Source: a virus
IMG/VR virus record: IMGVR_UViG_3300037264_001719
Coordinates: 18,332 to 82,331 of that record
Direction: 5' to 3' (one strand)
DNA length: 64,000 nucleotides
In this document: one piece after another, positions 1 to 64,000 of the stretch
How positions within the stretch are numbered: the first letter of the stretch is position 1
How the letters are laid out: every line of letters starts with the position of its first letter
Notes under the pieces: model-generated
The model's input: only the letters and a program-made list of their open reading frames with translations
What the model was told of the DNA's origin: nothing
The model's database searches: none
Position numbers and translations under genes: made by a program

Positions 1-159
1 TGGGACCTGCGCGACGCCATCGCCGCGTTCGTCGAGATGCACAACGGGGTGAAGGGTGCGCTTGCGGGCGCGGCGGATTTCGCCGCGTTCAAGGCGGCAG
101 TTGCGCTGCTCCCGAATCTCGTCCAGTTCATTGACGAGCGCGGACCTTCGTCTTTCTAG
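1..159 (+). CDS. C-terminal end of an unidentified protein (5' truncated by window)
   Basis: An open frame runs in from the left edge in frame 1 and stops at TAG 157-159, leaving 52 residues. The remnant is alanine-rich and helical and ends in ERGPSSF. It is followed 24 bases later by the next gene with a GGGAAGTGAG-type ribosome site, so it is the end of the upstream head-region gene. The visible part does not identify a family; a terminase or other packaging protein would be expected upstream by synteny, but nothing here proves it. Confidence 0.6.
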   Translation, partial: WDLRDAIAAFVEMHNGVKGALAGAADFAAFKAAVALLPNLVQFIDERGPSSF

Positions 160-183
160 CGATCCGAAGGGAAGTGAGCAGGG

Positions 184-699
184 ATGCCTGTACAGCCGTT
201 GCAACCGCCGCAGTTCTCGGTTGTGCAGCCCTGCCCACCTTCCAGCGCCGCCGTTCATTGTGTCGTCAGCATCCGGCGGAAGATCGCGTGCGAGGTCGGG
301 ATCAAGAAGGTCGATCCGTGTTGCACCGACTACTTGGCCCGGCTCTTTCGTGAACTGCGAAGGGAGAATGTGGTCGTTCAAGGAACCGTCCGAGTTGGCG
401 ATGCGGGCACGGTCATCGAGATGACCGTGTTCGACGAGAACGGCCCCGTCGATCTTGAATTCGCCAACACGAAGGAGTTCCTGTTCGGGAAGCCCATCAG
501 CGGGACGCTCGTCCGTCCGGCTCAACTCGTCACGGACGGGCACGATGGAAAGCTCAAGTACGTCACGGTCGCGGAGGATTTCGACCAGCCGGGAGAGTGG
601 CGAGTGCAGGCGCGTGTCGAGGTTCCGGGCGTCGGGATTTTCACGAGCGAGACGTGTAAATTCTTCGTGGAGCCCAACGTCGATACGCTCTTGTGTTAG
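184..699 (+). CDS. Putative virion-associated beta-sandwich protein
   Basis: Encodes 171 residues from ATG 184. The N-terminal 30 residues are proline-rich. Residues about 65-165 alternate short hydrophobic strands with turns (for example GTVIEMTVFDENG and GEWRVQARVEVPG), a pattern like the Ig-like or BppU-type N-terminal domains of phage baseplate proteins. It lies just upstream of the portal gene, so a minor structural role in the head or neck is likely, but this is inference from position and fold pattern. No enzymatic motif is visible. Confidence 0.7.
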   Translation: MPVQPLQPPQFSVVQPCPPSSAAVHCVVSIRRKIACEVGIKKVDPCCTDYLARLFRELRRENVVVQGTVRVGDAGTVIEMTVFDENGPVDLEFANTKEFLFGKPISGTLVRPAQLVTDGHDGKLKYVTVAEDFDQPGEWRVQARVEVPGVGIFTSETCKFFVEPNVDTLLC

Positions 700-702
700 G
701 GC

Positions 703-731
703 TGGACAAAAGGCAAAAAAGCGTGTAATGT
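703..731 (+). promoter_or_regulatory. Candidate sigma70-type promoter
   Basis: TGGACA (703-708) and TAATGT (726-731) are separated by 17 bases in the AT-richer 70-base gap before the gene at 770. The -35 is one mismatch and the -10 two mismatches from consensus. It could serve the portal-protease-capsid run. Confidence 0.4.
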
Positions 732-769
732 TTGGAAGTCAATCAGCGAAAGAGATAGGATAACGAGCC

Positions 770-1123
770 ATGTCGGGGTTGAGTGAAGGCGTCTTCCAGA
801 CGGAACACGATTACAAGGAAGGCGCGGACATCGACTTTCCCGTGGGTGCTCGCTATCACCCTTTCTCCGCGAGAACAGTTCTTTGGGAAGCATCCGCCGC
901 AGGTGCGGTCGATCTTTTCATCGAGGTTGTTGACGGGGATCGCGTGTACGAGATCGACAAAGTTGCTGGTTTCGCGGGGACGAAGTATTCGTGGCCCAAC
1001 CAGAGGTCTCCCGAGAAGATGGACCTCGTACCCGCGCAGCGGCTTCGCTTCCGCACCGTGGGGATCGCGGGCGGCGTGAAGCATTCGGTGGCGATAACTT
1101 GGGCGGAACTGGCGGCTCCATGA
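770..1123 (+). CDS. Hypothetical small virion protein upstream of portal
   Basis: Encodes 117 residues. The sequence is mixed alpha/beta with a strand-rich C-terminus (RLRFRTVGIAGG, HSVAITWAEL) and looks like a small beta-sandwich. Its stop codon overlaps the portal start (ATGA at 1120-1123), so the two are translationally coupled. The position suggests a structural or head-decoration role, but I do not recognise the family. Confidence 0.7.
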   Translation: MSGLSEGVFQTEHDYKEGADIDFPVGARYHPFSARTVLWEASAAGAVDLFIEVVDGDRVYEIDKVAGFAGTKYSWPNQRSPEKMDLVPAQRLRFRTVGIAGGVKHSVAITWAELAAP

Positions 1124-3030
1124 TCGATAAAAACGGAACGACATGGCCGGAGGAGGACGTGCGTAACGCCGTCCTTCTCAAGAAAGTCGATCCGTCCTCG
1201 ATGGAAGACCTCGTGAAGGTCATGCTCTTCGGAAAAAGTCACGAGGATGCCGAGAAGACCAGCGAAGCCGAGATCAAATCCCGCCAGCTTACCGAGGACC
1301 CTTTCGGCGCGTTGGCCGCAGGGGAATTCGTCCCCCCGAAGTACAAGCCCGATATTTGGGCGCAGGCTCCCGCACAGAACACCCGTCTCGCCCGGTGCAT
1401 CCGCTCTTTCGCTCGGAACACCGTGGGGCTCGGATGGCACATCGAACCGCTTCATCCGGTGACGCCGGACACTCCCGAGGAAGAGAAGCGGGAGATCGCG
1501 TGGCAGACGGAGGCGCTCCGCACCATCTTCAATTTCCCGAACGAGAAGATGCCCCTCACCGAAACCGCCTATCTCATGAAGTGGGATGAGGAGGCGACGG
1601 GGAACGGGTACTGGGAAGTGGTTCGGAACAACGCTGGAAAAATCACCCGCATCTATCATGCGCCTGCCGTCACCATGCGGAAGCGCGTCATGAAGGGTGA
1701 GGGGGACGGGCTGACGGCGATCTACGGGTTCATCCAGATTCGCGGAAACCAGAAGCGTTATTTCAAGGAGTTCGGTGACAAGCGCGTGATGAACGCGAAG
1801 ACGGGGAAGTGGCACGACGGAGAATCTTCGCTCCCCCCGGAGGATCGGGCAACGGAGATCGTCCCCTTCCTCATTTACGATCCGACCTCCTCCTACTATG
1901 GTGCGCCCCGCTACGTCCCGTCCTCGACGGCCATCGCGGGGAATCGTCAGTCGGCTCTCCGCAACGTGACCTTCTTCGAGAACGATGCGGTGCCGCGCAT
2001 GGCCCTCCTCGTCTCCGGCGGGCGTCTCACGCAGGAGTCCACTCAGCAGATCGAGGACTTCATGCGCGGGAAGGGGAAGGGCGGCGGGGATCAGGTCCAC
2101 CGGGTCATGATTATCCAAGTGGAGCCCTCGAAGATCGGCTTCCAGCAGCAGAACAAAACGATGGTGGAGTTGAAGCCGCTCACCGTGGGCGTCACCGAGG
2201 ACGCGAGCTTCCAGACCTACCGCGCAGCCAACGACGAAGAGGTGCGAGAGGTCTTCGGGCTTGCGCCCGTCTTCTTCTCGACGGAGAACGTCAACAAGGC
2301 TTCGGCGGCGGTCTCCCGCGAGATCACCAACGAGCAGGAGTTCGAGCCCGACCGTCTCGCCAAGGAATACATCATCAACCAGACCATTGTGTCGGACATC
2401 CTCTGCGCCCTGATGGGGAACAACCCCATGACCGAGGACGAGCCCGACGCTATGGTGGAATACCGGAAGAAGATCAGGGTGCAGTTCCGGTTCGCCCGGC
2501 TCACCCTCACCGATCCGCTCGATCAGGCGAGAATGGACCAGATTTACGCCTCGCTCGGGGCCATGACGCCGAACGAACTCCGCGAACGGATCGGGAAGCC
2601 CCCGTTCCCCAAGGATTTCTTCTTCGCGGACAAGCCGCTCCCGATTGCGATGGCGGAACTTTCAGCGAGCCTCGCCCTCGTCATCGAACTCAAGGACGAA
2701 CAGAAATTCCCGCCGCCGCCTGCCGCGCAAGGAGCGCCGGGGGCGGAAGGAATGCCCCTGCCGGACGGCATTGAGCCGATGGGCGGCGATGAACCTCCGC
2801 AGGGGGCGCAGGTCGAAGCGCCGTCTCCCGGGGAGTCGCCGGAGATGCCGAATCCGCAGGACAATCCGAGGCCCTCGGAACCCAAAACTGCGCGTGCGAA
2901 TTTTTCCAGAAGAAGCTCGAAAATGTCCCCGGGAGTTTTGTATGCTATCGCGTCGGACCTGATGGCAGACGCTCGGAGATTGGCGACTTCCTTCAACAGT
3001 ATCCGAGACGGAGGGAGAAACGATGAGTAG
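1120..3030 (+). CDS. Phage portal protein
   Basis: Encodes 636 residues. The start at ATG 1120 overlaps the upstream stop; an in-frame start at 991 is rejected because it would lie inside the preceding gene. The portal forms the dodecameric ring at one capsid vertex through which DNA is packaged and ejected. Residues about 80-420 match the HK97/PBSX-like portal family: an early segment NTRLARCIRSFARNTVG before the clip region, GYWEVVRN, a YYGAPRYVPS segment and the helical stem/crown region EVREVFGLAPVFFS. The C-terminal 110 residues are proline, glycine and acid rich and probably disordered. The downstream protease gene overlaps by 8 bases, the standard portal-protease-capsid order. Confidence 0.93.
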   Translation: MIDKNGTTWPEEDVRNAVLLKKVDPSSMEDLVKVMLFGKSHEDAEKTSEAEIKSRQLTEDPFGALAAGEFVPPKYKPDIWAQAPAQNTRLARCIRSFARNTVGLGWHIEPLHPVTPDTPEEEKREIAWQTEALRTIFNFPNEKMPLTETAYLMKWDEEATGNGYWEVVRNNAGKITRIYHAPAVTMRKRVMKGEGDGLTAIYGFIQIRGNQKRYFKEFGDKRVMNAKTGKWHDGESSLPPEDRATEIVPFLIYDPTSSYYGAPRYVPSSTAIAGNRQSALRNVTFFENDAVPRMALLVSGGRLTQESTQQIEDFMRGKGKGGGDQVHRVMIIQVEPSKIGFQQQNKTMVELKPLTVGVTEDASFQTYRAANDEEVREVFGLAPVFFSTENVNKASAAVSREITNEQEFEPDRLAKEYIINQTIVSDILCALMGNNPMTEDEPDAMVEYRKKIRVQFRFARLTLTDPLDQARMDQIYASLGAMTPNELRERIGKPPFPKDFFFADKPLPIAMAELSASLALVIELKDEQKFPPPPAAQGAPGAEGMPLPDGIEPMGGDEPPQGAQVEAPSPGESPEMPNPQDNPRPSEPKTARANFSRRSSKMSPGVLYAIASDLMADARRLATSFNSIRDGGRNDE

Positions 3031-4660
3031 CCCCATCGAGGCAAGATTCGAGTTCGATGCCCTCTGCGAGAAGGCGTGGCAGGACGAAAAGGGAAAGATG
3101 TTCGTCCGCGCCGTCGCCAGCGATGACGGCCTCGATCTCCAGCGCGACCGGATGAGCACGAAGGCGCTTCAAAAGATGGCCGAGTCCGCCAAGATCGGCC
3201 TCCCCTTCTTGGAGACGCACCGCTCGGTCTTCGAGTTCGGGAAGACCACGGGCGGCGAGATCGTCGCCATGAAGGACAAGGACGGGAAGACCGTCAATCG
3301 GTTCGTCGTCGAACTCGAACTCGACGGCGACTATCCGCAGGCCCGGAAGCTGTTCAAGGAAGTCGCCTCGGGAAACTGCAAGCGACAGCTTTCCATCGGC
3401 GGCAAGCTCAACCTCAAGAACCGCGATGCGGTGTCCGTCGAGATGACGCCGAGCGGCCTCTCCCGCACGATCCACGACCTCGAACTCGATCACATCGCTT
3501 CGACCCGCGAGAAGCAGGCGGCGAATCCCCGGACTTCTTTCACGGAGGCGGTCGCCAAGGCCCTCGACGCCGCCGAGAAGGACGGATGGACAGGGATCGA
3601 GAAAGAGGGAGTGGTCACGACCAAGAGTGATGACGAGATCGGCAAGGACTTCCTTTCCCTGTTGGGGAAGACCGTCCGCAAGTTTGGAGGAAATCCGATG
3701 CTCACGAACACCCAGAAGCTCACGAAGGAAGGGGAAGGAATGCCGCCCGTGCCGCCTGCGGATGCCGCCGCGCCGGAGGAGACCACGCCTCCCGGCGAGG
3801 AGACCACGCCTGCGACGCCGGACGGGATGACCCCCCGGAACACCGACACCCCGAAGACGCCGAAGACGCCGCCCGAGGCGTTGGCGATGGCTCCGGGGGC
3901 CGAGAAGGGCAGGCTCCCCACGTCCGCGCAACTCGCGCAGGACATCGCCACGCTCCTCTCCAAGAGCAAATCGGCCCCGGGAAATCAGGTGTACAACTCG
4001 CTCTGGACCCTCCGCTATGTCGTGGCGAAGGACGCGGGCGAGGCCGGGGCGAAGATCACGGAGAGCGGAGTTTTCGCTCCGCGTGATCTTTCCGGCGCGA
4101 AGCCCGGAGTGCAGGACGACAAGACCAAGAAGGGCGATCCGGGCGACGTGGGGAACAGCGCGGTGACGGATCACCGCCGGAACATCCATGTCGGCGGCGA
4201 GGAAACCTCGAACGCGCCGACCGCCAAGGACGCCCTCTCCATGACCATGCAGAGCCTCTCGGAGCACTCCAAGTTGCCGCAGGTGGGCGAGGGCGACGGC
4301 TTCGGAAAGAGCTTGACGAACGAAGCTCTGGAGAAGACGATGGCGGGCTGGTTGGAGAAGTCCACAGAGGTTCAGAAGTCCCTCCTCATGGCGACGGTCG
4401 AGAGACTGACCGAGGACCGCGAGAAGGACATCGTGGAAGTGAAGAAGTCGGTGGATCAGGTCGGCGGGCTGGTGAACGACGCCGCCAAGCGCCTCTCGGA
4501 AATGGAAGCCCGGATCGTCCGGGTCGAAAAGTCCGGCGGGGTGAGCCAGAGCGGAGCACGGGGAGTGAAAGACTCCTCGATTCCTGCGCCCGAGCGGAAG
4601 GGCGGAACTTGGGGTGGCCTCTTCGGAAAGGCCGCAAGCGAAGCCTTGAGTCGTTACTAG
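3023..4660 (+). CDS. Prohead protease with C-terminal scaffold-like region
   Basis: Encodes 545 residues. The N-terminal 170 residues fit the XkdF/U35-type prohead serine protease: LETHRSVFEFGK carries the candidate catalytic His66, RQLSIGGKLN the candidate Ser124, and DLELDHIAS (152-160) corresponds to the strand after which such proteases usually end. Proteases of this clan cleave scaffold and capsid N-termini during head maturation. The remaining 370 residues include a Pro/Thr/Ala-rich linker (about 235-290) and a charged helical, coiled-coil-like C-terminus (about 440-510), typical of a protease fused to a scaffolding domain. Position between portal and capsid supports the call. Confidence 0.88.
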   Translation: MSSPIEARFEFDALCEKAWQDEKGKMFVRAVASDDGLDLQRDRMSTKALQKMAESAKIGLPFLETHRSVFEFGKTTGGEIVAMKDKDGKTVNRFVVELELDGDYPQARKLFKEVASGNCKRQLSIGGKLNLKNRDAVSVEMTPSGLSRTIHDLELDHIASTREKQAANPRTSFTEAVAKALDAAEKDGWTGIEKEGVVTTKSDDEIGKDFLSLLGKTVRKFGGNPMLTNTQKLTKEGEGMPPVPPADAAAPEETTPPGEETTPATPDGMTPRNTDTPKTPKTPPEALAMAPGAEKGRLPTSAQLAQDIATLLSKSKSAPGNQVYNSLWTLRYVVAKDAGEAGAKITESGVFAPRDLSGAKPGVQDDKTKKGDPGDVGNSAVTDHRRNIHVGGEETSNAPTAKDALSMTMQSLSEHSKLPQVGEGDGFGKSLTNEALEKTMAGWLEKSTEVQKSLLMATVERLTEDREKDIVEVKKSVDQVGGLVNDAAKRLSEMEARIVRVEKSGGVSQSGARGVKDSSIPAPERKGGTWGGLFGKAASEALSRY

Positions 4661-4705
4661 AACTTGATGGCCTGACTCTACTAAAATATTGAGGAGGAAG
4701 CTCAG

Positions 4706-6088
4706 ATGAACGCAGTCGCCAAGGGAACCCTGAACGAGGAACTCATCGAGAAGACCATCGCCACGAGCGATCTTCTCACGGGCGGGTTGCTGAACCCGGT
4801 TCAGCAGACGCAATTCGTCACGCTCGTCAAGAAGTTCTCGGTTCTGCTTCCGCAGAGCCGATTCATCCGTATGCCCCGTCCGCTCATGGACATCGACAAG
4901 CTCTGGATCGGTGAGCCTGTCACCGAGTCCGTGGACGAGGCGACCGACACGGGCAACCTGTCCCGCGCCAAGTTCCAGCGCATCGTCCTGCGGGCGCAGA
5001 AGCTCCGCAGCGCGTGGAACATCACGACCGAGGTGTTGCAGGGCAACATCGAGCAGAACGAGTTCGAGCAGACCATCATGAACACGATGGTCGAGCGCAT
5101 CTCGACCGACATGGAAGACCTCGCCATCAACGGCGACGTGACCACGGTCGGCACCTCGCCCCGCGACCGCCTCCTGCGCCGTCTCAACGGCTGGAACCTC
5201 CAGACCGAAGGGGCGCACCTCGTCGATGTCAAGGGCGCGTCGATCCAGAAGGGCATCTTCTCGGAGATGAAGCGCCGGATGCCCAAGCAGTACAAGAACG
5301 ACCCGGGCCTTCGCTGGATCGTGGGCGACGCCGTGGCGACGGACTGGGCGGATGTCGTGTCCGACCGGGGTACGATCCTCGGTGACGCGGCCCTGCAAGG
5401 CGCGGAGATGTCCCCCCTCGGGACGCCGCTCGTCCGCATCCCCCTCATCCCCGACGACGCCCCCATCACCATCACGCAGGCGACGAGCGCGGAGTTCCTC
5501 GGCTCCGAGTTCCAGCCCTACATCATCACGTCCTCCAACGACACCATCAAGCTCCGGGTGGACGGCCTTCCGGCGCTCGGCGTGACCATCGTGCTGTCGC
5601 ACGGCACGCTCAACGCGGTCGAGGTCGCCCGGCAGATCAACGCCGCGCTCAAGGCGGCGATCCCGACCCTGCTCGTGGACGTGGCGCGGGATGACCGCGA
5701 AGGGCGGCTCCTGCTCGTCAGCCCGACCATCGGCGCGGCTTCGAGCCTCCGGCTCATGCCCGTCGCGGCGGCGTCTCAGGCGTACACGACGCTCGGCCTG
5801 TTGGGTCCGAACTCGATCCCGGTGGACCCGTTCCCGGCGGCGGACGTGTTGAAGACGGGCGCGGCCTCCGGCACCCCGAACACGGTGTTCGAGGGGTCGT
5901 TCATGTGGCTCGTGAACCCGAAGAACTTCATCTGGGGCATCCTCGACGGAACCCGCATCTTCACGGAGTTCAACAAGAACACGGACCAGATCGAGACCAT
6001 CGTCTACAATCAGGTAGACGCGCAGGTGGAGAACGTGGACGCCATCGTGAAGTGCAAGAACATCCGTCGCCGCACGCTCATCCTGTAG
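4706..6088 (+). CDS. Major capsid protein (HK97-fold) with inserted domain
   Basis: Encodes 460 residues with a strong GAGGAGG ribosome site at 4691. The first 230 residues show the family pattern: an N-terminal helix, PQSRFIRMPRPLMDIDKLWIG, then KLRSAWNITTEVLQGNIE and FEQTIMNTMVERISTDMEDLAINGD, as in many myovirus capsid proteins. The C-terminus (FEGSFMWLVNPKNFIWG to the end) is the P-domain/A-domain return. Residues about 270-366 look like an insertion with a different composition: TIKLRVDG, then VEVARQINAALKAAI and GRLLLVSPTIG, resembling small beta-alpha-beta insertion modules of flagellar hook-associated proteins. The insert may be surface exposed. Confidence 0.92.
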   Translation: MNAVAKGTLNEELIEKTIATSDLLTGGLLNPVQQTQFVTLVKKFSVLLPQSRFIRMPRPLMDIDKLWIGEPVTESVDEATDTGNLSRAKFQRIVLRAQKLRSAWNITTEVLQGNIEQNEFEQTIMNTMVERISTDMEDLAINGDVTTVGTSPRDRLLRRLNGWNLQTEGAHLVDVKGASIQKGIFSEMKRRMPKQYKNDPGLRWIVGDAVATDWADVVSDRGTILGDAALQGAEMSPLGTPLVRIPLIPDDAPITITQATSAEFLGSEFQPYIITSSNDTIKLRVDGLPALGVTIVLSHGTLNAVEVARQINAALKAAIPTLLVDVARDDREGRLLLVSPTIGAASSLRLMPVAAASQAYTTLGLLGPNSIPVDPFPAADVLKTGAASGTPNTVFEGSFMWLVNPKNFIWGILDGTRIFTEFNKNTDQIETIVYNQVDAQVENVDAIVKCKNIRRRTLIL

Positions 6089-6096
6089 TTCGAGCC

Positions 6097-6114
6097 TTCC
6101 CCCGAAAGGGGGAG
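6097..6114 (+). other. GC-rich hairpin after the capsid gene
   Basis: TTCCCCC (6097-6103) and GGGGGAG (6108-6114) can form a 7-base-pair stem closed by a GAAA tetraloop, nine bases after the capsid stop. No T-run follows, so a classical terminator is not supported. It may be a processing or mRNA-stabilising structure below the most highly expressed gene. Confidence 0.4.
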
Positions 6115-6125
6115 CGGGAGGGTAA

Positions 6126-6494
6126 GTGGCGACAAGGTTCTTCACTTACCGCTTTGGCGGGACGAGGCAGTTTCTCGGCCCGGCAAGCGGTCTGTCGTAC
6201 CACTTCACGAAGGGTGGCGTCACGCCCGTCGCAGACGAGCGCGACGCGGGGATTTTCCTTCTCATGGGAACTCCCGAGTCGGGAGTCTACCTCTTTCGGG
6301 AGGTAGACTCCCTCGGGAACCCAATCGGCACCTTCCCTCCCATCGACATGAGTCAGCGCCAGTCGATGATCGACCCCAAGACCTTTGCCTCCGATGGTCT
6401 GGATGTTACAGTACAGGAGTGGAGAACGATCACCGAGGACTTGGCGGACCCTTGGCTGTACTACCACTACTCTCGAAGGAAACTGATCCCATAA
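6126..6494 (+). CDS. Hypothetical head protein after capsid gene
   Basis: Encodes 122 residues from GTG 6126, preceded by GGGAGGGTAA. It is rich in aromatic and glycine residues (FFTYRFGGTRQF, GVYLFREVDS, WLYYHYSRR), suggesting a compact beta protein. The slot between capsid and adaptor often holds a head-decoration or head-completion protein, so that role is inferred from order only. No family recognised. Confidence 0.72.
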   Translation: MATRFFTYRFGGTRQFLGPASGLSYHFTKGGVTPVADERDAGIFLLMGTPESGVYLFREVDSLGNPIGTFPPIDMSQRQSMIDPKTFASDGLDVTVQEWRTITEDLADPWLYYHYSRRKLIP

Positions 6495-6502
6495 GGTAGA
6501 CG

Positions 6503-7459
6503 ATGCCGACAGGATTCGCAGACGGACTCCAGACCAACTTCCGCTATGTGACCGTGAAGCAGGTCCGAGCGGCGGGAATCCCTGAATCGGGCGAGTTCGG
6601 AATCGACGACGCCCGGCTCAACAGGCTCATCGTCGAGATGTGCCATTGGATCAACCGCCTCACCGACCAATGGTTCCTTCCGGTCAGGCTCCGCGAACGG
6701 GTTGACGGTTCCCGGGGAAGCGTCGCCCGGATGCCCAATCTCGTCCCGATCCTTGAACTCTTCTCGCTCGATCTGGAGAAGGAGGGGCTTTTCGCTTTTC
6801 AACTCCCCAGCGTCGCCTACCAGATCAAGCAACGGTATGTCATGATGCTCTCGCGGGGGGCTCGCCTGCCGGAACTTCCGCACTTCGTCGTCCTCAACGG
6901 GGTGTTTGGCTGGCTCGTGGACACGACCCGGATCGTCAAGACCCGGACGACTGCCCCCATCGTTGCCGGGGCTACGTCTATCCCCGCCACGAGCACGGCG
7001 CACATTCGACCCGGGGACACCATTCTCGTCGGGAGAGACCCGGAGCCCCGAGTCAGCATCATCCAAGACGACTCGGTGCTCCGGCTCAAGTCCGGCGGGA
7101 TCATCGTGGATGGGGTTCCCACGGCCACGACGATCCCGGTTGAGCCCGTAGAGTTCGACATCCCCGAGGTCGGCGTACCTATCGTCCGGTACGGGCGCGT
7201 CCCCGACATGATTCAGCGAGCCGCCCTCCTCATGATCCGCGACCGGGTGCAGAAGATCGGGGACATCGACACCGCCGAGAGCCCCTTCGGGATCGGAACC
7301 CGGCTCAACAGCGAATCGGTCGAAGGGTACTCGTACAGCTTGGGAGCCCTGCCCGCGATGAATGGGCACGCGGGAGGGTCGTGGACGACGGGCAACGTGG
7401 AGGTTGACGACATCCTCCAGCAGTTCTGCACCCCGGCCATGTATATCGGGAACGTCTGA
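6503..7459 (+). CDS. Head-tail connector (adaptor-like) protein
   Basis: Encodes 318 residues. The N-terminal half is helical with DARLNRLIVEMCHWINRLTDQWF, the typical helix that binds under the portal in gp6/YqbG-type adaptors. Residues about 150-235 contain a beta-rich insertion (SIPATSTAHIRPGDTILVG), and helices return at MIQRAALLMIRDRVQKIGD. Its stop overlaps the next start (TGATG). Synteny portal-protease-capsid-adaptor-stopper supports the call; adaptors are usually shorter, so the insertion is an oddity. Confidence 0.7.
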   Translation: MPTGFADGLQTNFRYVTVKQVRAAGIPESGEFGIDDARLNRLIVEMCHWINRLTDQWFLPVRLRERVDGSRGSVARMPNLVPILELFSLDLEKEGLFAFQLPSVAYQIKQRYVMMLSRGARLPELPHFVVLNGVFGWLVDTTRIVKTRTTAPIVAGATSIPATSTAHIRPGDTILVGRDPEPRVSIIQDDSVLRLKSGGIIVDGVPTATTIPVEPVEFDIPEVGVPIVRYGRVPDMIQRAALLMIRDRVQKIGDIDTAESPFGIGTRLNSESVEGYSYSLGALPAMNGHAGGSWTTGNVEVDDILQQFCTPAMYIGNV

Positions 7460-7902
7460 TGCCGCTCAAAGCCTCGATCCGTCCTGTTCGCATCAACCGG
7501 ATCAAGGTGAAAATTCGGACGCTCTCCCTCAACAACACCGTGCTCGACATGGACTTTCGGGAGACCAAGGAGAATCGGGTCTACTCCCAATCCGTCGAAG
7601 TGATCGGGCAGATTGTCGGACTGGAGCCCACCTTCAGGCTCGAACGGTCGAACACGGGGGATGCGCTCCCGTCGCTTGTTCACTTCGTTTTCCGGTTCAG
7701 CGATCTCGATAAAATCACCCCGGGATTCCTCCCCAAGAAAGGCGACCGGATCGTAGAGATCAATGGAGTCCCGAGCGATTTCAATATCATCAAGGCGTCG
7801 AAGGCGTCCCCGTTCGGGGGGAATCGACAGAAGGCATTCGCCAAGCCGATCCTTCTCCATGTGGACGCGGAGCAACAGAGAAAGCAACTCGGGTCGATCT
7901 GA
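7459..7902 (+). CDS. Putative head-closure (stopper) protein
   Basis: Encodes 147 residues starting inside the upstream stop (TGATG) and ending in the same way on the next gene. The beta-rich sequence, with PGFLPKKGDRIVEINGV in the centre, matches the small SPP1 gp16/HK97 gp7-like head-closure folds, where a loop after GDRI-type strands plugs the channel. Assignment rests mainly on size, the GDRI-type strand and gene order (adaptor, stopper, tail completion). Confidence 0.6.
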   Translation: MPLKASIRPVRINRIKVKIRTLSLNNTVLDMDFRETKENRVYSQSVEVIGQIVGLEPTFRLERSNTGDALPSLVHFVFRFSDLDKITPGFLPKKGDRIVEINGVPSDFNIIKASKASPFGGNRQKAFAKPILLHVDAEQQRKQLGSI

Positions 7903-8453
7903 TGGCAAAACTTTCCGCAAATATGACTGTGGCCGCAGAATTCCGGCGGATGGTGACGCGCCTCAGCGGAGCCAGCCGGGTGTTCCGTGGCAAGAAGGTC
8001 GAGCAGTCCCAACAGAAGCTCGCCAACGCTGCGAAGAGTTTCATCGTCGATGGGATCGACCGTCAGCGGCCCGGGTGGAAGAAACTCAGCGAGATCACCA
8101 AGACCGTCAAAGGGAACTCGACGATTCTCCAAGAGACCGGGAATTTCCGCCGGGCCATGAAAGCATGGAAGGAAGGCTCGGATTGGTTTGCCGGACTCTA
8201 CCCGGGGGTTAAGGGGAAGAGGGGGCAAGACCTCGAAATGGTCGGGGCGGTCCATGAGGACGGGGCGATTGTCCCCGTGACTGCCGGGATCAGGAGATGG
8301 TTCGCCGCGATGGGCTTCCCTCTTCGCGCCGACACCAAGTTCATCACCGTTCCGTCCCGCAAGTGGTTTGAGCCTGCCGTTGCGGAGCTTGAGGCATTTG
8401 CTCCCGAGGTGCTCGATCCTCTCCTCGATGAGATCATGAAGGGGATCGCCTGA
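7902..8453 (+). CDS. Tail-completion / virion morphogenesis protein (Mu gpG or HK97 gp10-like)
   Basis: Encodes 183 residues with the family signature seen in phage virion morphogenesis proteins: a basic N-terminal helix, ILQETGNFRRAMKAWKEG (the L-x-D/E-T-G-xL element followed by strands), then EDGAIVPVTAG and a PSRKWFEPAV segment near the end. These proteins join the tail to the head. Overlaps on both sides (TGATGG, TGATGC) place it in a coupled run with the stopper and the next gene. Confidence 0.72.
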   Translation: MAKLSANMTVAAEFRRMVTRLSGASRVFRGKKVEQSQQKLANAAKSFIVDGIDRQRPGWKKLSEITKTVKGNSTILQETGNFRRAMKAWKEGSDWFAGLYPGVKGKRGQDLEMVGAVHEDGAIVPVTAGIRRWFAAMGFPLRADTKFITVPSRKWFEPAVAELEAFAPEVLDPLLDEIMKGIA

Positions 8454-9826
8454 TGCCGACGCGGGTGGACGCTTTGGGAACCGATGAGTTCCTCGAATTC
8501 GAGGAGCCTATTGCTCCGGCGACGGTTCACCGGGCGGTCCTTCTTTCGCCTTACGGTCTCACCCTTCGTCGGGTCAATCAGGAGGAGACCGAGTTCGATC
8601 CTGCCGGACGCTACAAGGAAACCACCGTTATCCTCGAAAACTGGAGAGCCGAGGGCCTTACGCACCTCTTCGGATTCGAGCCGACGTTTGTTATTGATCC
8701 AGAGCTTGCCGATCAGGAAGAGTCTGACAAGGCGACCGTCCTCTTCCAGCTTTCCAATGACGGCGGGACGACGTGGTATATCTGGCAGGACGGCCCGGAC
8801 AAATGGGTTCCTGCGGTGGGTCTTCTCGAAGACGAATTCAACAGCGTCGAGATGGTGGACAGGCGCATTCCCCTCTTCCCGCTTTGCGCCCCGAATCAAG
8901 TCCGCCTCAAGGCCAAGTTCATTCCCGGGCGCGGCGGGCTCCAGCGGGCCGTCCTTTGCAATACGATCATCTACTACGACTGCGAAAAGGACTTGATGGA
9001 GGACGTGTCCCGGTCCCTCAAGAGGTATCTCGACAGCGAATTCTGTATGCCGATGTTCTACAACGCGGAACTCGGCATTCCCTCTCAGACGGTGTGCATC
9101 GAGAGAGATGCGGGGCTCGATGTCCAGATCAAGGAGCCGATCAAGGTCTTCAACACCAAGAGCGACCCCTGCAAGCAGATCAACCTCTTCTCCGGCATCG
9201 AGCCCGATGGCCGAACGATCCGAATGCTCGAACAGCAGACGGGGCACGTCGAGGTGAGGTTCACCGGGAAGCCGGAGGTCTTCATCGGAGCGGAGGACTT
9301 CTTCGAGATCAGCAAGATTCCCTCTCTCGTGGTGTTCGTGGACCGCATGAACGCATACACGGACATCCGCGTATGGGCTCCCGAGTTCCAACGGTCGATC
9401 TCCCGTAGCGTCGGGAAGATCGAACTGGCTCGAATCTTCTATTTCATCTTCATCACCATCAGGGCGCAGTCCTCCCTCCGGCGGGAGGCGCTCATGATGA
9501 TCGACAAGGTTTCCGAACTCATCGACTACGGATCGACGTTCGATTCCGTAGCCTGCGGGGACCACTATTGCGTCATGGAACAACAGCAACACGTCACGGA
9601 GCACCGGGTTGAACAGGGCCTTTACGTCACCGCGCTCTCCGCGAAGCTCATGGGGCACATCTACTTGAGGCCGGGAGACGACGAGGCCAACGTCCTCATC
9701 GAGCAGGGTGTCACCCCTCTCGTCAGGGAGGTCAATCTTCGGGTGGGTGCGGAATTTTCATGCAACTTGAATCTTCCCAAACACCTCAGAAGAAGGTATC
9801 GTGAGCGGACTACCCTGAGACCTTAG
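8453..9826 (+). CDS. Large neck or tail-terminator-region protein
   Basis: Encodes 457 residues. It occupies the tail-terminator slot before the sheath but is far longer than typical terminators (150-250 residues). The N-terminal 180 residues are beta-rich with a discoidin/concanavalin-like look (VLFQLSNDGGTTWYIW); the middle and C-terminus are alpha/beta (RSVGKIELARIFYFIFITI, MMIDKVSELIDYG). A terminator domain fused to a decorating beta domain is one reading. I do not recognise a precise family. Confidence 0.75.
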   Translation: MPTRVDALGTDEFLEFEEPIAPATVHRAVLLSPYGLTLRRVNQEETEFDPAGRYKETTVILENWRAEGLTHLFGFEPTFVIDPELADQEESDKATVLFQLSNDGGTTWYIWQDGPDKWVPAVGLLEDEFNSVEMVDRRIPLFPLCAPNQVRLKAKFIPGRGGLQRAVLCNTIIYYDCEKDLMEDVSRSLKRYLDSEFCMPMFYNAELGIPSQTVCIERDAGLDVQIKEPIKVFNTKSDPCKQINLFSGIEPDGRTIRMLEQQTGHVEVRFTGKPEVFIGAEDFFEISKIPSLVVFVDRMNAYTDIRVWAPEFQRSISRSVGKIELARIFYFIFITIRAQSSLRREALMMIDKVSELIDYGSTFDSVACGDHYCVMEQQQHVTEHRVEQGLYVTALSAKLMGHIYLRPGDDEANVLIEQGVTPLVREVNLRVGAEFSCNLNLPKHLRRRYRERTTLRP

Positions 9827-9845
9827 TAAGTAGAAGGAGACGCCG

Positions 9846-10118
9846 ATGGCGGAAGTCAAGAAGCGTCGCGTGGCCGTTCCGGGCCATATGATGCAGTCGA
9901 TCAATCTCGACACCGCAGACAAGCTGGGCCGGAGGGAGAGCCTCGTTCTCGCCCCTCGTGCCCCCGTCGAGATCACGGAGGCGCAGTACCGGAGCCGGGA
10001 GTTCCAGAAGCTCCTTGCCCGAGGATACGTCGTGGACCTCACGGCGGCAGACGAGCGGCGGAAAGAGATCGAGGCACGGCAGGCGGGGGCGAAAGCCTCC
10101 GTGATCCCCGCCCCCTAG
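9846..10118 (+). CDS. Small conserved-looking protein before tail sheath
   Basis: Encodes 90 residues with AAGGAG upstream of ATG 9846. The composition is basic and helical at the C-terminus (AADERRKEIEARQAGAK); the middle has QYRSREFQKLLARGYVVDLT, reminiscent of small phage proteins found just before sheath genes. The function is unknown; tail assembly is inferred from the neighbourhood. Confidence 0.65.
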   Translation: MAEVKKRRVAVPGHMMQSINLDTADKLGRRESLVLAPRAPVEITEAQYRSREFQKLLARGYVVDLTAADERRKEIEARQAGAKASVIPAP

Positions 10119-10151
10119 TCAGGTAGTGCTCGGGCGAGTGATGCCCCGAGG

Positions 10152-10179
10152 TTGAAGTTCCGGCACGGTGAGGTATGAT
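10152..10179 (+). promoter_or_regulatory. Candidate promoter for the tail operon
   Basis: TTGAAG (10152-10157) and TATGAT (10174-10179) are separated by 16 bases within the 112-base gap ahead of the sheath gene. The ribosome site AAGGGGAG lies immediately upstream of ATG 10231. Such a promoter would let the sheath/tube run be expressed separately. Confidence 0.45.
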
Positions 10180-10230
10180 ATGGAGGAAAAGCGAATCCCT
10201 CCTAATGAGATGAGCAAGGGGAGTTAAAAA

Positions 10231-12243
10231 ATGGCCCTCGCTGGAATCGAAACTCTACACCCCGACGTTTTCATCATCGAGGAGCGCGGCATTCCGCGCA
10301 TCATCGGCGTCGGAGTCAACACGGGAGGCTTCGTCGGTGCGGCCCAAAAAGGCCCCATCGACCGCGCCGACCTCGTGACGAACACCACGCAGTTCGCGGA
10401 GAAGTACGGTACTTTCTTCCAAGGCTCCTACCTCGAACCGTCCGTTCGTGCCTTCTTCCAGCAGGGCGGGACGAGGTGCTTCATCTCCCGAGTGATCGGG
10501 CTCGGTGCGACCGAGGCGGATTCGGCCCTTGCCAACCACGAAGGGACGCCCGCCATCGACGTGAACGCCATCTCGCCGGGGGCGTGGGGTAACGACCTCA
10601 CGCTCACGACCGAGCGTTGGCGGACCACCATCGCCCCGCCCCCGCCCTCCTCGGGCATTCCTGCCGTGGGCAACGGGTCCATCGACATCCCGGTCTTCTC
10701 CCTCCGCAACGTGAAGATCGGGGACCTCATCCGCATCGTCGATTCGGTCTCACTCAACGAGATCACGGCGTTCATCTACGCAATCAGCGTCGGCCTGCGG
10801 ACCCTTCGCGTCCGGGCCATCGGGGGCCTGCCTTCCGGGTTCACCTTCCCGGTCGGAAGCCTCGTCCATTCCGCGACGGATCACCGCCTCAATACGCTTC
10901 TCGACGAAGACCTCGTGAACGGGGCGATCAGCGTTCTTCTCAAGAGCACGTCCAACCTCGGGATCGGCGCAAGGGTCTACTTCGACAACGGCCTCAATTT
11001 CGCCACGGTGCTCGTTGAGGGCATCGACGGGCGGCGCATCAAGTTCTCCCCCGTCTCGATCACGGCAGCGGCGACGCTCCCCGAGGACACGACCATCGCC
11101 GTGTCGCAGGAGTTCAACCTCAAAGTTTTCGAGAGGGGCAAGTTCAGGGAGGGCTTCGACGGTCTCTCGATGGAGTTCACCAACACCCGGGACTACCTCG
11201 TGACCCGGCTGTCCGGTGAATCCAACGAATCCAAGGTCATCGAGGTCGTGGACCTTCTCGCGCCCGTGCTGGACACTCTTCTCGCCATCCCCCTGCCCGT
11301 CTCGGGGCAGGTCTTCAACGGAGGGACCGAGGGCGCTCCCATCACGGATGCCGACTTCATCGGCTCCGAGGAGGAGCCCAAGAGCGGAATGTTCCTTCTC
11401 GACGAGCAGCCCGAACTCAACTTCTTCTCGATCCCCGGAGTCACGTCGGTCGTGGTGGAGAAGGAGGCGGCGGACTTCGCGGATCGCAAGGGGAACATCA
11501 TCGCGGTGCTCGATGCTCCGTTGGCGGACGACGAACCTCTCGAAGTGCTCAACTTCCGCAACATCGAACTCAACGTGGACACGTCGTTCGCGGCCCTCTA
11601 CTACCCGTGGGTCATCGTCCGCGACCCCTTGCAGGGGGATCAGCGGGTCGCCATGCCCCCGTCCGGTCACGTTCAGGGCAAGTACGCCGAGACGGGGATC
11701 ACCCGGGGCGTCCACTTCGCCCCGGCCAACGTCCCCCTCCGTGGTGTGCTCGATCTGACGCACAACACGTCGGACGGGGAGCACGACCTCCTCAACCCGG
11801 CGGGCGTCAACGTCATCCGTTCCTTCCTCGGGGAAGGCATCCGCATCTTCGGGGCGCGGACCCTCTCCTCCTTCAAGGACGGGCGGCACTACGTCAACGT
11901 CCGGCGACTCCTCAACTTCGTGAAGGAGTCGCTCCGGCGCGGGCTCCGGTTCGCCATCTTCGAGTTGAACGAGCCTCGGACGTGGACGACGATCACGCTG
12001 TCGGTCGAGGAGTTCCTCCGTTCGATGTTCCTCCGGGGGCAGTTGTTCTCCCCGGACGGCGATCCTCGCCGGGCGTTCTTCGTCAAGTGCGACGCGGAAA
12101 CGAACCCGACCAGCGAGATCAGGGAAGGTCGTCTCAACGTCGAAGTCGGAGTCAATCCGCCCTTCCCCGCCGAGTTCATCGTTGTCAGGCTCGGCGTCTT
12201 CGACGGCGGCTCCACCATCGAAGAGGAACTGGCGAGAAGGTAG
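10231..12243 (+). CDS. Contractile tail sheath protein
   Basis: Encodes 670 residues. The N-terminus has the family hallmark: HPDVFIIEERGIPRIIGVG, then GFVGAAQKGPIDRADLVTN and SVRAFFQQGGTRCFISRVIG. The C-terminal core carries YYPWVIVRDPLQG, MPPSGHVQGKYAETGITRG, VNVIRSFLGEGIRIFGART and YVNVRRLLNFVKESL, the conserved sheath subdomain that forms the mesh between rings. This protein polymerises around the tube and contracts to drive it through the host envelope. Two tube genes follow directly. Confidence 0.96.
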   Translation: MALAGIETLHPDVFIIEERGIPRIIGVGVNTGGFVGAAQKGPIDRADLVTNTTQFAEKYGTFFQGSYLEPSVRAFFQQGGTRCFISRVIGLGATEADSALANHEGTPAIDVNAISPGAWGNDLTLTTERWRTTIAPPPPSSGIPAVGNGSIDIPVFSLRNVKIGDLIRIVDSVSLNEITAFIYAISVGLRTLRVRAIGGLPSGFTFPVGSLVHSATDHRLNTLLDEDLVNGAISVLLKSTSNLGIGARVYFDNGLNFATVLVEGIDGRRIKFSPVSITAAATLPEDTTIAVSQEFNLKVFERGKFREGFDGLSMEFTNTRDYLVTRLSGESNESKVIEVVDLLAPVLDTLLAIPLPVSGQVFNGGTEGAPITDADFIGSEEEPKSGMFLLDEQPELNFFSIPGVTSVVVEKEAADFADRKGNIIAVLDAPLADDEPLEVLNFRNIELNVDTSFAALYYPWVIVRDPLQGDQRVAMPPSGHVQGKYAETGITRGVHFAPANVPLRGVLDLTHNTSDGEHDLLNPAGVNVIRSFLGEGIRIFGARTLSSFKDGRHYVNVRRLLNFVKESLRRGLRFAIFELNEPRTWTTITLSVEEFLRSMFLRGQLFSPDGDPRRAFFVKCDAETNPTSEIREGRLNVEVGVNPPFPAEFIVVRLGVFDGGSTIEEELARR

Positions 12244-12255
12244 CGGCGAGAAGCG

Positions 12256-12744
12256 ATGCCTGAGACTTATCCTGTCACCAGTTTCCGGTTCGAGGTTATC
12301 GCCCGGGATTTCGAGGCATCTTTCTCGAAGGTCAGCGGTCTCAGGGAAGAGATCGAAGTTGTCGAAATGCGGGACGGGACGGACCCGTTCCAAGTCAGGA
12401 AAATCCCGGGTATGCGAGGGGGCGGCGAGGTTACGTTCTCCAAGGGAATCACTTCTACGTCGGACAAACTTTATAAGTGGTTCCGTCATACGAAGAAACT
12501 CAGCACGGAATTCCGGCGGGATATGATCGTGGATATTCGGGGGTGCGAAGGGTCGAGGGTTTTCGATCCCGAGAAGCACGCTACCTCCCAACGTCCGTCC
12601 TACGAGAACAACCCCGTCGCTAAGACCATCTTGCTTCAGGCTACATGGCCCCGCGCTTTCGAGGTCGGTGATCTCGACGCCCAAGCGTCCGAGGTCGCCC
12701 TGCACACGCTCGGGGTGGTGTTCGAGGACATGATTTTGGTATGA
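12256..12744 (+). CDS. Tail tube protein (T4 gp19 / CIS tube family), copy 1
   Basis: Encodes 162 residues and starts 12 bases after the sheath stop. The pattern TSFRFEVIARDFEASFSKVSGL followed by a GTDP..VRKIPGM segment and a late VGDLDAQASEVALHTLGV strand pair is the T4 gp19-like tube family. It forms the inner tube of the contractile tail. A paralogue lies immediately downstream. Confidence 0.93.
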   Translation: MPETYPVTSFRFEVIARDFEASFSKVSGLREEIEVVEMRDGTDPFQVRKIPGMRGGGEVTFSKGITSTSDKLYKWFRHTKKLSTEFRRDMIVDIRGCEGSRVFDPEKHATSQRPSYENNPVAKTILLQATWPRAFEVGDLDAQASEVALHTLGVVFEDMILV

Positions 12745-12769
12745 TGGCGCTTTAGGGAAGGAGTGAACC

Positions 12770-13225
12770 ATGCCCGAAGCACGGGTACTTGATCCCGCCG
12801 TTGCGTTCCGTTTCGAGGTGAACGCTCGGGATGCCAACATGGGTTTCTCGAAGGTCAGCGGTCTCCGCGAGGAGAGCGAGGTCATCGAGTACCGTGAGGG
12901 GACGGATGCGATCCAGCACCGGAAACTTCCGGGTCTGCGGACGTTCCCCAACCTCGTCCTCGAACGGGGCGTCGGCCCGGGATTCGTCCTTGTCCAATGG
13001 AGGGACGACGTGATCCGGTGCCAGAACTTCCGAACCCAAGTGCAGGTGGTCGTCAAGAATTGCGACGGGACGCCCTCCCGCACTTACACCTTCGAGAAGG
13101 CGTGGCCCGTGGCGCTGGAGTTCTCGGACCTCGACGCGGGCGCGTCCGAAGTCCAGATCGAAACGGTCGAACTGGCCCACGAGGGACGTGTCGGCATCTC
13201 CATCGCCACTCCCGGCAACCAATAA
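12770..13225 (+). CDS. Tail tube protein (T4 gp19 / CIS tube family), copy 2
   Basis: Encodes 151 residues with GGAAGGAG upstream of ATG 12770. It aligns end to end with the previous gene: FRFEVNARDANMGFSKVSGL, GTDAIQHRKLPGLR and LEFSDLDAGASEVQIETVEL. In AFP- and PVC-type injection systems separate paralogues make the bulk tube and its baseplate-proximal rings, so a tube/tube-initiator division of labour is plausible here. Which paralogue is the bulk tube cannot be decided from sequence alone. Confidence 0.9.
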   Translation: MPEARVLDPAVAFRFEVNARDANMGFSKVSGLREESEVIEYREGTDAIQHRKLPGLRTFPNLVLERGVGPGFVLVQWRDDVIRCQNFRTQVQVVVKNCDGTPSRTYTFEKAWPVALEFSDLDAGASEVQIETVELAHEGRVGISIATPGNQ

Positions 13226-13283
13226 CGAGTCCGGTGTACGGGCTCTAGGGTGATTTAATGGGCGGTGCCCAAGGAGACAGACC

Positions 13284-14081
13284 ATGCCGGAAGAAACTGT
13301 CGGCGCTTCCGAGGTGAAGGAAGCGCCGGGGAAGATCGTACAACTTCCCTGCGGGATCATCGGGAAAGACGGGAAGATTCAGCGAGAGGCTGAGATCACC
13401 CCCATGCTCGGGCTGACCCGAAAGGCCATCGCCCGAGACGACATCCGAAACAACCCCGCCAAGGTCACGGATGTCATCTTGATCCAATGTCTCAGACGGG
13501 TCGGGGATGTTCGGCCCATCACCAATGCCCTTATCGGCGGGATGCTGGTGGCCGACCGCGACTTCCTCCTCATCGAGATTCGCCGTATTTCGATGAGCGA
13601 CACCATCAACGTCTCCACCCAATGCGGGAAGTGCAACGAGAAAATCGCAATCAAGTTCGGGCTCGACGAAATCCCCATTCGCACGCTCAAGGACGGGGCC
13701 TTCGAGATCAAGGACGGTCGCCGCTGCTTCCGAATCCAGAACGACAACCCCAAGCTGGATGCGGTCTTCCGGTTCCCCGAGGGGAAGGACCAGAGTCTCA
13801 TCATCCCCTATCTCGAAAAGAATCCCGTCGAGGGGAACTACCGAATCTACGCGGCGTGCCTCCTGTCGTGGGACGACAAGCCGGGGCCTTTCTCCCCCAA
13901 CTTCTTCGACGGCGTTCCGGTGAACGTCCTCGATTTGATCGACGAGCATTTCAACGAGAACCAACCCGGTCCCGAGTTCACGCAGACCGTACCTTGCCCG
14001 GTTTGCACCGCAGACATCGACATGACGTTGCAGGGTAGCGATTTTTTGTTCCGACTCCCGAATCGTGGCAAGATGTCCTAA
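13284..14081 (+). CDS. Tail assembly chaperone (short, zero-frame product)
   Basis: Encodes 265 residues with GGAGACAG before ATG 13284. It resembles the T4 gp26/gp28-like baseplate or tail-chaperone proteins that precede tape measures: REAEITPMLGLTRKAI, VTDVILIQCLRRVGDV, then two metal-binding pairs CGKC (about residue 115) and CPVC (about 237). In long-tailed phages this slot makes two chaperones by ribosomal frameshift. A TTTTTTG heptamer near the end of this gene shifts into an open -1 frame that reaches the tape-measure start, so a longer fusion is also predicted. Confidence 0.8.
   Translation: MPEETVGASEVKEAPGKIVQLPCGIIGKDGKIQREAEITPMLGLTRKAIARDDIRNNPAKVTDVILIQCLRRVGDVRPITNALIGGMLVADRDFLLIEIRRISMSDTINVSTQCGKCNEKIAIKFGLDEIPIRTLKDGAFEIKDGRRCFRIQNDNPKLDAVFRFPEGKDQSLIIPYLEKNPVEGNYRIYAACLLSWDDKPGPFSPNFFDGVPVNVLDLIDEHFNENQPGPEFTQTVPCPVCTADIDMTLQGSDFLFRLPNRGKMS
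14042..14048 (+). promoter_or_regulatory. -1 programmed ribosomal frameshift site (T TTT TTG)
   Basis: In the zero frame the codons read GAT TTT TTG, so T TTT TTG fits the X XXY YYZ slippery rule exactly. Slipping back one base enters a frame that is open to 14227. The site lies ten codons before the zero-frame stop and directly upstream of the tape measure, where G/GT-type frameshifts are widespread in tailed phages. Confidence 0.78.
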
Positions 14082-14227
14082 ATCAGACGTGGTACATCGC
14101 TATGACCACGCAAGGGGGGATCGGCTACCACACGCTCATGGGGATGGACGACAAGGAACGGATGTGGTGGTATCAGAAGTGCGTGGACTATAATGAGGAG
14201 ATGGAAGAGAAGACGAGGACTCGATAG
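14048..14227 (+). CDS. -1 frame extension of the tail assembly chaperone (T-like part)
   Basis: After slippage at 14042-14048 translation continues from GTT 14048 for 59 residues to TAG 14225-14227, giving a predicted fusion of about 314 residues (255 + 59). The extension contains SWQDVLNQTWYIAM and later DKERMWWYQKCVDYNEE, the aromatic and charged character of chaperone tails that bind tape measures. An internal ATG at 14102 could also give a free 41-residue protein. Its stop overlaps the GTG start of the tape measure (TAGTG), which is further evidence that this frame is translated. Confidence 0.72.
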   Translation, partial: VPTPESWQDVLNQTWYIAMTTQGGIGYHTLMGMDDKERMWWYQKCVDYNEEMEEKTRTR

Positions 14228-16680
14228 TGGCGAACGCTGGACAGAGACGATTCCTGATTCAGTTCATCGTGGACGCGGACGATGCGGTCCAGAACAGCAC
14301 CCGTCTCTCCAAAGCTCTCAACGGCGTCGGCGCGAAGATGAACGTGGCGGCGGCGAACCTCAAGGGGGCCGTCCCTGCCGTCAACCAAGTCTCCAAGGGG
14401 CTTGGCAAGGGCACCACTAAGCTCAAGGCGACGACGAAGGCTACCGGAGGACTTGCCGAGCAACTCACCACGACGAATAAGAGGGCGATGACCTCGACGC
14501 GGAGGTTCCTCGAACTCATTCGTCTTTCCACCGGACTCGGCTTTGCCTTCCGAGGTCTTGCACGCGGGAACCCGGTTGCCGCCCTCTTGGGCCTCAGCGC
14601 GGCGATGGTTCGCGTCGAGCGCCTCTTCTTCCGAGGGAAAAAGAAAGCGGATGAACTAACTGGGGCGCAGGCGAAACTCGGGAAGGGTGCGAAGAAGCAC
14701 GGGCTGATTTACAACCACACCCTCAAGCCCCTCAAGAAATGGGCCAAGGGGCTCGGGATGGTGAAGTCGCTCAACACCAAGATACTCGCCCCCATGAAGG
14801 CATTCAGGCTCGGGATGTCGAAACAGGGGAGCGCGGTCATGGCCTTCCGGGGAATGCTCGGAGGACGCCTTCACGGGAAGGGTGTCATCAGCGGCGCTTT
14901 GCAGAAGAACATCGGTATGCTCAAGAAGTTCAATGCCGCAGGAGCGCGTGTCGGGAAGGGGTTCCGGGCTATGGGAGCCCCCGCGAGTAAAGTTCTCGGA
15001 GTTTTCGGGAGACTCCTGTTCCCCCTCAGCGGACTCTTCATCAAGGTCGCGCTCATCGCAGCCGTACTCCTGCCGCTTATTGCGATCTTCTCCGGGCTCA
15101 TGTCGGCCCTGAAGCCCGTCATCGCAATCTTCAAGCTGATTGCCAGCGTCCTCAGCGTATTCGGGAAGGTGGTTTTCCTTCCGCTCACTTTGATGTTCAC
15201 CGAGTTGCTCATGGTCGTGGCCGAACTGCTTCAACCGATCATGGAGCTTACCGAATCGCTGATGCCTGTTGCGATGATCTTCGGGAAGCTGCTCGTCGAA
15301 CCGATCAAGCTCCTCGGAAAGCTCCTCATCCCGTTCGCCAAGGAACTCTTCAATGCGATGGGGGGGATGGACGGGCTTGCGTCGGTCCTCGTGGACGTGG
15401 CGGGATTCATGAGGGAATTGTCCGGGGTGATGAGCGAGACCGTCATCATCGTCTTCGACACCCTCCGCGACATGATGCCCGAGATCGTCATGTTCATGAA
15501 AGCCTCGCTCAAGATCATCGGACTCGTCATCAAAGGATTCGCCTACCTCTTCCTTCTCAGCATCAAGCTGTTCGGTTATTGGGTCAAGTACATCGGGGGG
15601 CCTGTCTATAAGGTCATGTACTGGACGCTCGGGAAAGCTCTTGAATTCGTTCTCGACCTTTTCGCAGACATCCAAAGTGGAATCGAAAGCATCGTGTATT
15701 GGAGCATCATCGTGGGGAAGGCACTCTGGAAAGGAATTGTTTGGCCTTTCGAGAAGATCGCGGAAGTGGCGAAGAGTGTCTGGAACTGGCTTTTCGGGTC
15801 CAGTCTCTTTCACATCGCGGAAGGAATCTCCCAAATCCTGTCCCCCATGAGCCTCCTCACCTCGGCTTTCGGCGGCATTCAAAAAATTATTGAGCTTGTG
15901 AGCATTGGCTTCGATGCCTTGAAGTCCGTGGGCGTGGCCGCGTGGGAGGGCATTAAGTCCGTATGGTCGGGGGCCAAGGGAGTTTTCTCGAAGGCTTGGG
16001 GCTGGATTACCGGAGCGAAGGAGAAAGCTGCCGCCCCTAAGACCCTCACCGTCACGCAACAAGCCATGCGGGACAATCTCAGGGGCCTCGACGAGACGAG
16101 GAAGGCGGGCGAGGAGTATCGAAAGAAGATTGCTGGGAAGATTGCCGCAGGGCTTCCGCTGACGGACATGGAGAGAATGGCGGCGAGCAACGCCAAGATG
16201 CTCCCTATTCTCAGCCACCAGAATTCGGAACTTGCCAAGGCGCAGGCGGGAACAGCCGCAGGACTCCCGCTCACCGTCACGCAAAAAGCTATGCGGGACA
16301 ATCTCCGGGGGCTCGGAGAACTGCGTGCGGCGGGGGCGGAATATCGGAAGTCCGTTGCCGCCAAGCAATCCGCCGGAATCCATCTCACCCCGATGGAGAA
16401 AATGGCGGCACACAACGCGACCATCGCTGATCCGACGTTGGCTTCGCGCTCTCTTCAGGCGCGACACGCGCCTGCCCCAAGTCCCGAACCGGGAGCCCGC
16501 CCCGTTCCGCACACGAGCGCCGCCGCCGCGAGCGCCGCCGTGCCCATCAAGATCACCGTGCCCGTTACGGTGCAACTCGATGGGTTTGTGCTGGCGAGAG
16601 CCGTCGCGGAGTACCTGACCGAGATCGGCAGGGATAGATTCCAGAACGAACCTCAGACCCCGATGAGAGGGGTGATTTAG
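14227..16680 (+). CDS. Tail tape measure protein
   Basis: Encodes 817 residues from GTG 14227. It sets tail length and is ejected into the host during infection. The N-terminus starts with a strand-like RRFLIQFIVDADDAVQ and Ala/Lys/Thr-rich helices. Residues about 255-345 and 430-460 are long hydrophobic stretches (LFIKVALIAAVLLPLIAIFS, LVIKGFAYLFLLSIKLFGYW) that could cross the host membrane. The C-terminal 215 residues hold two copies of a 75-residue repeat. It follows the frameshifting chaperone directly. The length is modest for a contractile tail, implying a fairly short one. Confidence 0.9.
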   Translation: MANAGQRRFLIQFIVDADDAVQNSTRLSKALNGVGAKMNVAAANLKGAVPAVNQVSKGLGKGTTKLKATTKATGGLAEQLTTTNKRAMTSTRRFLELIRLSTGLGFAFRGLARGNPVAALLGLSAAMVRVERLFFRGKKKADELTGAQAKLGKGAKKHGLIYNHTLKPLKKWAKGLGMVKSLNTKILAPMKAFRLGMSKQGSAVMAFRGMLGGRLHGKGVISGALQKNIGMLKKFNAAGARVGKGFRAMGAPASKVLGVFGRLLFPLSGLFIKVALIAAVLLPLIAIFSGLMSALKPVIAIFKLIASVLSVFGKVVFLPLTLMFTELLMVVAELLQPIMELTESLMPVAMIFGKLLVEPIKLLGKLLIPFAKELFNAMGGMDGLASVLVDVAGFMRELSGVMSETVIIVFDTLRDMMPEIVMFMKASLKIIGLVIKGFAYLFLLSIKLFGYWVKYIGGPVYKVMYWTLGKALEFVLDLFADIQSGIESIVYWSIIVGKALWKGIVWPFEKIAEVAKSVWNWLFGSSLFHIAEGISQILSPMSLLTSAFGGIQKIIELVSIGFDALKSVGVAAWEGIKSVWSGAKGVFSKAWGWITGAKEKAAAPKTLTVTQQAMRDNLRGLDETRKAGEEYRKKIAGKIAAGLPLTDMERMAASNAKMLPILSHQNSELAKAQAGTAAGLPLTVTQKAMRDNLRGLGELRAAGAEYRKSVAAKQSAGIHLTPMEKMAAHNATIADPTLASRSLQARHAPAPSPEPGARPVPHTSAAAASAAVPIKITVPVTVQLDGFVLARAVAEYLTEIGRDRFQNEPQTPMRGVI
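16045..16473 (+). repeat. Tandem 75-residue repeat in the tape measure gene
   Basis: Unit one starts at 16045 and unit two at 16270, an offset of 225 bases (75 codons). Both begin LTVTQ(Q/K)AMRDNLRGL and continue with a YRK(K/S) helix and an LT.ME(R/K)MAA.NA element. The second unit degenerates before the proline-rich linker. Confidence 0.8.
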
Positions 16681-17289
16681 ATGCCGTTTTGGGCCATCGG
16701 CCCCATTCGGGGGCAGTACCAACCCGAAGACCTGACTGAGACCCAGACAGCCGATTTCGAGAGCCAGCACGTCATCGGCGGGACGTTCATCCTCACCTTC
16801 AAGGAGTGGACTCCCCGAGAGGTGTCGCTCTCGTTTGTGGTTGATGGTGCGGCGAATTTGCTCGTCGATCCCGAGGACGTGTGGCAGAAGATTCTCGACA
16901 TCATGCGCCCCCGGAACGGACTCTTCCCGATCCCGATTCTCGTCAATCTCCCCGGGTGGGGTGGGGCGGGGCGGAACGTCCCGAGGAAGGCGCTCATCAC
17001 CAATGCCTCCATCAACAGGACCCATGTTCAGGGACAAACGGCCAACGATCTCACGCGATTCCGCGCCGCGCCCGAACCGCAGGGGGGCTCAAGACTCACT
17101 CAGGAGCAGGTTGCTGCCGTCGCCAGAGCTTCCGGGCTCTCGCCGGAGGCGCGACGGGAAATAGAGGCGGGCGGAATAGCCGGGGGCGTCGTTACTCCCG
17201 TGCTCGGCGGCGAGTCCCAACCCATCCGGGCTATTCGTGCGACTATCACGGTGCAGTTGAAGGAAGCCACCATTTTCATCCCCGGATAG
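16681..17289 (+). CDS. CIS-tube-like tail adaptor protein (tube/baseplate junction)
   Basis: Encodes 202 residues starting one base after the tape-measure stop. FILTFKEWTPREVSLSFVVDG, then a WQKILDIMRP helix, a glycine- and proline-rich PILVNLPGWGG and ITNASINRTHVQG followed at the end by AIRATITVQLKEA is the layout of the N-terminal domain of Afp7-type and gp53-like proteins that join tube and hub. An Ala/Gly-rich insert (about 125-180) interrupts the fold. The next gene carries the LysM-like part, so the two together mirror Afp7 split into two polypeptides. Confidence 0.65.
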   Translation: MPFWAIGPIRGQYQPEDLTETQTADFESQHVIGGTFILTFKEWTPREVSLSFVVDGAANLLVDPEDVWQKILDIMRPRNGLFPIPILVNLPGWGGAGRNVPRKALITNASINRTHVQGQTANDLTRFRAAPEPQGGSRLTQEQVAAVARASGLSPEARREIEAGGIAGGVVTPVLGGESQPIRAIRATITVQLKEATIFIPG

Positions 17290-17299
17290 GAGAGAAGTT

Positions 17300-17611
17300 G
17301 TGCCTGTTTTCAAAGGCTCTCGTTACGAAGGTGTCAAGTTTACGGGCATCTTGGGAAAAGACGGGAAGGTTCGGAAGTACCTCCATCCCCGGGAACCTCT
17401 CAAGCTCTCGGACGTTCGGGAGCCCGTCATCATCCACCAGTTCCAGAAGGGGGAGGTCATCGACGAACTGGCTTCCCGTGCGGCGGGGAAGCCCCGTCTC
17501 TGGTGGGTGATCGCGGACGTGAGCGATGTTCTCTTTCCGCTCCAGATCGAACCCGGGACGGAACTCGTGATTCCCAAGCAAGACCTCTTGGAGAGGCCGG
17601 AGATCGGATAG
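17300..17611 (+). CDS. LysM / gpX-like baseplate protein
   Basis: Encodes 103 residues from GTG 17300 (GGAGAGAAG upstream). The C-terminal half is a gpX/LysM-type module: GEVIDELASRAAGKPRLWWV followed by IADVSD and a final PGTELVIPK. In P2-like phages and injection systems this small protein sits between tube and hub. It begins 11 bases after the CIS-tube-like gene and abuts the hub gene. Confidence 0.8.
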   Translation: MPVFKGSRYEGVKFTGILGKDGKVRKYLHPREPLKLSDVREPVIIHQFQKGEVIDELASRAAGKPRLWWVIADVSDVLFPLQIEPGTELVIPKQDLLERPEIG

Positions 17612-18898
17612 ATGGGAAGAGGAACACCATGCTTCCCCATTGGGGGGTCGGGACTTGGGAGTATCATTGTCCCGATCATTCCGGGGGTCGGCTTCGTCAA
17701 TAGCCCGCCCATCGCAGGGAGCGAGATTCTCGGGAATTTCTCCCCGCCGTCTCCGGTGTCCCCCAGCGAAATAAATCCTCCGAGGGTGAACCCCAACTTC
17801 AATGTGATGGGGCTTACCCCGGAGAACAACATCGTGAGGGAAATCTACGTCGAGGAGACGGTGGGGTTCGAGCTTCCTCTCGCCCGGATTATCCTCAACA
17901 ACGTGGACAAGACCTTGAAGTCCACCATCATCGCCAAGGAGCAAACCAGCTTCAAGGTCATGCTCGGGTGGAGGAACCCCGGAATCCAGAATCACGGAAC
18001 CTTCATCGTTCAACGTCCCAAGTTCAAGTACATGGATGGGCAAGGGTCGCTCACCGTCGAGATCATCGCTTACGGAGAGGCGGTCAAACTCGGTGCAACC
18101 GAACGTCGAGAGACCTACAAGAAGCAGAAGGACAGCGACATCGCCCGGAAGATCGCCTCTCGGAATGGTTTCGGGGCGGACGTGGAGACCACGGAGCCCG
18201 CCCATGAGCAGGTGATCCAAGCGAACGAGAGCGACTACAAGTTCCTTGCCCGGAGAGCCAAGCTCTACGGGTTCTTCCTCTATGTGGAGGACGGCATCCT
18301 TCACTTCCACCGCCCCCGTCCTCGGGAGAGCGGGATCAAGCTCACGGCTCTTGAGCCGGGGCAGGGGAACCTCACGAATTTCGCGGTCCATTCTCGGACC
18401 TTCATGCGCGGTCTTAGTCTCCGGCTTTCCCAAGTCGATCCGGTCACGAAGGAGGAGTTCGAGGAGCGTTCGAGCGAGGAGCCCGATCCTGTTCAGGGCT
18501 TCTTCGAGCACAAAAACTGGAGGGACCTCGTGACCATCCCCGGGGTTGGACAGCCGGAGAAGTTCATTACGAACGAAGGTCACGAGCAGAATCGCCCCCT
18601 CCTCAAACGGCAGATCGACCGGATGGCCCAATCGACCCGGTACGTCATCTCCGGGCGCGGAACTTCCATCGGGCTCGAAACCCTCCGGGCCAACGACTTC
18701 ATCCGAATCGAGGGGATCGGGCGGTCGAGCGGGAGATATTTTGTCGTCAAAGCGATCCACCAGCTTTCCGGCAAGGATGGACACAGCGTACAATTCGAGG
18801 TGGTTCGGTCGGGGGCAGGGGAGAACTCCGGGCTTGATCCCCGGACACAGGAATTGACGGCAACGAGTCCCGAGAGCGCAGGGACAGTCGCCCTGTAG
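17612..18898 (+). CDS. Baseplate hub protein (gpD / gp27 / VgrG N-domain-like)
   Basis: Encodes 428 residues. The phage late-control gene D family pattern is clear from residue about 75 onward: VGFELPLARIILNNVDKTL, TFIVQRPKFKYMDGQGSLTV, KDSDIARKIASRNGF, then QANESDYKFLARRAKLYGF and FFLYVEDGILHF, the central gpD/VgrG signature. The trimeric hub carries the spike. The first 70 residues are Gly/Pro-rich and probably flexible. The C-terminus (NDFIRIEGIGRSSGRYFVVK) is the last beta domain. Confidence 0.9.
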   Translation: MGRGTPCFPIGGSGLGSIIVPIIPGVGFVNSPPIAGSEILGNFSPPSPVSPSEINPPRVNPNFNVMGLTPENNIVREIYVEETVGFELPLARIILNNVDKTLKSTIIAKEQTSFKVMLGWRNPGIQNHGTFIVQRPKFKYMDGQGSLTVEIIAYGEAVKLGATERRETYKKQKDSDIARKIASRNGFGADVETTEPAHEQVIQANESDYKFLARRAKLYGFFLYVEDGILHFHRPRPRESGIKLTALEPGQGNLTNFAVHSRTFMRGLSLRLSQVDPVTKEEFEERSSEEPDPVQGFFEHKNWRDLVTIPGVGQPEKFITNEGHEQNRPLLKRQIDRMAQSTRYVISGRGTSIGLETLRANDFIRIEGIGRSSGRYFVVKAIHQLSGKDGHSVQFEVVRSGAGENSGLDPRTQELTATSPESAGTVAL

Positions 18899-18906
18899 GA
18901 GCCTCT

Positions 18907-19194
18907 ATGTGTTGCGGAAAACGAGTCAGAACCAGCGATGAGCCCAAGCTGCCCTCTCGGGGGATCAATGCGCCCATTTTCGGTCGTGCCTCGGTCATTC
19001 CGGCTCCCCCCACTCCAAGGTCTATCAAGCCGCCCACGGTTCCGGTGAAGCCCTCCACGGTCTTCTCCATCAAGGAGATCGACGAGGTTTGCCCCAAGTG
19101 TGCCTGCAAGCTGGCGGTGCAACTGAGGTTCAGCGACCGCTTGCGGAGGTACTACGAGACCAAGTGGTGTCCCAAGTGCAAGGAGGGTCGTTGA
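18907..19194 (+). CDS. Small zinc-ribbon protein
   Basis: Encodes 95 residues. It starts with MCCGK, has a long proline-rich middle (residues 28-55), and ends in a CPKC-(19)-CPKC zinc ribbon formed by about residues 67-93. It lies between hub and spike genes. A structural or assembly role is possible; no family recognised. Confidence 0.65.
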   Translation: MCCGKRVRTSDEPKLPSRGINAPIFGRASVIPAPPTPRSIKPPTVPVKPSTVFSIKEIDEVCPKCACKLAVQLRFSDRLRRYYETKWCPKCKEGR

Positions 19195-19195
19195 C

Positions 19196-19600
19196 GTGCT
19201 GGAGATCGTCGTACTCAAGCTGGCCGTCGCCACTATCGTCGTCGAGGCGGTGACGGAGGTCTTCGTCGATAGCGCCCTCTTCGAGAGCTTCCGCAAATGG
19301 ATCGGAGGCGAGAGGGAAGAAGGTCTCGCCCGCAAGTACGGGCTCAAGGGAGTGCTCGTGTGGTGCGGCTACTGTGTGTCCGTTTCCATCGGGATCGGCA
19401 CGGCCTATCTCCTCTGGATCGACGGGATTCACCATCTCGATCCCCGGCTTGCGCGGCTCGCGCCATTTGAGCCTGCCCTGTGGGGGCTCGTCGTCCATCG
19501 GCTCTCGAACCTGTGGCATGAGACGGTCCTTCGCTACCTCAAGCAGATTCCGTTCTCCCTTTTCCTGCGGGTGTGGAAGCAGGAGGACAAGGACAAGTGA
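19196..19600 (+). CDS. Small membrane protein, possible holin
   Basis: Encodes 134 residues from GTG 19196, two bases after the preceding gene. Hydrophobic spans lie at about residues 2-24 (VVLKLAVATIVVEAVTEVFV) and 50-72 (GVLVWCGYCVSVSIGIGTAY), with a possible third near 90-105, and the C-terminus is basic and charged (VWKQEDKDK). That topology suits a holin-like protein, but it sits inside the baseplate cluster rather than beside a lysin, so the role is uncertain. Its stop overlaps the GTG of the spike gene. Confidence 0.7.
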   Translation: MLEIVVLKLAVATIVVEAVTEVFVDSALFESFRKWIGGEREEGLARKYGLKGVLVWCGYCVSVSIGIGTAYLLWIDGIHHLDPRLARLAPFEPALWGLVVHRLSNLWHETVLRYLKQIPFSLFLRVWKQEDKDK

Positions 19601-20610
19601 ACCCGACTCAGGGGAGCGATCACCAAGAGCGCCGCTACTGGGGAAAGTATCGGGGCGTCGTGACGGACAATCAGGACCCCGAGCGCCTCGGTCGCGTGAA
19701 GTGCCGCGTGCCGGAGTTGCTCGGGCAGGCCATTGTCACGGATTGGGCGTTTCCGACTGATCTTTCTTATGGGGGAGGTCAGGACTACGGGAAATTCGTC
19801 GTGCCTCCGGTCGGTTCCGGCGTCTACGTCGAGTTCGAGTCGGGGGAGGTAAATCGTCCGCTTTATGGGGGCGTGTGGTACGGCCATCCGAAGGGGAAGC
19901 CCGCCGATCCTCCGAAACTCACTCGGCAGGACGGTCAGACCAAGTTCAGCGACGACGACAGCACCAAGTCCCCGAAGGGGGACGACACGCTCACGGCGGC
20001 GGACTGCTCGGTACACAACCAGCCCAAGTCGCCTGCCGCCCCGGTCTATCCCCACAACCAAGTGCTTCGCACCAAGGAGAACGGGATCATCGTGGAGATC
20101 GACGACACGCCCGGAAAGAGCCGGGTCCATGTCTTTCACGGACCCTCGAAGTCGTGGCTCGAACTCGACCACGCGGGGGAGCTTTCCATCCGAATTGCGG
20201 ACAAAGCCTACACGCTCATCGAGAAGGACAGTCGCGTTCACGTCAAGGGGGACCGCCACGTCTCCGTGGACGGGAATCTGACCCATTTCGCCAAGGGGGA
20301 TCGCTGGATGCGGGTCAACGGGAAGGAGACCAAGATCGTCAACGGGGAACATGATGCGTTCGCCATCGGCCCGGAGACGAAGGTGAGTCAGGGCGGATTC
20401 AAGCATTTCGTTCTCGGGGATCGCGTGGATGTGATTATCGGGAACTACACCCAGTACGTCATCGGAAGGTACGAGACCAACGTGTACGGGTTCTATTCTC
20501 GTATGGCGATGTCCGCCATCGAAGATGCGGCTCCGGGGATTCTCCATCGCGGAGGGGCACCGACCGGAACGCCGCCGGGATTTCCCGCCCCTCCTCCTGT
20601 GTGTGGGTAG
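19597..20610 (+). CDS. Baseplate spike protein (gpV / gp5-like, OB-fold plus beta-helix)
   Basis: Encodes 337 residues from GTG 19597, which overlaps the previous stop; an upstream in-frame GTG at 19573 is possible but deeper in the neighbouring gene. Residues 15-95 form the OB-fold of VgrG/gp5 proteins (GVVTDNQDPERLGRVKCRVP, VPPVGSGVYVEFESG, RPLYGGVWYG). Residues about 190-310 are short repeated strands (VHVKGDRHVSVDGN, MRVNGKETKIVNGE, YTQYVIGRYETNV) typical of a triple-stranded beta-helix needle. The spike punctures the outer membrane. No lysozyme domain is inserted. Confidence 0.9.
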   Translation: MNPTQGSDHQERRYWGKYRGVVTDNQDPERLGRVKCRVPELLGQAIVTDWAFPTDLSYGGGQDYGKFVVPPVGSGVYVEFESGEVNRPLYGGVWYGHPKGKPADPPKLTRQDGQTKFSDDDSTKSPKGDDTLTAADCSVHNQPKSPAAPVYPHNQVLRTKENGIIVEIDDTPGKSRVHVFHGPSKSWLELDHAGELSIRIADKAYTLIEKDSRVHVKGDRHVSVDGNLTHFAKGDRWMRVNGKETKIVNGEHDAFAIGPETKVSQGGFKHFVLGDRVDVIIGNYTQYVIGRYETNVYGFYSRMAMSAIEDAAPGILHRGGAPTGTPPGFPAPPPVCG

Positions 20611-20613
20611 GCT

Positions 20614-21054
20614 ATGGCCTGTACTCTCCAGACCGACTCCGACCAATGGCTCGCCCTCTTCGGGGCCGATGAAGCTCTCCGTCAATGTGTCGCTGAAGTA
20701 TTCGGCGTCATCGACGTGCAGATCACGGACAACACCCTCACGGAGATCAGTCTTTTCATCGGACTCCTCCAATCGGAACTCGCCCGGCTTCTCGTGGTCA
20801 TCGACATCACCTTGGCGCACGATGCGTGCATTCAAGTCATCATCAACGCGCTCGCCGCACTCGGAGCCCCCACCTCGGAAACGAATGCGCTGTTGGCGGA
20901 TATGCAGGCGAGGGCGCTCGCGGTACAGGAACAGCTTATTGAACTCCAGACGGCGGCGACTCTTATGCCGCTCCAGATTCTCCAGCAGGAGCTTCTCAAG
21001 CTCGAACTCGAATGCCAGAAGGCAAACTCGGAGTTCTTCAATAACGTCACCTGA
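20614..21054 (+). CDS. Hypothetical helical baseplate-region protein
   Basis: Encodes 146 residues, almost entirely helical (EISLFIGLLQSELARLLVVI, LQILQQELLKLELECQKANS), with several cysteines and no strand-rich part. It lies between the spike and the PAAR-like tip gene. Possibly an assembly chaperone or small baseplate component; no family recognised. Confidence 0.7.
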   Translation: MACTLQTDSDQWLALFGADEALRQCVAEVFGVIDVQITDNTLTEISLFIGLLQSELARLLVVIDITLAHDACIQVIINALAALGAPTSETNALLADMQARALAVQEQLIELQTAATLMPLQILQQELLKLELECQKANSEFFNNVT

Positions 21055-21072
21055 TAGGATGCCGAGAGACCT

Positions 21073-21435
21073 ATGAGTGTTCCTGTTGTGGGTCCGGGCG
21101 ACATCGAGCACGCCCATTGTGGTTCGCCTACGTCCCATTTTGTAGCTCCGGGTATTCCCGCCCGGATCATCACTTGCGATCCTGTCGCATCGGGAGGGGG
21201 CACGGGGCTCCCCGGCCCCGGGTGCGGGCTGTCTCGGATCGGAGATTTGGTGGAGCCCCATCCTCACGGAGATGACTTCCATCCCGCCAATCAGATTCAA
21301 GGGCCGGGTTCGTTCCTTACGTTTCTCTCCGGGCAACGGGCGTCAATCGTGGGCGATGTGTGTCAATGCGGGGCGGTGGTACTGCCCGATGACGGCCAGT
21401 TCTGCGGAGCCTTCAAAGTGTTCACGGGGGTTTAG
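21073..21435 (+). CDS. PAAR-like spike-tip protein
   Basis: Encodes 120 residues. The Gly/Pro-rich sequence with spaced His and Cys (DIEHAHCGSPTSHF, LSRIGDLVEPHPHGDDFHP, RASIVGDVCQCGAVV) fits PAAR-type proteins, where two or three short repeats fold into a cone and bind one metal at the tip of a VgrG/gp5 spike. The RIGDLV and SIVGDV elements correspond to the family ARxGD repeats. Location two genes after the spike supports it. The metal ligands cannot be assigned exactly. Confidence 0.7.
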   Translation: MSVPVVGPGDIEHAHCGSPTSHFVAPGIPARIITCDPVASGGGTGLPGPGCGLSRIGDLVEPHPHGDDFHPANQIQGPGSFLTFLSGQRASIVGDVCQCGAVVLPDDGQFCGAFKVFTGV

Positions 21436-21436
21436 C

Positions 21437-21910
21437 ATGGCGGGAATCCGAGATTTCCTCAAGGTGCTTCCCGATACGAGATTGGATTTCGTCGTGAATG
21501 TCATCACCGATCTCCAAGACAGCACTTCCGGGGCGAGGATCGAAAAGCTCCGTCAGTTTCTTTCGGCACTCACCTTCGAGATCGACGGGATCAACCGGAA
21601 GCGGGATGCTCTCGGTCAGAAGGTCGCCAACATCGACACGCTCCTTCCGATCCTCGACGAGAACCTCAAGTCGAGTCCCGATCTTGAGATGGAGCTTCTC
21701 AGGAACACCCTTCTCGGGTGGCGAGCCTCCCTCAAGGGGGAGATTGCCGAACTTCGACCCAACGGGAAGCTCGAAAAGAAGTATGATACGGAGAGGAAGA
21801 GGGACCTCCTGATCCAGCTTCAAAGCGTTGCATCTCAACTCAATGAGCAGATGCAACGGGCTCGGGGTGCAATCGGATTGCACCCTGACGAAATCTCGGA
21901 AGGGAAGTAG
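21437..21910 (+). CDS. Coiled-coil baseplate-region protein
   Basis: Encodes 157 residues from ATG 21437, just after the PAAR-like gene stop. Heptad-rich helices fill most of it (IEKLRQFLSALTFEIDGINR, KRDLLIQLQSVASQLNEQMQ). The next gene, a gp25-like wedge protein, begins one base after its stop. Likely a baseplate assembly or structural protein; no family recognised. Confidence 0.75.
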   Translation: MAGIRDFLKVLPDTRLDFVVNVITDLQDSTSGARIEKLRQFLSALTFEIDGINRKRDALGQKVANIDTLLPILDENLKSSPDLEMELLRNTLLGWRASLKGEIAELRPNGKLEKKYDTERKRDLLIQLQSVASQLNEQMQRARGAIGLHPDEISEGK

Positions 21911-22357
21911 ATGGCGGTAAAACCGGACATCGTTGGTCGTGGGTGGTCTTTCCCCTTCCGATTCACGGGAATCGGAAGGGTGAACAAGATCGTCGGTGTC
22001 GAGAAGGCATTCGGTATCGAGAAGATCAACATGGCGATCCGCCAGATTCTCGGGACCAAGCTCGGAAGCAGGGTCATCGACCGTGATTTCGGGAGTGATC
22101 TTCGGGGGATCATCTTCGAGCCCATCGACCAGCTTTCGGCCACACGGCTCCAGCTTGCGGTCTCGGAGGCGATCCAAACGTGGGAGAAGAGGGTGGAGCT
22201 TCTCAACGTCGAGGTCAGTTTGCTCCGATCTCGGGAGGGCGTTCTCGAAACTCGCGTGGAGTATCAGGTCATCACCACGCAACAGATCGGGAATCTCGTG
22301 TACCCCTTCTACCTCACCCCGGAGATGAGGGTGCAGGGGCAGATCACGATTGGTTAG
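21911..22357 (+). CDS. Baseplate wedge protein (gpW / gp25 family)
   Basis: Encodes 148 residues. It carries the gp25 signature: an early GWSFPFRF, NMAIRQILGTKLGSRVIDRDFG (the family EPR-like core region), LRGIIFEPIDQLSATRLQ and a C-terminal strand segment. This protein anchors the first sheath ring and the wedges in T4-like and P2-like baseplates. It is followed by the gpJ-like gene, the usual partner. Confidence 0.92.
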   Translation: MAVKPDIVGRGWSFPFRFTGIGRVNKIVGVEKAFGIEKINMAIRQILGTKLGSRVIDRDFGSDLRGIIFEPIDQLSATRLQLAVSEAIQTWEKRVELLNVEVSLLRSREGVLETRVEYQVITTQQIGNLVYPFYLTPEMRVQGQITIG

Positions 22358-22364
22358 GTGAACG

Positions 22365-24143
22365 ATGGCAAACGGAACGACTACCAGTTCTTTTACGAAA
22401 CTCTCTCAGCGCATCCCGCCCATCGACTATACCTCGCGGGATTTCGAGTCGATCTCGCAGGACATGGTGCGGACCATTCCGTTCTTCGCGCCGGAGTGGA
22501 CCGACCACAACCTGTCGGACTTCGGCATCGTCCTCCAGCGGCTTCTCGCCTTCGTGTCGGACGTTCTCCACTTCTACATCGACCGTGGCGTGAACGAGGC
22601 GTTCCTTCCGACCGCGATCACTCGGCGTTCGGTCATCAACCTGCTCAAGCTCATCGACTTCGAGCTTCGGGGTTCGGTGCCTGCGAGCGTGGACGTGGAG
22701 TTCTCCATTCAGGAGGCTCTCCCCGGAGACCTTCTCATTCCCGCAGGGACGGAACTCCAGACTACGACGGATGTGACGGGTCAGCCCATCTTCTTCGAGA
22801 CCGTGGAGGATGTTGTGATCCCGGCGGGGCAACTCACCGCCGTCGTGTCCGCCGTCGAGGGTCAGACCAAGAGCGAGGACGTGGGCGTGAGCACGGGGCT
22901 TTCCCGCCAGAGGTTCGACCTCGTTGGGATTCCGGTCATTGACGGGTCGCTCCAAATCCTCATCGACGAGGGCGTGGGCGAACAACTCTGGATCGAAGTG
23001 GACACTTTCATTCTCAGCGAGGACACGGACAGGCACTTCACGTCCCAAAAGGACGAGAACAACAAGGCGACGATCTTCTTCGGGGACAATGCACAGGGGA
23101 AGATTCCCGATCCGGGCTCTCTCATTCGAGCGGTCTACCGGGTGGGCGGTGGGCTTGAAGGGAACGTCCCCGCCGAGTCGATCACCGTCATCAATCGGAC
23201 TTTCACGTTCAACGCCCAGCCCGTCAACGTCGAAGTCACGAACCCGAGCAACGCCTCCGGCGGTGAAAATGAAATGTCCATCGACGAGGCCAAGGTGCTC
23301 GGGCCTCAGAGTCTTCGCGCCCTTTATCGCGCAGTCACGGAAGAGGACTACATCGCCCTCTCGGAGAACTTCCCCGGAATCGCCAAGGCGTCTGTCTCGG
23401 TGGGGGGTTCTCCGGTGGACCCGATCACGGGCTGTTGCTGTTGCGTGACGGTCTTCATCGCGCCCCGGGGCGGCGGGCCTCCCTCCACCCAACTCAAGGA
23501 AGACCTGCTCGCCTACCTCGATGAGCGGAAGATGGTCGGGACGTGCCTCAAGATTGGAAACCCCGAGTACGCCAAGGTGGACATGAAGGGGACCGTCTTC
23601 ATCGGGTCCAACTTCGCAACCAATCAACTCGTCCTTTCCGTGGATGAGGCGATTGCGAAGTTCTTCGATCCTGTCGGGGATTTCACCCGGTTCGGGACGC
23701 CCATCTTCCTCTCGGACCTCTATCATCTGCTCGATGCGATCCCGGGGGTGGATCACGTCGATTTGCCCGAAGTGACCAAGCAGCCGAACCCGGTGAACGA
23801 AGTCGGATCGACTTGCACGCTCCAAGACTTCATCGTCGGGGAGGAGTCCAAGGAGGAGAAGTGGACGCTCATTTTTGTCTCCCCCACGACCTTCACTCTC
23901 CGGGGGACCGTAAGTGGGTTGCAGGTTAATGCCGGGACGGTCGGAGTGCCCTACAGTTCCGACAAGAGTGAAATCTCCTTCAAGGTTGTCTGCACCGCGC
24001 CCCCCAGCATCGGGGACAGGATCGGTTTCACGACGAGCAAGAAGGCGGCGAATGTCCCGATGGGTCCGAACCAGATCGCGCAACAGGGAAATACCCAATT
24101 CACCTTCGTCGGTGGAGCCCGCCCGTTGACGGAGTGCCCATGA
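22365..24143 (+). CDS. Baseplate wedge protein J (gpJ / gp6-like)
   Basis: Encodes 592 residues. Baseplate J-like features run through it: PPIDYTSRDFESISQDMV, DRGVNEAFLPTAITRRSVIN, PAGTELQTTTDVTG, then RAVYRVGGGLEGNVPAESIT and VTEEDYIALSENFPGIAKA, the classic J motif. A CCCC run occurs near residue 362. The C-terminal 100 residues are an extra beta-sandwich-like addition. It forms the inner wedge ring together with the gp25-like and gpI-like proteins. The stop overlaps the next start (ATGA). Confidence 0.95.
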   Translation: MANGTTTSSFTKLSQRIPPIDYTSRDFESISQDMVRTIPFFAPEWTDHNLSDFGIVLQRLLAFVSDVLHFYIDRGVNEAFLPTAITRRSVINLLKLIDFELRGSVPASVDVEFSIQEALPGDLLIPAGTELQTTTDVTGQPIFFETVEDVVIPAGQLTAVVSAVEGQTKSEDVGVSTGLSRQRFDLVGIPVIDGSLQILIDEGVGEQLWIEVDTFILSEDTDRHFTSQKDENNKATIFFGDNAQGKIPDPGSLIRAVYRVGGGLEGNVPAESITVINRTFTFNAQPVNVEVTNPSNASGGENEMSIDEAKVLGPQSLRALYRAVTEEDYIALSENFPGIAKASVSVGGSPVDPITGCCCCVTVFIAPRGGGPPSTQLKEDLLAYLDERKMVGTCLKIGNPEYAKVDMKGTVFIGSNFATNQLVLSVDEAIAKFFDPVGDFTRFGTPIFLSDLYHLLDAIPGVDHVDLPEVTKQPNPVNEVGSTCTLQDFIVGEESKEEKWTLIFVSPTTFTLRGTVSGLQVNAGTVGVPYSSDKSEISFKVVCTAPPSIGDRIGFTTSKKAANVPMGPNQIAQQGNTQFTFVGGARPLTECP

Positions 24144-24379
24144 CCGAAAAATTTGCCAACGTCGATTGGGACAAGCTCTCCCCCGAGGAGAAACTGCGGG
24201 TCCGGCAGGCCGAAGTATGGACCAGCCGGGTCAAGCTCACGGAGGCGACCGCCCGAGCTTTCGACTCCCTCATGCGGCAGGCGGGGCTTACGGAAGAGGA
24301 GATCACGAAGTACCGGAAGTATCTGGAGGAAATCGTCACTTCCATCCATCGGAAGCATGACGAATCGGTGAATGTCTGA
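24140..24379 (+). CDS. Small helical baseplate-region protein
   Basis: Encodes 79 residues from ATG 24140 with GGAG at 24131-24134; an in-frame GTG six bases earlier is less likely. The protein is charged and helical (DKLSPEEKLRVRQAEVW, TEEEITKYRKYLEEIV). It overlaps the next gene by 8 bases. Possibly an assembly factor for the wedge; family unknown. Confidence 0.75.
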   Translation: MTEKFANVDWDKLSPEEKLRVRQAEVWTSRVKLTEATARAFDSLMRQAGLTEEEITKYRKYLEEIVTSIHRKHDESVNV

Positions 24380-26153
24380 CCCCAACTGCCCCCCTCTCGG
24401 GGATGACATCCTCCCGTTCCCTGAATGTACTGATCCCATCTCCGGGCCGCAGGGAGGATTCGACGCCTTCGGGAGCCCGAAGCTCGTCAAGAACGTGCGA
24501 ATCCGGCGCGGCCTTGAAGGTCCGCAACTCATTCTCGAATGGGACGCCCCCAATGAAGTTCCAGAGTTCGGGGGCGGACTCACCCGCGTCATGCGGAAGC
24601 TCTACGACTTCTCCCGTAGCCCGGACGATGGGATGCTCGTTTTCGAGAAACCCACCGAAGACGACAACCGATTCGTAGCGGACATCGACCTCGATCCCTG
24701 CAAGTGCTACTACTACACGATCTTCACCTTCGATCCCGTAGACGGGCGGTGGAGGTACTCCCTCGATACGCAGGCCGAGGAGATCGCCATTCCCACGGGG
24801 TTCTTCACCACAGAACTCTTCAAGCTCCTGCCGGAACTCTACGTCTTCGGGGACAAGCATCTCGACGAGGACATCGATAGCAAGGAATCCAACGTCTTCG
24901 CTCTCGAAAAGACGTTCAGCCCCGAGGAGCGTGAGTGGTTCAACCTCTACGAAAACACCGATCCCACGAAGGAGCCCATCAAGAAGGGGCCTCTCCAGAG
25001 GTTCATGAGGACCCTCGCCATCGAGCCCGACATCGTGAAGGGCTTGATCGACTGTATGCCTATCCTGTGGGACGTGGACGAGACCTGTTGCGAAGTCCTT
25101 CCCGCACTCGGGGCGCTCATCGGGCTCGAAGTCAATCAGGAATTCGATTGCGCCAAGCAACGGCAGGAGATCAAGCAGCAAGTCGCCATCTACAAGATCA
25201 AGGGAACCAAGGCGGGACTCCGCGCCCGAGCCCTCTCCGTCGCAGGGCTTTCCGGCGACATCCATGAGTGGTCGAACAACATCCTCATCGCCAACAGGAT
25301 CGACCGGACGAGTCTCGCTTTCCCGAATGCGGGATTCTCCTCTAAGTTCATGCTTCCCGGGGACGATACCTCGTACACCCCGGGAGGGGTGATCGGGTTC
25401 GTCCGGTTCTGCATCTTCCTCAATCTCGACTGCGACGACTGCCTCGCCCAGCAAGTCGTGGAGAAACTCATCAGGGAGTTGGGCCGAGAGATTCCGGTCT
25501 GCCGGATCGGGCACGTCATTTTCGTCGATTGCAAGTGGGTCGAGTGCTACGACACCCTCCGGCGGGTTCAGGAGACCTCGAAGGACATCATCAAAGATTA
25601 CATCATCGAGGACTTCCGCACCCATTGTTGGCTCATCACGAATCGGCTCACGGACACCAACTCCCCGCCGCCGCTCGGCCCGGACCTCAACCTGCCGTTC
25701 GAGCATCACTACACGAACAGCATCCACGCGCTCACGGCCAACCCGTTCCGGGTCTGTCAGGAAATCTGGTACGACGACATTGAGCAGGCATCCAAGGACA
25801 TCGAAGACCTTTCCGACTGCTGGCTCATCTCCAATCGGATCGAGCGGATCACCAACACGTTCCGCTGGCGGACGCCGCCCGTGGACGAATCCCGGTGCAT
25901 CCCCCTCGACGATTGGTACGACGAAGTGCAGGTGGGCGAGTTTGTCGAGCCCGTCAACTGCGAGACTCTCGGCCTCCTCTTCATCTCGAACCGTCCGGCG
26001 GGGCACCCGGACCTCCCGCCGAGCCTTACGAACACCCTCCAGTCGCTCGTCGGGCCGTGCTTCGTGGCGGGGGAGTTCTGGTACGACGAGATCATCTGCG
26101 CTGGACGAATCAACCGTGGCAGGATAAACTGTGCAAGAATCAATCAGCCGTAG
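24372..26153 (+). CDS. Phage tail protein I-like baseplate protein with extra domains
   Basis: Encodes 593 residues. Residues about 37-135 form a fibronectin-III-like sandwich (PQLILEWDAPNEV, CYYYTIFTFDPVDGRW). Residues about 153-320 match the gpI family (LPELYVFGD, LQRFMRTLAIEPDIVKGLI, LIGLEVNQEFDCAKQRQEIK, YKIKGTKAGLRARA). The C-terminus repeats the motif (L/I)IxNR at least four times (ILIANRIDR, WLITNRLTD, WLISNRIER, LFISNRPAG) and WYD(D/E)(I/V) three times, a domain unlike ordinary gpI, perhaps for fibre attachment. Cysteine content is high. Confidence 0.82.
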   Translation: MSDPNCPPLGDDILPFPECTDPISGPQGGFDAFGSPKLVKNVRIRRGLEGPQLILEWDAPNEVPEFGGGLTRVMRKLYDFSRSPDDGMLVFEKPTEDDNRFVADIDLDPCKCYYYTIFTFDPVDGRWRYSLDTQAEEIAIPTGFFTTELFKLLPELYVFGDKHLDEDIDSKESNVFALEKTFSPEEREWFNLYENTDPTKEPIKKGPLQRFMRTLAIEPDIVKGLIDCMPILWDVDETCCEVLPALGALIGLEVNQEFDCAKQRQEIKQQVAIYKIKGTKAGLRARALSVAGLSGDIHEWSNNILIANRIDRTSLAFPNAGFSSKFMLPGDDTSYTPGGVIGFVRFCIFLNLDCDDCLAQQVVEKLIRELGREIPVCRIGHVIFVDCKWVECYDTLRRVQETSKDIIKDYIIEDFRTHCWLITNRLTDTNSPPPLGPDLNLPFEHHYTNSIHALTANPFRVCQEIWYDDIEQASKDIEDLSDCWLISNRIERITNTFRWRTPPVDESRCIPLDDWYDEVQVGEFVEPVNCETLGLLFISNRPAGHPDLPPSLTNTLQSLVGPCFVAGEFWYDEIICAGRINRGRINCARINQP

Positions 26154-26165
26154 TGAGGGGATGTA

Positions 26166-28769
26166 ATGGGCATCGAATCCGGCTGGGACGAGTGGGGCGA
26201 CCAACACCTCATTCTCGACGAACGGGCGTCTGCCTTCTGCCGCTACGTCAAGAACTTCATCCTCAAAGGATTCGGGCTTGCCCCGGGTATCGGGTTGCAG
26301 ACCATCGTCGGGGACCTCGGCCTCAACGTGGCCTACGTCAACGGCTACGAGGTCAAGCAACAGAACGCCGTGGCGCTCGGGCTCACCGCATCGGCCACGA
26401 ACCACATCTTCCTCAAGTTCACTCGGACGCCCGACATCGTGGCGGGGGTCTCGGCCATCTCAATTTCGTACACGGTCAATACCTCGGGCACCCAGCCCGC
26501 CGACTCCATCAAGCTCGGGACCGTCACAACGGACGGTGTGGGCGTGACGGCGATCACCCCGCAGAACAACAAGTTCAAGATTCACGACGCCCAACTTGAG
26601 ACCGACATCGACGGGAATCTCAATCGGATCACCCGCCTCGTCATCAACGGGGGACCAGCTTTTCCGACCGTTCCCGCCCCCCTCGCTGGGGAGCTTTTCG
26701 TCCGAACCGATCTGCCCGGAGACCCCCTTTTCCGGTTCGATGGGGACGCGGTGGCTTGGGTTTCGGCGGGTGCCGGGGGCGGGGGAGTCACCAAGATTCG
26801 GGAAGACGGGACGCTCATCGAATCCGCCGCCACGGAGATCGACTTCCAAGACGGACTCATCGCGGATTTGATCGCCGCAGGAGTCGTCAAGGTCAATCTG
26901 GATTACGGCGTCACCCCCTCGACCATCCTTCCCGACGACGTTGCGGCTCCCGGCATCTCCCCCTCGGTTGCCCGAGAGGATCACGTTCACGCCATCGGAG
27001 CGGACACTCCGGTTGACATCGCGCAGGCCAACGCCGAGGGCACGGACGCCACCTTCGCCCGGTCGGACCACGAACACTCCCACGGAGACCAACCTCTCGG
27101 GGACGGACTCGACCATGCGCTTGTGACCCCGGACCCCGGCGGCGTGGCCGGGTTCATGTCGCCTGCGGACAAGGAAAAGCTGGACGACTCTGGAATCCTG
27201 ACCAGCACGGCACCCCCGCAAATCGACATCGGAGATGCCGCCGTTGTCGGAGTCTCCGGTGAAGCCGCCCGAGCGGACCACCAACACGCGCTTCCGATTC
27301 CGACCTTTGTTTCAACGATTGACCCGGACGATGCTCCATCTCTCGGGGTCTCCACGATTCCGGCGAGGGAAGATCACCAACACGCCATTGTGACGGACGC
27401 CCCCGTTGACGTGGCTCAAGCCAACGTGGAGGGCGTGTCGGGAGCCTTCTCCCGCGCCGACCACGTTCACAGCCACGGAGATCAGCCCATCGGAGACGGG
27501 CTGGATCACGCTATCGTGACGGCCCTGTTCGCCGGGTTCATGTCCCCCTCGATGCTCTCCACCCTCACGGGATCGGCCCTGTGGGGGAAAATGATCTTCG
27601 TGGATGACGTGTACGGGGACGACGCAACGGCTCTCAGGGAGCGAAAGGACAAGCCGTTCAAGACCCTCGCGGCGGCGGCTGTGGCGACGGGGATCGCGTC
27701 GGGGGATGTCATCCTGCTCCTGCCCGGAACCTACGACATGGCGGCGGACTTCACCATTCCGGTAGGCGTGGCTATCCGGGGTGTGGAAAGGGGGACAGTT
27801 ATCATCCAAAGACTCCTCACCGTCGTAAGTGCCACGCTCATCACGATGGGGAGTGGTTCCAGCTTGGGCGACGTGACGCTCCGGCTGACTTCCGCCGTGA
27901 ACACGGCGACCCTGCTTCGGGGGGTGAGCTTCCCCGGTGCAACCACCACGACGGCCAAGCTCCGAAACGTCCGCGTCGAAGTCGAGAACGTGGCGGTTTC
28001 CGTGGCCGATTCGACCGACGTGATCGGCGTTCGAGTTGGTTCGACGGGAACGCCCGGAAAGTACCACTCGAATCTCGAAGACGTGGAAATTCTCGTCCAG
28101 ACGAAGGGGAACGGGAAGAAGCGTTGCCTCTTGCTTGACACCTCGGGCGGCGTGGCGAACTGCCGGAACGTGAACTCCCTTCTGGAACGGCAGGGCGGGG
28201 CTCCGGGTGCGCCGAACTACATCGCGGTCGAGATCGACCAAGTGGGCGCGACCTTGTATATGCAGGACGGCTCCTCGGAAATCTCCCCTGTCACCGCCGG
28301 GGCGGATGCGTCTCAGACGACCGGATCGCTCCAACTCTCGAACCATGTCCTTGTCACGAACAACGCCAACGCCAAGGGGCTCACCGCCTACGACTCCAAC
28401 CATGAAGAGTGGTCGGTCGAGGGCGCGGTCACGAACGGTGCGGTGACGCGGTTCATGCGTCCCGGCTCTGCGCCCGAGTCCACGCTCGAAATCCAGAGGA
28501 GAATCACCCGTCCCATCATCCTTTTCGGGATCGCGCTTCTGGCCCGGCTGAACCCCGGCGTTCCGGGGGCTCAGACGACGACGGTGACGGTTCGGAAGAA
28601 CGGCGTGGATACGCTGGTCTTGGTCGCGCTTCCTGACGGGACGACGACTATCGCGTTCACGGCCAACGTCTCCGTGTCGTTCGCGGAGGGCGATCTGCTC
28701 TCCCTGAAGATCGTCTCGACGGGGACGAGCACGGCGACGGACGTACAGGCGACGTTGAGGCACTACTAG
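26166..28769 (+). CDS. Tail fibre / receptor-binding protein with DHxH repeats and beta-helix
   Basis: Encodes 867 residues. The N-terminus (to about 230) resembles baseplate-attachment domains. Residues about 270-450 contain five (E/S/A)DHxH motifs (REDHVH, RSDHEHSH, RADHQH, REDHQH, RADHVHSH), which suggest a metal-threaded fibre shaft like the HxH needle of T4 gp37. From about residue 478 (IFVDDVYGDDATALRE, PFKTLAAAAVATGIASGDVI, LLPGTYDMAADFTIPVGVAI) a right-handed parallel beta-helix of pectate-lyase type begins. The C-terminal 110 residues form another beta-sandwich. This is the main candidate host-range determinant. Confidence 0.85.
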   Translation: MGIESGWDEWGDQHLILDERASAFCRYVKNFILKGFGLAPGIGLQTIVGDLGLNVAYVNGYEVKQQNAVALGLTASATNHIFLKFTRTPDIVAGVSAISISYTVNTSGTQPADSIKLGTVTTDGVGVTAITPQNNKFKIHDAQLETDIDGNLNRITRLVINGGPAFPTVPAPLAGELFVRTDLPGDPLFRFDGDAVAWVSAGAGGGGVTKIREDGTLIESAATEIDFQDGLIADLIAAGVVKVNLDYGVTPSTILPDDVAAPGISPSVAREDHVHAIGADTPVDIAQANAEGTDATFARSDHEHSHGDQPLGDGLDHALVTPDPGGVAGFMSPADKEKLDDSGILTSTAPPQIDIGDAAVVGVSGEAARADHQHALPIPTFVSTIDPDDAPSLGVSTIPAREDHQHAIVTDAPVDVAQANVEGVSGAFSRADHVHSHGDQPIGDGLDHAIVTALFAGFMSPSMLSTLTGSALWGKMIFVDDVYGDDATALRERKDKPFKTLAAAAVATGIASGDVILLLPGTYDMAADFTIPVGVAIRGVERGTVIIQRLLTVVSATLITMGSGSSLGDVTLRLTSAVNTATLLRGVSFPGATTTTAKLRNVRVEVENVAVSVADSTDVIGVRVGSTGTPGKYHSNLEDVEILVQTKGNGKKRCLLLDTSGGVANCRNVNSLLERQGGAPGAPNYIAVEIDQVGATLYMQDGSSEISPVTAGADASQTTGSLQLSNHVLVTNNANAKGLTAYDSNHEEWSVEGAVTNGAVTRFMRPGSAPESTLEIQRRITRPIILFGIALLARLNPGVPGAQTTTVTVRKNGVDTLVLVALPDGTTTIAFTANVSVSFAEGDLLSLKIVSTGTSTATDVQATLRHY
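26973..27520 (+). repeat. Duplicated DHxH fibre segment
   Basis: A segment of about 52 residues beginning REDHVHAIG and ending GDGLDHALVT recurs about 410 bases downstream (REDHQHAIV to GDGLDHAIVT), with a fifth DHxH motif (RADHQH) between the copies. The duplication is visible at the DNA level, including the shared CACGGAGA-CCAGCCC-like core. Confidence 0.75.
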
Positions 28770-28777
28770 AGGGCTGT

Positions 28778-29305
28778 ATGGCAACGGTGTTCAATCGGAC
28801 AACGCTGGAGCGCAGGGAAGGAGTTCCCGTCTCCGGTTACGACCCGGCAGAATGGCTCCTCGACCCCGACCTTGCGCCAGTCGCCGGAGTTTCCGATGAC
28901 TACTGGAAGATCGTCGGGGATTCGGTAGTCGAGATGACCGTGGCCGAAAAAGCCGCGAAGGACGCCCAGATTCTCGCGGTAGAAAAGAAGAGCAAGCTGT
29001 ACGAGTTCGAGATCGCGGTGGACTCGTACACGCAGGAGCACTATGACCTCCCCGCCCAGAGGATGCTCCTCGCCCTTCTGGACGAGTCGCGGCGGCTGGC
29101 GGTGCCCCTCTTGAACCGAGAGGCGTACATTCAGGGTGCCCTCAACTGGATCAAAACTGTCATTGGGTACTATATGCAACAGGGCGGGGCGGTCATGGCC
29201 CAGACGACCCCTGCCGGGGTTTCGGCGGTCCCCCTCAACTTGGCCCAATTCGACGCCGCAGACCCCCATGTAAGCGTTCCGGGGGCCATGATGACCACGA
29301 CGTAG
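28778..29305 (+). CDS. Fibre-associated protein (tail-fibre assembly-like)
   Basis: Encodes 175 residues directly after the fibre gene. DDYWKIVGDSVVEMTVAEKA is the type of element found in tail-fibre assembly proteins and fibre-proximal domains, followed by a helical middle. It may be the fibre chaperone or a second small fibre component. Confidence in existence is high; function is inferred from location. Confidence 0.72.
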   Translation: MATVFNRTTLERREGVPVSGYDPAEWLLDPDLAPVAGVSDDYWKIVGDSVVEMTVAEKAAKDAQILAVEKKSKLYEFEIAVDSYTQEHYDLPAQRMLLALLDESRRLAVPLLNREAYIQGALNWIKTVIGYYMQQGGAVMAQTTPAGVSAVPLNLAQFDAADPHVSVPGAMMTTT

Positions 29306-29313
29306 GAGATCGG

Positions 29314-30138
29314 ATGCCAGCGGTACGTTTCGTTGCGAGCGGAGGCTCTGCGAAGGGGCTTCTCGAAATCACCGGGGCGCTCTCAGCCCTCATCGAACAA
29401 GGAAACAGCATCGAGATCGGGGCTGGAACTTCGGCGGGAGGGGTGATCCTTGGAGCACTTGCCTCCGGGCGGTCGCCTTCGGAGATCAAGGACACCCTCA
29501 TGGGGATGGACTTCACCCGGTTCATTTCGACCGGGCTCTGGTCGAAGCTCCGGCTTCTCTCCTCCGGCAATCTCTCGAACGGAAAAGCCCTCCTCAAGTT
29601 CTTCGAGGAGTTCACTAAGGGGAAGACCTTCGGGGACTCCGGTTTCGATATCAGGATCACCGGGGCGGATTACAGCTTCGGACAGCCGCAGGTTTTCGCC
29701 AAGCAGACCCACAAGCAAATGCCTCTCGCGCTTGCCATGCGGATCACTTCGGCCATGCCTCTCGCTTTCGACGCCGTGGAGTACGACGCCCGCTGGTTTA
29801 AAGACGGCGGGGTGTACGCGCATATCCCCGTGGAGGCATCCCGGGAGCCGTTTCGGACAGTCATCTTTGCTCTCGCCCAAGACCCTGCCAGCATCAAGCG
29901 GGAAGCATGGGGGGCCGAACCCGGAATCATCCGCGAGATCGGTAGGACGGTAGATTTGCTCGTAGATGCGAATGTGAAAGCTGAACTGGACAAAGCACCG
30001 CCAGATGCTATAAAGGTGTTCTCGGATGGCCTTGGGTTTTCGGCCTTCAAGTTCGATTTCACGAGGGCCGAGAAGGAGCGTCTTTTCGCCCACGGGCATG
30101 AACTCATGGGCGCGGCGCTAAAGGTCGCCGGGCTGTAG
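29314..30138 (+). CDS. Patatin-like phospholipase
   Basis: Encodes 274 residues. The patatin fold's three landmarks are present and correctly spaced: an oxyanion loop GGSAKG (10-15), nucleophile elbow GTSAG with Ser40, and the DGG motif with Asp164 of the catalytic dyad (preceded by AMRITSAMPLAFDAV, a typical family block). Such enzymes hydrolyse acyl ester bonds of phospholipids. It sits between fibre genes in the structural cluster, so it could be packaged, delivered as an effector, or help lysis. There is no signal peptide. The active site appears intact. Confidence 0.9.
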   Translation: MPAVRFVASGGSAKGLLEITGALSALIEQGNSIEIGAGTSAGGVILGALASGRSPSEIKDTLMGMDFTRFISTGLWSKLRLLSSGNLSNGKALLKFFEEFTKGKTFGDSGFDIRITGADYSFGQPQVFAKQTHKQMPLALAMRITSAMPLAFDAVEYDARWFKDGGVYAHIPVEASREPFRTVIFALAQDPASIKREAWGAEPGIIREIGRTVDLLVDANVKAELDKAPPDAIKVFSDGLGFSAFKFDFTRAEKERLFAHGHELMGAALKVAGL

Positions 30139-30151
30139 CGGAGGTGAAACC

Positions 30152-30754
30152 GTGGCAGAGCAGGGGAAAGGATCGGAGATGAAGGGTCTTCCTCCGGGGA
30201 AACCGGGCGTCGTGCGTGAAAGCTACGACGTTCGCTCGAAGTCGAAAGGCATCTGGCGCGACGAGGTTTACAAGGTCCTTCACGGGAAGGAAGTCCTCGT
30301 CGAGAATCTCGGCTGGCAATCGAATCTCATTGTCGTCGGGATGACCAAGCTCCTCGCCGGGCTCATGAAGAACGAGCCCAGCTTCACGGGCGGCATCCTC
30401 CAGCACGCGCAGGGACGCGGGCTTCCTTCCTTCGACACGGTTCTCCCCGTCCCTAGCTTCAACAGCGTCCAACTCACGGACGAATACTTCCGCAAGGCCC
30501 CGGATTCGATCTCCTATGTGGACAACGCCGGGAACCCTTCCATCCCCATCACGAACTCCATCCTCATCCGAACGACCCTCGATTTCAACGAGGCCAACGG
30601 GGTGAGCGGAGAGTTCATCCGCGAGCAGGGAATCTACGGGGGCGATGCGACCGGAGTAACGAATTCCGGGCTCCTCGCCAACCTGATCTTCCACAAGGCG
30701 CGGTTCAAGGATGCCAGCGTGAAGATCATCAGATTTATTCAGTTCATCTTCTAG
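30152..30754 (+). CDS. Hypothetical tail/fibre-region protein
   Basis: Encodes 200 residues from GTG 30152 (CGGAGGTG upstream). A basic N-terminus is followed by KVLHGKEVLVENLGWQSNLI, TDEYFRKAPDSISYVDNAG and a strand-rich C-terminus ending in FIQFIF. This general layout occurs in small proteins of fibre clusters. Function unknown. Confidence 0.72.
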   Translation: MAEQGKGSEMKGLPPGKPGVVRESYDVRSKSKGIWRDEVYKVLHGKEVLVENLGWQSNLIVVGMTKLLAGLMKNEPSFTGGILQHAQGRGLPSFDTVLPVPSFNSVQLTDEYFRKAPDSISYVDNAGNPSIPITNSILIRTTLDFNEANGVSGEFIREQGIYGGDATGVTNSGLLANLIFHKARFKDASVKIIRFIQFIF

Positions 30755-30758
30755 CCCT

Positions 30759-30786
30759 TTGGAAGAAAGCGACTTAACGGTATAAT
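30759..30786 (+). promoter_or_regulatory. Candidate promoter before a fibre gene
   Basis: TTGGAA (30759-30764) and a perfect TATAAT (30781-30786) are separated by 16 bases in the 60-base gap upstream of ATG 30815, which has GGTGAGGAGG as ribosome site. Confidence 0.5.
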
Positions 30787-30814
30787 TCCCGGGAGTCGGT
30801 GAGGAGGTTCTGAG

Positions 30815-32770
30815 ATGGGCGCATCCTCGGCGGTGATTTCGAGGGATATGTACGACGAGGCGAAGCGGTACGTCCTCACCGTGCTTCAAGCTGGAGTTCC
30901 TCTGGTCGATGCGGATTACAACGACCAGATGGTGTCCTTCTTCACGCAAATCCGTCGATTCGTCTCGAACTCCATCGGAGACGGCGCTCGCGGGGTCGCC
31001 TTCAAGATCGAGCAGAACCCCGGCGATCTCGTCAACAACTTCAAGATCAGGGGCGGCGACCTCGGGGACGAGGGGCCGGAGCAACTCTACATCAAGGGCC
31101 ATCAGGCCCAGCTTTTCTCGGACGAGACCTACCTCGGGGGCGGCGAGACGGCTCCCGTCTCCACCGGGATCGCGGGGAGCATCCTCACCGATTCGGCGTC
31201 GAACTTCACGCCCGGGGCGCTGGTCGGTCTGACGCTCGTTCCGAATCTCGCCAACCCGACGCAGAGCTTCGTCATCACGGCCAACACGCAGAACTCGATC
31301 ACCTGTGCCGCCGCGATCAACGCGGTTTCGGCGGTGGGGGACCAGTACCGGGTCAAGCTCTCCACGCCCGTCGCGCCCCGGAACGATCTTGTGCTCCTCG
31401 ACGTGTACCTCGACGAGATCGACAAGTTCGAGGACTCGGACCTCGAACACAACATCGACTCCATCTTGATCGAAGCGATGCGCCGGAAGAAACTCATCCA
31501 GCGCATCTTCGTCATCGAGGGAGTGACGCTGCCCGTCATCCTTGCGCCGGGCTTCGTGGACGCGGACGGGAACCGTCACGTTCAGCTTCCTATCGCCCTT
31601 ATCTCCCGCCCCGCCGGAGACCCGAACATCACGGACCCCATGATTACGGACCTCCGGCGGAAGATTTTCACGCTGGATGCGGTGAACGACCTCTTCGTCA
31701 ACACGACCGGGGACACCATGACGGGGCCGCTCGTCATGGATGCCGACATCCAGATGCTTCCGGGCCGCAGGGTCACGGGCGTCTGTGTCATCGACGGCGA
31801 TGCGCTCTGCAACGAAGTCGTTGAGCAGAGGCATTTCCGCAGGGACAGCCACCTTCTCGGAGATGGAGACTCCGTTCCGAGTTTCGAGCAAGTCAACGAT
31901 CCGCTCAATCCCAACCATTTCAAGGTCCACGACAACCGCTACTACACGAAGTCTCAGGTGGACGAACTCATCGGGTCGAACCTCATCGCCAACGGAGGTT
32001 TCGAGAAGGGCCTCGACTGCTGGGATCATGCGTCCCCGGGCGTCCTCATCGGAGCCCCCATGTCGGAGGCGGCGGTGAATGTCCACGCCTCAATCGATCT
32101 CTGTGGCGCGGGTTGCAGCGAGGCCGCTTGTCAATGTCGCACGCTCCGAATCTGCGTGCGCCGGGGTAGCCGCCTTTGCTTCATCTGCCCCGTCCGTCAG
32201 GAAGTGGACTGTTTCGGATGCGGCGGGGAGTTCCTTCTCCTCCAGACCGTTTGCGTGTCGAAGGGGGACGACTTCATCATCCCCTTCGTCGTGCTCGACC
32301 TCTACTCCTCTTGCCAGTACGTCGGGACCAAGAAGTTCCGCCTTTTCGATCCGACTCCAGAGAAGCCCGGAATCGGGATCGACGACGGGTTCCTCCGGCT
32401 GGAGAAGAGAGTCTCGCTCCCGGGGTGTATCGACAAGGTGGTCTACACCCTTTGCTACGAGATCATCCCGAGGTCCGATCTCCCCGACGAGGAGGAGTAC
32501 GGCTACTTCTTCTACCAGCCCGAGGGCGAGTCCGACCTCAACCCGAAGTGCGAGGTGGGGGAGGAAGGGCTCGTGTGGGGGGTTTGCGGAACTCAGTTCC
32601 GCAGGATCAGCGGCCTCGAAGGGGCGTCCGATACGAAGACCGGGTGCGACCTCAATACGATTCCGATGATCGAGGTGTGCCATAGCGACGGGCGCGTGGA
32701 ATTCACGCCCGGTGTGGCGCAGGAATCGGTCATCATCGAACGGTTGGAGGAGAAGTGCCTGCCCCTCTAA
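30815..32770 (+). CDS. Cysteine-rich tail fibre or baseplate protein
   Basis: Encodes 651 residues. The N-terminus (SRDMYDEAKRYVLTVLQAGV then PLVDADYNDQM) resembles DUF6519-type domains of contractile injection systems. The middle has fibre hallmarks: VNTTGDTMTGPLVMDADIQM and DNRYYTKSQVDELIG. From about residue 395 an ANGGFEKGLDCW element opens a jelly-roll, carbohydrate-binding-like region carrying most of the roughly 22 cysteines, an extraordinary number for a virion protein. It is likely part of the adsorption apparatus. Disulfides or metal clusters could stabilise it. Confidence 0.78.
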   Translation: MGASSAVISRDMYDEAKRYVLTVLQAGVPLVDADYNDQMVSFFTQIRRFVSNSIGDGARGVAFKIEQNPGDLVNNFKIRGGDLGDEGPEQLYIKGHQAQLFSDETYLGGGETAPVSTGIAGSILTDSASNFTPGALVGLTLVPNLANPTQSFVITANTQNSITCAAAINAVSAVGDQYRVKLSTPVAPRNDLVLLDVYLDEIDKFEDSDLEHNIDSILIEAMRRKKLIQRIFVIEGVTLPVILAPGFVDADGNRHVQLPIALISRPAGDPNITDPMITDLRRKIFTLDAVNDLFVNTTGDTMTGPLVMDADIQMLPGRRVTGVCVIDGDALCNEVVEQRHFRRDSHLLGDGDSVPSFEQVNDPLNPNHFKVHDNRYYTKSQVDELIGSNLIANGGFEKGLDCWDHASPGVLIGAPMSEAAVNVHASIDLCGAGCSEAACQCRTLRICVRRGSRLCFICPVRQEVDCFGCGGEFLLLQTVCVSKGDDFIIPFVVLDLYSSCQYVGTKKFRLFDPTPEKPGIGIDDGFLRLEKRVSLPGCIDKVVYTLCYEIIPRSDLPDEEEYGYFFYQPEGESDLNPKCEVGEEGLVWGVCGTQFRRISGLEGASDTKTGCDLNTIPMIEVCHSDGRVEFTPGVAQESVIIERLEEKCLPL

Positions 32771-32797
32771 CTCGTGAAACCGTGAGGAGAGAAGTCT

Positions 32798-35641
32798 ATG
32801 GCTGGTGAACTTCCTACGGGAATTCTCCCACTCGATTTCCCCGGAGTCCAAATCAACCCGGGTTTGGGCTGTTGTGTGGATGAGGTCGAGGTTTCCATCC
32901 TTCCGATCCGCGCCTGCGAATGCTTCGATGAGTGCTTCGACATCGGGTACACCTATCAGGATCAATGCCCCTCCGTCGAACTCAACAAGCGTCTCGACAA
33001 GTGCATCCTTCCGCTCGTCGCTCTCGACCGGGACAAGACCAAGAAGATCGCCTATTGGGGGCAGAGCGAAGAAACGATCCGTGCTGCCGAGATTGTGATG
33101 GTCCCGGCGAAGTACAAGGACGATCCCATCGTCGGTCAGAACGGGAACGGGGGCTTCGATCCAGCGGGAGACCCCCTCCCCGGCGTCCTTGAGACGCTGG
33201 CCCGGGACACGCACACGCGGTATGGACACGTCGCTTTCAAGGTCCCGCCCTCGGTCGGATGCCGGAACATCTGGTGCGATCTCGTCTATCTCGACGAGGC
33301 CCTCTGCCTCGGGGTCCATCTTGAGAGCGAGGAGTACGAATTCTTCGACTCCGAATGCGCCTGCCTCGTGGTCGAGGTCACGGAGGAGATTTCCTCCTTC
33401 GTGACGGACAAGTGCCTGCCGCGCATCCTGCCGGATGACCAGTTCCAAGCCGCCGGGTGCCCTCCCCTCCCGGGCGGATACCCGGAGGCCGCGTCGTTCG
33501 AGTATTGCGCCCTTCCCCGGGTGGATCGCTTCGAGGAATCGGAGAACGCCTTCTTCAAGTTCCGCAGGGAGACGCCCGCGTGCGCCCGGGATGGGCAGGG
33601 CTACTTCGTCCGGGTGGAGATCACGTCCAAACAACTTCCGCTCTCGGTTCAATGGACGGATGTGCTTCCGCTCGGGAACAATCACACCCTCCTCTCAGGG
33701 TTGCCCACGGGCACTCTCGTCTTCACGGGCATCGGGGAAACCATCGTTCGGGAGTACGTCGTCAAGACGGGGCCGGGCGCGACGGATGCCGCGATCAACG
33801 GGTCCGCGCAGGTCGTGGCCCAGCCCTTGACGATCATCAACCTCCCCTCCGACACCATCGTCATCGACCCCAACTGCCCGACGCTTTGCTTCGTCCAGTT
33901 CGGGAGCCAGAATCCCAACGTCTTCGGCAAGGTCTTTTGGGCGGGCGGCGGTCGGTTCGATCCGGTCATTCCTCCCGACATCGGCCTGTGGGTGAAGATG
34001 TGGGCAGGGTCGGGATCGGTGGGCAAGTCGGTGAGGGAGCATCTTCTCTCCGCATCCACCACCGTCCCCAACGCGGCGGCGTCCCATGTTTTCGGAGTCG
34101 GCCCCGCCGCGTTTTCGGGATTCGCCATCGGTCTTCCGGTGTGGGTCTTCAACGGCTGCTTCGAGGACAACCCCCGACGCAGGATCGTTCTTCTCGACAT
34201 CGAGGCCGAGGAAGCCAAGCCCGATCCTGATGAGGCGATCACCGGGCTCTACGGGACCATCACGGCGCTCGACCCCATCCTTGCAACGGTGACGGTCACG
34301 TTCAACACGCCGCCGAATCAGGCTGTCGATTTCCTCACGACGGCGAAGGCGACCATGATGGTCTCCCCCGATCAAGCCAAGGGTTTCTACTGGGAGGCCA
34401 GCCCGCAACTTGTCGGACTCTGCGGTGATCCGGTGGGGCCGGGCGGGAATCTCTGCATTCTCCGCTGGAACTATCGCTTCTGGAATTCCACGCAGAACCC
34501 CTGCCCGACCACGCTCGGCGCGGGATACATCTGCGACGGAAACGGCGAGAGCTTCCAGTACGAGTTCCACGGCGATCTCGTCAAGGACATCCTCAACCCT
34601 GTGGACTGGATCGACCTGTGGGCGAGCCCCATGATCGAGGTGACGCTCTCGGAGGACGCAGACATCACGGATGTAGAGATCACGGTCTGCGACATCTGCA
34701 TCTTCGAGCCGTGCGACATCATCCAGATCGTAGACCTCAATTGCTCGGGGCGCGAGGGTAACGGGCCGGGCTTCGTGACCTCGGTTGTCTCGACATCCTC
34801 CGACGAGGAAGGGGATTGCGACGATTTTGGTGCCGCCAAGGGCGACATCCTTCTCGGAGACCCGATCCCGAGCACCATCGAAGGATGCGGAGATTTCGAC
34901 GGATTCAAGACCACTCGGAAGGCGAGGGCCTTCAAGAAGCCCGACGTGTGCCGCCATGCGTTCAGCGTCACGACCGATGCGGACGAGGACGGATGCCCCT
35001 CGATCTGCGGAGAACCTGCTCCCGAGTCGGTCCATGTGGACTTCGAGACCGGGAGGTTCACGTTTGACGAAAGCGTCTTCCTCCGCAACCCCCTCATTTG
35101 CTATCGGACGCTCGACATCACGGTGGACATTCCGTTGACGGACGGAATCTACTTCCTGCGCGGGATCGACAAGTGCGGATGCAAGAGCCCGCCCTCGAAA
35201 CCCATTCGGATGCTCGGTGCGGGAGGCCCGCCCCCGGCCCCGTTCGTTCGGGACACGACGAGCGGTTCGTTCTTCTTCGCGGCAGGCGCGTTCCTGCCCG
35301 TCGCGGGTATGTTCATCGGGCCGATCTCTCTGCCCGGCCCGTTCATCACCGTCGAACTGAATCTCGGGCAGGACAACTTCTCCGAAGTCGCCGTCCTTGT
35401 GGATGGTTCCGTCCTCGTCCCGCTTTCGGGCATGGTGTTCTACACCTTCGCGGATGATGTCGGATCGTTCGTCACGATGGTTCATGGATCGTGCGTCATT
35501 CCGGTTTCGCCCGGACTTCACACGTTTCAATTGATGGCCCGGGGAGCGACGGTGCTTCCGGGGTCAATCGGCTTCGGAACGACGATCTATGCCAACCCCT
35601 CCCTCCCGCTGGAGATGCGGTTGGACAAGCTGGGAGTCTAG
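32798..35641 (+). CDS. Giant cysteine-rich structural protein
   Basis: Encodes 947 residues with about 36 cysteines spread along its length (for example GLGCCVDEV, RACECFDECF, VCDICIFEPC, KCGCKSPP). The body is beta-rich and acidic. The C-terminal 120 residues form a jelly-roll or TNF-like tip (VLVDGSVLVPLSG, SPGLHTFQLMARGA) ending in DKLGV, which resembles trimeric fibre heads. It follows another Cys-rich fibre gene and precedes small accessory genes, so a cell-binding or outer baseplate role is likely. I recognise no family over the Cys-rich part. Confidence 0.78.
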   Translation: MAGELPTGILPLDFPGVQINPGLGCCVDEVEVSILPIRACECFDECFDIGYTYQDQCPSVELNKRLDKCILPLVALDRDKTKKIAYWGQSEETIRAAEIVMVPAKYKDDPIVGQNGNGGFDPAGDPLPGVLETLARDTHTRYGHVAFKVPPSVGCRNIWCDLVYLDEALCLGVHLESEEYEFFDSECACLVVEVTEEISSFVTDKCLPRILPDDQFQAAGCPPLPGGYPEAASFEYCALPRVDRFEESENAFFKFRRETPACARDGQGYFVRVEITSKQLPLSVQWTDVLPLGNNHTLLSGLPTGTLVFTGIGETIVREYVVKTGPGATDAAINGSAQVVAQPLTIINLPSDTIVIDPNCPTLCFVQFGSQNPNVFGKVFWAGGGRFDPVIPPDIGLWVKMWAGSGSVGKSVREHLLSASTTVPNAAASHVFGVGPAAFSGFAIGLPVWVFNGCFEDNPRRRIVLLDIEAEEAKPDPDEAITGLYGTITALDPILATVTVTFNTPPNQAVDFLTTAKATMMVSPDQAKGFYWEASPQLVGLCGDPVGPGGNLCILRWNYRFWNSTQNPCPTTLGAGYICDGNGESFQYEFHGDLVKDILNPVDWIDLWASPMIEVTLSEDADITDVEITVCDICIFEPCDIIQIVDLNCSGREGNGPGFVTSVVSTSSDEEGDCDDFGAAKGDILLGDPIPSTIEGCGDFDGFKTTRKARAFKKPDVCRHAFSVTTDADEDGCPSICGEPAPESVHVDFETGRFTFDESVFLRNPLICYRTLDITVDIPLTDGIYFLRGIDKCGCKSPPSKPIRMLGAGGPPPAPFVRDTTSGSFFFAAGAFLPVAGMFIGPISLPGPFITVELNLGQDNFSEVAVLVDGSVLVPLSGMVFYTFADDVGSFVTMVHGSCVIPVSPGLHTFQLMARGATVLPGSIGFGTTIYANPSLPLEMRLDKLGV

Positions 35642-35650
35642 GAGGAACTG

Positions 35651-36151
35651 ATGAAGACCGTGGAGGTCCCGAACAAACTGGTTTACGAGCCGGGGCGGGT
35701 GAAGAACGCGCTGGTTGCAGCGAATTTTGCCGTGGACGGAGTTGTGTCTCGGCAGACCCCTCCGACCGTCTTCGTCTACCTCCAAGACGCGGAGATGAAA
35801 GACCCCACGGCTATCGTGAACGCCTACCAGAACCCGGCCAAGCTGGAAGTGACCTCGAACAAGTCCCCCGGCGTGGGCGGGGTTCCCGAGGCGCAGGCCA
35901 ACGGGTCCGACATTCACACCCTCACCATCAAGAAGATCAACCGGGAGACGGGACAGGTCATGCCGGGCTCGGAGCAGGTGCAGATCATCCCGTCTCAGCT
36001 TGTGGCCGTTTCCCCGTCGAAACCCAATCTGAATGCGGGACAGGCAACAGCGGCGGTCGGCCCGACGAACATGGTGGGCGAAATCATCGTCAAGGTTTGC
36101 GACCCTGCGGGGGCGCTGGTCGGAGGAAGTCTCCGGCTCCGATTCGCGTAG
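35651..36151 (+). CDS. Ig-like small virion protein
   Basis: Encodes 166 residues with a GGAGGAAC ribosome site. The sequence is strand-rich and Pro/Val-rich, resembling one or two Ig-like domains: PTVFVYLQDAEMKDP, LTIKKINRETGQVMPG, GEIIVKVCDPAGALVGG. Likely a decoration or fibre accessory; function inferred only. Confidence 0.7.
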   Translation: MKTVEVPNKLVYEPGRVKNALVAANFAVDGVVSRQTPPTVFVYLQDAEMKDPTAIVNAYQNPAKLEVTSNKSPGVGGVPEAQANGSDIHTLTIKKINRETGQVMPGSEQVQIIPSQLVAVSPSKPNLNAGQATAAVGPTNMVGEIIVKVCDPAGALVGGSLRLRFA

Positions 36152-36161
36152 GAGGATTTCA

Positions 36162-36416
36162 ATGGCCGACACTCCGATCCCGGTCGTCATCGAGGACATC
36201 CCCAAGGGCCAACGGCTCGTGTGGGTGTTCTACCGGAAGGACACGGGCTCCGTCGTCAAGCTCATGTTCCGAGAGCCGGACAAGGGCGATGAGACTACGA
36301 ACAAGAAGGTCGGCCTCTTCAAGACGTATCTCAGCCCCCGGGCGCTTGAGAAGCCCCACCAACTCCAAGTGAGGAACGGAAAAGTCATCATCGCTTCCGC
36401 CCTTGGCGGGCTGTAA
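36162..36416 (+). CDS. Hypothetical small structural-region protein
   Basis: Encodes 84 residues from ATG 36162 with GGAGG upstream. The composition is basic with short strands (RLVWVFYRKDTGSVVKLMF). No domain recognised. It closes the structural run before the accessory region. Confidence 0.65.
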   Translation: MADTPIPVVIEDIPKGQRLVWVFYRKDTGSVVKLMFREPDKGDETTNKKVGLFKTYLSPRALEKPHQLQVRNGKVIIASALGGL

Positions 36417-36449
36417 CCCGATTCTGACAACGGGTGAGAGGTGTCATGA

Positions 36450-36785
36450 ATGGCGTCACTTGAGGCGAAATTCCATGAGCTTCTCGCGGAAACTCGGAAT
36501 CTGCGAGAGGACATCAAAACCGAACAGCAGGAGCGAAAGCTCGATCACGATACGCTGACCCGTCTCGACGAGCAGGCCAAGACTCTTTTCAAGATCAAGG
36601 AAGCACGGGAAAAAGAGATCGATGGACTGACGCGGCGAGTGGGCGAACTGGAGCGTGCTCCGGGCAACGCGGCTCTCGGAAGTATCACGGAAGGGAAGTC
36701 TCGGAAATGGGCGATAGGGCTGGAAATTGTCGGGGCGCTTGCCGCCGCCATTGTTGGTGGACTTGCTACGAAATACCTCTTCTAG
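36450..36785 (+). CDS. Coiled-coil protein with C-terminal membrane segment (XhlA-like)
   Basis: Encodes 111 residues. A long charged coiled coil (residues 1-70) ends in a single hydrophobic span (87-109, GLEIVGALAAAIVGGLATKY) with a short KYLF tail. That is the architecture of XhlA-type holin-accessory proteins and of some phage membrane anchors. No endolysin is recognisable nearby, so the lysis role is a hypothesis. Confidence 0.7.
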   Translation: MASLEAKFHELLAETRNLREDIKTEQQERKLDHDTLTRLDEQAKTLFKIKEAREKEIDGLTRRVGELERAPGNAALGSITEGKSRKWAIGLEIVGALAAAIVGGLATKYLF

Positions 36786-36793
36786 GGTGAACC

Positions 36794-37288
36794 ATGAGTT
36801 ACCGGATCATGGTCATCGAGGACGACCTCAGCCAGCGAATGCAACTTGTGAAGTCCCTCGGCAGGCACGGATTCAACGTGGGAGCAGTCGGTTCCGGGGA
36901 ACAGGCGGTCAACGAATTTATTTCCGGGGTGTTCCATTGTATCCTCGTGGACTACACGCTCCCGGGGATAAACGGGATCGAGACCATCCGAAGGCTTCGG
37001 GGGCTTGATCCGAAAGTGGGGTTCGTTGTCCTCACCGGACACGACCCTGAGAAGGTCGAGAGGGAGATCGAGGGCCTCGACGTGTGGGCTGTCTGCCGGA
37101 AGCCCGCCTCGGCAGAGGTACTCATCGCCAAGATCGAGAACGCTTCCGAACTTGCGGCCATGTCGCCTGAACGGGAGGAGCAGATTTTTCACGCTTTCGA
37201 GCAGGAGACGACAGCCCTGCGCGAGTGTTGCCGGGAGGCCCCTAAGACGGGGACCAAATTCCCGCCTCCGAAGTTGAACGGGAAATAG
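36794..37288 (+). CDS. Stand-alone response-regulator receiver protein (CheY-like)
   Basis: Encodes 164 residues. All receiver-domain landmarks are present: acidic pair Asp10-Asp11, phospho-acceptor Asp53 (ILVDYTLPG), Thr81 (VVLTGH) and Lys103 (CRKPAS). After about residue 120 there is only a short helical tail, so no DNA-binding output domain. It would accept phosphate from a host histidine kinase and could act as a phosphate sink or binding switch on host signalling. It sits at the start of the accessory island, just before the glycosyltransferases. No kinase is encoded nearby. Confidence 0.9.
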   Translation: MSYRIMVIEDDLSQRMQLVKSLGRHGFNVGAVGSGEQAVNEFISGVFHCILVDYTLPGINGIETIRRLRGLDPKVGFVVLTGHDPEKVEREIEGLDVWAVCRKPASAEVLIAKIENASELAAMSPEREEQIFHAFEQETTALRECCREAPKTGTKFPPPKLNGK

Positions 37289-37301
37289 TCTAAAGTGGTG
37301 A

Positions 37302-39557
37302 ATGCTTCGATTTGTTCAACTTCGTCGTATCGAGTCCGATCTCTATAAGGCCGAGGCGATTTTCTTCGCCACGGGGATCGGGGACTCGGACGTGTCCGAC
37401 AACCGCGACACGCTCAACGTCCAAGCCCCCGATCACTTCTCCGGGGGAGACCTCCTCAAGATGATGTACCGGAGGGGGAAATGGATTGAGACCCGGGTTT
37501 ACGAACATCCCAAGCGAGCGAAGGAAGTCCTTTCGGGGGAATCGGAGGAGCCGAAGGCGTCGGAGGAGTCCGAGACCTTCGTTCCCATCATTGTTTCCGG
37601 GCCTCTAAATTACAAACCGGAGTGGGCGGACTTCCCTCCGGTTGAACGCCTCCGGGCATGGATCGCGGCTTCCGACCGCCCGACCATCTCCATCCTCATC
37701 CCCTCACAGGATCGTATTCCCCTGCTTATGGCCTGCCTCCTCTCGATTGAAGAAACGACGCGGGGATACGCAGTCGAAGTCGTGATCGGGGATTCGGGGA
37801 GCAAGTCGGATACTTTTAATTTCTACAGGAGCATTGGAATCCGGGTCGTTCACTTCAGCCAGCCTTTCAACTTCTCCGTGGTCTGTAATGGACTCGCCGC
37901 CGTAGCGAAGGGGGAGCACCTTCTTTTCCTCAACAACGACACCAAGGCGCTCACCCCCGGATGGCCGAAAGTTCTTATCGGGAGACGGAATGAGGTGATC
38001 GGGGCCGTCCTTGTTCACGACAAAGACCCGCAACTGATTCACCATGCCGGGCTCGAAATCGGACCCCATCCGAATTCAGGCAACGTGGTCCCCTTCTATT
38101 CCGGGCACACCGGATACCGGACGCCCATTCACGAGATCGACCAACTCGACACGAAGAAGCCCATCGCCGTGACGGGGGCCTTCCTCGCTGTCTCCAAGAA
38201 GGTATTTTTTCGGCTCGGGGGGTTCGACGTTGCCTTCCGGCTCGACCTGCAAGATGCCGACTTCTGCATTCGGGCGAGGGAGATCGGAGTCAAAGTGTCA
38301 GTTTCGACTTCGGTCGTCTTCTCCCATGTCTCAAGCGGTAGCCGGGAAGGGGGTCAACTGGACTTCCCTGAGAACAACTGGAAGTTCTTCTCCGGCAGGC
38401 GCGGAAAGTCGATCTACCAATGGGATGCCGTGGGGAATGTTTCTCCCCGTAAGGAACAAGGGCGAGTGCTCATCATCGACGATCACGCCCCTGATCCGAA
38501 CGTGGGGCTTCATGTCCCCCGGGCCAAAAGTATCCTTGAGTTCATGGCGGCGCTCGATTACCGGGTGTCTGTGTTTCAGACGCTCAATCAGAACGTAAGC
38601 CGGGAATGGCTCGACCGGATGCTCTATCTCGGTATCGATGTGGTCACGGATTCCCCGGATTTCAACGCCTTCTCTCGGGAACGAGCGGGGTTTTACGACA
38701 CGGTGTACATCTCCCGGCCCCACAATCTCCGGCGCTTCTTCAACCTCGCCCGATCCCGATTCCCGAAAGCGCAGATCATCTACGACGCCGAGGCCCTCTT
38801 CTATGTTCGGGAGAAACTCAAGGCCGCACTTTTCGGGCTCAACCCCGAACGATCCAACGCGGAGGAGCGTCTCGAACTTGACATGATGGGGCCTGCGGAC
38901 AAGATCGTTTCTGTTTCTGAGGCCGAGAAGAAGATCATCGAAGCGTCCCGTCCTGCCCTTCGGGGAAAGGTCCATGTGTGGGGGCACTCTCTCCCCCTCC
39001 GGCCCACGTCGGGCGGATTCAGGGATCGCCGGGGAATCCTTTTCACGGGGAATCTCAATGCGGATAATCCCAACGAGGATTCCATCATGTACTTCGCGCA
39101 GGAAATCCTGCCGGAAGTCCGCTCGAAGATCGAATGCTCCCTCGCCATCACGGGGTCCAATCCTACCGAGAGGGTGCGGAATCTTGCGGACGGTTCAATT
39201 CGTGTGACGGGATACCTCACCGAGAGCCAGCTTCTTGATTACTACAAGAGCTATCGAGTCTTCATCGTCCCCACGAGATTTGCCGCCGGAATCCCGTGGA
39301 AGCTCCATGAGGCCATGAGTTACGGAATTCCTGCCGTGGTGACAGACCTCATCGCCGCGCAACTCGGACTCAAGGATGGACAGGGAGTTCTCGTCGCCCG
39401 AACCCCCAAGGAGTTTGCCCACAAAGTCATCCGGCTTTACACCGAGGAGACGCTCTGGAACTATGTCCGAATGACCTGTCTTGATACCATCCGTGCCACT
39501 TGCGATCCTGAAACCATGAAGAAGGAACTCGGGAAGATATTGTCGAGGAAGGAATGA
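37302..39557 (+). CDS. Two-domain glycosyltransferase (GT2 then GT4)
   Basis: Encodes 751 residues. Residues about 128-370 form a GT-A (GT2) domain (PTISILIPSQDRIPLLMACL, NNDTKALTPGW near 210, DLQDADFCIRAREIGVKVSV). Residues about 386-751 form a GT-B (GT4) domain (RVLIIDDHAPDP, RGILFTGNLNADNPNEDS near 576, IRVTGYLTESQLLDYYKSYR, PWKLHEAMSYGIPAVVTD). The first 125 residues are unassigned. Such tandem enzymes extend polysaccharides with two sugar types. In a phage they may modify host O-antigen or decorate the virion. The next gene starts inside its stop region. Confidence 0.88.
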   Translation: MLRFVQLRRIESDLYKAEAIFFATGIGDSDVSDNRDTLNVQAPDHFSGGDLLKMMYRRGKWIETRVYEHPKRAKEVLSGESEEPKASEESETFVPIIVSGPLNYKPEWADFPPVERLRAWIAASDRPTISILIPSQDRIPLLMACLLSIEETTRGYAVEVVIGDSGSKSDTFNFYRSIGIRVVHFSQPFNFSVVCNGLAAVAKGEHLLFLNNDTKALTPGWPKVLIGRRNEVIGAVLVHDKDPQLIHHAGLEIGPHPNSGNVVPFYSGHTGYRTPIHEIDQLDTKKPIAVTGAFLAVSKKVFFRLGGFDVAFRLDLQDADFCIRAREIGVKVSVSTSVVFSHVSSGSREGGQLDFPENNWKFFSGRRGKSIYQWDAVGNVSPRKEQGRVLIIDDHAPDPNVGLHVPRAKSILEFMAALDYRVSVFQTLNQNVSREWLDRMLYLGIDVVTDSPDFNAFSRERAGFYDTVYISRPHNLRRFFNLARSRFPKAQIIYDAEALFYVREKLKAALFGLNPERSNAEERLELDMMGPADKIVSVSEAEKKIIEASRPALRGKVHVWGHSLPLRPTSGGFRDRRGILFTGNLNADNPNEDSIMYFAQEILPEVRSKIECSLAITGSNPTERVRNLADGSIRVTGYLTESQLLDYYKSYRVFIVPTRFAAGIPWKLHEAMSYGIPAVVTDLIAAQLGLKDGQGVLVARTPKEFAHKVIRLYTEETLWNYVRMTCLDTIRATCDPETMKKELGKILSRKE

Positions 39558-40297
39558 AGATTCACGTTTACATGATTTTCTACAACGAGGAAGTGATCCT
39601 TCCTTACTTTCTTCGGCACTACGGGGCGTTTGCTGAGAAGATCGTGTGCTTCGACAACCGGAGCACCGACCGATCCGCCGCCATCGTGGACGCCCATCCC
39701 AAGACGGAGAGGATCGTTTTCGACACGGGCGAAGGGATGTTCGACCGGATTCATCTCGATCTCAAGTCCGAGTATCGGAAGTCCCGGGGGAAGGCGGATT
39801 GGGTCATCTGCGTGGATTGCGATGAGTTCATCTACCATCCCGATATTGTCGGTCTTTTGACGAAGTATAAAAAGGAAGGGATCACCTACCCCAAGGTGCA
39901 GGGATTCGAGATGGTCTCCGAGCACACGCCTGTCGGGAACAAGCAAATCTTCGAGGAGGTTCGGAACGGATTCCCGAACGAAGGCTACGCCAAGCGCATC
40001 CTTTTCGCCCCTGAACTGGAAATCCAATTCGCCCCGGGATGTCACACCGCAAATGTCTCGGGCTGCGTCGTTGAAAGTCCGCAGGCCGATCTCAAGCTCC
40101 TCCATTACCGATTCTTGGGGAGGGACTTCTTCATCAACAGGTCCATCGAGCGGAGGGCGAGACTCAGCGAGGAGAACAAAAAGTGCGGATGGGGAACCCA
40201 CTACCTCAACCCGGATGCGTACTTCTTGAACTTGTTCAACGAAGTGAGTGCTATCTCGAAGCCCGTCGTTACGGAACTTCCAGTCCAAAGGTCTTGA
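39554..40297 (+). CDS. Glycosyltransferase (GT2/GT92-like)
   Basis: Encodes 247 residues starting in the 4-base overlap with the previous gene. IHVYMIFYNEEVILPYFLRH, then EKIVCFDNRSTDRSAAIVDA and ADWVICVDCDEFIYHPDI (the DxD-type metal site) are typical of the glycosyltransferase family 2/92 fold. The C-terminus holds several His and Arg residues (KLLHYRFLGRDFFINRSIER). It belongs to the sugar-modification island. Its 3' end overlaps the minus-strand glycosyltransferase by 29 bases. Confidence 0.85.
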   Translation: MKIHVYMIFYNEEVILPYFLRHYGAFAEKIVCFDNRSTDRSAAIVDAHPKTERIVFDTGEGMFDRIHLDLKSEYRKSRGKADWVICVDCDEFIYHPDIVGLLTKYKKEGITYPKVQGFEMVSEHTPVGNKQIFEEVRNGFPNEGYAKRILFAPELEIQFAPGCHTANVSGCVVESPQADLKLLHYRFLGRDFFINRSIERRARLSEENKKCGWGTHYLNPDAYFLNLFNEVSAISKPVVTELPVQRS

Positions 40298-41555
40298 GGA
40301 AGGGCAGAAGTTCAGCGATCTTGTCCTGCCACTTCCAGCGGGCGTGTGCGTTTGCGCTCGCGGCGATTCCTCGATCCCTTGCCATTTCCCGGCTTGACGC
40401 GCAGAGTTCCATCAGGTGAACGAGGTGGTCAAGGTCGGGCTCGGCCTGATCCCCTGCATCGCAGGAAGAGGGAATCCACTTCGCCACTTTTAGAGGGAGC
40501 GTTCCGTTCGGGATCGAAGTGTCCTTGTAACCGAAAGCGTCGGTGGCGATACAGGGGAGCCCCGTTGCTTCGCATTCCAGCTTCGGGAGTCCGAAGCCCT
40601 CGGCACGGCTCGGGAACACCCCGCAGTCCATTTCCGCGAGAAGCCCCTTGAGTTCCATCGGGGGGTAGCTCTTGAAGTCCCACACGATGCGGGGATCGGT
40701 TGCCGTCTTCTTCCGGTACTCCTTCGACTCGGGGTTCTCCCATTGGGCCTTCATGTAGAGCCGGATGTCCTGCCGCTTGATTCGGCGCATCGCCTCTAGC
40801 AGAAGATCGGTCCCCTTCCGAGCTTGCACGTCCGCAAAGTGAAAGAACGTAAACGGCTTCCGGTCAAGCGGTCGGTCAATGCGCGGGAATTGTTCGGGGT
40901 CGATGCCGTGCCCGAAGACGTGAACTGGGCAGGTGAGACCGGAGTCGATGATCGCTTTTTTCGTTGCTTCGGATGTCGCCAGCATCGCATCGAAATGTTT
41001 GAAGAAGTCCATGAGCCAACGGGCGGGGAGCGTTCCTTCGCATTGAAAGTAGCCCATGAGGGCGTGCGACAGGCGCTCGGCCTTGTGAAACGGTTCTGGC
41101 GGAACACGCCTCCGAGCATTGAGGATCGTGATTGTTCTGTCGATGTCCTCGGTCATGTGGGCTCTTGGGAACGTCACGTCCCCGTCCACCTTGCCCCACG
41201 AAAGCATCTTCACGGGAATCTTGGCGGCGAGAAGCTCCCGAACGACGGCATAGTTGAACCACTTGAAAGAGCCGCCGTATCCGAATCCAAGTCCGCCCCA
41301 CGTCAGACCCCGAACCTTCTGCGTGAGTCGTCTCGCCGCCCGAACTTCCTTCATGAGCGGGGCCTTGAGTTCGATCTTCCCTTCCCGGTAGCAGTAGTCG
41401 TTGACGAGGTTCCTCAGCCCTGCGTAGGTTCCTTTCAGGAAAACGAAATCCCCTCGGAGGTCCGAAGAATCGGGCATGACCCGCCAACGATGGGTTGATT
41501 GGATTTCCCGAATTCCGGGGCTGATTTCGGGGCCGAGTTGAATGACCTGTTTCAT
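40269..41555 (-). CDS. Glycosyltransferase (GT4 family), minus strand
   Basis: Encodes 428 residues on the minus strand, the only convincing reverse-strand gene. The C-terminal half carries the GT4 pattern: KPFTFFHFADVQARKGTDLL, DPRIVWDFKSYPPMELKGLL and SRAEGFGLPKLECEATGLPC (the EGFGLPxLE motif). The N-terminal half contains GGLGFGYGGSFKW. It is convergent with the preceding glycosyltransferase and overlaps its end, which suggests later insertion as a self-contained cargo gene. An independent promoter is expected upstream near 41.6 kb on the minus strand, but I see no clear one. Confidence 0.88.
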   Translation of the reverse strand: MKQVIQLGPEISPGIREIQSTHRWRVMPDSSDLRGDFVFLKGTYAGLRNLVNDYCYREGKIELKAPLMKEVRAARRLTQKVRGLTWGGLGFGYGGSFKWFNYAVVRELLAAKIPVKMLSWGKVDGDVTFPRAHMTEDIDRTITILNARRRVPPEPFHKAERLSHALMGYFQCEGTLPARWLMDFFKHFDAMLATSEATKKAIIDSGLTCPVHVFGHGIDPEQFPRIDRPLDRKPFTFFHFADVQARKGTDLLLEAMRRIKRQDIRLYMKAQWENPESKEYRKKTATDPRIVWDFKSYPPMELKGLLAEMDCGVFPSRAEGFGLPKLECEATGLPCIATDAFGYKDTSIPNGTLPLKVAKWIPSSCDAGDQAEPDLDHLVHLMELCASSREMARDRGIAASANAHARWKWQDKIAELLPFLKTFGLEVP

Positions 41556-41563
41556 CTGGAGCC

Positions 41564-41592
41564 TTGACGAACGAGAGAGTATAGCATAGAGT
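41564..41592 (+). promoter_or_regulatory. Candidate promoter for the metacaspase transcript
   Basis: TTGACG (41564-41569) and TAGAGT (41587-41592) are separated by 17 bases in the divergent gap between the minus-strand glycosyltransferase and the + strand gene at 41631, which has the ribosome site GAGGAGGTGA. Confidence 0.5.
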
Positions 41593-41630
41593 TTAAGGGT
41601 CTACTACAAACGTGTTTGAGGAGGTGAGAT

Positions 41631-41903
41631 ATGCCCGGTCCCATCATCACGGACGACATCGTTTTCCAGAAGATCAGTTCGCCCCTCGGCCAGTCCAACG
41701 GGAGCCCCTTCGACAAGGCGCTCGCCAACCGGGACAAGATTCTCACGGGCTACATCAAGAAGATCAACCGCAGGCAGGTCACGCTCGCTCCGTCGCAGAC
41801 GGTCCTCCTGTCCGACTCGTGGGGCAACGAGGTGCAGAGCAACATCGCCGCGATCTTCCCCGGGCTGGGCGATTTCGGGCCGGGCGGCGGGCCGCTGTCG
41901 TAG
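41631..41903 (+). CDS. Small hypothetical protein before the metacaspase
   Basis: Encodes 90 residues with an excellent GAGGAGGTGAGAT start region. The middle is basic and helical (LANRDKILTGYIKKINRRQV); the C-terminus is a Gly/Pro tail (FGPGGGPLS). It is 48 bases upstream of the metacaspase and could be a partner, inhibitor or substrate, but nothing beyond adjacency supports that. Confidence 0.7.
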   Translation: MPGPIITDDIVFQKISSPLGQSNGSPFDKALANRDKILTGYIKKINRRQVTLAPSQTVLLSDSWGNEVQSNIAAIFPGLGDFGPGGGPLS

Positions 41904-41951
41904 TCGCAGTCGCGGCCTAGTTCCACCGAAGAACGGGGAGATGGTTCGCCT

Positions 41952-42887
41952 ATGAAGAAGGCCCTGCTAGTCGGCATCAACGCCTACCCGACCTCCCCGC
42001 TTCGCGGCTGTCTCAACGACGTGGAGGACTGGCACCGCCTCATCACCACGGTCGGACAATACAGCCCGGACAACGTGCGAGCCCTGTGCGACAGCCGGGC
42101 GACCACGCAGGCCATCAAGGACAGGCTGACGTGGCTCCGCGAGGGTATCCGGCCCGGCGATGAGGTGCTCTTTCAGTTCAGCGGTCACGGATCACAGGTC
42201 CGTGACCGTGGTGTTCTGGATGAACTCGCGGACCACATGGACGAGATCATCTGCCCGGTCGATCTCGACTGGGACCAGAAGCTCATCACCGACGACGATC
42301 TTTCGGACTGGATCGCCGGATTCCCCAAGGGCGTCCGGGTCATCGTCGTTCTCGACTCCTGCCACTCGGGGACGGGGACGCGAGACTTCCGTCCTCCGAT
42401 GGAGAACCCCCACTACAAGGCCGACCGATACCTCCCGCCTCCGCTGGACATCGAGCTTCGCGGAAGATCGGTCGAGGGGAGCCGCGCCCCCATGAAGCGT
42501 TCGCGGATCGGCTACGGGAACAAGTCCGGGTTTGCCCGGAAGATGAAGGCCAAGAGCCGAGGCTGGGTTCCGTGGTGGTTCCGTTTCCGCATTCGTCCGA
42601 AGCCGAAGCCCGTGATCGTTGCGCCTGTCGCTCCGGCTGTTCCGGGCGGGAATCACGTCCTCATCTCCGGGTGCCGGAGCGATCAGACCAGCGCCGATGC
42701 CTTCATCAACAATCGGTACAACGGGGCGCTGACCCGGTACTTCGTGAACGAAGTGACGCAGAGCCCGGGGAGGAAACTCGCGGAGGTTCATGCGGCGGCG
42801 AAGGCTGCGATTCTCTCCGGCGGGTTCACTCAGGAATCCCAGCTTGAGGGGCCACCTTCTTACATGGACATCCCCTTTTTCGGGTAG
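41952..42887 (+). CDS. Metacaspase (caspase-like cysteine protease, C14)
   Basis: Encodes 311 residues. The p20-like domain is textbook: KKALLVGINAYPTSPLRGC, catalytic His79 in FQFSGHGSQ, catalytic Cys137 in VLDSCHSGTG, and the p10-like GNHVLISGCRSDQTSADAF with its substrate-pocket residues. A basic, Pro-rich linker (about 165-210) separates the two parts. Metacaspases cleave after Arg or Lys and act in bacterial and lower-eukaryote stress or death pathways. There is no signal peptide, so cytoplasmic action is expected. A phage copy might trigger, mimic or block host death or help process virion proteins. Confidence 0.93.
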   Translation: MKKALLVGINAYPTSPLRGCLNDVEDWHRLITTVGQYSPDNVRALCDSRATTQAIKDRLTWLREGIRPGDEVLFQFSGHGSQVRDRGVLDELADHMDEIICPVDLDWDQKLITDDDLSDWIAGFPKGVRVIVVLDSCHSGTGTRDFRPPMENPHYKADRYLPPPLDIELRGRSVEGSRAPMKRSRIGYGNKSGFARKMKAKSRGWVPWWFRFRIRPKPKPVIVAPVAPAVPGGNHVLISGCRSDQTSADAFINNRYNGALTRYFVNEVTQSPGRKLAEVHAAAKAAILSGGFTQESQLEGPPSYMDIPFFG

Positions 42888-42890
42888 TCC

Positions 42891-43403
42891 ATGTCTGAAG
42901 ATACGAAGACCCACGGGAAGCCTTCGGCATGGGGCCTCAAGAGTCTCATGGCGGTCATCGGGGGCGGACTCCTCAGTACGTTCGCCACGATCATCTGGAC
43001 CGGATTTGAGAAGACCCACGAAGCCATCGGCCAGTTGACCTCCAAGGTCAAGGAACTCGAAGACGAACGGAGCAAGTGGGGCCTTCTGACGGAACTCCAC
43101 AACCACATGATCGCGCTCGACAAGAAGGCGACGATCAATGAGGTCAATCACGAATGGGTGAAATGGACCATCGGGGTCGGGCGAATTGAAGTTCCTGTCT
43201 CCGTAATCCCCGCGCCGGAGCCGAAACCGGAGCCGGGGCCGAAACCTGTACCTGTCGTACCTCCCGATCCGCCGCCGCAAAAAACGGAACCGCCCAAGAA
43301 GTTGCCTTTCGATCAGCAAAAGAAGCCCCTCGACCCCGACGACTTGAGGCGACTGTACGAACAGAAGTACCCGAACGAATTCTTCAAGAAGGGCGAAAAA
43401 TAG
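42891..43403 (+). CDS. Membrane protein with coiled coil and proline-rich tail
   Basis: Encodes 170 residues. One N-terminal membrane span (19-39, LMAVIGGGLLSTFATIIWTG) is followed by a coiled coil and a TonB-like proline tract (about 106-133, PEPKPEPGPKPVPVVPPDPP) and a charged end. The topology (short cytoplasmic N-terminus, long periplasmic part) recalls i-spanins and TonB-like linkers. It abuts the metacaspase stop by three bases and overlaps the next gene (TAGTG). Function not established. Confidence 0.72.
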   Translation: MSEDTKTHGKPSAWGLKSLMAVIGGGLLSTFATIIWTGFEKTHEAIGQLTSKVKELEDERSKWGLLTELHNHMIALDKKATINEVNHEWVKWTIGVGRIEVPVSVIPAPEPKPEPGPKPVPVVPPDPPPQKTEPPKKLPFDQQKKPLDPDDLRRLYEQKYPNEFFKKGEK

Positions 43404-44086
43404 TGCAGAACGTCCTTGCCTCCATCGTCGGGTCTATGCGGGAAGTCCCTGAATGTCTTGCCACGGATGTCCAATCCCAATCGACGGCGAAAGTGAGGAT
43501 GCTTCTCAACAGACTCGTTGCGGAGCTTCCTTCCAACGAGTCATACTTCGAGGTCGGGTGCCTCAAGGGGGGAACGCTCATCAGCGCCCTCCTCAACAAC
43601 CTCAACGCCACGGCTTACGCCTGCGACAACTGGACCGAGTACCTCAACGAGAACCCCGAGCAAATCTTCTGGAACAACCTCAAGAAGTACAAGGGGCGGA
43701 TGGCCGAGCCCAAGGTCATCAAGGACAGTTGTTGGAACCTTGTGACCACGCCCCCGTTCGAGAAGCCTATCGGGGTTTACTTCTACGACGGGGACCACAC
43801 CTTCGAGTCTCAGAAGAAGGCGCTCACCCACTTCTACAAGTTTTTCGCGGAGCGAGTCGTTGTCATCGTGGACGATTGGAATTGGGACGCTGTGAAAACC
43901 GGGACGTGGGCGGGAATCGCGGAGATCAAGCCCAAGCACGTCTTCTACCTTGAACTTCCGTCTCGGAGGAACGGGGACCTCGAAAACTACCACAACGGAA
44001 TCGGGGCGTTCTATCTGGAGTTCGGGGAGAACAAGTTCTATACCCCGTCAACCGCGCCCGGCAAAATACCTGCGGCTGTAAAATAG
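43403..44086 (+). CDS. Class I SAM-dependent methyltransferase (Methyltransf_24-like)
   Basis: Encodes 227 residues from GTG 43403. The SAM-binding loop reads YFEVGCLKGGTL (48-59), and IGVYFYDGDHTFESQKKALT (from about 123) is the diagnostic DGDH of Methyltransf_24 enzymes, which often methylate sugars of surface glycans or antibiotics. A WNWDAVKTGTWAG block lies near the C-terminus. Placement among glycosyltransferases and the sulfotransferase suggests a sugar O-methyltransferase, inferred from context. Confidence 0.82.
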   Translation: MQNVLASIVGSMREVPECLATDVQSQSTAKVRMLLNRLVAELPSNESYFEVGCLKGGTLISALLNNLNATAYACDNWTEYLNENPEQIFWNNLKKYKGRMAEPKVIKDSCWNLVTTPPFEKPIGVYFYDGDHTFESQKKALTHFYKFFAERVVVIVDDWNWDAVKTGTWAGIAEIKPKHVFYLELPSRRNGDLENYHNGIGAFYLEFGENKFYTPSTAPGKIPAAVK

Positions 44087-44163
44087 GGGCGATAACAAAC
44101 CATGTCAGAACAGCCCTACTATGTCCGAGGCGATAAGGTGATTCAGGATGATCTTGTTCCTTA

Positions 44164-44170
44164 AAGGAGG
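44164..44170 (+). promoter_or_regulatory. Near-perfect Shine-Dalgarno for the lipoprotein gene
   Basis: AAGGAGG at 44164-44170 is six bases upstream of ATG 44177, a full anti-Shine-Dalgarno match, implying strong translation of the lipoprotein. Confidence 0.7.
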
Positions 44171-44176
44171 TGGGCT

Positions 44177-44740
44177 ATGAGGCGGTGCCTCTTCGTGCGT
44201 CTGATGACGCTGGCGGTTGTTTCCCTGATGCTCCCCGGATGCGGTTCAACTGGAGGACTCCAGATCGACCCGCAGGACGCGGCGAAGTACGTCCAGATCG
44301 GCGCGGAGAAGGCGGTGGACCTCGGCCTCAAGGCCCTCTCCAAGGACGCGGCGAGCTTCACCAACGTCAAGAAGTGGAGCGGCGAAGCCAAGGACGCCAT
44401 CGACAAGGCGGTTCTCCCCCTGTTCACCGGAGCAGGCGTCGGAGACGTGACGCTGGCGACGGCGAATCAGGCTCTCCAGATTCTCGACGAGAAGATCAAC
44501 CCTGTATTGAAGGGCGTGATCCAACTCGGCGTGAACACCGCGCTCGCTTACATCAAAATGCCCGCCAACCCCACGGACAAGCTCTCGCCTGATGCGAAGG
44601 CGATCATCGTCGCCCTCTTCAACGGGATGAGTGCGGGGGCCGGGAACTTCGCCAAGTGGGATGGTCCTGCCAGCCGCGATCCCAGCCCCGTGCCGCCCGT
44701 CGTCTCCCTCGGGTGGAACTGGGGAGGCAAAGGCCCGTAG
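44177..44740 (+). CDS. Predicted outer-membrane-type lipoprotein
   Basis: Encodes 187 residues. A signal peptide (MRRCLFVRLMTLAVVSLMLP) ends in the lipobox LPGC with acylation at Cys22. The mature part is alanine-rich and helical (DAAKYVQIGAEKAVDLGLKA, LQILDEKINPVLKGVIQLG) and ends Gly/Pro-rich. Phage lipoproteins are commonly o-spanins or superinfection-exclusion factors; it is long for an o-spanin. Translation is strong (AAGGAGG). Its stop overlaps the next GTG (TAGTG). Confidence 0.85.
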   Translation: MRRCLFVRLMTLAVVSLMLPGCGSTGGLQIDPQDAAKYVQIGAEKAVDLGLKALSKDAASFTNVKKWSGEAKDAIDKAVLPLFTGAGVGDVTLATANQALQILDEKINPVLKGVIQLGVNTALAYIKMPANPTDKLSPDAKAIIVALFNGMSAGAGNFAKWDGPASRDPSPVPPVVSLGWNWGGKGP

Positions 44741-46038
44741 TGTCGGCAGAGGTTCTCCCCGGAGCCGTCCGAATCCCGGTCAAGCCCAAGCGTAACGAAG
44801 GCGAGTTCCGCGTCCTCGCCATGCGGAGGTCCGGGCACCACGGGTTCATTCGGTGGTTGCTCGGGCATTTCTCCGGCGAGGTCGTTTTCCAAAATGATGT
44901 CTCCGTCCTTCGAGCCGAGAACACCTCCACTTTCTGCCCCTCTGCGAACGGGACTCGGCAGGCGTTCGTATTCAACGTCGAGAACCCCGACATCCCGAAC
45001 GTCATGAGCCAAATCTCCTCGGATTGCTGGAGAACGAACAAGGGGCCGAGCGACAAGACGCACACCCTTGTCCTCCTGCGAGACCCGTACAACTGGATTG
45101 CCAGCCGGATCAAGGCATGGGGAGCCCGGGAGCAGTACGGAGGCACCTCCATCCTTTCGGAAGTCGCGCTCTGGAAGCAACAAGCCCGGGAGTTTCTCGG
45201 GGAGACGGAGTATCTCCCGAAGGATACGCTGTTCGTCTCCTACGTTGAATGGTTTCGGAGCGCGGATTACCGCCGGGGGATTTCCGAGAAGCTCGGGCTT
45301 TCCTTCACCGACAAAAACCTCGGGATCAACATGAGGCTCGGGGGGAGCAGTTTCGATTCTATCGACAGCGACCCCCAAACGCTCAATGTCCTTGGCCGAT
45401 GGAAGAACTTCCTCCAGCACAAGGGCTACCTGTCCCTTTTTGACCGGGAACTTCTCGATCTTGCGGACAGAATCTTCGGAGATTTCTCCAAAGACATTCG
45501 AGCAAAACTTCCCCGCGCCCGTGGGGTCACGGTTTGGCTTACAGGGCTCCCCGGGGCAGGAAAGACCTCCATCGCCCGGGAGCTTGAGACCCGTCTCGGG
45601 GAAAAGAATTTCCTCGAAGTGCTTGACGGGGATCAAATGCGTCGCCTGCTCTGTTCCGACCTCGGGTTCTCCAAAGAGGATCGGGATGAGAACGCCCGGA
45701 GGATCGGCTATGCGGCGAGCATCCTGACGCGGAGGGGGGCAGTTGCCGTTGTATCGGTCATTTCCCCCTATCGGCAATCTCGGAGGGAAGCCCGCGAGAT
45801 GTCGAGCGACTTTGTGGAGGTTTACGTTCGTTGCTCCGTGACCGAGTGCCGCCGAAGAGACCCCAAAGGTCTTTACCTCAAGTCTCAGCAGGGGAATCTC
45901 AAGGGATTGACCGGGGTCGATGCGCCTTACGAAGTCCCTGAATCCCCGGAGATCGTCGTGGACACCGAGGCTCAGTCCCTTGAAGCCTGCGTCGTGCAGA
46001 TCATCAAGTATCTGCGGGACAAGGCCCTCGTGAAGTAA
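44740..46038 (+). CDS. Sulfotransferase / adenylylsulfate (APS) kinase fusion
   Basis: Encodes 432 residues from GTG 44740, which overlaps the lipoprotein stop; an upstream in-frame ATG at 44656 lies inside that gene. Residues 25-255 look like a sulfotransferase: LAMRRSGHHGFIRWLLGHF fits the 5'-phosphosulfate loop and LLRDPYNWIASRIKAW the 3'-phosphate motif. Residues 263-432 are an APS kinase with Walker A GLPGAGKTS (269-277), LDGDQMRRLL, ENARRIGYAA, VISPYRQSRR and RRRDPKGLY. APS kinase makes PAPS, the sulfotransferase donor, so the fusion couples donor synthesis to transfer. APS itself must come from a host ATP sulfurylase. Confidence 0.88.
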   Translation: MSAEVLPGAVRIPVKPKRNEGEFRVLAMRRSGHHGFIRWLLGHFSGEVVFQNDVSVLRAENTSTFCPSANGTRQAFVFNVENPDIPNVMSQISSDCWRTNKGPSDKTHTLVLLRDPYNWIASRIKAWGAREQYGGTSILSEVALWKQQAREFLGETEYLPKDTLFVSYVEWFRSADYRRGISEKLGLSFTDKNLGINMRLGGSSFDSIDSDPQTLNVLGRWKNFLQHKGYLSLFDRELLDLADRIFGDFSKDIRAKLPRARGVTVWLTGLPGAGKTSIARELETRLGEKNFLEVLDGDQMRRLLCSDLGFSKEDRDENARRIGYAASILTRRGAVAVVSVISPYRQSRREAREMSSDFVEVYVRCSVTECRRRDPKGLYLKSQQGNLKGLTGVDAPYEVPESPEIVVDTEAQSLEACVVQIIKYLRDKALVK

Positions 46039-46041
46039 CTC

Positions 46042-47373
46042 ATGGCGTCCTATTTCATCGACCTTGACGGGACGTTCTTCCTCTTCCCATCTCAGACCCC
46101 TGCGGAGAACGCCGTCGAGACCGTCCGAAGGCTCGCCTCCGAGGGGCACAGCATCATTTTCACCACGCTTCGGACCCGAAGTGATCCGAGGCTCGGGGAG
46201 ACGGCCACTCTTCGGAAACTCGCGGAACTCGGCGTCCCCTACAAGAGCATCGTGTGGCACGTCAAGTCTCCGCGCATCGTCGTGAACGACGACGGGGCCT
46301 TCGCATTCAATCACCCCCGGGATTCTGCGCTCACCTATGACCGCCTCCGGGTCAAGGACGTGATCCGCAGGAAGGTGGAAGCCGCGCTCGGAATGCTCGC
46401 GTGGGTCGGACTCCGCTACTACATCATCAACCCCGAGTTCATCGACGCGGACGATTACATCCAGACGATGCTTATTCTGGAGTCTCTTCTCGATCATGAT
46501 GGAGTTCACCACTTTGATCTGGTCCAGCGGTATCGCCAAGGTCGGAAGACTTCGATCAACGGAAACGACATCCCCATGAACGGCGCACTCCACCTCGGCC
46601 AGCTTCACAAGCTCCGGCAGAGCAACGACCCGGGGTACTTCGATCAAGGCGGGATCACCACCGGGGCGTGCATGAAAGTCTTCGGGATAGCGGCGTACTA
46701 CCCGAAGTTCCACGACCTCGTGTGGGCGGTGAATCAAGTCACTCGGATCACCCACGGATCGGCGGAAGCCCGTCTCGCGGCGATCCTCACGGCCCTCCGG
46801 TTCCGCCACGCACTTGAGGACATTGATGACCCGGACCTTCTCCTTCTGGACTTCTCCCGTGCGGCCCATGCGGTCGGACTATTTGGAACTCCTGCGTTTG
46901 ATGTAGTGTTTCGCGCCGCGAACAAGGCCCGGAACATTATTCGGACGGGGCGGGCGTTTGAGCAACTGGTCGAGCAGGTCGGTCTTATGTATCTGTGCTG
47001 GAGTTGCCCGGTGTCGGCGGTGTTCTGGTCTTACGTCCTCGACGATCACTACAAGGGATCGTTCGAGACCATCGGCTCTGACAAGCAATTCAAGCCGGAC
47101 GGAAAGCTCATCCTCGTGGACGAGGCGGTGAAGAAGGAGTACCTCGACTACCTCATCCAGACCAACCAGAGGGAGTTTGTTCAGCCCTACGTTTGGGAGT
47201 ACAACGAGCAGGGCAGGCAGGACTCCGACACGTTCTTCTCCATCGCGTTCTCCATTCGCGCCTGCCGTCACCCCGAGTTCCTCGCGCCCAAGGAACTTGA
47301 GGAAGCGAGAGCGGCGTTCGGAGACGACTGGACTCCTGCGATCAAACGGCTCATCGCCCGCCTGTACTGGTAG
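46042..47373 (+). CDS. HAD phosphatase / ADP-ribosylglycohydrolase (DraG/ARH) fusion
   Basis: Encodes 443 residues. Residues 1-100 are a small HAD domain: FIDLDGTFF with Asp7 and Asp9, threonines at 41-42, and IVVNDDGAF with Asp83-Asp84. From about 110 the sequence follows the ARH fold: IDADDYIQTMLILESLL (metal acids), GGITTGACMKVFGIAAYY, RITHGSAEARLAAILTALRF, and near the end RQDSDTFFSIAFSIRA (the DxDT metal motif). ARH enzymes remove ADP-ribose from proteins or nucleic acids. The N-terminal ARH helix is degenerate. A role in reversing host ADP-ribosylation defence is plausible inference. Confidence 0.78.
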   Translation: MASYFIDLDGTFFLFPSQTPAENAVETVRRLASEGHSIIFTTLRTRSDPRLGETATLRKLAELGVPYKSIVWHVKSPRIVVNDDGAFAFNHPRDSALTYDRLRVKDVIRRKVEAALGMLAWVGLRYYIINPEFIDADDYIQTMLILESLLDHDGVHHFDLVQRYRQGRKTSINGNDIPMNGALHLGQLHKLRQSNDPGYFDQGGITTGACMKVFGIAAYYPKFHDLVWAVNQVTRITHGSAEARLAAILTALRFRHALEDIDDPDLLLLDFSRAAHAVGLFGTPAFDVVFRAANKARNIIRTGRAFEQLVEQVGLMYLCWSCPVSAVFWSYVLDDHYKGSFETIGSDKQFKPDGKLILVDEAVKKEYLDYLIQTNQREFVQPYVWEYNEQGRQDSDTFFSIAFSIRACRHPEFLAPKELEEARAAFGDDWTPAIKRLIARLYW

Positions 47374-47428
47374 GGGTACGAGCCCCCGCCTGCCCCGAAA
47401 ACAACATCCCCCCGCCTGTCGATTTCTT

Positions 47429-47457
47429 TTGCATTTGAAGTTGTTTCGTGGTATGAT
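47429..47457 (+). promoter_or_regulatory. Promoter, start of the right-hand accessory transcripts
   Basis: TTGCAT (47429-47434), 17 bases, TATGAT (47452-47457). It lies in the 119-base gap upstream of the SWIM protein, whose ribosome site is AAGGAGG (from 47481). Confidence 0.65.
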
Positions 47458-47492
47458 GTTTTTCGTCAATGAGGAATTTAAGGAGGCGAAAC

Positions 47493-47828
47493 ATGGGTGC
47501 GGTGACTCTCGACGAGCGGCGCGAGCAGATGCGTCGAAACCTCAAGATCGCCTTCATGATGGGCGACAACGACCCGGAGATCAAAAATCTTCTCGACAAA
47601 GTTCTCCCGCTCCGTCACGAGTTCCGTGAGGGGAAGCTCTATGTCGGGAGCGCACTTCCGGCTAAGTGGGAACTCCGCGAGTCGAAGACCGGGACGAAGT
47701 ATTGCAAGTGCCCGGCGTTCGCTTTTCGTTCACGCCCCGGGCGCGGGGACGGACTCTGCAAGCACCTGATCTACGCTCTCGCGTCGGGGCTCGACATTCC
47801 GAAAACCGAAGACCTCGTTGCAAAATAA
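47493..47828 (+). CDS. SWIM zinc-finger protein
   Basis: Encodes 111 residues. ATG 47493 is chosen because AAGGAGGCGAAAC precedes it; an in-frame ATG at 47469 lies before that ribosome site. Residues 71-91 form a SWIM motif C-x-C-x15-C-x-H (Cys71, Cys73, Cys89, His91) in a region CKCPAFAF...LCKHLIYAL. SWIM fingers bind DNA or protein in recombination and ubiquitin-like systems. It is the first gene of a promoter-driven transcript that continues to the MoxR/VWA pair. Confidence 0.8.
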   Translation: MGAVTLDERREQMRRNLKIAFMMGDNDPEIKNLLDKVLPLRHEFREGKLYVGSALPAKWELRESKTGTKYCKCPAFAFRSRPGRGDGLCKHLIYALASGLDIPKTEDLVAK

Positions 47829-47831
47829 CCC

Positions 47832-47860
47832 TTGACAAATACAGAATAACATGGTATGAT
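47832..47860 (+). promoter_or_regulatory. Consensus promoter for the MoxR/VWA operon
   Basis: A perfect -35 TTGACA (47832-47837), 17 bases, and TATGAT (47855-47860). The next start, ATG 47899, has AGGGAGGCGA upstream. Confidence 0.8.
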
Positions 47861-47898
47861 GTATTCAGTTAAGTAGGAAACTTTTAGGGAGGCGACCC

Positions 47899-49008
47899 AT
47901 GAGGTTCGGACTGGTGAACGATCTGATTCGCGCCCACGAGGAGGCGGAAAATCCGGTCATGCTCTGGAGTCCCCCGGGGGTGGGGAAGTCGAGTCTCGTC
48001 AAGCAGTTGTGCGACGATGACGGGATCAAGAACATCGACATCCGGCTGTCGTTGTTGAACCCAGTTGACCTTCGAGGTATCCCTGTCGTGCAAGGCGACA
48101 AGGTGGTGTGGGTTCCCCCCGTCTTTCTGGTCAAGCAGGGACCTTGCCGTTTCTTCTGCGACGAAATCAACGTCGCGCCGCCTGCAACGCAGGCGTGCGC
48201 CTATCAATGGTTCCTCGACAAAAAGATCGGGGAGTGGGCGATGGACTTGACGCCCATGAAGACCAAGGCGGGGAACACTCGTCCGGCGCAGACCATCCTC
48301 GGCGCAGGGAACCGGGCGACCGATCAAGCGTTTGTTCACCAGATGCCTGCCCCTCTCCGCAACCGGGTGGCGCACATCGAGGTCGAGCCGAACTTCGAGG
48401 ACTGGCGGGAGTGGGCGTACAAGGCGGGCATCCACCGCTACGTCATCAACTATCTGACTTACACGGCCCGGGTGGGCGTCGATATCAAGGGCGTCTCGGC
48501 CTCGGAGACGGGCCTCCTCTTCTTCTTCGACCCCAAGCAACACGCGGCAGGCTCGTTCCCCACGCCCCGTTCGTGGGAGATGGTGAGTCGTTTCATCACG
48601 CGGAGCCCGAAGTACCGGACCAACACCGAAGCGGTCGCGGGCATGGTCAGCGCGTCGGTCGCTTCGAGTTTCACGGCGTTCGTCAAGGTCGCGGACGAGC
48701 TTCCGAACGCGGAGGAAGTTCTCGCCGGGAAGGACGCCAAGCCGCCCACCGAGCCTTCCGCGAAGTACGCTTTCTGCGGGGCTCTGGCGGCATCGCTCAT
48801 TCGGGCGAAGAAGGAAGACCGCGTGAAGGCGACGCAGAATGTCGCGGCCTACTGCGTGAATCGGTGGGGCGACGATGCCGAGTTCGCGGTCCTCACGATG
48901 AAGGATTTCGGAAGAACGCCCGAGTACAAAGAAATCTACCGTTCGGTCATCGTGTCGAAGGAGTGGACCCAGTTCACGAAGACCTTCGGGGACCTGCTCG
49001 AAAGCTAA
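47899..49008 (+). CDS. MoxR-type AAA+ ATPase
   Basis: Encodes 369 residues. Walker A is MLWSPPGVGKSSLV (about 21-34) and Walker B FFCDEIN (85-91); a sensor-like GAGNRATDQA and an arginine-bearing PLRNRVAHIEVEP follow. MoxR AAA+ proteins act as chaperones with VWA-domain partners to insert metals or remodel complexes. The partner gene lies 11 bases downstream. The consensus promoter lies just upstream. Confidence 0.9.
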   Translation: MRFGLVNDLIRAHEEAENPVMLWSPPGVGKSSLVKQLCDDDGIKNIDIRLSLLNPVDLRGIPVVQGDKVVWVPPVFLVKQGPCRFFCDEINVAPPATQACAYQWFLDKKIGEWAMDLTPMKTKAGNTRPAQTILGAGNRATDQAFVHQMPAPLRNRVAHIEVEPNFEDWREWAYKAGIHRYVINYLTYTARVGVDIKGVSASETGLLFFFDPKQHAAGSFPTPRSWEMVSRFITRSPKYRTNTEAVAGMVSASVASSFTAFVKVADELPNAEEVLAGKDAKPPTEPSAKYAFCGALAASLIRAKKEDRVKATQNVAAYCVNRWGDDAEFAVLTMKDFGRTPEYKEIYRSVIVSKEWTQFTKTFGDLLES

Positions 49009-49019
49009 GAGAGGAAGCT

Positions 49020-50732
49020 ATGCTCATTAGCCCAGTCAAGATCGAGGGTAGGGGACCTTTCGCCAAGGCAAAGGTCCAGCTTGTCCTCAATCACCAGTTC
49101 TTCGGGGTTCTCGCCTGTCACCTCCCGACCGTTCCGGTGTCCCCTGCCGTCTTCGCGGCGGTGGGGGCACCTCCTACGGCGATGGTGGACGGGAAGAAGA
49201 TTTACTACAACCCGAAGTGGGTCGAGACGCTGACCGACAGGCAGAGGCTCGGACTTCTCGCGCACGAGGTTCTCCATCCGGCCCTGCAACACCTGTGGCG
49301 GCGCGGGAACCGGAAGCACCACCTTTGGCTCATGGCGACGGATTACGCCGTCAACGACATCATCATGCGGACGATGGACTCCAAGGGGCATCCGGCATTC
49401 GAGTTGCCTCCCGGGGGTCTCTACGACACGAAGTTCACGGGGATGGCCGCAGAGCAAATCTACGCCGTCCTCCTCAAAGAGGAGCAGGAGCAGGAGGAGG
49501 AGGCGAAGAAGAACGGGAATCAGGGACAGCCCAAACCCGGACAGGGGAGGGGTCAGGCGCTCGACGGCCAGTTGGAGAGGCCGCTCGAAGGCGGCGATGC
49601 CAAGCCGAAGAAAGGGAAGAAGGGGAAACCCCAGCCCAAGAAGGACAAGGCCGAGGGCGGGGAAGGTGCGGGCAAGGACAAGCCCGAAGCAGAGCAGGAC
49701 AAGAAGGACAATGGCGGCAAGGACGGAGAGAAGGCCCCTCAGCAGGACTCCGAGGATGAGCCCGGCCTGCGCGACGAGATCGGGGAGGTCCCCCCGGGCG
49801 ATCTGGAAGACAAGCCCGAGGACGGGAAGGACGGCGAAGGGGCGGGGGAAGATGGTGACGAGTCCGAAGATACGGAGGGTGAGGGAGATGATGGTGAAAC
49901 CGATGCTGAGGGTGAAGGCGACGGAGAGGGAGACGCTGGGGATGCTGGTGATTCTGACAATGGGGGCGATGCAGAAGCTCCCGAGGATCAGACTCACGGC
50001 GAGGGCGGTAAATTCGATCATGCGTGCGGTGACATCGAGGAGGCCGACGCGGAGCTAGAGGAGCATTGGCGCGGGGTTCTGAATCAGGCGGCGATGGTCG
50101 CCAAGGCCCGGGGCAATCTCCCCGCCGCTCTCGCCCGACTTGTCGAGGATGTCTCCGCGCCCAAGGTTCCGTGGCAACAAGTAATCGAGCAGTACGTCAA
50201 CGAAGTCGTGCGCGACGATTACGACATGATGAAGCAGGACCGCCGCTTCATGCAGAGCGGCATCTACTTTCCCGAACTCCAGTCCAACGCAACGTCGGTC
50301 GCCATCTTCGTCGATACGTCCGGCTCCATCGGGGAGAAGGAGATCAAGGCGTTCGTGTCCGAGATCGTGGGCATCCTTCGGTGCAGGGGAATCAAGTCGG
50401 CCCGGATCATCGCGTGCGACGACAAGATTCATGAGGGCGGGGATAACACGATCACTCCGACCGACACTCTCCCCGAGAACTACCCGGGGGGCGGCGGGAC
50501 GGATTTCCGTCCCCCCTTCAAGCGACTCCGTGACGATCCGCAGGGGGAGACGCCCGCGCTCATCGTGTACCTGACGGACATGATGGGCACGTTCCCCGAC
50601 AAAGACCCGCTCGGGACGCCGACGATCTGGCTTGCGTCCTGCCCGCCTTGGATGAAGGAGGCGGATATTCCCCAGCCTCCGTTCGGGACGGTGATCCCTT
50701 ACGATCCGCTGACCGATGATGATGACGAATAG
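49020..50732 (+). CDS. Metallopeptidase-like / VWA-domain partner protein
   Basis: Encodes 570 residues from ATG 49020 (GAGAGGAAG upstream). The N-terminal domain carries LLAHEVLHPALQHLWRRG with His82, Glu83, His86, a zinc-metallopeptidase-like HExxH site of the DUF2201 type. Residues about 160-350 are a Lys/Pro then Glu/Asp/Gly-rich low-complexity linker. The C-terminal VWA domain has the MIDAS DTSGS at 432-436 and a second acidic loop (LTDMMGTFPDKDP). It pairs with the MoxR ATPase, as in bacterial MoxR-VWA systems. Confidence 0.85.
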   Translation: MLISPVKIEGRGPFAKAKVQLVLNHQFFGVLACHLPTVPVSPAVFAAVGAPPTAMVDGKKIYYNPKWVETLTDRQRLGLLAHEVLHPALQHLWRRGNRKHHLWLMATDYAVNDIIMRTMDSKGHPAFELPPGGLYDTKFTGMAAEQIYAVLLKEEQEQEEEAKKNGNQGQPKPGQGRGQALDGQLERPLEGGDAKPKKGKKGKPQPKKDKAEGGEGAGKDKPEAEQDKKDNGGKDGEKAPQQDSEDEPGLRDEIGEVPPGDLEDKPEDGKDGEGAGEDGDESEDTEGEGDDGETDAEGEGDGEGDAGDAGDSDNGGDAEAPEDQTHGEGGKFDHACGDIEEADAELEEHWRGVLNQAAMVAKARGNLPAALARLVEDVSAPKVPWQQVIEQYVNEVVRDDYDMMKQDRRFMQSGIYFPELQSNATSVAIFVDTSGSIGEKEIKAFVSEIVGILRCRGIKSARIIACDDKIHEGGDNTITPTDTLPENYPGGGGTDFRPPFKRLRDDPQGETPALIVYLTDMMGTFPDKDPLGTPTIWLASCPPWMKEADIPQPPFGTVIPYDPLTDDDDE

Positions 50733-50754
50733 ATGGCAGGCTTACGAATTACTC

Positions 50755-50783
50755 TTGACGAAAGCCGTATAATCAGATATACT
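50755..50783 (+). promoter_or_regulatory. Consensus-like promoter for the phosphatase gene
   Basis: TTGACG (50755-50760), 17 bases, TATACT (50778-50783), in the 74-base gap before ATG 50807. AAAGGAG precedes the start. Confidence 0.75.
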
Positions 50784-50806
50784 TAACAATAGAAAGGAGA
50801 CCACAG

Positions 50807-51397
50807 ATGGGCGAAAATAGGGACTACCACCTCGGGTTCAACTTCGAGAGCGACGAGCCCACGGCCCGCTACTCCGCCTCGAAGGGCTACCGCGACACGG
50901 CGTACTTCTCCAAGATCACGGAGAATCTCTTCCTCGGGCCGGAGCCCACCGCGCAGGACGCGGACACCCTTCGCAATCTCGGGATCAAGAACATCCTCTC
51001 CGTGGCGAAGGAGTGCCACGACGAGTGGATCGGCTACGAGGGGAAGTTCAACCTCGTCTACGTCGGGATGCACGATCACAGCCCGCTTCCTCCGTGGCTG
51101 GCGAAGCAGGCCCTCACCACGCTCCGCGAGATGCTCAAGCGCGGGAAGACTCTCGTGCATTGTGGCATCGGGGTGTCTCGGTCCCCGACGACCATCGCGC
51201 TCTACTGGTACGCGATTGGTGAGACGGATTCGGTCGCGGAGGGCATCCAGCGCCTCCAGAAGATTCGGCCCTGCGTTGCTCCGAATCGGATCGTGGACGA
51301 CAATCTGATGCAGATGGTTTTCGCCCTCCGGCGTAGGTGGGCGAAGGGAACAACGGGGATTGACTCGACGCCCCGGGTTTCTACTGTCGTGAACTAA
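50807..51397 (+). CDS. Dual-specificity protein phosphatase
   Basis: Encodes 196 residues. The active site VHCGIGVSRSPTT carries Cys119 and Arg125 of the HCxxGxxR(S/T) signature. A preceding acid (HDHSPLP region, Asp90) can act as general acid. The KITENLFLGPEPTAQDADTL opening is the family hallmark of DSPs. It would remove phosphate from Tyr or Ser/Thr of host or phage proteins. It has its own promoter. Confidence 0.9.
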   Translation: MGENRDYHLGFNFESDEPTARYSASKGYRDTAYFSKITENLFLGPEPTAQDADTLRNLGIKNILSVAKECHDEWIGYEGKFNLVYVGMHDHSPLPPWLAKQALTTLREMLKRGKTLVHCGIGVSRSPTTIALYWYAIGETDSVAEGIQRLQKIRPCVAPNRIVDDNLMQMVFALRRRWAKGTTGIDSTPRVSTVVN

Positions 51398-51421
51398 GGT
51401 CGAGAAGAAAAGGAGCTTGCC

Positions 51422-51988
51422 ATGCCTCGCCTAGAAAACGTGGGGTTCGTTCACTTCGACATTCCCGACCGGATCAAGCGGTTCGCCAACTGGCTCCGCA
51501 AGAAGCTCCGCAAGGGCCGCGCCCTGCCCGCGTCCATGTCCTGCTACCTCGTCAACTGGTCCGACACTCCGATGATTCGACAGATCATCGACGAGGCGAA
51601 GGCGGCGTATATCAAGGAGTACCCGGATGACGAGGGCACGGTCAACGGGCTCGTCATGAACGTCCTCAAGGTGGACGACGCCTCGGCGGAAGAGGCCGCA
51701 CAGATGGCGGTCGAAGGGCTTGCCCGGCTCATCGGACAGGTTCAGTCCTCTCTCGTCAAGGCCCTCAAGAAGATCGAGAAGGACGGGGAGATCGACCTGC
51801 CCCGGCGGATTCAGGTCGGATTCGTCAGGAAGATGCAGGAGGCCATGAACCTCGCTATCGCCTTCCGACTCATGGAAGACGTGCAGGTGGCGCTCGATGC
51901 CATGCAGACGGCGATCACGGCGCAGATCGGGGCCAAGGTCGCCGCGAAGTACCTCCCCAAGACGGAGACGGCGGGGGCCACGAAGTAA
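51422..51988 (+). CDS. Hypothetical helical protein
   Basis: Encodes 188 residues with AAAAGGAGCTTGCC before ATG 51422. A basic N-terminal segment (IKRFANWLRKKLRKGRA) precedes long helices (AEEAAQMAVEGLARLIGQVQ). Basic stretches suggest nucleic-acid or membrane binding, but no family is recognised. Confidence 0.75.
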   Translation: MPRLENVGFVHFDIPDRIKRFANWLRKKLRKGRALPASMSCYLVNWSDTPMIRQIIDEAKAAYIKEYPDDEGTVNGLVMNVLKVDDASAEEAAQMAVEGLARLIGQVQSSLVKALKKIEKDGEIDLPRRIQVGFVRKMQEAMNLAIAFRLMEDVQVALDAMQTAITAQIGAKVAAKYLPKTETAGATK

Positions 51989-51992
51989 GAAC

Positions 51993-52541
51993 ATGGAGAC
52001 CAGCGTGATCGACAAAGAGCGCATCTACTCGGCGGTGAGGGGGCGGGTCGAGAACGACCCGTCCCTCATGTCGATGCCGTCCTCCGCTCGGTGCTTCTAC
52101 TACGGAATCTGGACGGTTGAAGCTATCCGAAAAGCGGGGCTCCGGGTTCTCCTGCAAGCAGGGTCTTGTCGCTGGCCCCGAATCCGCCACGAGCAGGACG
52201 ATGGGGTGTGCGCCACCCACTTCGGCTACGTTTGGTCTCCGAACGAGGCTCCCAGTCAGCGAGCCTTGCGTCTTGGGGTCATGCCGGAGATGCACGTTTG
52301 GGCGGCAGACCCGGAGGCCAACGAGATCATCGACTTCTCCGCAGGGTTCTTCCCCGAACAGGCCAAAGCCCTTGTCGGAATGGATTGGCCCGGCGATCCT
52401 CCCCCGCCGTACCTGTGGTCAGGGCCGACCACCATGCCCCGGGGAGCCCAGTACGAACCCAGCCTCGACGCGATCAAGTTCGCCCTCCTCGCGGCGATGA
52501 AACTCTACGGCGGGAAATACGTTAAGGAGAACCTTCTGTGA
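51993..52541 (+). CDS. Predicted Cys-His-Asp (transglutaminase/papain-like) protein 1
   Basis: Encodes 182 residues from ATG 51993. A candidate triad is visible: Cys34 in SSARCFYYG at a helix start, His101 in PEMHVWAAD and Asp114 in EIIDFSAG. This order with an HxW strand followed by a D is the transglutaminase-like layout. Two later genes share it. No metal or nucleotide site. It could be a peptidase, amidase or deamidase; substrate unknown. The next gene starts inside its stop region. Confidence 0.65.
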   Translation: METSVIDKERIYSAVRGRVENDPSLMSMPSSARCFYYGIWTVEAIRKAGLRVLLQAGSCRWPRIRHEQDDGVCATHFGYVWSPNEAPSQRALRLGVMPEMHVWAADPEANEIIDFSAGFFPEQAKALVGMDWPGDPPPPYLWSGPTTMPRGAQYEPSLDAIKFALLAAMKLYGGKYVKENLL

Positions 52542-52957
52542 AGACCGCGTTCAGCGCCAATCAGTTCACGCCGACACAATGGGACACCGCCGAGGACAAG
52601 GCGAAGTTCGCCAACCATTTCCTCAACTTTGTTGAGAGCGGATTTGCGGAGTCCAAGTTCCCGAAGTGGTTCTACAAGAGGCTGTCGATGACGTTCGGGC
52701 ACATCGCCCACTTCGACCAGAGCGGGTTCTTCGCGGAGTTCTTCACGACCACGAGGGGCCGGGTGGACTTCATCCGGCAGACCCTCCAGTACCCGGGTTA
52801 CGGAGACCCGGGGTACACCTACTGCGACGTTGAGAAGGTGTTGCAGGTCGCGCTTCTGGAAATGAACGTGCTGGAGAAGGTTCGGCGCGACCACGAGCAG
52901 GCTGTCGAGACTTCCGAGCGCGGGGAGCTTTCCCGGCTCAAGGCCAAATACCAGTAA
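52538..52957 (+). CDS. Conserved-looking phage protein of unknown function
   Basis: Encodes 139 residues from GTG 52538. The sequence WFYKRLSMTFGHIAHFDQSG and FFAEFFTTTRGRVDFIRQTL has the feel of a small phage family I have seen in other genomes but cannot name. The rest is helical and charged. Its start overlaps the preceding stop. Confidence 0.78.
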   Translation: MKTAFSANQFTPTQWDTAEDKAKFANHFLNFVESGFAESKFPKWFYKRLSMTFGHIAHFDQSGFFAEFFTTTRGRVDFIRQTLQYPGYGDPGYTYCDVEKVLQVALLEMNVLEKVRRDHEQAVETSERGELSRLKAKYQ

Positions 52958-52968
52958 GGGAGGAAATC

Positions 52969-53196
52969 ATGGGTAGACCGAGGACCAACTTCAAGTGCGC
53001 CATCTGCAAGAAGAACGGCTTCCCGGCCTTGCGGAACCTTCGGACGCACGAGCGGAATATGCACGGGATTTTCCAGCGGAAGGACAAGGCTCCAGAGGCT
53101 CCGGGCCTCGCCACGGAGACCATCGTTCGGGAGTCGATCTGTTTCTGCCCGTTCTGCGGGAAGCAGTTGCCGAACGCGACCATCATCAAGAACTAG
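52969..53196 (+). CDS. Zinc-finger protein (C2H2 plus ribbon)
   Basis: Encodes 75 residues with AAGGGAGG upstream. FKCAICKKNGFPALRNLRTH then ERNMH is a C2H2 finger (CxxC...HxxxxH-like). The C-terminal FCPFCGKQL is a lone CxxC knuckle. Likely DNA, RNA or protein binding in takeover. Confidence 0.8.
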   Translation: MGRPRTNFKCAICKKNGFPALRNLRTHERNMHGIFQRKDKAPEAPGLATETIVRESICFCPFCGKQLPNATIIKN

Positions 53197-53204
53197 GAGG
53201 GTGC

Positions 53205-53420
53205 ATGAACGTGGACGAAGGACTAACGAAGGGCGACGTTGTGCAGATTGACCCCGCCCACGACGAGCGGTTCGGTGGATGTTTCATGGTCGTCACGGAG
53301 CCCAAGAGCTTCGGTGCCCAAGGCTACGTCTCTACGCCCGGAGTGAAGGGCCTCGCGTACTACCGCTGTCCTTGGGCCGGGATGCACAAGATCGGCAAGG
53401 CTGAATGGGTTTCGGAATAG
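53205..53420 (+). CDS. Small hypothetical protein, SH3-like strand pattern
   Basis: Encodes 71 residues from ATG 53205 (AGGAGGGTGC upstream). GDVVQIDPAHDERFGGCFMV, then VTEPKSFGAQGY and AEWVSE resemble small SH3-like or PemK-like barrels of phages that bind nucleic acid or protein. Function unknown. Confidence 0.75.
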   Translation: MNVDEGLTKGDVVQIDPAHDERFGGCFMVVTEPKSFGAQGYVSTPGVKGLAYYRCPWAGMHKIGKAEWVSE

Positions 53421-53438
53421 CTCAAACTAGGAGGATAC

Positions 53439-53747
53439 ATGAAGACGAAGGACTTGGTGCCCCGGCATCCGATTCGGATGTTCGCCACGATGGAGAAGAA
53501 GGCGAGGAACTCCCTTCTCAACACGGTGATCTACCTCGGTGAGCGGGGATTCCACGCGAAGACCATCGCCAAGGTCGCAGGGATCACGCCCTCGCAGGTG
53601 TACGCGATCTGCAACAAGTTCCAAGTGAAGCTCCGGGCGTACCGGGACGGACAGACGGAGCCCGCCGAGCGGATCATCCGCAAGTCCCCCACCATCACGG
53701 TGCGGATGGTCTCGTGGGAGAAGGTTAAAGCCGCTTTGGAGGAATAG
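53439..53747 (+). CDS. Helix-turn-helix DNA-binding protein
   Basis: Encodes 102 residues with AGGAGG upstream. Residues about 40-66 (GFHAKTIAKVAGITPSQVYA then ICNKF) form a resolvase/MarR-type helix-turn-helix. It may regulate phage or host genes. No sensing domain. Confidence 0.8.
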   Translation: MKTKDLVPRHPIRMFATMEKKARNSLLNTVIYLGERGFHAKTIAKVAGITPSQVYAICNKFQVKLRAYRDGQTEPAERIIRKSPTITVRMVSWEKVKAALEE

Positions 53748-53751
53748 TATT

Positions 53752-54072
53752 ATGCCGCCCGTTGGATTCCCCCGGTCCATCTTCGCCTACTGGAACGAGA
53801 GCGCGGCCAAGGTCATCGAAGCCGCCCTCCCGATCATGAAGCACTACAAGCGGAAGGGGCAAATGTTCGGGAAGTTCGACAGGGAGAAGCCGTGGTTCTG
53901 CCAGCTTTGGGGCGTGGTCGCTCCGGGCGAGAGCGGAGACCAGATCGGCGTCGCGGCCACGATGATGAACGAGCCGCTGGTCGAACTGCTGGCTTACGTC
54001 GAAGCGAGCATGGACAGCTACCCGCTCCTCATGACCAAGAGCCAGTTCGACCGTGAGTACGAATTGGATTGA
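53752..54072 (+). CDS. Hypothetical protein
   Basis: Encodes 106 residues from ATG 53752 (GGAGGAATAG upstream). Globular alpha/beta with ESAAKVIEAALPIMKHYKRK and an acidic end. No family recognised. Confidence 0.72.
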   Translation: MPPVGFPRSIFAYWNESAAKVIEAALPIMKHYKRKGQMFGKFDREKPWFCQLWGVVAPGESGDQIGVAATMMNEPLVELLAYVEASMDSYPLLMTKSQFDREYELD

Positions 54073-54083
54073 TGGGAGAAGCG

Positions 54084-54344
54084 ATGCAAGACGAAACGGA
54101 AGGCAAGCGGCGAGAACTGATCGAGGAGATCAACGTCAATCCGCTCAACCGGAAACAGCTTGAGTTCAGATGCGGCAAGGAAAACGTGTGGGACACGGAG
54201 GAATTGGGCCGGGACTTCGAGGTCGATTCCTTTCTCGCCCCGTTCGTTATCGTGATCCGAAAGAGCGACCGCAAGCGGGGGGCTCTGATGTTCCAGCACC
54301 TTCCCCGGTTCTACTTCCAGTTCAAGGAGCTTGGGGGAGGGTAG
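54084..54344 (+). CDS. Hypothetical protein
   Basis: Encodes 86 residues. ATG 54084 is preferred because GGGAG lies five bases upstream; an in-frame ATG at 54072 overlaps the previous stop. It contains LNRKQLEFRCGKENVWDTEE and ends GGG. Possibly DNA or protein binding (basic). Its C-terminal codons form the left arm of a hairpin. Confidence 0.72.
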   Translation: MQDETEGKRRELIEEINVNPLNRKQLEFRCGKENVWDTEELGRDFEVDSFLAPFVIVIRKSDRKRGALMFQHLPRFYFQFKELGGG

Positions 54345-54371
54345 CTCAATCGAAGGTTCAATTCCCTCCCC
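54334..54371 (+). other. tRNA-like hairpin at a transcript boundary
   Basis: GGGGAGGG (54334-54341) pairs perfectly with CCCTCCCC (54364-54371) over a 22-base loop that contains GTAGCTCAA-like and GGTTCAATTCC-like elements resembling tRNA D and T arms. There is no anticodon arm, so it is at best a tRNA relic or a terminator-like stem before the next promoter. Confidence 0.45.
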
Positions 54372-54377
54372 TCACTC

Positions 54378-54406
54378 TTGACAAAGAACTAATAACCGGG
54401 TATAAT
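54378..54406 (+). promoter_or_regulatory. Perfect consensus promoter
   Basis: TTGACA (54378-54383), 17 bases, TATAAT (54401-54406): the full sigma70 consensus. The downstream ATG is at 54413, about where transcription should start, so the mRNA would be leaderless or nearly so. Confidence 0.88.
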
Positions 54407-54412
54407 AACAAA

Positions 54413-55162
54413 ATGCTAAACGCATACGAAGACCTGATCGGAACGCCGCGCTACCCGCTCGGGCATTCCGGGCTCAAGCGAGTCTTCACCAACCCCTCCA
54501 CGCGAATCGAAGACGAGGGGCTGGCGGCGCTCATTCGGAAGGTTCACGCCAGCCGCCCGTTCCAGTTCGGACAATGTTATTCCAACGTCGAGCGGGCAGT
54601 CGCCAACGCGAAAGGGAACGGATGGAAGAACGTCCTCCCGTTTGCGGGCTGGCTGATGATTAAGGATCAGGAGCCAATTCACCATGCGTGGTTCGTCTTG
54701 ACGGTCGGCGGCGAGTCCAAGCCCATCGACCTCTCCTCTTTCACCGTCCCGGCCCCCGAACTCAAGGCGCTCGATGAGGCACTTGCGAAGGAGAGCGCGG
54801 AACGTCTTCGGGACGCCAAGAAGAAGACCGAGGGCCTGCCCGCCGCCGAAGCCAATCAGATCGTGAAACAGGCGTGGCTCGATTGGCAGATCGAATGCCG
54901 CCAGAGATCGAGCGCGGTCTTTCGTCCCTACGAGACGGGCGACATCGTTTCGTGTCGCGTGTGGGGAGACGTTCCGGTCGGGCACGTCTACATCGGCTGT
55001 CCTTGTCTCCCGAACGAGGCTCGGAACATTTTCCTGAGATGGCATCCGAGGTACGGGAAGCAGAGCAACCATGCAGGAGCCGCCGAGCCGACTGTCATGC
55101 AGTTGGTCGAACAGGGCCGGGTGGCGGATGCCCGAGCGAAGCTCTCGAAGGAGACTGAGTGA
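54413..55162 (+). CDS. Predicted Cys-His-Asp (transglutaminase/papain-like) protein 2
   Basis: Encodes 249 residues from ATG 54413. A triad-like set: Cys55 in FQFGQCYSNVE, His91 in IHHAWFVLT and Asp106 in PIDLSS. It is the closest relative in architecture to the proteins at 51993 and 55162. A charged C-terminal half (KKKTEGLPAAEANQIVKQAW) is added. The start is unusual: no ribosome site, at the predicted transcription start of a perfect promoter. Function unknown. Confidence 0.8.
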   Translation: MLNAYEDLIGTPRYPLGHSGLKRVFTNPSTRIEDEGLAALIRKVHASRPFQFGQCYSNVERAVANAKGNGWKNVLPFAGWLMIKDQEPIHHAWFVLTVGGESKPIDLSSFTVPAPELKALDEALAKESAERLRDAKKKTEGLPAAEANQIVKQAWLDWQIECRQRSSAVFRPYETGDIVSCRVWGDVPVGHVYIGCPCLPNEARNIFLRWHPRYGKQSNHAGAAEPTVMQLVEQGRVADARAKLSKETE

Positions 55163-55800
55163 TGAAGATTCCAGAGAAGCTGACCGTCGAGGAAGTCCAG
55201 AAGGCCATCAAGATTCCTGCGAAGAAGTGGCATGGACGGTGCTACGAGATCGCCTGTGCCATCGTCAGCGCCAAGCTCGTCAAGGGGCGTGCGGTGTATG
55301 GGCACTACTTGGGTCCGGTCGCCAAGACGGGATATTGGGCCGAACGCCGGGGACAGGGGTTCCAGCGTCACGGCTGGATTCTCCTCTCCGATGGTCGCGT
55401 CCTCGATCCGACGCGCTGGAGCTTTGAGGACAAGGAGCCGTACCTCGCACTCGTCGAGCGGAGCACTCTCAGGGACTACGACGAAGGGGGGAACGCCTTC
55501 CGTGCCGCGATGATGGGACCGCCGCCCGCCTTCCAGAAGACCGAGAAGGGGATGGACGTGTACGCGAAGCGGAGGCTCAAGATCATCAAGCTCAAGATCG
55601 GGGTCCTCGCTCGGCAGGAGATCATGCGACTCCTCAATCATCCTCCCGCGACGACGTGGCAGATGGTCCATTGGGTCGCCAATCTCCCGCCTGCGACTCT
55701 TGGCCCTGCCGCCCCGGAAGTCTTCCGGGCCATCGTCAAAGCGGGCCTGTCAACTTCGATCCCCTACGACAACCGGGTGGCGGTGCTCGGTGATAAGTGA
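55162..55800 (+). CDS. Predicted Cys-His-Asp (transglutaminase/papain-like) protein 3
   Basis: Encodes 212 residues from ATG 55162 overlapping the upstream stop; a GTG three bases earlier is also possible. Cys27 in HGRCYEIACAIV, His70 in QRHGWILLSDG and Asp82 in VLDPTRWSF form the same triad pattern. The C-terminal part is helical (VYAKRRLKIIKLKIGVLARQ). It is co-transcribed with the previous homologue-like gene. Confidence 0.75.
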   Translation: MKIPEKLTVEEVQKAIKIPAKKWHGRCYEIACAIVSAKLVKGRAVYGHYLGPVAKTGYWAERRGQGFQRHGWILLSDGRVLDPTRWSFEDKEPYLALVERSTLRDYDEGGNAFRAAMMGPPPAFQKTEKGMDVYAKRRLKIIKLKIGVLARQEIMRLLNHPPATTWQMVHWVANLPPATLGPAAPEVFRAIVKAGLSTSIPYDNRVAVLGDK

Positions 55801-55807
55801 TCTCAAA

Positions 55808-56458
55808 ATGTCTGAGTCCGAAATCTCCAAGGATCAGGTCATCGAGCACCTGCGTCGGGCGCTGGCCGACCTGCAACGGAAGGCCGATGTTTTGAGCAAC
55901 GCCCTTGTTACGATTGACCGCGCCGTGGACAAGGCGGCGATGAGATACCTCTCATCTACGGTCCCCCACGGGAATTTGAGGTTTTCCGAGTTCCTCGAAC
56001 TTCTCGTGTGCGAGATCAAGAGGGCGCTCAACAAAAAATGGGGGAGTCGCGCCGAAATTCGTGGTTGGGTGAAGACGGCCATCAAGGAGGATATTGAGGA
56101 GCGGATCGAGAAGAGAATTGACTCGTTGATGCCTTCGATAAAGAAGAAGCTCTCGGAGTACGTTACGATCCCGGTCCTCATCCGGCCCGCAAAGCCGAGG
56201 ATGGGGCAAGAGATTCCGCCGTTCGCCGCGATGTCCGTCCGGGGAAAGATCAAGCATGGAAGAGGGCAGACCCCGGAGGATGCTTACGCCTCTCTCCGAG
56301 AGCGCCTCATCCTCGAACTCAGCGTCGCAGGCTATCGGATTCTCCAGAGTCAGGACGGGAATCTCGTCCCCATCTTCCAGAAATCCGAGCCCTATCTCAC
56401 CGAGGAGATCGAGGGCTTCAAGATCATAGCTCGAATCCAAAAGGAGGGAGCCCCGTGA
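55808..56458 (+). CDS. Hypothetical coiled-coil protein
   Basis: Encodes 216 residues from ATG 55808; GTG 55790 is a possible earlier start, and neither has a strong ribosome site. The N-terminal 60 residues are heptad-like, with further helices (SRAEIRGWVKTAIKEDIEER). Its stop overlaps the next GTG. Function unknown. Confidence 0.7.
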   Translation: MSESEISKDQVIEHLRRALADLQRKADVLSNALVTIDRAVDKAAMRYLSSTVPHGNLRFSEFLELLVCEIKRALNKKWGSRAEIRGWVKTAIKEDIEERIEKRIDSLMPSIKKKLSEYVTIPVLIRPAKPRMGQEIPPFAAMSVRGKIKHGRGQTPEDAYASLRERLILELSVAGYRILQSQDGNLVPIFQKSEPYLTEEIEGFKIIARIQKEGAP

Positions 56459-56727
56459 AGACGTTTGGACAGACCATCCATGATCGCCGCAAGGAGAAGG
56501 GCCTCTCGCTCGAAGTCGTCGCCCGGATGTGCGGAACGCACAAAGGGTACATCAGCGGGATCGAGGGCCGGAAGGTCAATCCGTGTTCGGCCAAAATCAC
56601 CGAGCGACTCTGCAAGGCGCTCGATCTCGATGCCGAGCGGATGATCGCTCTCGGCTGGATCGAGAAGTCCCCCGCCAAGATCAGGGGGTTGATGGAACGC
56701 TGGTACAAGGCTGAATTCGGAGAGTAG
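56455..56727 (+). CDS. XRE-family helix-turn-helix regulator
   Basis: Encodes 90 residues from GTG 56455. FGQTIHDRRKEKGLSLEVVA, then MCGTHKGYISGIEGRKVNPC is a Cro/C1-type HTH (helices about 18-38). This is a small phage or host-targeting transcription regulator. No operator pair was identified. Confidence 0.88.
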   Translation: MKTFGQTIHDRRKEKGLSLEVVARMCGTHKGYISGIEGRKVNPCSAKITERLCKALDLDAERMIALGWIEKSPAKIRGLMERWYKAEFGE

Positions 56728-56729
56728 CC

Positions 56730-56897
56730 ATGCCGACCAAGAAAGACGGCCCTCCAGCCTGTGCGTTCTGCGGGATCGAACTCAAGGATGGCAAGTGCCA
56801 AGAATGCGGCGGATGGACCGACAGTTACGGCCTCTTCCACAGACGGGAGTGCGGCGGCGGGTTCCACGAGAAGTGTGAGGAGAAACTCAAGTCGTGA
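56730..56897 (+). CDS. Small zinc-ribbon protein
   Basis: Encodes 55 residues between the XRE gene and the next one. Cysteine pairs CAFC and CQEC and a C-terminal CGGGFHEKC form two zinc knuckles. Its TGA overlaps the following GTG, supporting translation. No family recognised. Confidence 0.72.
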   Translation: MPTKKDGPPACAFCGIELKDGKCQECGGWTDSYGLFHRRECGGGFHEKCEEKLKS

Positions 56898-57943
56898 GAA
56901 AACTGATCCCCGCGTCCGAACCGACCAAGACGGAACTCATCCGAGAGGCCCAAGAGTTCTTCTCCTCCCTCGTCTCACAACTCTTCGAGAAGGAGAAGGT
57001 CGTGCCCACTTGCGGGCGCGGGTGCGCGGCGTGCTGTTACGAGCCCGTGTACGTTGAGAGGACGGAGGCGGGAATCGCCATCCACGCCTTGAAGCAACTG
57101 CCGCACGCCCGGCAGAGGGAGATCAAGCACAGGCTCCGCGAGGTGGTCGAGAAGTTCCGGGCGTCCGAAGTCTTCAAGGCCCGGATGCCCCGGGCGGTCG
57201 AGTATCGGAAGCTCGGGCTCGCCTGTCCCTTCCTCGACCTCAAGACCCGGGACTGCATGATCTACAACAGCCGCCCCTTCGGGTGCCGTGCCCACTTCGC
57301 GGTCTCCCCTCGGGTGAACTGCGAAGACCTCACCAAGCACGACGACATCATGCTTGTCAAGCCCGGACCCGAAGTGGACCTCCTCATGGGGAAGGCGATG
57401 TTCGACTCCGGGCATGGGGAGATGGATCACTTCGTCCTCCTTCTCGCGGAGGAACTTTTCGGGGAACAGATCGAGAGCGGCTCCCGGGAAATCTACGGGA
57501 ACACCGACGACGAAGCGGAACTCTGGAGGCGAGCCATGAGCGCACTCGTGATCGACGAGCAGGCCAAGGCGCAGGTCAAGGAAGTCCTCGACTTCGCCTC
57601 GAAGCGGGAGAACTGGCGGACGTTCGGAGAGGGGGCTCCCCCGGGCGAGAGGCCGGGATACGTCACACAACTCACTCGCTTCCGGTGCGTCTACTCCGTG
57701 ACCATCATGAACGGCCTGCCCTTCCGCCATTTCTCCCTCTCCGTCCCTCAGAATCTCCCCCACCCCATCGTGACGTTCACCATCGCCAAGATGTTCGGGT
57801 TCACCGGGGGAGAGGAGCAGGGAACGGGCGAGGACGCCACGGTGGTTGGTCCCGGCCCGGACTGGCAGATGGGGCCGCATCAGGACGAGCGGGCCATCGT
57901 CATCGTTCAACGACTGCCGGAGGAAACGAGCCATGCCTCGTAA
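56894..57943 (+). CDS. YkgJ-type cysteine-cluster protein with C-terminal extension
   Basis: Encodes 349 residues from GTG 56894. CGRGCAACCYEPV (Cys40, 44, 47, 48) and CPFLD followed by DCMIYNSRPFGCRA form the YkgJ/Fe-S or zinc cluster. The C-terminal 100 residues add FRHFSLSVPQNLPHPIVTF, a phage-type beta module. A second YkgJ-like gene lies 1 kb downstream. Function unknown; metal or Fe-S chemistry likely. Confidence 0.8.
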   Translation: MRKLIPASEPTKTELIREAQEFFSSLVSQLFEKEKVVPTCGRGCAACCYEPVYVERTEAGIAIHALKQLPHARQREIKHRLREVVEKFRASEVFKARMPRAVEYRKLGLACPFLDLKTRDCMIYNSRPFGCRAHFAVSPRVNCEDLTKHDDIMLVKPGPEVDLLMGKAMFDSGHGEMDHFVLLLAEELFGEQIESGSREIYGNTDDEAELWRRAMSALVIDEQAKAQVKEVLDFASKRENWRTFGEGAPPGERPGYVTQLTRFRCVYSVTIMNGLPFRHFSLSVPQNLPHPIVTFTIAKMFGFTGGEEQGTGEDATVVGPGPDWQMGPHQDERAIVIVQRLPEETSHAS

Positions 57944-58112
57944 GAAGAAAGACGTGCGGCGGGGGCCTCGCCGTTCCGACGAGTGCGCGTGGTGCGCCTA
58001 CAAGTTGAGGAAAGGCTGGCGTTGGTACTCGGACTACATGGGGGGCAAACACCGGATGCACGCGGCCTGTCTGATACGCCAGAGGGTTTCGGAGATGATG
58101 AATTTGGAGTGA
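57933..58112 (+). CDS. Small basic zinc-finger protein
   Basis: Encodes 59 residues from ATG 57933 (GGAGGAAACGAGCC upstream), overlapping the previous stop by 11 bases. MPRKKKDVRRGPRRSDE is strongly basic, and ECAWCAYKL with HRMHAACLI forms a zinc knuckle. Probably nucleic-acid binding. Confidence 0.72.
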   Translation: MPRKKKDVRRGPRRSDECAWCAYKLRKGWRWYSDYMGGKHRMHAACLIRQRVSEMMNLE

Positions 58113-58114
58113 CG

Positions 58115-58606
58115 ATGACCTTCGACGAACTACGCAACGAGATAGCCGAGATCAACTCGGGGGCTCTGCTCGCTGACGGCTACGAGGCCGCGCTCATCGG
58201 GTATGTCGAGCGGTTCGGACAGCCGCCGCTCGCCCTCTACGACCGGAGGAAGTGCATCGAGATTCTGATGAAGCGCGACGGCATGACGGACGAGGAAGCC
58301 AATGAGTTCTTCGAGTTCAACACCATCGGGGCGTGGATGGGTGAGAGCACCCCGGCCTTTGCGACGATCCTCTCCGCTGGCAAGAAGGGTCGGTTCACGG
58401 GGCTCCTCGACAACTGCTGCCTTCGGATCAACGAGGGCGACTTGATCCGGGTCGGGATGCGGCGTAAGGACGACAGGGGATGGACGATTCATCGCGTCGT
58501 TTGGCTGGCGAGCGACCGGGAATGGGGACTTGAGGACCCCAAGACGGGGGAGCGTGAGGGGATGCAATTGGATCAGGAACTACGGGCGAAGGTGGTCAAG
58601 CGATGA
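58115..58606 (+). CDS. Phage protein of unknown function (two-part)
   Basis: Encodes 163 residues. The first half (GYEAALIGYVERFGQPPLAL, CIEILMKRDGMTDEEANEFF, FNTIGAWMGESTPAF) matches a widespread small phage protein of unknown role. The second half (residues about 90-163), rich in basic and Trp residues, appears fused on and is unassigned. Confidence 0.82.
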   Translation: MTFDELRNEIAEINSGALLADGYEAALIGYVERFGQPPLALYDRRKCIEILMKRDGMTDEEANEFFEFNTIGAWMGESTPAFATILSAGKKGRFTGLLDNCCLRINEGDLIRVGMRRKDDRGWTIHRVVWLASDREWGLEDPKTGEREGMQLDQELRAKVVKR

Positions 58607-58935
58607 CTCCCGAGAAGATTCACGCCACCGAGCAGGTGCTCCTCGTCAACTCGGACCTCTGCGACCTCTACGAGAAGCGCGGAGTCCCCCGGGATGATCT
58701 TCTGGAAGTCTTTCGGCTGGCGACGAAGGCCAGCGCCCCTCCAGAAGACGAGGCGCTGAACGCCCTCTTCGACGAGATCAAGGTCAAGGCCAAGGCCGCG
58801 TGGACTGAAAGCCAGCGCGGGCGGCGGGACTTCCCGAAGATGCTCCACGACGGACTCAACGTGGTCGTGGAGTCCGTCTTCAAGGAGACGATCAAGGCGC
58901 TCTACCCGCAGGAGGCCCCCGATGTCAAAGCGTGA
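58603..58935 (+). CDS. Hypothetical helical protein
   Basis: Encodes 110 residues, overlapping both neighbours (ATGA at 58603-58606; 14 bases with the next gene). Mainly charged helices (EVFRLATKASAPPEDEALNA). No family recognised. Confidence 0.72.
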   Translation: MTPEKIHATEQVLLVNSDLCDLYEKRGVPRDDLLEVFRLATKASAPPEDEALNALFDEIKVKAKAAWTESQRGRRDFPKMLHDGLNVVVESVFKETIKALYPQEAPDVKA

Positions 58936-59428
58936 GTGCGGTCCCTGCTCGGTGTGTTGCACCCTCATGCGCGTTCCCGAGATCGACAAGGCGACGATGG
59001 TGCCGTGTCCGCAGGTTTGTAAAGGCGGCGGGTGCGGCATCTACGAGACCCGTCCGGGTTCCTGCAAATCGTTCGAGTGTATCTGGCTGCAAGACACGCG
59101 GGACATTCTCCAAGAGGACGACCGCCCCGACAGTCTCGGCCTCATGTTCTCCGTAATGTTCAAGACCGCCTTCGGGGACGTGCTGACCGCATGGAATGTC
59201 CACCCCGGCCAGCCGCTCACGGAGCGTGCGACACGAATCATCGAGAGGGTTGCGGAGAAGCAAGTGCTCCTCATCATCGACGGGAACCGCAGGTCCGTTG
59301 TCGGACCTCCCCGCGAGTTGCCCCGTATTCGCGCCATCATGGACGAGCGAAAGGCGTGGGCGAGCAAGCAGCCGGGAGGCGAGCGGCGATCCGGCGGGAA
59401 GGAACTATTTCCGAAAAAAAGGTCTTGA
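58922..59428 (+). CDS. YkgJ-type cysteine-cluster protein
   Basis: Encodes 168 residues. CGPCSVCCTLM (Cys6, 9, 12, 13) with CPQVC, GCGIYETRPGSC and FECIWL is the YkgJ-like metal cluster in its short form. The C-terminal tail is basic. It may be a metal-binding partner of the earlier, longer YkgJ-like protein. Confidence 0.82.
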   Translation: MSKRECGPCSVCCTLMRVPEIDKATMVPCPQVCKGGGCGIYETRPGSCKSFECIWLQDTRDILQEDDRPDSLGLMFSVMFKTAFGDVLTAWNVHPGQPLTERATRIIERVAEKQVLLIIDGNRRSVVGPPRELPRIRAIMDERKAWASKQPGGERRSGGKELFPKKRS

Positions 59429-59453
59429 CGAATATACGCATTTATGATATGAT
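59425..59453 (+). promoter_or_regulatory. Promoter overlapping the YkgJ-gene stop
   Basis: TTGACG (59425-59430), 17 bases, TATGAT (59448-59453). The predicted transcript starts near 59460, just upstream of the next gene. Confidence 0.72.
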
Positions 59454-59479
59454 GCTCTCTGCAAATGAGGGATAGGCAG

Positions 59480-60196
59480 ATGAAAGCAAAGCGAATCAAG
59501 ACCGACGAGAAGTGCCAGCGATGCAACGAGCGCGTCGCACAGTACGTCGTCGAAATTTTCGGGGAGACACTCTGCCTCCCCTGCTACCAACTCCTCCAGA
59601 TCGAGAACGACCGGAAGCCCACGGGGAAAGGCGAGGTGCTGGTCTACGACCACGCTGGCACGGACGCGACCAAGTTGGTTCAGAAGTGGGCTGAGGAGAC
59701 GCTCGCTCCGTTCAAGCTCGGGAACACGACTCTCTACGTCACGCTCAAGACTTCGCGGATCAAGGAGGGCGACGTGTGCCTCAAGTTCCGCGAGCCGAGG
59801 AGACCCAAGCACAAGCGGAACTGGCATCGGTGGATCGAGGGCCGTGTGCTCGTGCGCGAAGACCTTGCGTACCCGCACGAGAAGAAGATCGCAGTCTCGA
59901 CTTGCAAGATCATCGATCCTGTTGCGAAAGCGTTCCTGCCCCCCGGGGACAAGGGCTGGTTTTACGAGTACGATACGGTGACGTTCAGCGACGCCGCCGA
60001 AGCCTTCGCGTGGGGCGCGGGTTACGTTATGTTCAAGTTGCTCCGGCTCGTCAAGGCCGTGCCCGGTCTCGCCACCAAAGTCGGATGTCAGCGCGAGGCC
60101 GGGGTCTTCCTCAAGAAGTTCAGGGAGTGGCGAGGCAAGAAGCATCAGACCTCCAGCCGGAAGAAGACCGATCAGCCGCTTGCGTTCGTGGGGTAA
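59480..60196 (+). CDS. Zinc-ribbon protein of unknown function
   Basis: Encodes 238 residues. ATG 59480 has GAGGG at the right spacing; an ATG at 59465 would leave almost no leader. CQRC and CLPC near the N-terminus form a zinc ribbon. The rest has basic and aromatic stretches (HKRNWHRWIEGRVLVREDLA). Possibly nucleic-acid binding. Confidence 0.75.
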   Translation: MKAKRIKTDEKCQRCNERVAQYVVEIFGETLCLPCYQLLQIENDRKPTGKGEVLVYDHAGTDATKLVQKWAEETLAPFKLGNTTLYVTLKTSRIKEGDVCLKFREPRRPKHKRNWHRWIEGRVLVREDLAYPHEKKIAVSTCKIIDPVAKAFLPPGDKGWFYEYDTVTFSDAAEAFAWGAGYVMFKLLRLVKAVPGLATKVGCQREAGVFLKKFREWRGKKHQTSSRKKTDQPLAFVG

Positions 60197-60198
60197 CA

Positions 60199-60927
60199 AT
60201 GCGCGAAGATAAGACCTGCGTCATCGAGAAGTACGAGACCTCGATCAGCCACTACCCGAACCGGAAGTTCGGGAAGGCCGAGATTCGCAGGTATCGGTCA
60301 ACCTCCCGGGCGACGTACTTTGCCGAGGGGGTCCGGGGCTACCTGTACTATGAGTACCGGAAGCCCGCCACCCTCATCGAACTCAGGATCGGCAGGAAGA
60401 CGTGGATGACTGACGATCCTCAATTTTTCTGGAGCCTCGAACATTTCGCGTCGCAGGCCAAGGGCCGCGTGCTTGTGGCGGGTCTTGGGTTGGGGATCGT
60501 CGTCCACCTGCTCGTCAAGAATCCCGCCGTCACGCAGATCGACGTGGTGGACCGCGAACTCGATGTCATCCGGCTCGTTCAGCCGCTCCTTCCCGACGAT
60601 CCGCGCATTCATGTTCACCATCAGGACTTCTACGAGTGGTGCGACCACGCTTCCATGAACACCGACTACTTTCCCGACACCGTGATTTGGGACTTAGCGG
60701 TGGGCACGGACGGGAAGATCAGCGAGGGCGGGGAGATCGTGGTCGCCGTGCCGCTCGTCGCCGCCCGGTTCATGCCGCTCAAGTGGGATGGCAAGAACTG
60801 GGTCGAGCGGAAAGACTTCAGGCCCTTCGAGATGTTCGTCCACGGTGTTGACCGTGATCCGGTCGGGGAGGCGTTCGTCAGGACGCCGGAGTTCAAGAGG
60901 GTGCGGGCCTGCATCATCGGGAGGTAA
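60199..60927 (+). CDS. Class I methyltransferase (spermidine-synthase-like)
   Basis: Encodes 242 residues. RVLVAGLGLGIVVHLL is the SAM loop (GLGLG 95-99), TQIDVVDRELDVIRLV the acidic strand, and HVHHQDFYEW with TVIWDLAVG complete the fold, like spermidine-synthase or small Rossmann methyltransferases. Substrate unknown. Its ATG is separated from the upstream stop by two bases. Confidence 0.8.
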   Translation: MREDKTCVIEKYETSISHYPNRKFGKAEIRRYRSTSRATYFAEGVRGYLYYEYRKPATLIELRIGRKTWMTDDPQFFWSLEHFASQAKGRVLVAGLGLGIVVHLLVKNPAVTQIDVVDRELDVIRLVQPLLPDDPRIHVHHQDFYEWCDHASMNTDYFPDTVIWDLAVGTDGKISEGGEIVVAVPLVAARFMPLKWDGKNWVERKDFRPFEMFVHGVDRDPVGEAFVRTPEFKRVRACIIGR

Positions 60928-60960
60928 CTCAAAGATGGAACGAATCGAGAAGGAGATCGT

Positions 60961-61281
60961 GTGCCCGAAGTAAGACTTGCGCTCAACGAGGAGGACTTCC
61001 GAAAGCTGGCCTCGGGCCGCATCATCGAGACTGAGATCAGGTTTCGGGACGAGATCATCTGGCTCCAGATCGGCCTCCGCAATATCGGGAACGCGGCATT
61101 GGTAAGGGCGGTGGAAGATGTCCTCAGACAAAGACCGGGAGAACTTCGTCCTGCGGATCGCCTCTTTGAAGAACTCCCCGAAGGAGGGGGAGAAGATGAC
61201 CCGGAAGCGGGGGGAGAGGAAGAAGTGGGTTGCGACATTGAGCCCCCTCCGCAAGCAGGTGCGCCGCCATCAGGGTCGTGA
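60961..61281 (+). CDS. Hypothetical protein overlapping the next ORF
   Basis: Encodes 106 residues from GTG 60961 with AGGAG upstream. The first 60 residues look genuine (LNEEDFRKLASGRIIETEIR); the acidic and Pro-rich last 40 overlap a different reading frame that also looks coding. Either the true C-terminus is shorter or there is a genuine overlap. Confidence 0.5.
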   Translation: MPEVRLALNEEDFRKLASGRIIETEIRFRDEIIWLQIGLRNIGNAALVRAVEDVLRQRPGELRPADRLFEELPEGGGEDDPEAGGEEEVGCDIEPPPQAGAPPSGS

Positions 61282-61309
61282 AGAAGAACCGATAGAAAGG
61301 AGAACATGA
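61118..61309 (+). CDS. Small basic protein in an overlapping frame
   Basis: Encodes 63 residues from ATG 61118. The sequence is basic (MTRKRGERKKWVATLSPLRK) and its stop overlaps the next gene's start (ATGATG), so translation coupling is likely. It overlaps the previous ORF by 164 bases. Confidence 0.5.
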   Translation: MSSDKDRENFVLRIASLKNSPKEGEKMTRKRGERKKWVATLSPLRKQVRRHQGREEEPIERRT

Positions 61310-61779
61310 TGCGCCAACTCAAGATCGAACTGCCGACGTTCCAAAACGGGGTTGCCCGGCAGGTCAAGGACTCCAAGGGCCGGAACTGGGAAGTCGTGAG
61401 GGAACTCATGGATGCCGCCGCGCCCGCCGCCGATCAGACGGAGTTCCTTACCCTCAGAGAGGTTCCTCGATGGGACATCCAGATCGAGGGATTCCAGATC
61501 GGGACGGCGGATCACGGTGAGGCGGGAGAGGCGATGCGGCTGGCGTTCAAGGCCGCAGGGCTCACTTCCCTCCCCGAAGCCGTGCTCGTGAAAGCCGTTA
61601 CCCCGGAGGAGCAGTACGCCGTGTTCACGTTGGGCGGGAAGGCGTACTCCGTCCCGCTCAAGCAGTTCTCGGAGGAAGTCGAGAAGTCGGGGGCGTGGAT
61701 CACCGCTCGGCAGGCACGCCGCCCGGAGATCGACGCACTCATGATCGAACTCAGGAAGCTCCAGCAGAGGCGGGCATGA
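61306..61779 (+). CDS. Hypothetical protein
   Basis: Encodes 157 residues with GAAAGGAGAAC before ATG 61306. It contains beta strands (RWDIQIEGFQIGTAD) and a helix-rich centre (EAGEAMRLAFKAAGL). No family recognised. Confidence 0.75.
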   Translation: MMRQLKIELPTFQNGVARQVKDSKGRNWEVVRELMDAAAPAADQTEFLTLREVPRWDIQIEGFQIGTADHGEAGEAMRLAFKAAGLTSLPEAVLVKAVTPEEQYAVFTLGGKAYSVPLKQFSEEVEKSGAWITARQARRPEIDALMIELRKLQQRRA

Positions 61780-62066
61780 CGAAGCCGAAGACCGGACAGT
61801 CCAAGTCCCCTCCTTCCGAAGAGACGGAGGCGATCCAGATTCGCAGGGATTCCCGGCTCGGGAAGAAGGCCCGGTTCATCCGGGCGGTTGCCGAGTACCT
61901 CGCCGGGAACCAAGCGGGAAAGAGCATCGCCCTCGAAATCGAATCGGGGGGCGGCGGTCCTATGAAGTGGGCGAGCGAGTGGGCGAAGGTCCGTGGGGAG
62001 TCGGGACTGTTCGGCTATCCCACGAGGGAAGAAGCCGAGGCGCAGTTGTGGGAGCTTCTCGGATGA
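61776..62066 (+). CDS. Hypothetical protein
   Basis: Encodes 96 residues overlapping the previous stop. The N-terminus is polar and possibly disordered; the C-terminus has ARFIRAVAEYLAGNQAGKSI and a Trp-rich WASEWAKVRGES. Unassigned. Confidence 0.72.
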   Translation: MTKPKTGQSKSPPSEETEAIQIRRDSRLGKKARFIRAVAEYLAGNQAGKSIALEIESGGGGPMKWASEWAKVRGESGLFGYPTREEAEAQLWELLG

Positions 62067-62500
62067 ACTCTGTCAGCCTCCCGATCAAGGACCCGTCCCT
62101 CTTCTTCATCTGCCGCCTTTGCACGAAGATGGCCGAGCAAATAGGTCGAGGGGAGACCGTCTGCCATCACCCATGCGGCGGGCCGCGCAAGGGCCGGGCG
62201 TTTCCGTTGTATACCGGGCCGATGGCGAACGCGACCATCGAGACCCATTGTTTCGTCTGCGGTGTGGATGCCGAGAAGAAGCTCAAGATCGGGAACGGTC
62301 TGCGGGAACTCGGGGTGTGCATCAAGCACCTCATCTTCGCAGGGATCGACCCCAAGACCTTGCCCCCTCCCAAGACGGAGGATCGGGGCGTCGTGCAGAA
62401 GCGTGAAGTCCGGCGGGTCAGCATCTACGAGATGCTCAATATCGACCCGGTGAAGGACTTGGGATTCAAGGAGCCGGAACCGCCGGAGGAGAAGAAATGA
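62063..62500 (+). CDS. Multi-zinc-knuckle protein
   Basis: Encodes 145 residues. CRLC, CHHPC and CFVC pairs are spread over the first half, followed by a Lys/Glu-rich tail (PEPPEEKK). Candidate nucleic-acid-binding small protein. It overlaps both neighbours by four bases. Confidence 0.75.
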   Translation: MNSVSLPIKDPSLFFICRLCTKMAEQIGRGETVCHHPCGGPRKGRAFPLYTGPMANATIETHCFVCGVDAEKKLKIGNGLRELGVCIKHLIFAGIDPKTLPPPKTEDRGVVQKREVRRVSIYEMLNIDPVKDLGFKEPEPPEEKK

Positions 62501-62730
62501 GCCCAATCAAATGCCGGAAGTGCGGGAAGAACTTCAAGGGCCGGGAGAACGCCAAGACGCTCGTTCTGCCGATGCACCACGGATGGGTGGACCCGAAGAC
62601 TGCGAAGATGATCTTCTGCGGGACGGCCACGTCCGAGCAGGTCGTCATGTACAAGAAAGCCATCGAGGTGCTCAAGCGGAGGAAGCTCAACCCGGAGGGC
62701 TTCACCAAGATCGAGGGCGGAAAGGCGTAA
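62497..62730 (+). CDS. Small zinc-ribbon protein
   Basis: Encodes 77 residues. CRKCGKNF and a downstream MHHGW/FCG set of ligands suggest a zinc ribbon. The C-terminal helix is basic (YKKAIEVLKRRKLNPEGFTK). Confidence 0.75.
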   Translation: MSPIKCRKCGKNFKGRENAKTLVLPMHHGWVDPKTAKMIFCGTATSEQVVMYKKAIEVLKRRKLNPEGFTKIEGGKA

Positions 62731-62733
62731 GGG

Positions 62734-62964
62734 ATGAGATGGACCTGCCTGCTCTGCAAGAAGCCGCTCAAGCGGATCAACTTCCACAACGTCGAATGCC
62801 GAAACCACGACTTCCCGAAGCAACATCGACTGTGTGGGGTCTGCGTCCCGGTCCTTGTAGACGCCGAGGTCATCCGCTGGCACAACCCGCAGGTAGGGCA
62901 CGTCATGTCGCAGGATGACTCTTGCCCGTCGAGGGAACTCCTGACGGCGGTGAGGTTGATGTAG
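62734..62964 (+). CDS. Small zinc-finger protein
   Basis: Encodes 76 residues. CLLCKKPLKRINFHNVEC then CGVC form a treble-clef-like cluster. The rest is basic. Confidence 0.75.
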   Translation: MRWTCLLCKKPLKRINFHNVECRNHDFPKQHRLCGVCVPVLVDAEVIRWHNPQVGHVMSQDDSCPSRELLTAVRLM

Positions 62965-62975
62965 CGGGCGGTGGA

Positions 62976-63004
62976 TAGACAAAGTAAATTATAGGAGATA
63001 TACT
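62976..63004 (+). promoter_or_regulatory. Promoter for the mini-gene cluster
   Basis: TAGACA (62976-62981), 17 bases, TATACT (62999-63004), in an AT-rich gap. The next start is TTG 63041 with GGAGGGAGAAC upstream. Confidence 0.62.
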
Positions 63005-63040
63005 TCACAACCTTGCGGCGGTGCTGAACGGAGGGAGAAC

Positions 63041-63172
63041 TTGACGGATAAGTGGCGGTGGTTCACGCACAACTGTCTCGCGCATCCCATAGCGGGAGTA
63101 TGCTGGTTGATCGGTCTCGTTCGGCTGGGTGACTGGTTGCACAACGTATCGACTCCGAGGCGTGACTCGTAA
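63041..63172 (+). CDS. Small phage protein with HN(x)LAHP motif
   Basis: Encodes 43 residues from TTG 63041. FTHNCLAHPIAGVCW, then GDWLHNVSTP is a known small phage-protein motif of unknown function. The TTG start is chosen because a strong ribosome site lies seven bases upstream. Confidence 0.78.
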   Translation: MTDKWRWFTHNCLAHPIAGVCWLIGLVRLGDWLHNVSTPRRDS

Positions 63173-63182
63173 GGAGCAAGTG

Positions 63183-63398
63183 ATGGACGGCCCAGTTTCA
63201 TACCCTCAAGACGTGAAAGTGATCCGCGTGAAGCGCGGAGAGAAGGTCGCTATCCAATGGGAGTACACCTCCGCAGATGGTGTCCATGTGCCCCATGTCC
63301 GAGAAGTGTGGGTCTCTGAGGAAGAGGCGGAACTGATCTCGGTGATGGGTGGCCTTCGTCGTTGGTTTCACCAATCCCAAGAAGGGAAGAAGGTCTGA
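63183..63398 (+). CDS. Small hypothetical protein
   Basis: Encodes 71 residues. VKVIRVKRGEKVAIQWEY and VREVWVSEEEAEL are the recognisable features. Its end (SQEGKKV) carries the start of the repeat found at the next gene junctions. Confidence 0.72.
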   Translation: MDGPVSYPQDVKVIRVKRGEKVAIQWEYTSADGVHVPHVREVWVSEEEAELISVMGGLRRWFHQSQEGKKV

Positions 63399-63399
63399 C

Positions 63400-63498
63400 A
63401 TGACTTGCGTGTACTGCCGATCCGAAATGATCCTGTATGGGTGGGGACTTGCTATCTGCCCGAAATGTGCGGGACACGAAACCCAAGAAGGGAAGTAG
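63400..63498 (+). CDS. Minimal zinc-ribbon peptide
   Basis: Encodes 32 residues with two pairs CVYC and CPKC, almost nothing but a zinc ribbon, ending TQEGK. The stop overlaps the 29-base junction repeat. Confidence 0.68.
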   Translation: MTCVYCRSEMILYGWGLAICPKCAGHETQEGK

Positions 63499-63682
63499 AC
63501 CAACCATGACGTTGACACGTCGCATTTGGTTGTGGTTCAAGCGCGAGTGGTGCCGCATTGGGCCGGGGCACGATTGGTGCGGGTACGGTGCGCCCCGTGA
63601 CCCGGACGAGCCGATGGTGACATTCTGCCGACGCTGTTTCATGGCCGATACTCCCCAAGAAGGGAAGTAGACCAACCATGAC
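63482..63682 (+). repeat. 29-base direct repeat at gene junctions
   Basis: Two perfect copies at 63482-63510 and 63654-63682 (172 bases apart) each cover the last codons (encoding QEGK), the stop, the leader and the ATGAC start of the next gene. A 14-base partial copy is at 63376-63389 and an 11-base imperfect one at 63878-63888. Confidence 0.85.
63506..63670 (+). CDS. Small zinc-finger protein
   Basis: Encodes 54 residues, ATG within the junction repeat. Trp- and Cys-rich (LWFKREWCRIGPGHDWCGYG, FCRRCFMADT) and ending in QEGK like its neighbours. Confidence 0.7.
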   Translation: MTLTRRIWLWFKREWCRIGPGHDWCGYGAPRDPDEPMVTFCRRCFMADTPQEGK

Positions 63683-63911
63683 TTCAGCGAAGACCGCCTT
63701 CGATGGAGAATGGGTTAAAACGGCCCCGTTGCTCTCTACTCGCTTTGGGGTAGGGGCTGATCCAAGATGTGAAGTATGCAAGCGTATGTCCTGCGCTCCC
63801 CATTGGTACTCGATCAAACGGAAGATTTTCAGATGTACCAAGTGCTTTACGCCAGAATCTTTAGGGGGTCGCAAAACCCAAGAAAGGCACGATGCGAAAC
63901 CCGCTGTTTAA
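63678..63911 (+). CDS. Small zinc-binding protein
   Basis: Encodes 77 residues. CEVCKRMSC and FRCTKCF suggest a zinc cluster. Ends with a basic tail. Confidence 0.7.
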   Translation: MTSAKTAFDGEWVKTAPLLSTRFGVGADPRCEVCKRMSCAPHWYSIKRKIFRCTKCFTPESLGGRKTQERHDAKPAV

Positions 63912-63932
63912 TCTCATGTGGGGCCGAGAGGA

Positions 63933-64000
63933 GTGAAGACCAAGAGCAAACCGAAAAGCTGGGACGGGGAGAGCCGGATATGCACCTCGCCCTACAGGGT
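63933..64000 (+). CDS. Start of a further small gene (3' truncated by window)
   Basis: GTG 63933, preceded by GAGAGGA, opens a basic frame (MKTKSKPKSWDGESR) that runs off the window. It continues the pattern of short basic proteins. Confidence 0.45.
   Translation, partial: MKTKSKPKSWDGESRICTSPYR

Follow-up and report, generated by a model that had tools for sequence, protein, structure and literature searches.

A complete metacaspase in a tailed phage and its relatives in several phage-only lineages

A tailed phage represented by an IMG/VR contig encodes a complete metacaspase, and phage metacaspases as a group comprise several phage-only lineages that circulate among tailed phages, many of them unrelated. 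The gene lies in a 64,000-nucleotide stretch, hereafter "the window" (positions 18332–82331 of the 82,331-bp contig; Table 1). Caspase-type proteases are usually treated as machinery of host death and defense, and the initial annotation of this DNA expected them in hosts rather than phages—a premise that the recurrence of metacaspases in many phages and in phage-only clades does not support. The natural roles of prokaryotic metacaspases are, to our knowledge, largely unknown. Complete metacaspases maintained under selection in many tailed phages raise the possibility that a bacterial virus may itself run the execution step, and they offer a directly testable system for studying how prokaryotic metacaspases are used.

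Table 1. Metacaspase gene, protein domains, and neighboring features (window coordinates).
Feature	Position	Strand	Basis and remarks
Metacaspase gene, 311 aa (p20, linker, p10)	41952..42887	+	ATG start; ORF, Pfam, PDB sequences, AlphaFold, Foldseek; 84 viral relatives
p20 domain, residues 1–141, with His79 and Cys137	41952..42374	+	Solved-metacaspase alignment, AlphaFold
Basic linker, residues 142–233, partly disordered	42375..42650	+	Low pLDDT over most of it; composition
p10 domain, residues 234–311, with SGCRSDQTSADA and invariant Gln294	42651..42884	+	Alignments, model
Small upstream gene, 90 aa, without known family	41631..41903	+	Directly before the metacaspase in L047 and L048
Promoter-like site TTGACG-17-TAGAGT before the small gene	41564..41592	+	Weak: 2 found vs. 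0.5 expected in regional shuffles
170-aa protein, candidate membrane partner	42891..43403	+	Membrane helix predicted at the N terminus; coiled-coil-like segment; tail rich in Pro
Predicted lipoprotein, lipobox LPGC	44177..44740	+	43% identity in L047, 1.4 kb downstream of the L047 metacaspase
MoxR-type AAA ATPase	47899..49008	+	Conserved in L047
DUF2201 metallopeptidase-VWA protein	49020..50732	+	Conserved in L047

Protein identity and conserved residues

It is close to certain that the open reading frame encodes a genuine caspase-family protease and, within that family, a metacaspase. The protein matches Pfam Peptidase_C14 (C14; E = 2.1e-22; score 80.4 bits, cut-off 21.4), and a sequence search of the PDB retrieves solved metacaspases of plants, trypanosomes, and the yeast type (1.3e-26). 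An AlphaFold model built from a 54-sequence alignment (pLDDT 82.6, pTM 0.78) retrieved metacaspases in Foldseek at 9e-20, the best matches being Arabidopsis metacaspases 9 and 4, a Geobacter protein, the Candida and yeast metacaspases, and TbMCA2. As the definition of metacaspases (C14B) has it, a caspase-fold p20 is followed by p10 on a single chain. His79 (codon CAC, 42186–42188) sits within SGHG, Cys137 (codon TGC, 42360–42362) within DSCHSG, and residues 239–250 form the p10 block SGCRSDQTSADA. The complete phage-borne metacaspase first called from this dyad and p10 block is thus borne out by the ORF, Pfam, PDB, and AlphaFold/Foldseek evidence. Anything proposed for the protein beyond "protease" draws on genomic context and is worded conditionally below.

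The linker between the domains is rich in Lys and Arg (23% over residues 142–233 and 31% over 168–222), and its pLDDT falls below 50 at residues 142–155 and 180–203. We regard it as a candidate self-cleavage region, with R144—7 residues past the catalytic Cys and in a disordered stretch—as a candidate cleavage site.

The initial annotation had staked its reading in part on retention of the dyad in relatives, and His79 and Cys137, together with Gly80, Asp135, and Gln294, proved invariant in 84/84 viral and 57/57 bacterial sequences. In TbMCA2, the proposed S1 pocket consists of Cys92, Asp95, Ser156, and Asp211, and the Ca2+ site of Asp173, Asp189, Asp190, and Asp220 (PMC4357240). The pocket equivalents in the window protein, assigned by motif and spacing, are C20, D23, S77, and D135, which are retained in 79, 81, 82, and 84 of the 84 viral sequences, respectively; a conserved acidic pocket of this kind would predict basic P1 residues (Arg/Lys) for phage metacaspases. 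Counterparts of the Ca2+ ligands, placed by motif and spacing rather than by coordinates, are D94, D114, and D115 (conserved in 78, 82, and 52 of the 84), with R144 at the D220 position. Because that position is occupied by a basic residue (Arg or Lys) in 76 of the 84 viral and all 57 bacterial sequences, Ca2+ activation of the phage metacaspase family is in question.

Type I/II metacaspases (MEROPS C14B: Yca1/Mca1, T. brucei MCA2, Arabidopsis MC4 and MC9) resemble the window protein in p20–p10 order, His–Cys dyad, Cys/Asp/Ser/Asp S1 pocket, and, as judged by spacing, three of the four Asp residues of the Ca2+ site. Unlike them, the window protein has no N-terminal prodomain, carries a 92-residue basic linker, and is phage-encoded; unlike TbMCA2 in particular, it has Arg in place of the fourth Ca2+ ligand (Asp220, +7 from Cys).

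The carrier phage and its close relatives

The contig codes for portal, capsid, tail sheath, tape measure, and baseplate proteins, which confirms the tailed phage supposed by the initial annotation, here one of myovirus-like type. Gene order in a second phage, L048, follows that of the window starting at the capsid gene, past sheath and baseplate, and up to the genes that precede the metacaspase. The metacaspases of L047 and L048 are 59 and 55% identical to that of the window, and the structural module, the metacaspase, and the small upstream gene are common to all three. Among these three metacaspases, NG86 (Nei–Gojobori) dN/dS is 0.19–0.32, the pattern of a coding sequence under purifying selection, at a dS (>1) near saturation. 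The glycosyltransferase genes of the window (~37300–41555) look like an insertion, because they are missing between the tail genes and the metacaspase pair in L047 and L048.

The small upstream gene had been put forward as a candidate partner. It is indeed a stable companion in L047/L048 (60 and 76% protein identity over the aligned parts); however, it is restricted to this lineage (three loci in all), and a role as general partner of phage metacaspases was rejected on that ground. A structure model of its product (pLDDT 51) was too poor for use.

Several other genes of the window deserve mention. A patatin-like phospholipase (29314–30138; Pfam 9e-24) lies inside the tail/structural region; it is distantly similar to PlpD, CapV, and other patatins, and no counterpart was seen in L048. 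Downstream of the metacaspase are a protein whose adenylylsulphate kinase domain follows an additional N-terminal region (44740–46038), an ADP-ribosylglycohydrolase-like protein (46042–47373), and a dual-specificity phosphatase-like protein (50807–51397; Pfam DSPc 1.7e-12) that is conserved in L047.

Distribution and phylogeny of phage metacaspases

Only one of 50,697 annotated phage records has a match to the metacaspase (tblastn), namely LR745208.1, an uncultured phage of 485 kb in which the gene is unannotated. No PHROG matched the window protein at E 0.01, and in the viral structure library (BFVD) only giant viruses gave clear matches, and phages none. Alignment-based scans of IMG/VR succeeded, returning 41 and then 80 loci; owing to overly specific patterns, a scan of viral contigs with a single sequence gave no hits. 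After filtering, 84 non-redundant viral sequences remained, alongside a bacterial set of 57. The contigs of the relatives are metagenomic and some are only fragments; three loci of unclear virus type (L115, L117, and L119) were excluded from the neighborhood statistics.

A phage terminase (phrog_2) occurs in 27 of 50 metacaspase-bearing records. The giant-virus (NCLDV) capsid family had no match in the same 50 in a search without a positive control, and the case that these are not giant viruses therefore rests on the terminase matches. Three terminase matches contain in-frame stops (G001:C1:7759–9438, G045:C1:7977–9431, and G049:C1:31319–32758) and perhaps represent interrupted genes or an altered code.

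On a quick maximum-likelihood tree, whose bacterial rows are a biased sample picked by likeness to the phage alignment, the phage/bacteria label changes 13 times vs. 44.5 times in shuffles. Several phage-only clades have strong SH-aLRT values, the window, L047, and L048 together forming one (99). These clades argue that the metacaspase has long been kept among phages and is not a one-off capture.

HNH inteins of 373 and 381 aa reside in the metacaspases of L032 (L032:4801–6795) and L040 (L040:6516–8594), respectively, with matches to the intein profile PF14890 at 9.9e-17 and 6.5e-21. Their insertion point is identical—directly after SGHG, in the catalytic His loop. The unspliced proteins would presumably be inactive. 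The inteins share 49% identity and their host proteins 36%. Inteins favor conserved sites in genes that have homing targets within the same gene pool, and their presence here fits a gene common in phages.

A literature search confined to open-access papers found no description of phage metacaspases. A survey of 224 jumbo-phage genomes does not mention caspases (PMC7824862), and metacaspase operons of Clostridium botulinum have been noted as phage-related (PMC3501461). The phage set is thus apparently undescribed so far, while metacaspases of giant viruses are already known.

Genomic neighborhoods

No single partner gene common to all phage metacaspases was found. Among the four nearest neighbors, Pfam and PHROG searches identified endolysins, HNH nucleases, glycosyltransferases, and papain-like proteases, each at two to three loci. 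The neighborhoods share a tendency rather than a gene: small membrane proteins (up to 220 aa with a predicted membrane helix) make up 60 of 284 genes within two same-strand positions of the metacaspase vs. 132 of the 1490 remaining genes of these loci (p = 1.7e-8, Fisher test), and their genes are ~2.7-fold commoner beside phage metacaspases than in local controls. When each cluster contributed a single member (48 clusters at 50% identity), the immediate neighbors gave 19.8 observed vs. 6.9 (0/4000 resamplings), and the enrichment persists at the coarsest clustering (26 clusters; fraction 0.002); clustering lessens phylogenetic dependence without removing it. Both the gene calls in the relatives (a simple codon-usage script) and the helix predictions (hydropathy) are crude. 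Bacterial relatives show no such enrichment (12/143 vs. 52/484, p = 0.53).

A small membrane-protein gene lies within 60 bp of the metacaspase in 20 of 81 loci, including the window, and three loci (L033, L098, and L105) have a homologous coiled-coil membrane protein ~20 bp or less away. Seven metacaspases, all of one clade, carry a fused C-terminal membrane helix, and that of L009 has a membrane helix at its N terminus; an anchor is absent from all 57 bacterial metacaspases and likewise from the window protein. One bacterial metacaspase (L174:1196–1996) has a C-terminal extension that resembles, by eye, a peptidoglycan-binding domain.

In the window itself, the start codon of the gene for the 170-aa predicted membrane protein lies 3 bp after the metacaspase stop codon, and a predicted lipoprotein gene is nearby. 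No family was found for the 170-aa protein, and it is not conserved in L047/L048. Enrichment of lipoproteins near phage metacaspases was not significant, and homology of the window lipoprotein to lipoproteins beside other phage metacaspases was rejected as unconvincing (E 0.031).

Endolysins of five families were sought across 50 whole records. They are adjacent to the metacaspase, or nearly so, in L010 and L037 (amidases) and in L035 and L036 (M15); yet of the ~12 whole records in which an endolysin was detected, only 3 place it 1 kb or less from the metacaspase, the distance in the others being 5–158 kb. None of the five families, and no lysis family, matched in the window's contig. As most detected endolysins are distant and adjacency holds in few phages, the view of the metacaspase as strictly a lysis-cassette gene was dropped in favor of the broader association with membrane genes.

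Proposed function and alternatives

We tentatively favor, as a reading that falls somewhat short of an even chance, a late, host-directed, membrane-linked Arg/Lys protease that aids lysis or takeover, and prefer it to virion processing or action against abortive infection. The metacaspase would be expressed late, to judge by its same-strand position in the structural region; it would be catalytically active, a cysteine endopeptidase that cleaves proteins of the host behind Arg or Lys, with possible self-cleavage in its linker; and it would act at or near the bacterial membrane and thereby help lysis or envelope takeover. The membrane site is proposed because of the membrane-gene neighbors and the anchors fused in one clade. 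Against it, the window protein is unanchored and the membrane gene downstream is not kept in L047/L048, a small membrane protein encoded close to a phage gene may have nothing to do with lysis, and endolysins are mostly distant, with none of the tested families in the window's contig.

A bolder generalization, which we consider possible but less probable, is that metacaspases are general membrane-directed effectors of tailed phages, proteases adapted to phages and tethered either through a fused anchor or through a small partner protein, that start host dismantling through lysis or ClpS-fed degradation of nicked proteins. If true, phages, and not only hosts, would use a caspase-type execution enzyme.

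The two roles raised by the initial annotation, in virion processing and in abortive infection, drew no direct support, in that no defense partner adjoins the gene and the neighborhood statistics point to membrane and lysis-type contexts rather than to virion genes. We consider it unlikely that the enzyme processes virion or other late proteins, e.g., by trimming a tail or other structural protein. In that scheme, the 90-aa upstream protein would be its substrate, its scaffold, or its inhibitor. The metacaspase pair does end the structural/tail module on the same strand, collinearly in L048 and L047; the L032 metacaspase stands directly behind tail sheath- and tube-like genes (annotated by eye); and the window has, 5 kb downstream, a MoxR ATPase and metallopeptidase-VWA pair of the kind proposed to process virion proteins (PMC7824862). 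However, neighbors across phages are heterogeneous and seldom structural, the upstream gene is confined to its three loci, membrane anchors of other clades are ill-suited to capsid maturation, and nearly all annotated phages do without a metacaspase. A search for a head protease drew attention to a 545-aa protein behind the portal, which has no match in Pfam, PHROGs, or PDB sequences.

Similarly doubtful is a role in counter-defense or superinfection, in which the protease would cleave host abortive-infection proteins or serve as a phage-borne defense against competitors. Caspase-like proteases are defense effectors in bacteria, and the PADLOC caspase model matches the window protein at 4.6e-22; moreover, three viral contigs (L042, L044, and L045) have small TIR-like genes, seen by eye and left without confirmation by family searches, beside more distant caspases. 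These three are outlying, though, and two of them match the EACC1-type model at 7.6e-24 and 3e-21 vs. 1.6e-8 for the window. Scores for NF047832 fall below its cut-off of 140 bits in every case (window 34.3, L042 75.9, L045 84.4). TIR-caspase and EACC1-type systems resemble the window's in placing a caspase-fold protease in a bacterial setting; unlike theirs, the window metacaspase adjoins no TIR, EACC1, or other signaling gene (Pfam, PHROGs, PADLOC, NCBIfam). No integrase was found in the contig, which is possibly incomplete, and a role in lysogenic suicide is therefore unlikely.

Rather improbable is an N-degron route, whereby the protease would nick host proteins and ClpS would deliver the new N-termini to ClpAP for degradation. 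Its basis is a subclade of large phages (L072, L078, L084, and L090) in which a C-terminally membrane-anchored metacaspase is clustered with Hsp20, ClpS, and ClpX: ClpS is present in 4/4, 73–1328 bp from the metacaspase, Hsp20 in 3/4 within 1.4 kb, and ClpX in 3/4 within 3 kb, L078 being a short contig. The pairing of a protease that makes new N-termini with an adaptor that reads them is suggestive, and there is a published proposal that ClpS of phages hands targets to the host's ClpAP (PMC7824862). Nonetheless, the window's contig has no ClpS, only five of 50 records have one—the fifth, outside this subclade, far from the metacaspase—and the route would apply to one subclade at best.

Recent chance capture of a host gene without phage function, for which the abundance of bacterial relatives at 35–41% identity might speak, is nearly excluded by purifying selection, the same gene place in three phages, the phage-only clades, the intact dyad in all 84 sequences, and the inteins inside two phage copies.

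Comparison with bacterial and viral metacaspases

The bacterial metacaspases (Desulfobacterota, Nitrospirota, and others; L127–L206) have, at 35–41% identity, the same dyad and the same R144. Unlike the phage copies, those sampled show neither membrane-gene bias nor anchor, and most phage sequences fall in separate clades. Metacaspases of medusavirus, Heterosigma akashiwo virus, and Fadolivirus are likewise virus-encoded and are structural matches; giant-virus metacaspases have been proposed to modulate host death (PMC6450098), although these viruses, unlike the window phage, have eukaryotic hosts.

The metacaspase of LR745208.1 shares 36% identity over 99% with that of the window (tblastn), with the dyad present, and differs in its neighborhood, where an 823-aa VWA protein lies near the gene. 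Homologous VWA-domain proteins (659–823 aa) occur near the metacaspase in L003 (L003:11597–14068), L005 (L005:9811–12267), and L020.

Follow-up and report, generated by a model that had tools for sequence, protein, structure and literature searches.

A phage protein combining an RSGxH-type sulfotransferase-like domain with an APS kinase suggests phage-encoded sulfation

APS kinases, PAPS-dependent sulfotransferases, phage cysC genes and phage sulfotransferases are each already known, but as separate entities. The enzyme CysC occurs either alone or joined to ATP sulfurylase/CysN, and in PAPSS, Sat-APSK and CysNC the APS kinase is coupled with ATP sulfurylase. In phages, cysC is usually read as a gene of sulfate assimilation (PMC10914622, PMC9529941), and sulfotransferases have been reported with a function stated as unclear (PMC10580990). 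Neither a fusion of an APS kinase with a sulfotransferase nor a linkage of the two in phages was found in a search of open-licence papers, and earlier reports may exist. The protein analyzed here is a new combination of these known kinds of enzymes and suggests that some phages encode their own sulfation.

The window, i.e. the whole stretch of 64,000 nucleotides that was analyzed, corresponds to bases 18332–82331 of a linear IMG/VR record of 82,331 bases. Since this record encodes a terminase, a portal, a virion structural protein, a tail sheath and baseplate wedge proteins, it is assigned to a contractile-tailed phage. The fusion gene (44740–46038, + strand) is an intact open reading frame of 432 amino acids. 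Its GTG start codon shares one base with the TAG stop codon of the upstream frame, which codes for a small protein whose signal resembles that of a lipoprotein (LPGC; 44177–44740, + strand), and the next gene begins 3 bp after its own stop codon. The protein comprises an N-terminal RSGxH-type, PAPS sulfotransferase-like domain (44797–45510, + strand; residues ~20–257) followed by a C-terminal APS kinase domain (45514–46035, + strand; residues 259–432). The preliminary description had placed an APS kinase and a likely PAPS sulfotransferase on one polypeptide, and the single intact frame with both domains assigned bears this out.

Assignment of the C-terminal domain is straightforward. The PFAM entry PF01583 covers residues 259–431 over its full model (E-value 1e-54; 185 bits vs. 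a cut-off of 21.1), the NCBIfam entry TIGR00455 scores 202.9 bits against a cut-off of 138.7, and the nearest PDB chain is 5cb6 (E-value 3e-48, residues 259–427). All sequence motifs of active enzymes are retained, namely the Walker A P-loop, DGDxxR, ISPYR and KGLY...TGVDAPYE. The identity of this domain as an APS kinase is thus well supported and, as far as sequence can decide, settled, and the domain is likely active as such.

The fusion gene lies among genes of glycan type. Upstream of it are a two-domain glycosyltransferase of 751 residues (GT2 followed by GT4-type; 37302–39557, + strand), a GT2-family glycosyltransferase (Glyco_tranf_2_4; 39554–40297, + strand), a GT4-type glycosyltransferase (phrog_2170; 40269–41555, − strand) and a Methyltransf_24 methyltransferase (43403–44086, + strand). 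The three glycosyltransferase genes and the methyltransferase previously noted nearby were recovered, with the refinement that one gene carries two such domains, giving four glycosyltransferase domains. Further genes of glycan type lie to the left of the window (L002:835-6769), coding for a radical SAM/SPASM protein, an RmlD-like reductase and a DXD glycosyltransferase (PF04488). A protein with a dual-specificity phosphatase domain is encoded at 50807–51397 (PF00782, E-value 2e-12), and Rfam gave no match in the segment from 36 to 50 kb in the window.

Twenty-six related-phage records contain the same virion structural protein at 65–91% identity; the fusion is absent from all of them, many being fragments, and neither the sulfotransferase profile nor PF13469 matched in the 18 longer ones, likewise including many fragments. 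In the best record for comparison, G044, a caspase-like protein (Peptidase_C14; 41952–42887, + strand; 58% identical) and an AAA ATPase (phrog_1297; 47899–49008, + strand; 68% identical) are conserved as the left and right borders, respectively, of a slot that holds different proteins, and the glycosyltransferase block is absent. The same slot in the window also contains, directly downstream of the fusion gene, a protein combining an N-terminal HAD-like part with an ADP-ribosylglycohydrolase domain (46042–47373, + strand), which could reverse ADP-ribosylation in host defence. GC and GC3 contents amount to 0.58 and 0.755 for the sulfotransferase domain and to 0.60 and 0.71 for the APS kinase domain, vs. 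0.64–0.65 and 0.86–0.93 for the structural-protein and sheath genes. The synteny with G044 together with the lower GC and GC3 of the cargo places the gene inside the phage, in a variable slot; both the phage location and the variable cargo slot are well supported by the sequence comparison, and the slot was probably filled recently. The lower GC and GC3, and the fact that a second copy of the fusion was never found in the searches, could also be taken to mean that the fusion is a chimera created by assembly, or that the gene is decaying and no longer functional. We give this explanation very little credence, given that the genes on either flank are syntenic with G044, that the frame is intact with the catalytic motifs of both domains retained, and that its start and stop are packed tightly against the neighbouring genes.

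The N-terminal domain has no match in Pfam (none at E≤10), PHROG, NCBIfam or PDB sequences. Scans of IMG/VR with the N-terminal domain, the APS kinase domain or the full protein as single queries yielded no match, and tblastn searches of phage records with the N-terminal domain were empty or insignificant. Its family was first reached through plasmid matches by tblastn, at 23–28% identity (best E-values 4e-15 for Gemmatirosa and 6e-13 for Paracoccus). The alignment of these plasmid relatives led to 34 viral loci, and a second alignment to 140 bacterial relatives (80 retained); the bacterial members belong to cyanobacteria, Verrucomicrobiota, Bacteroidota, Pseudomonadota, Planctomycetota, Gemmatimonadota and others. 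In a quick family tree viral and bacterial members are intermixed, with at least 17 label changes, and the window domain is not firmly placed; the sequence closest to it is a Verrucomicrobia protein (38%). An APS kinase match, mostly strong, is present in 38 of 40 bacterial genomes carrying the family.

Across 118 family sequences residues R30, G32, H34, W39, R114 and S122 are invariant and S31, E81, N118, F205 and R220 nearly so; R178 and the SSF motif (S203-S204-F205) are also essentially invariant. The predicted 5'-phosphosulfate loop of the window domain is R30-S31-G32-H33-H34. Loss of this loop in relatives had been raised beforehand as a point against a sulfotransferase; it is conserved in the 118 relatives, partly by construction since RSGxH served as the search pattern, whereas R114, N118, S122, E81, the SSF motif and R220 lay outside that pattern. 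The spacing of eight residues between R114 and S122 is that of the SULT Arg/Ser pair binding the 3'-phosphate of PAPS, and by this analogy the two residues form a putative 3'-phosphate-binding pair of the PAPS site; E81 is a candidate general base. Only one of 34 relatives touches Sulfotransfer_4 (E-value 0.02), and searching PDB sequences with a profile of the family gave nothing meaningful. As no curated sulfotransferase model matches, we consider the N-terminal domain to represent a new family within this fold class, distinct from Sulfotransfer_1/2/3, that merits its own Pfam model.

Structure prediction points in the same direction. AlphaFold2 run with a 34-row viral alignment gave a model of the N-terminal domain with a pLDDT of 83.6 and a pTM of 0.83, compared with a pLDDT of 33 for the single-sequence model. 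In a Foldseek search of the PDB the first 38 matches to this model are all sulfotransferases. The best of them is SULT7A1 (E-value 1.8e-4, probability 1.00), and SULTs, TPST1/2 and the mycobacterial Stf0 were matched as well. Identity to characterised sulfotransferases is 8–17%, with TM-scores of about 0.33–0.53 (about 0.5 to TPST1/2) and high rmsd. Against viral models, the named top matches are largely sulfotransferase-family proteins; the best viral structural match is an uncharacterised giant-virus protein (BFVD A0A1V0SH11, Hokovirus; TMq 0.63), and the RSGxH sulfotransferase fold, as modelled, may extend to giant viruses. The preliminary description had asked whether the domain might model as a non-sulfotransferase fold; the modelled fold is that of a sulfotransferase, and membership of this family and fold class is well supported by sequence and model. 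Sulfotransferases and P-loop kinases have a common core, and some kinase matches do appear lower in the Foldseek lists, so that the domain might be another P-loop enzyme of the same fold class, e.g. a nucleotide kinase. Only a slim chance is left to this possibility by the 38 leading sulfotransferase matches, by the RSGxH loop without the GKT/S of Walker A, and by the invariant Arg and Ser eight residues apart.

The acceptor of such a sulfotransferase is suggested by its relatives. Members of the N-terminal domain family are fused to glycosyltransferases in three proteins, the partner being a glycosyltransferase in L020, GT4-type plus methyltransferase domains in L054, and GT61 in L128. At a bacterial locus (L083) the RSGxH sulfotransferase is fused to Methyltransf_24, the same family as the methyltransferase gene at 43403–44086. 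Moreover, several plasmid relatives lie in polysaccharide loci, next to genes annotated as sulfotransferases and glycosyltransferases, and bacterial relatives occur in polysaccharide loci as well. None of the evidence speaks more strongly for a carbohydrate acceptor than these glycosyltransferase and methyltransferase fusions, and if the domain is active as a sulfotransferase we would expect with fair confidence that it acts on a glycan. Of the earlier proposal that the phage sulfates a glycan, the enzyme assignment stands, and the glycan acceptor draws its support from gene context and from the glycosyltransferase fusions of relatives. A genuine PAPS-making sulfotransferase could instead act on a lipid, a protein tyrosine, a nucleotide or a small metabolite: the acceptor pocket is unreadable from sequence, and TPSTs (protein tyrosine), SULTs (small molecules) and Stf0 (trehalose) score alike in Foldseek. 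This seems to us unlikely, if still a serious alternative, in view of the fusions in L020, L054 and L128, the location of relatives in polysaccharide loci and the three glycosyltransferase genes adjoining the fusion in the window phage.

A fusion with an APS kinase was found in none of 130 frames of the N-terminal domain family. No site covering 80% of the fusion protein (P0001) was present in any of the 504 plasmids matching it, nor in phage records. Plasmid matches covering about 53% of P0001 proved to be CysNC proteins rather than sulfotransferase fusions, and an apparent fusion in G088 (a 454-residue frame, 431-residue ORF) combines an APS-kinase-like with a methyltransferase-like domain.

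Linkage between separate genes, on the other hand, is encountered in other viruses. Phage G034 (L046) has an RSGxH sulfotransferase together with two RTGS-type sulfotransferase-like genes and with glycosyltransferase and methyltransferase genes; an APS kinase gene comes after them and overlaps one of the sulfotransferase-like genes. A phage sulfotransferase with PAPS supply is thus linked to glycosyltransferases both here and in L046. A scan of IMG/VR for APS kinases gave 80 loci (L179–L258), and 50 representative records, chosen by similarity to the APS kinase sequences of the present study, were analyzed. The APS kinase gene of L203 shares bases with an RSGxH-family gene amid sulfotransferase-like and methyltransferase genes; about 1 kb separates the APS kinase from the RSGxH-family gene in L219–L223, and L187 has sulfotransferases in tandem after its APS kinase. 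The run in L203 (L203:8522-13106) is made up of a Sulfotransfer_2-like gene, a CSGTN P-loop protein, the APS kinase with an apparent N-terminal membrane segment and the RSGxH-family gene (RCGQH), together with two methyltransferase-like genes and a further sulfotransferase-like gene of P-loop type. A sulfotransferase is present in 19 of the 50 records (17 with PF13469, 15 of these above the curated cut-off, and two of RSGxH type), vs. a PAPS-reductase-family gene in only two. In 13 of these 19 records no more than 10 kb separates the sulfotransferase from the APS kinase, where 4.4 would be expected under uniform placement (p about 1.5e-5), a value to be read with the caveat that auxiliary genes cluster for general reasons and that related records are not fully independent.

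The counts of 19 and two in 50 argue against the notion that all phage cysC genes serve sulfate assimilation; even with these caveats, the assimilatory reading does not fit most of the 50 genomes. The chances appear about even that several phage lineages carry sulfation islands, in which the APS kinase feeds glycan-modifying sulfotransferases, and that much of the "assimilatory" phage cysC is in fact concerned with sulfation. If so, the fusion would take this arrangement furthest, making the donor and using it within a single chain. For the window protein itself, the common annotation of phage cysC (PMC10914622, PMC9529941) would make the APS kinase an auxiliary metabolic gene for host sulfate assimilation and the N-terminal domain incidental or regulatory. 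This is improbable: the record lacks a PAPS-reductase-family gene, such genes are rare in records with viral APS kinases, where sulfotransferases are far commoner and often close, and the N-terminal domain retains all family-invariant residues. Two frames of 590–605 residues with a C-terminal APS kinase (L228:8729-10498 and L222:486-2300) have the size of Sat-APSK PAPS synthases, and a PAPS-reductase-family gene lies nearby in the L228 record, so that some phages may have a genuine module for assimilation. Many other viral APS kinases (L196, L180, L217, L209, L225, L233, L247 and others) are encoded by ORFs of about 310–360 residues, in which about 120 unassigned residues extend the protein at its C-terminus.

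Taken together, these data lead us to favour a bifunctional sulfation enzyme which quite probably makes PAPS from host APS and passes the sulfate to an acceptor, most likely a sugar. Neither a Sat-type ATP sulfurylase nor a CysD/CysH-family gene is found in the record, whose 82 kb may not be complete; as no ATP sulfurylase was found, the phage must obtain its APS from the host. We infer the catalytic activity, the channelling, the glycan acceptor and the destination of the sulfate as follows. Host ATP sulfurylase would supply APS, the C-terminal domain would phosphorylate it to PAPS, and the N-terminal domain would move the sulfuryl group from PAPS to the acceptor, releasing PAP. The fusion would hold the donor beside the consuming enzyme and away from the host PAPS reductase, which might help when PAPS pools are low. 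The acceptor would most likely be a sugar that the adjoining phage glycosyltransferases assemble or that the host displays on its surface. The sulfate could end up on the virion, on the host surface or on a secreted polysaccharide, and the outcome could be a sulfated surface glycan, altering e.g. receptor recognition or superinfection, or a decorated phage particle.

The fusion offers a directly testable system, since one protein making and presumably using PAPS shows the purpose of the pair, and the occurrence of the two activities in neighbouring genes of related viruses suggests that sulfation serves purposes of the phages themselves. Should sulfation alter the virion or the host surface, this would be a new phage surface chemistry relevant to the recognition of receptors, to superinfection and to the evasion of bacterial defence. 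Moreover, the linkage statistics offer a route to re-annotate phage cysC, a widely reported auxiliary gene.

Comparison with known systems defines what is particular to this protein. It resembles CysC in its full-length APS kinase domain, above the TIGR00455 cut-off and with complete motifs, but here this domain comes after a sulfotransferase domain. With PAPSS, Sat-APSK and CysNC it has in common the physical coupling of consecutive steps of sulfate activation; whereas those enzymes couple the APS kinase with the upstream step, the fusion couples it with a consumer of PAPS. With SULT, TPST, Stf0 and the Pfam Sulfotransfer clan the N-terminal domain shares the predicted fold, the RSG 5'-phosphosulfate loop and the Arg/Ser 3'-phosphate element, and it differs from known PAPS sulfotransferases in its RSGxH loop, its C-terminal GSSF...RW motif, the lack of a Pfam match and the fusion to an APS kinase. 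Phage sulfotransferase and cysC genes have been reported separately, without fusion or linkage (PMC10580990, PMC10914622), whereas here they are fused. Finally, in the PAPSS2-SULT2A1 pair (PMC6016456) an APS kinase-containing enzyme is likewise in direct contact with a sulfotransferase, but there the two are separate proteins in non-covalent association, whereas in the phage they form one polypeptide.
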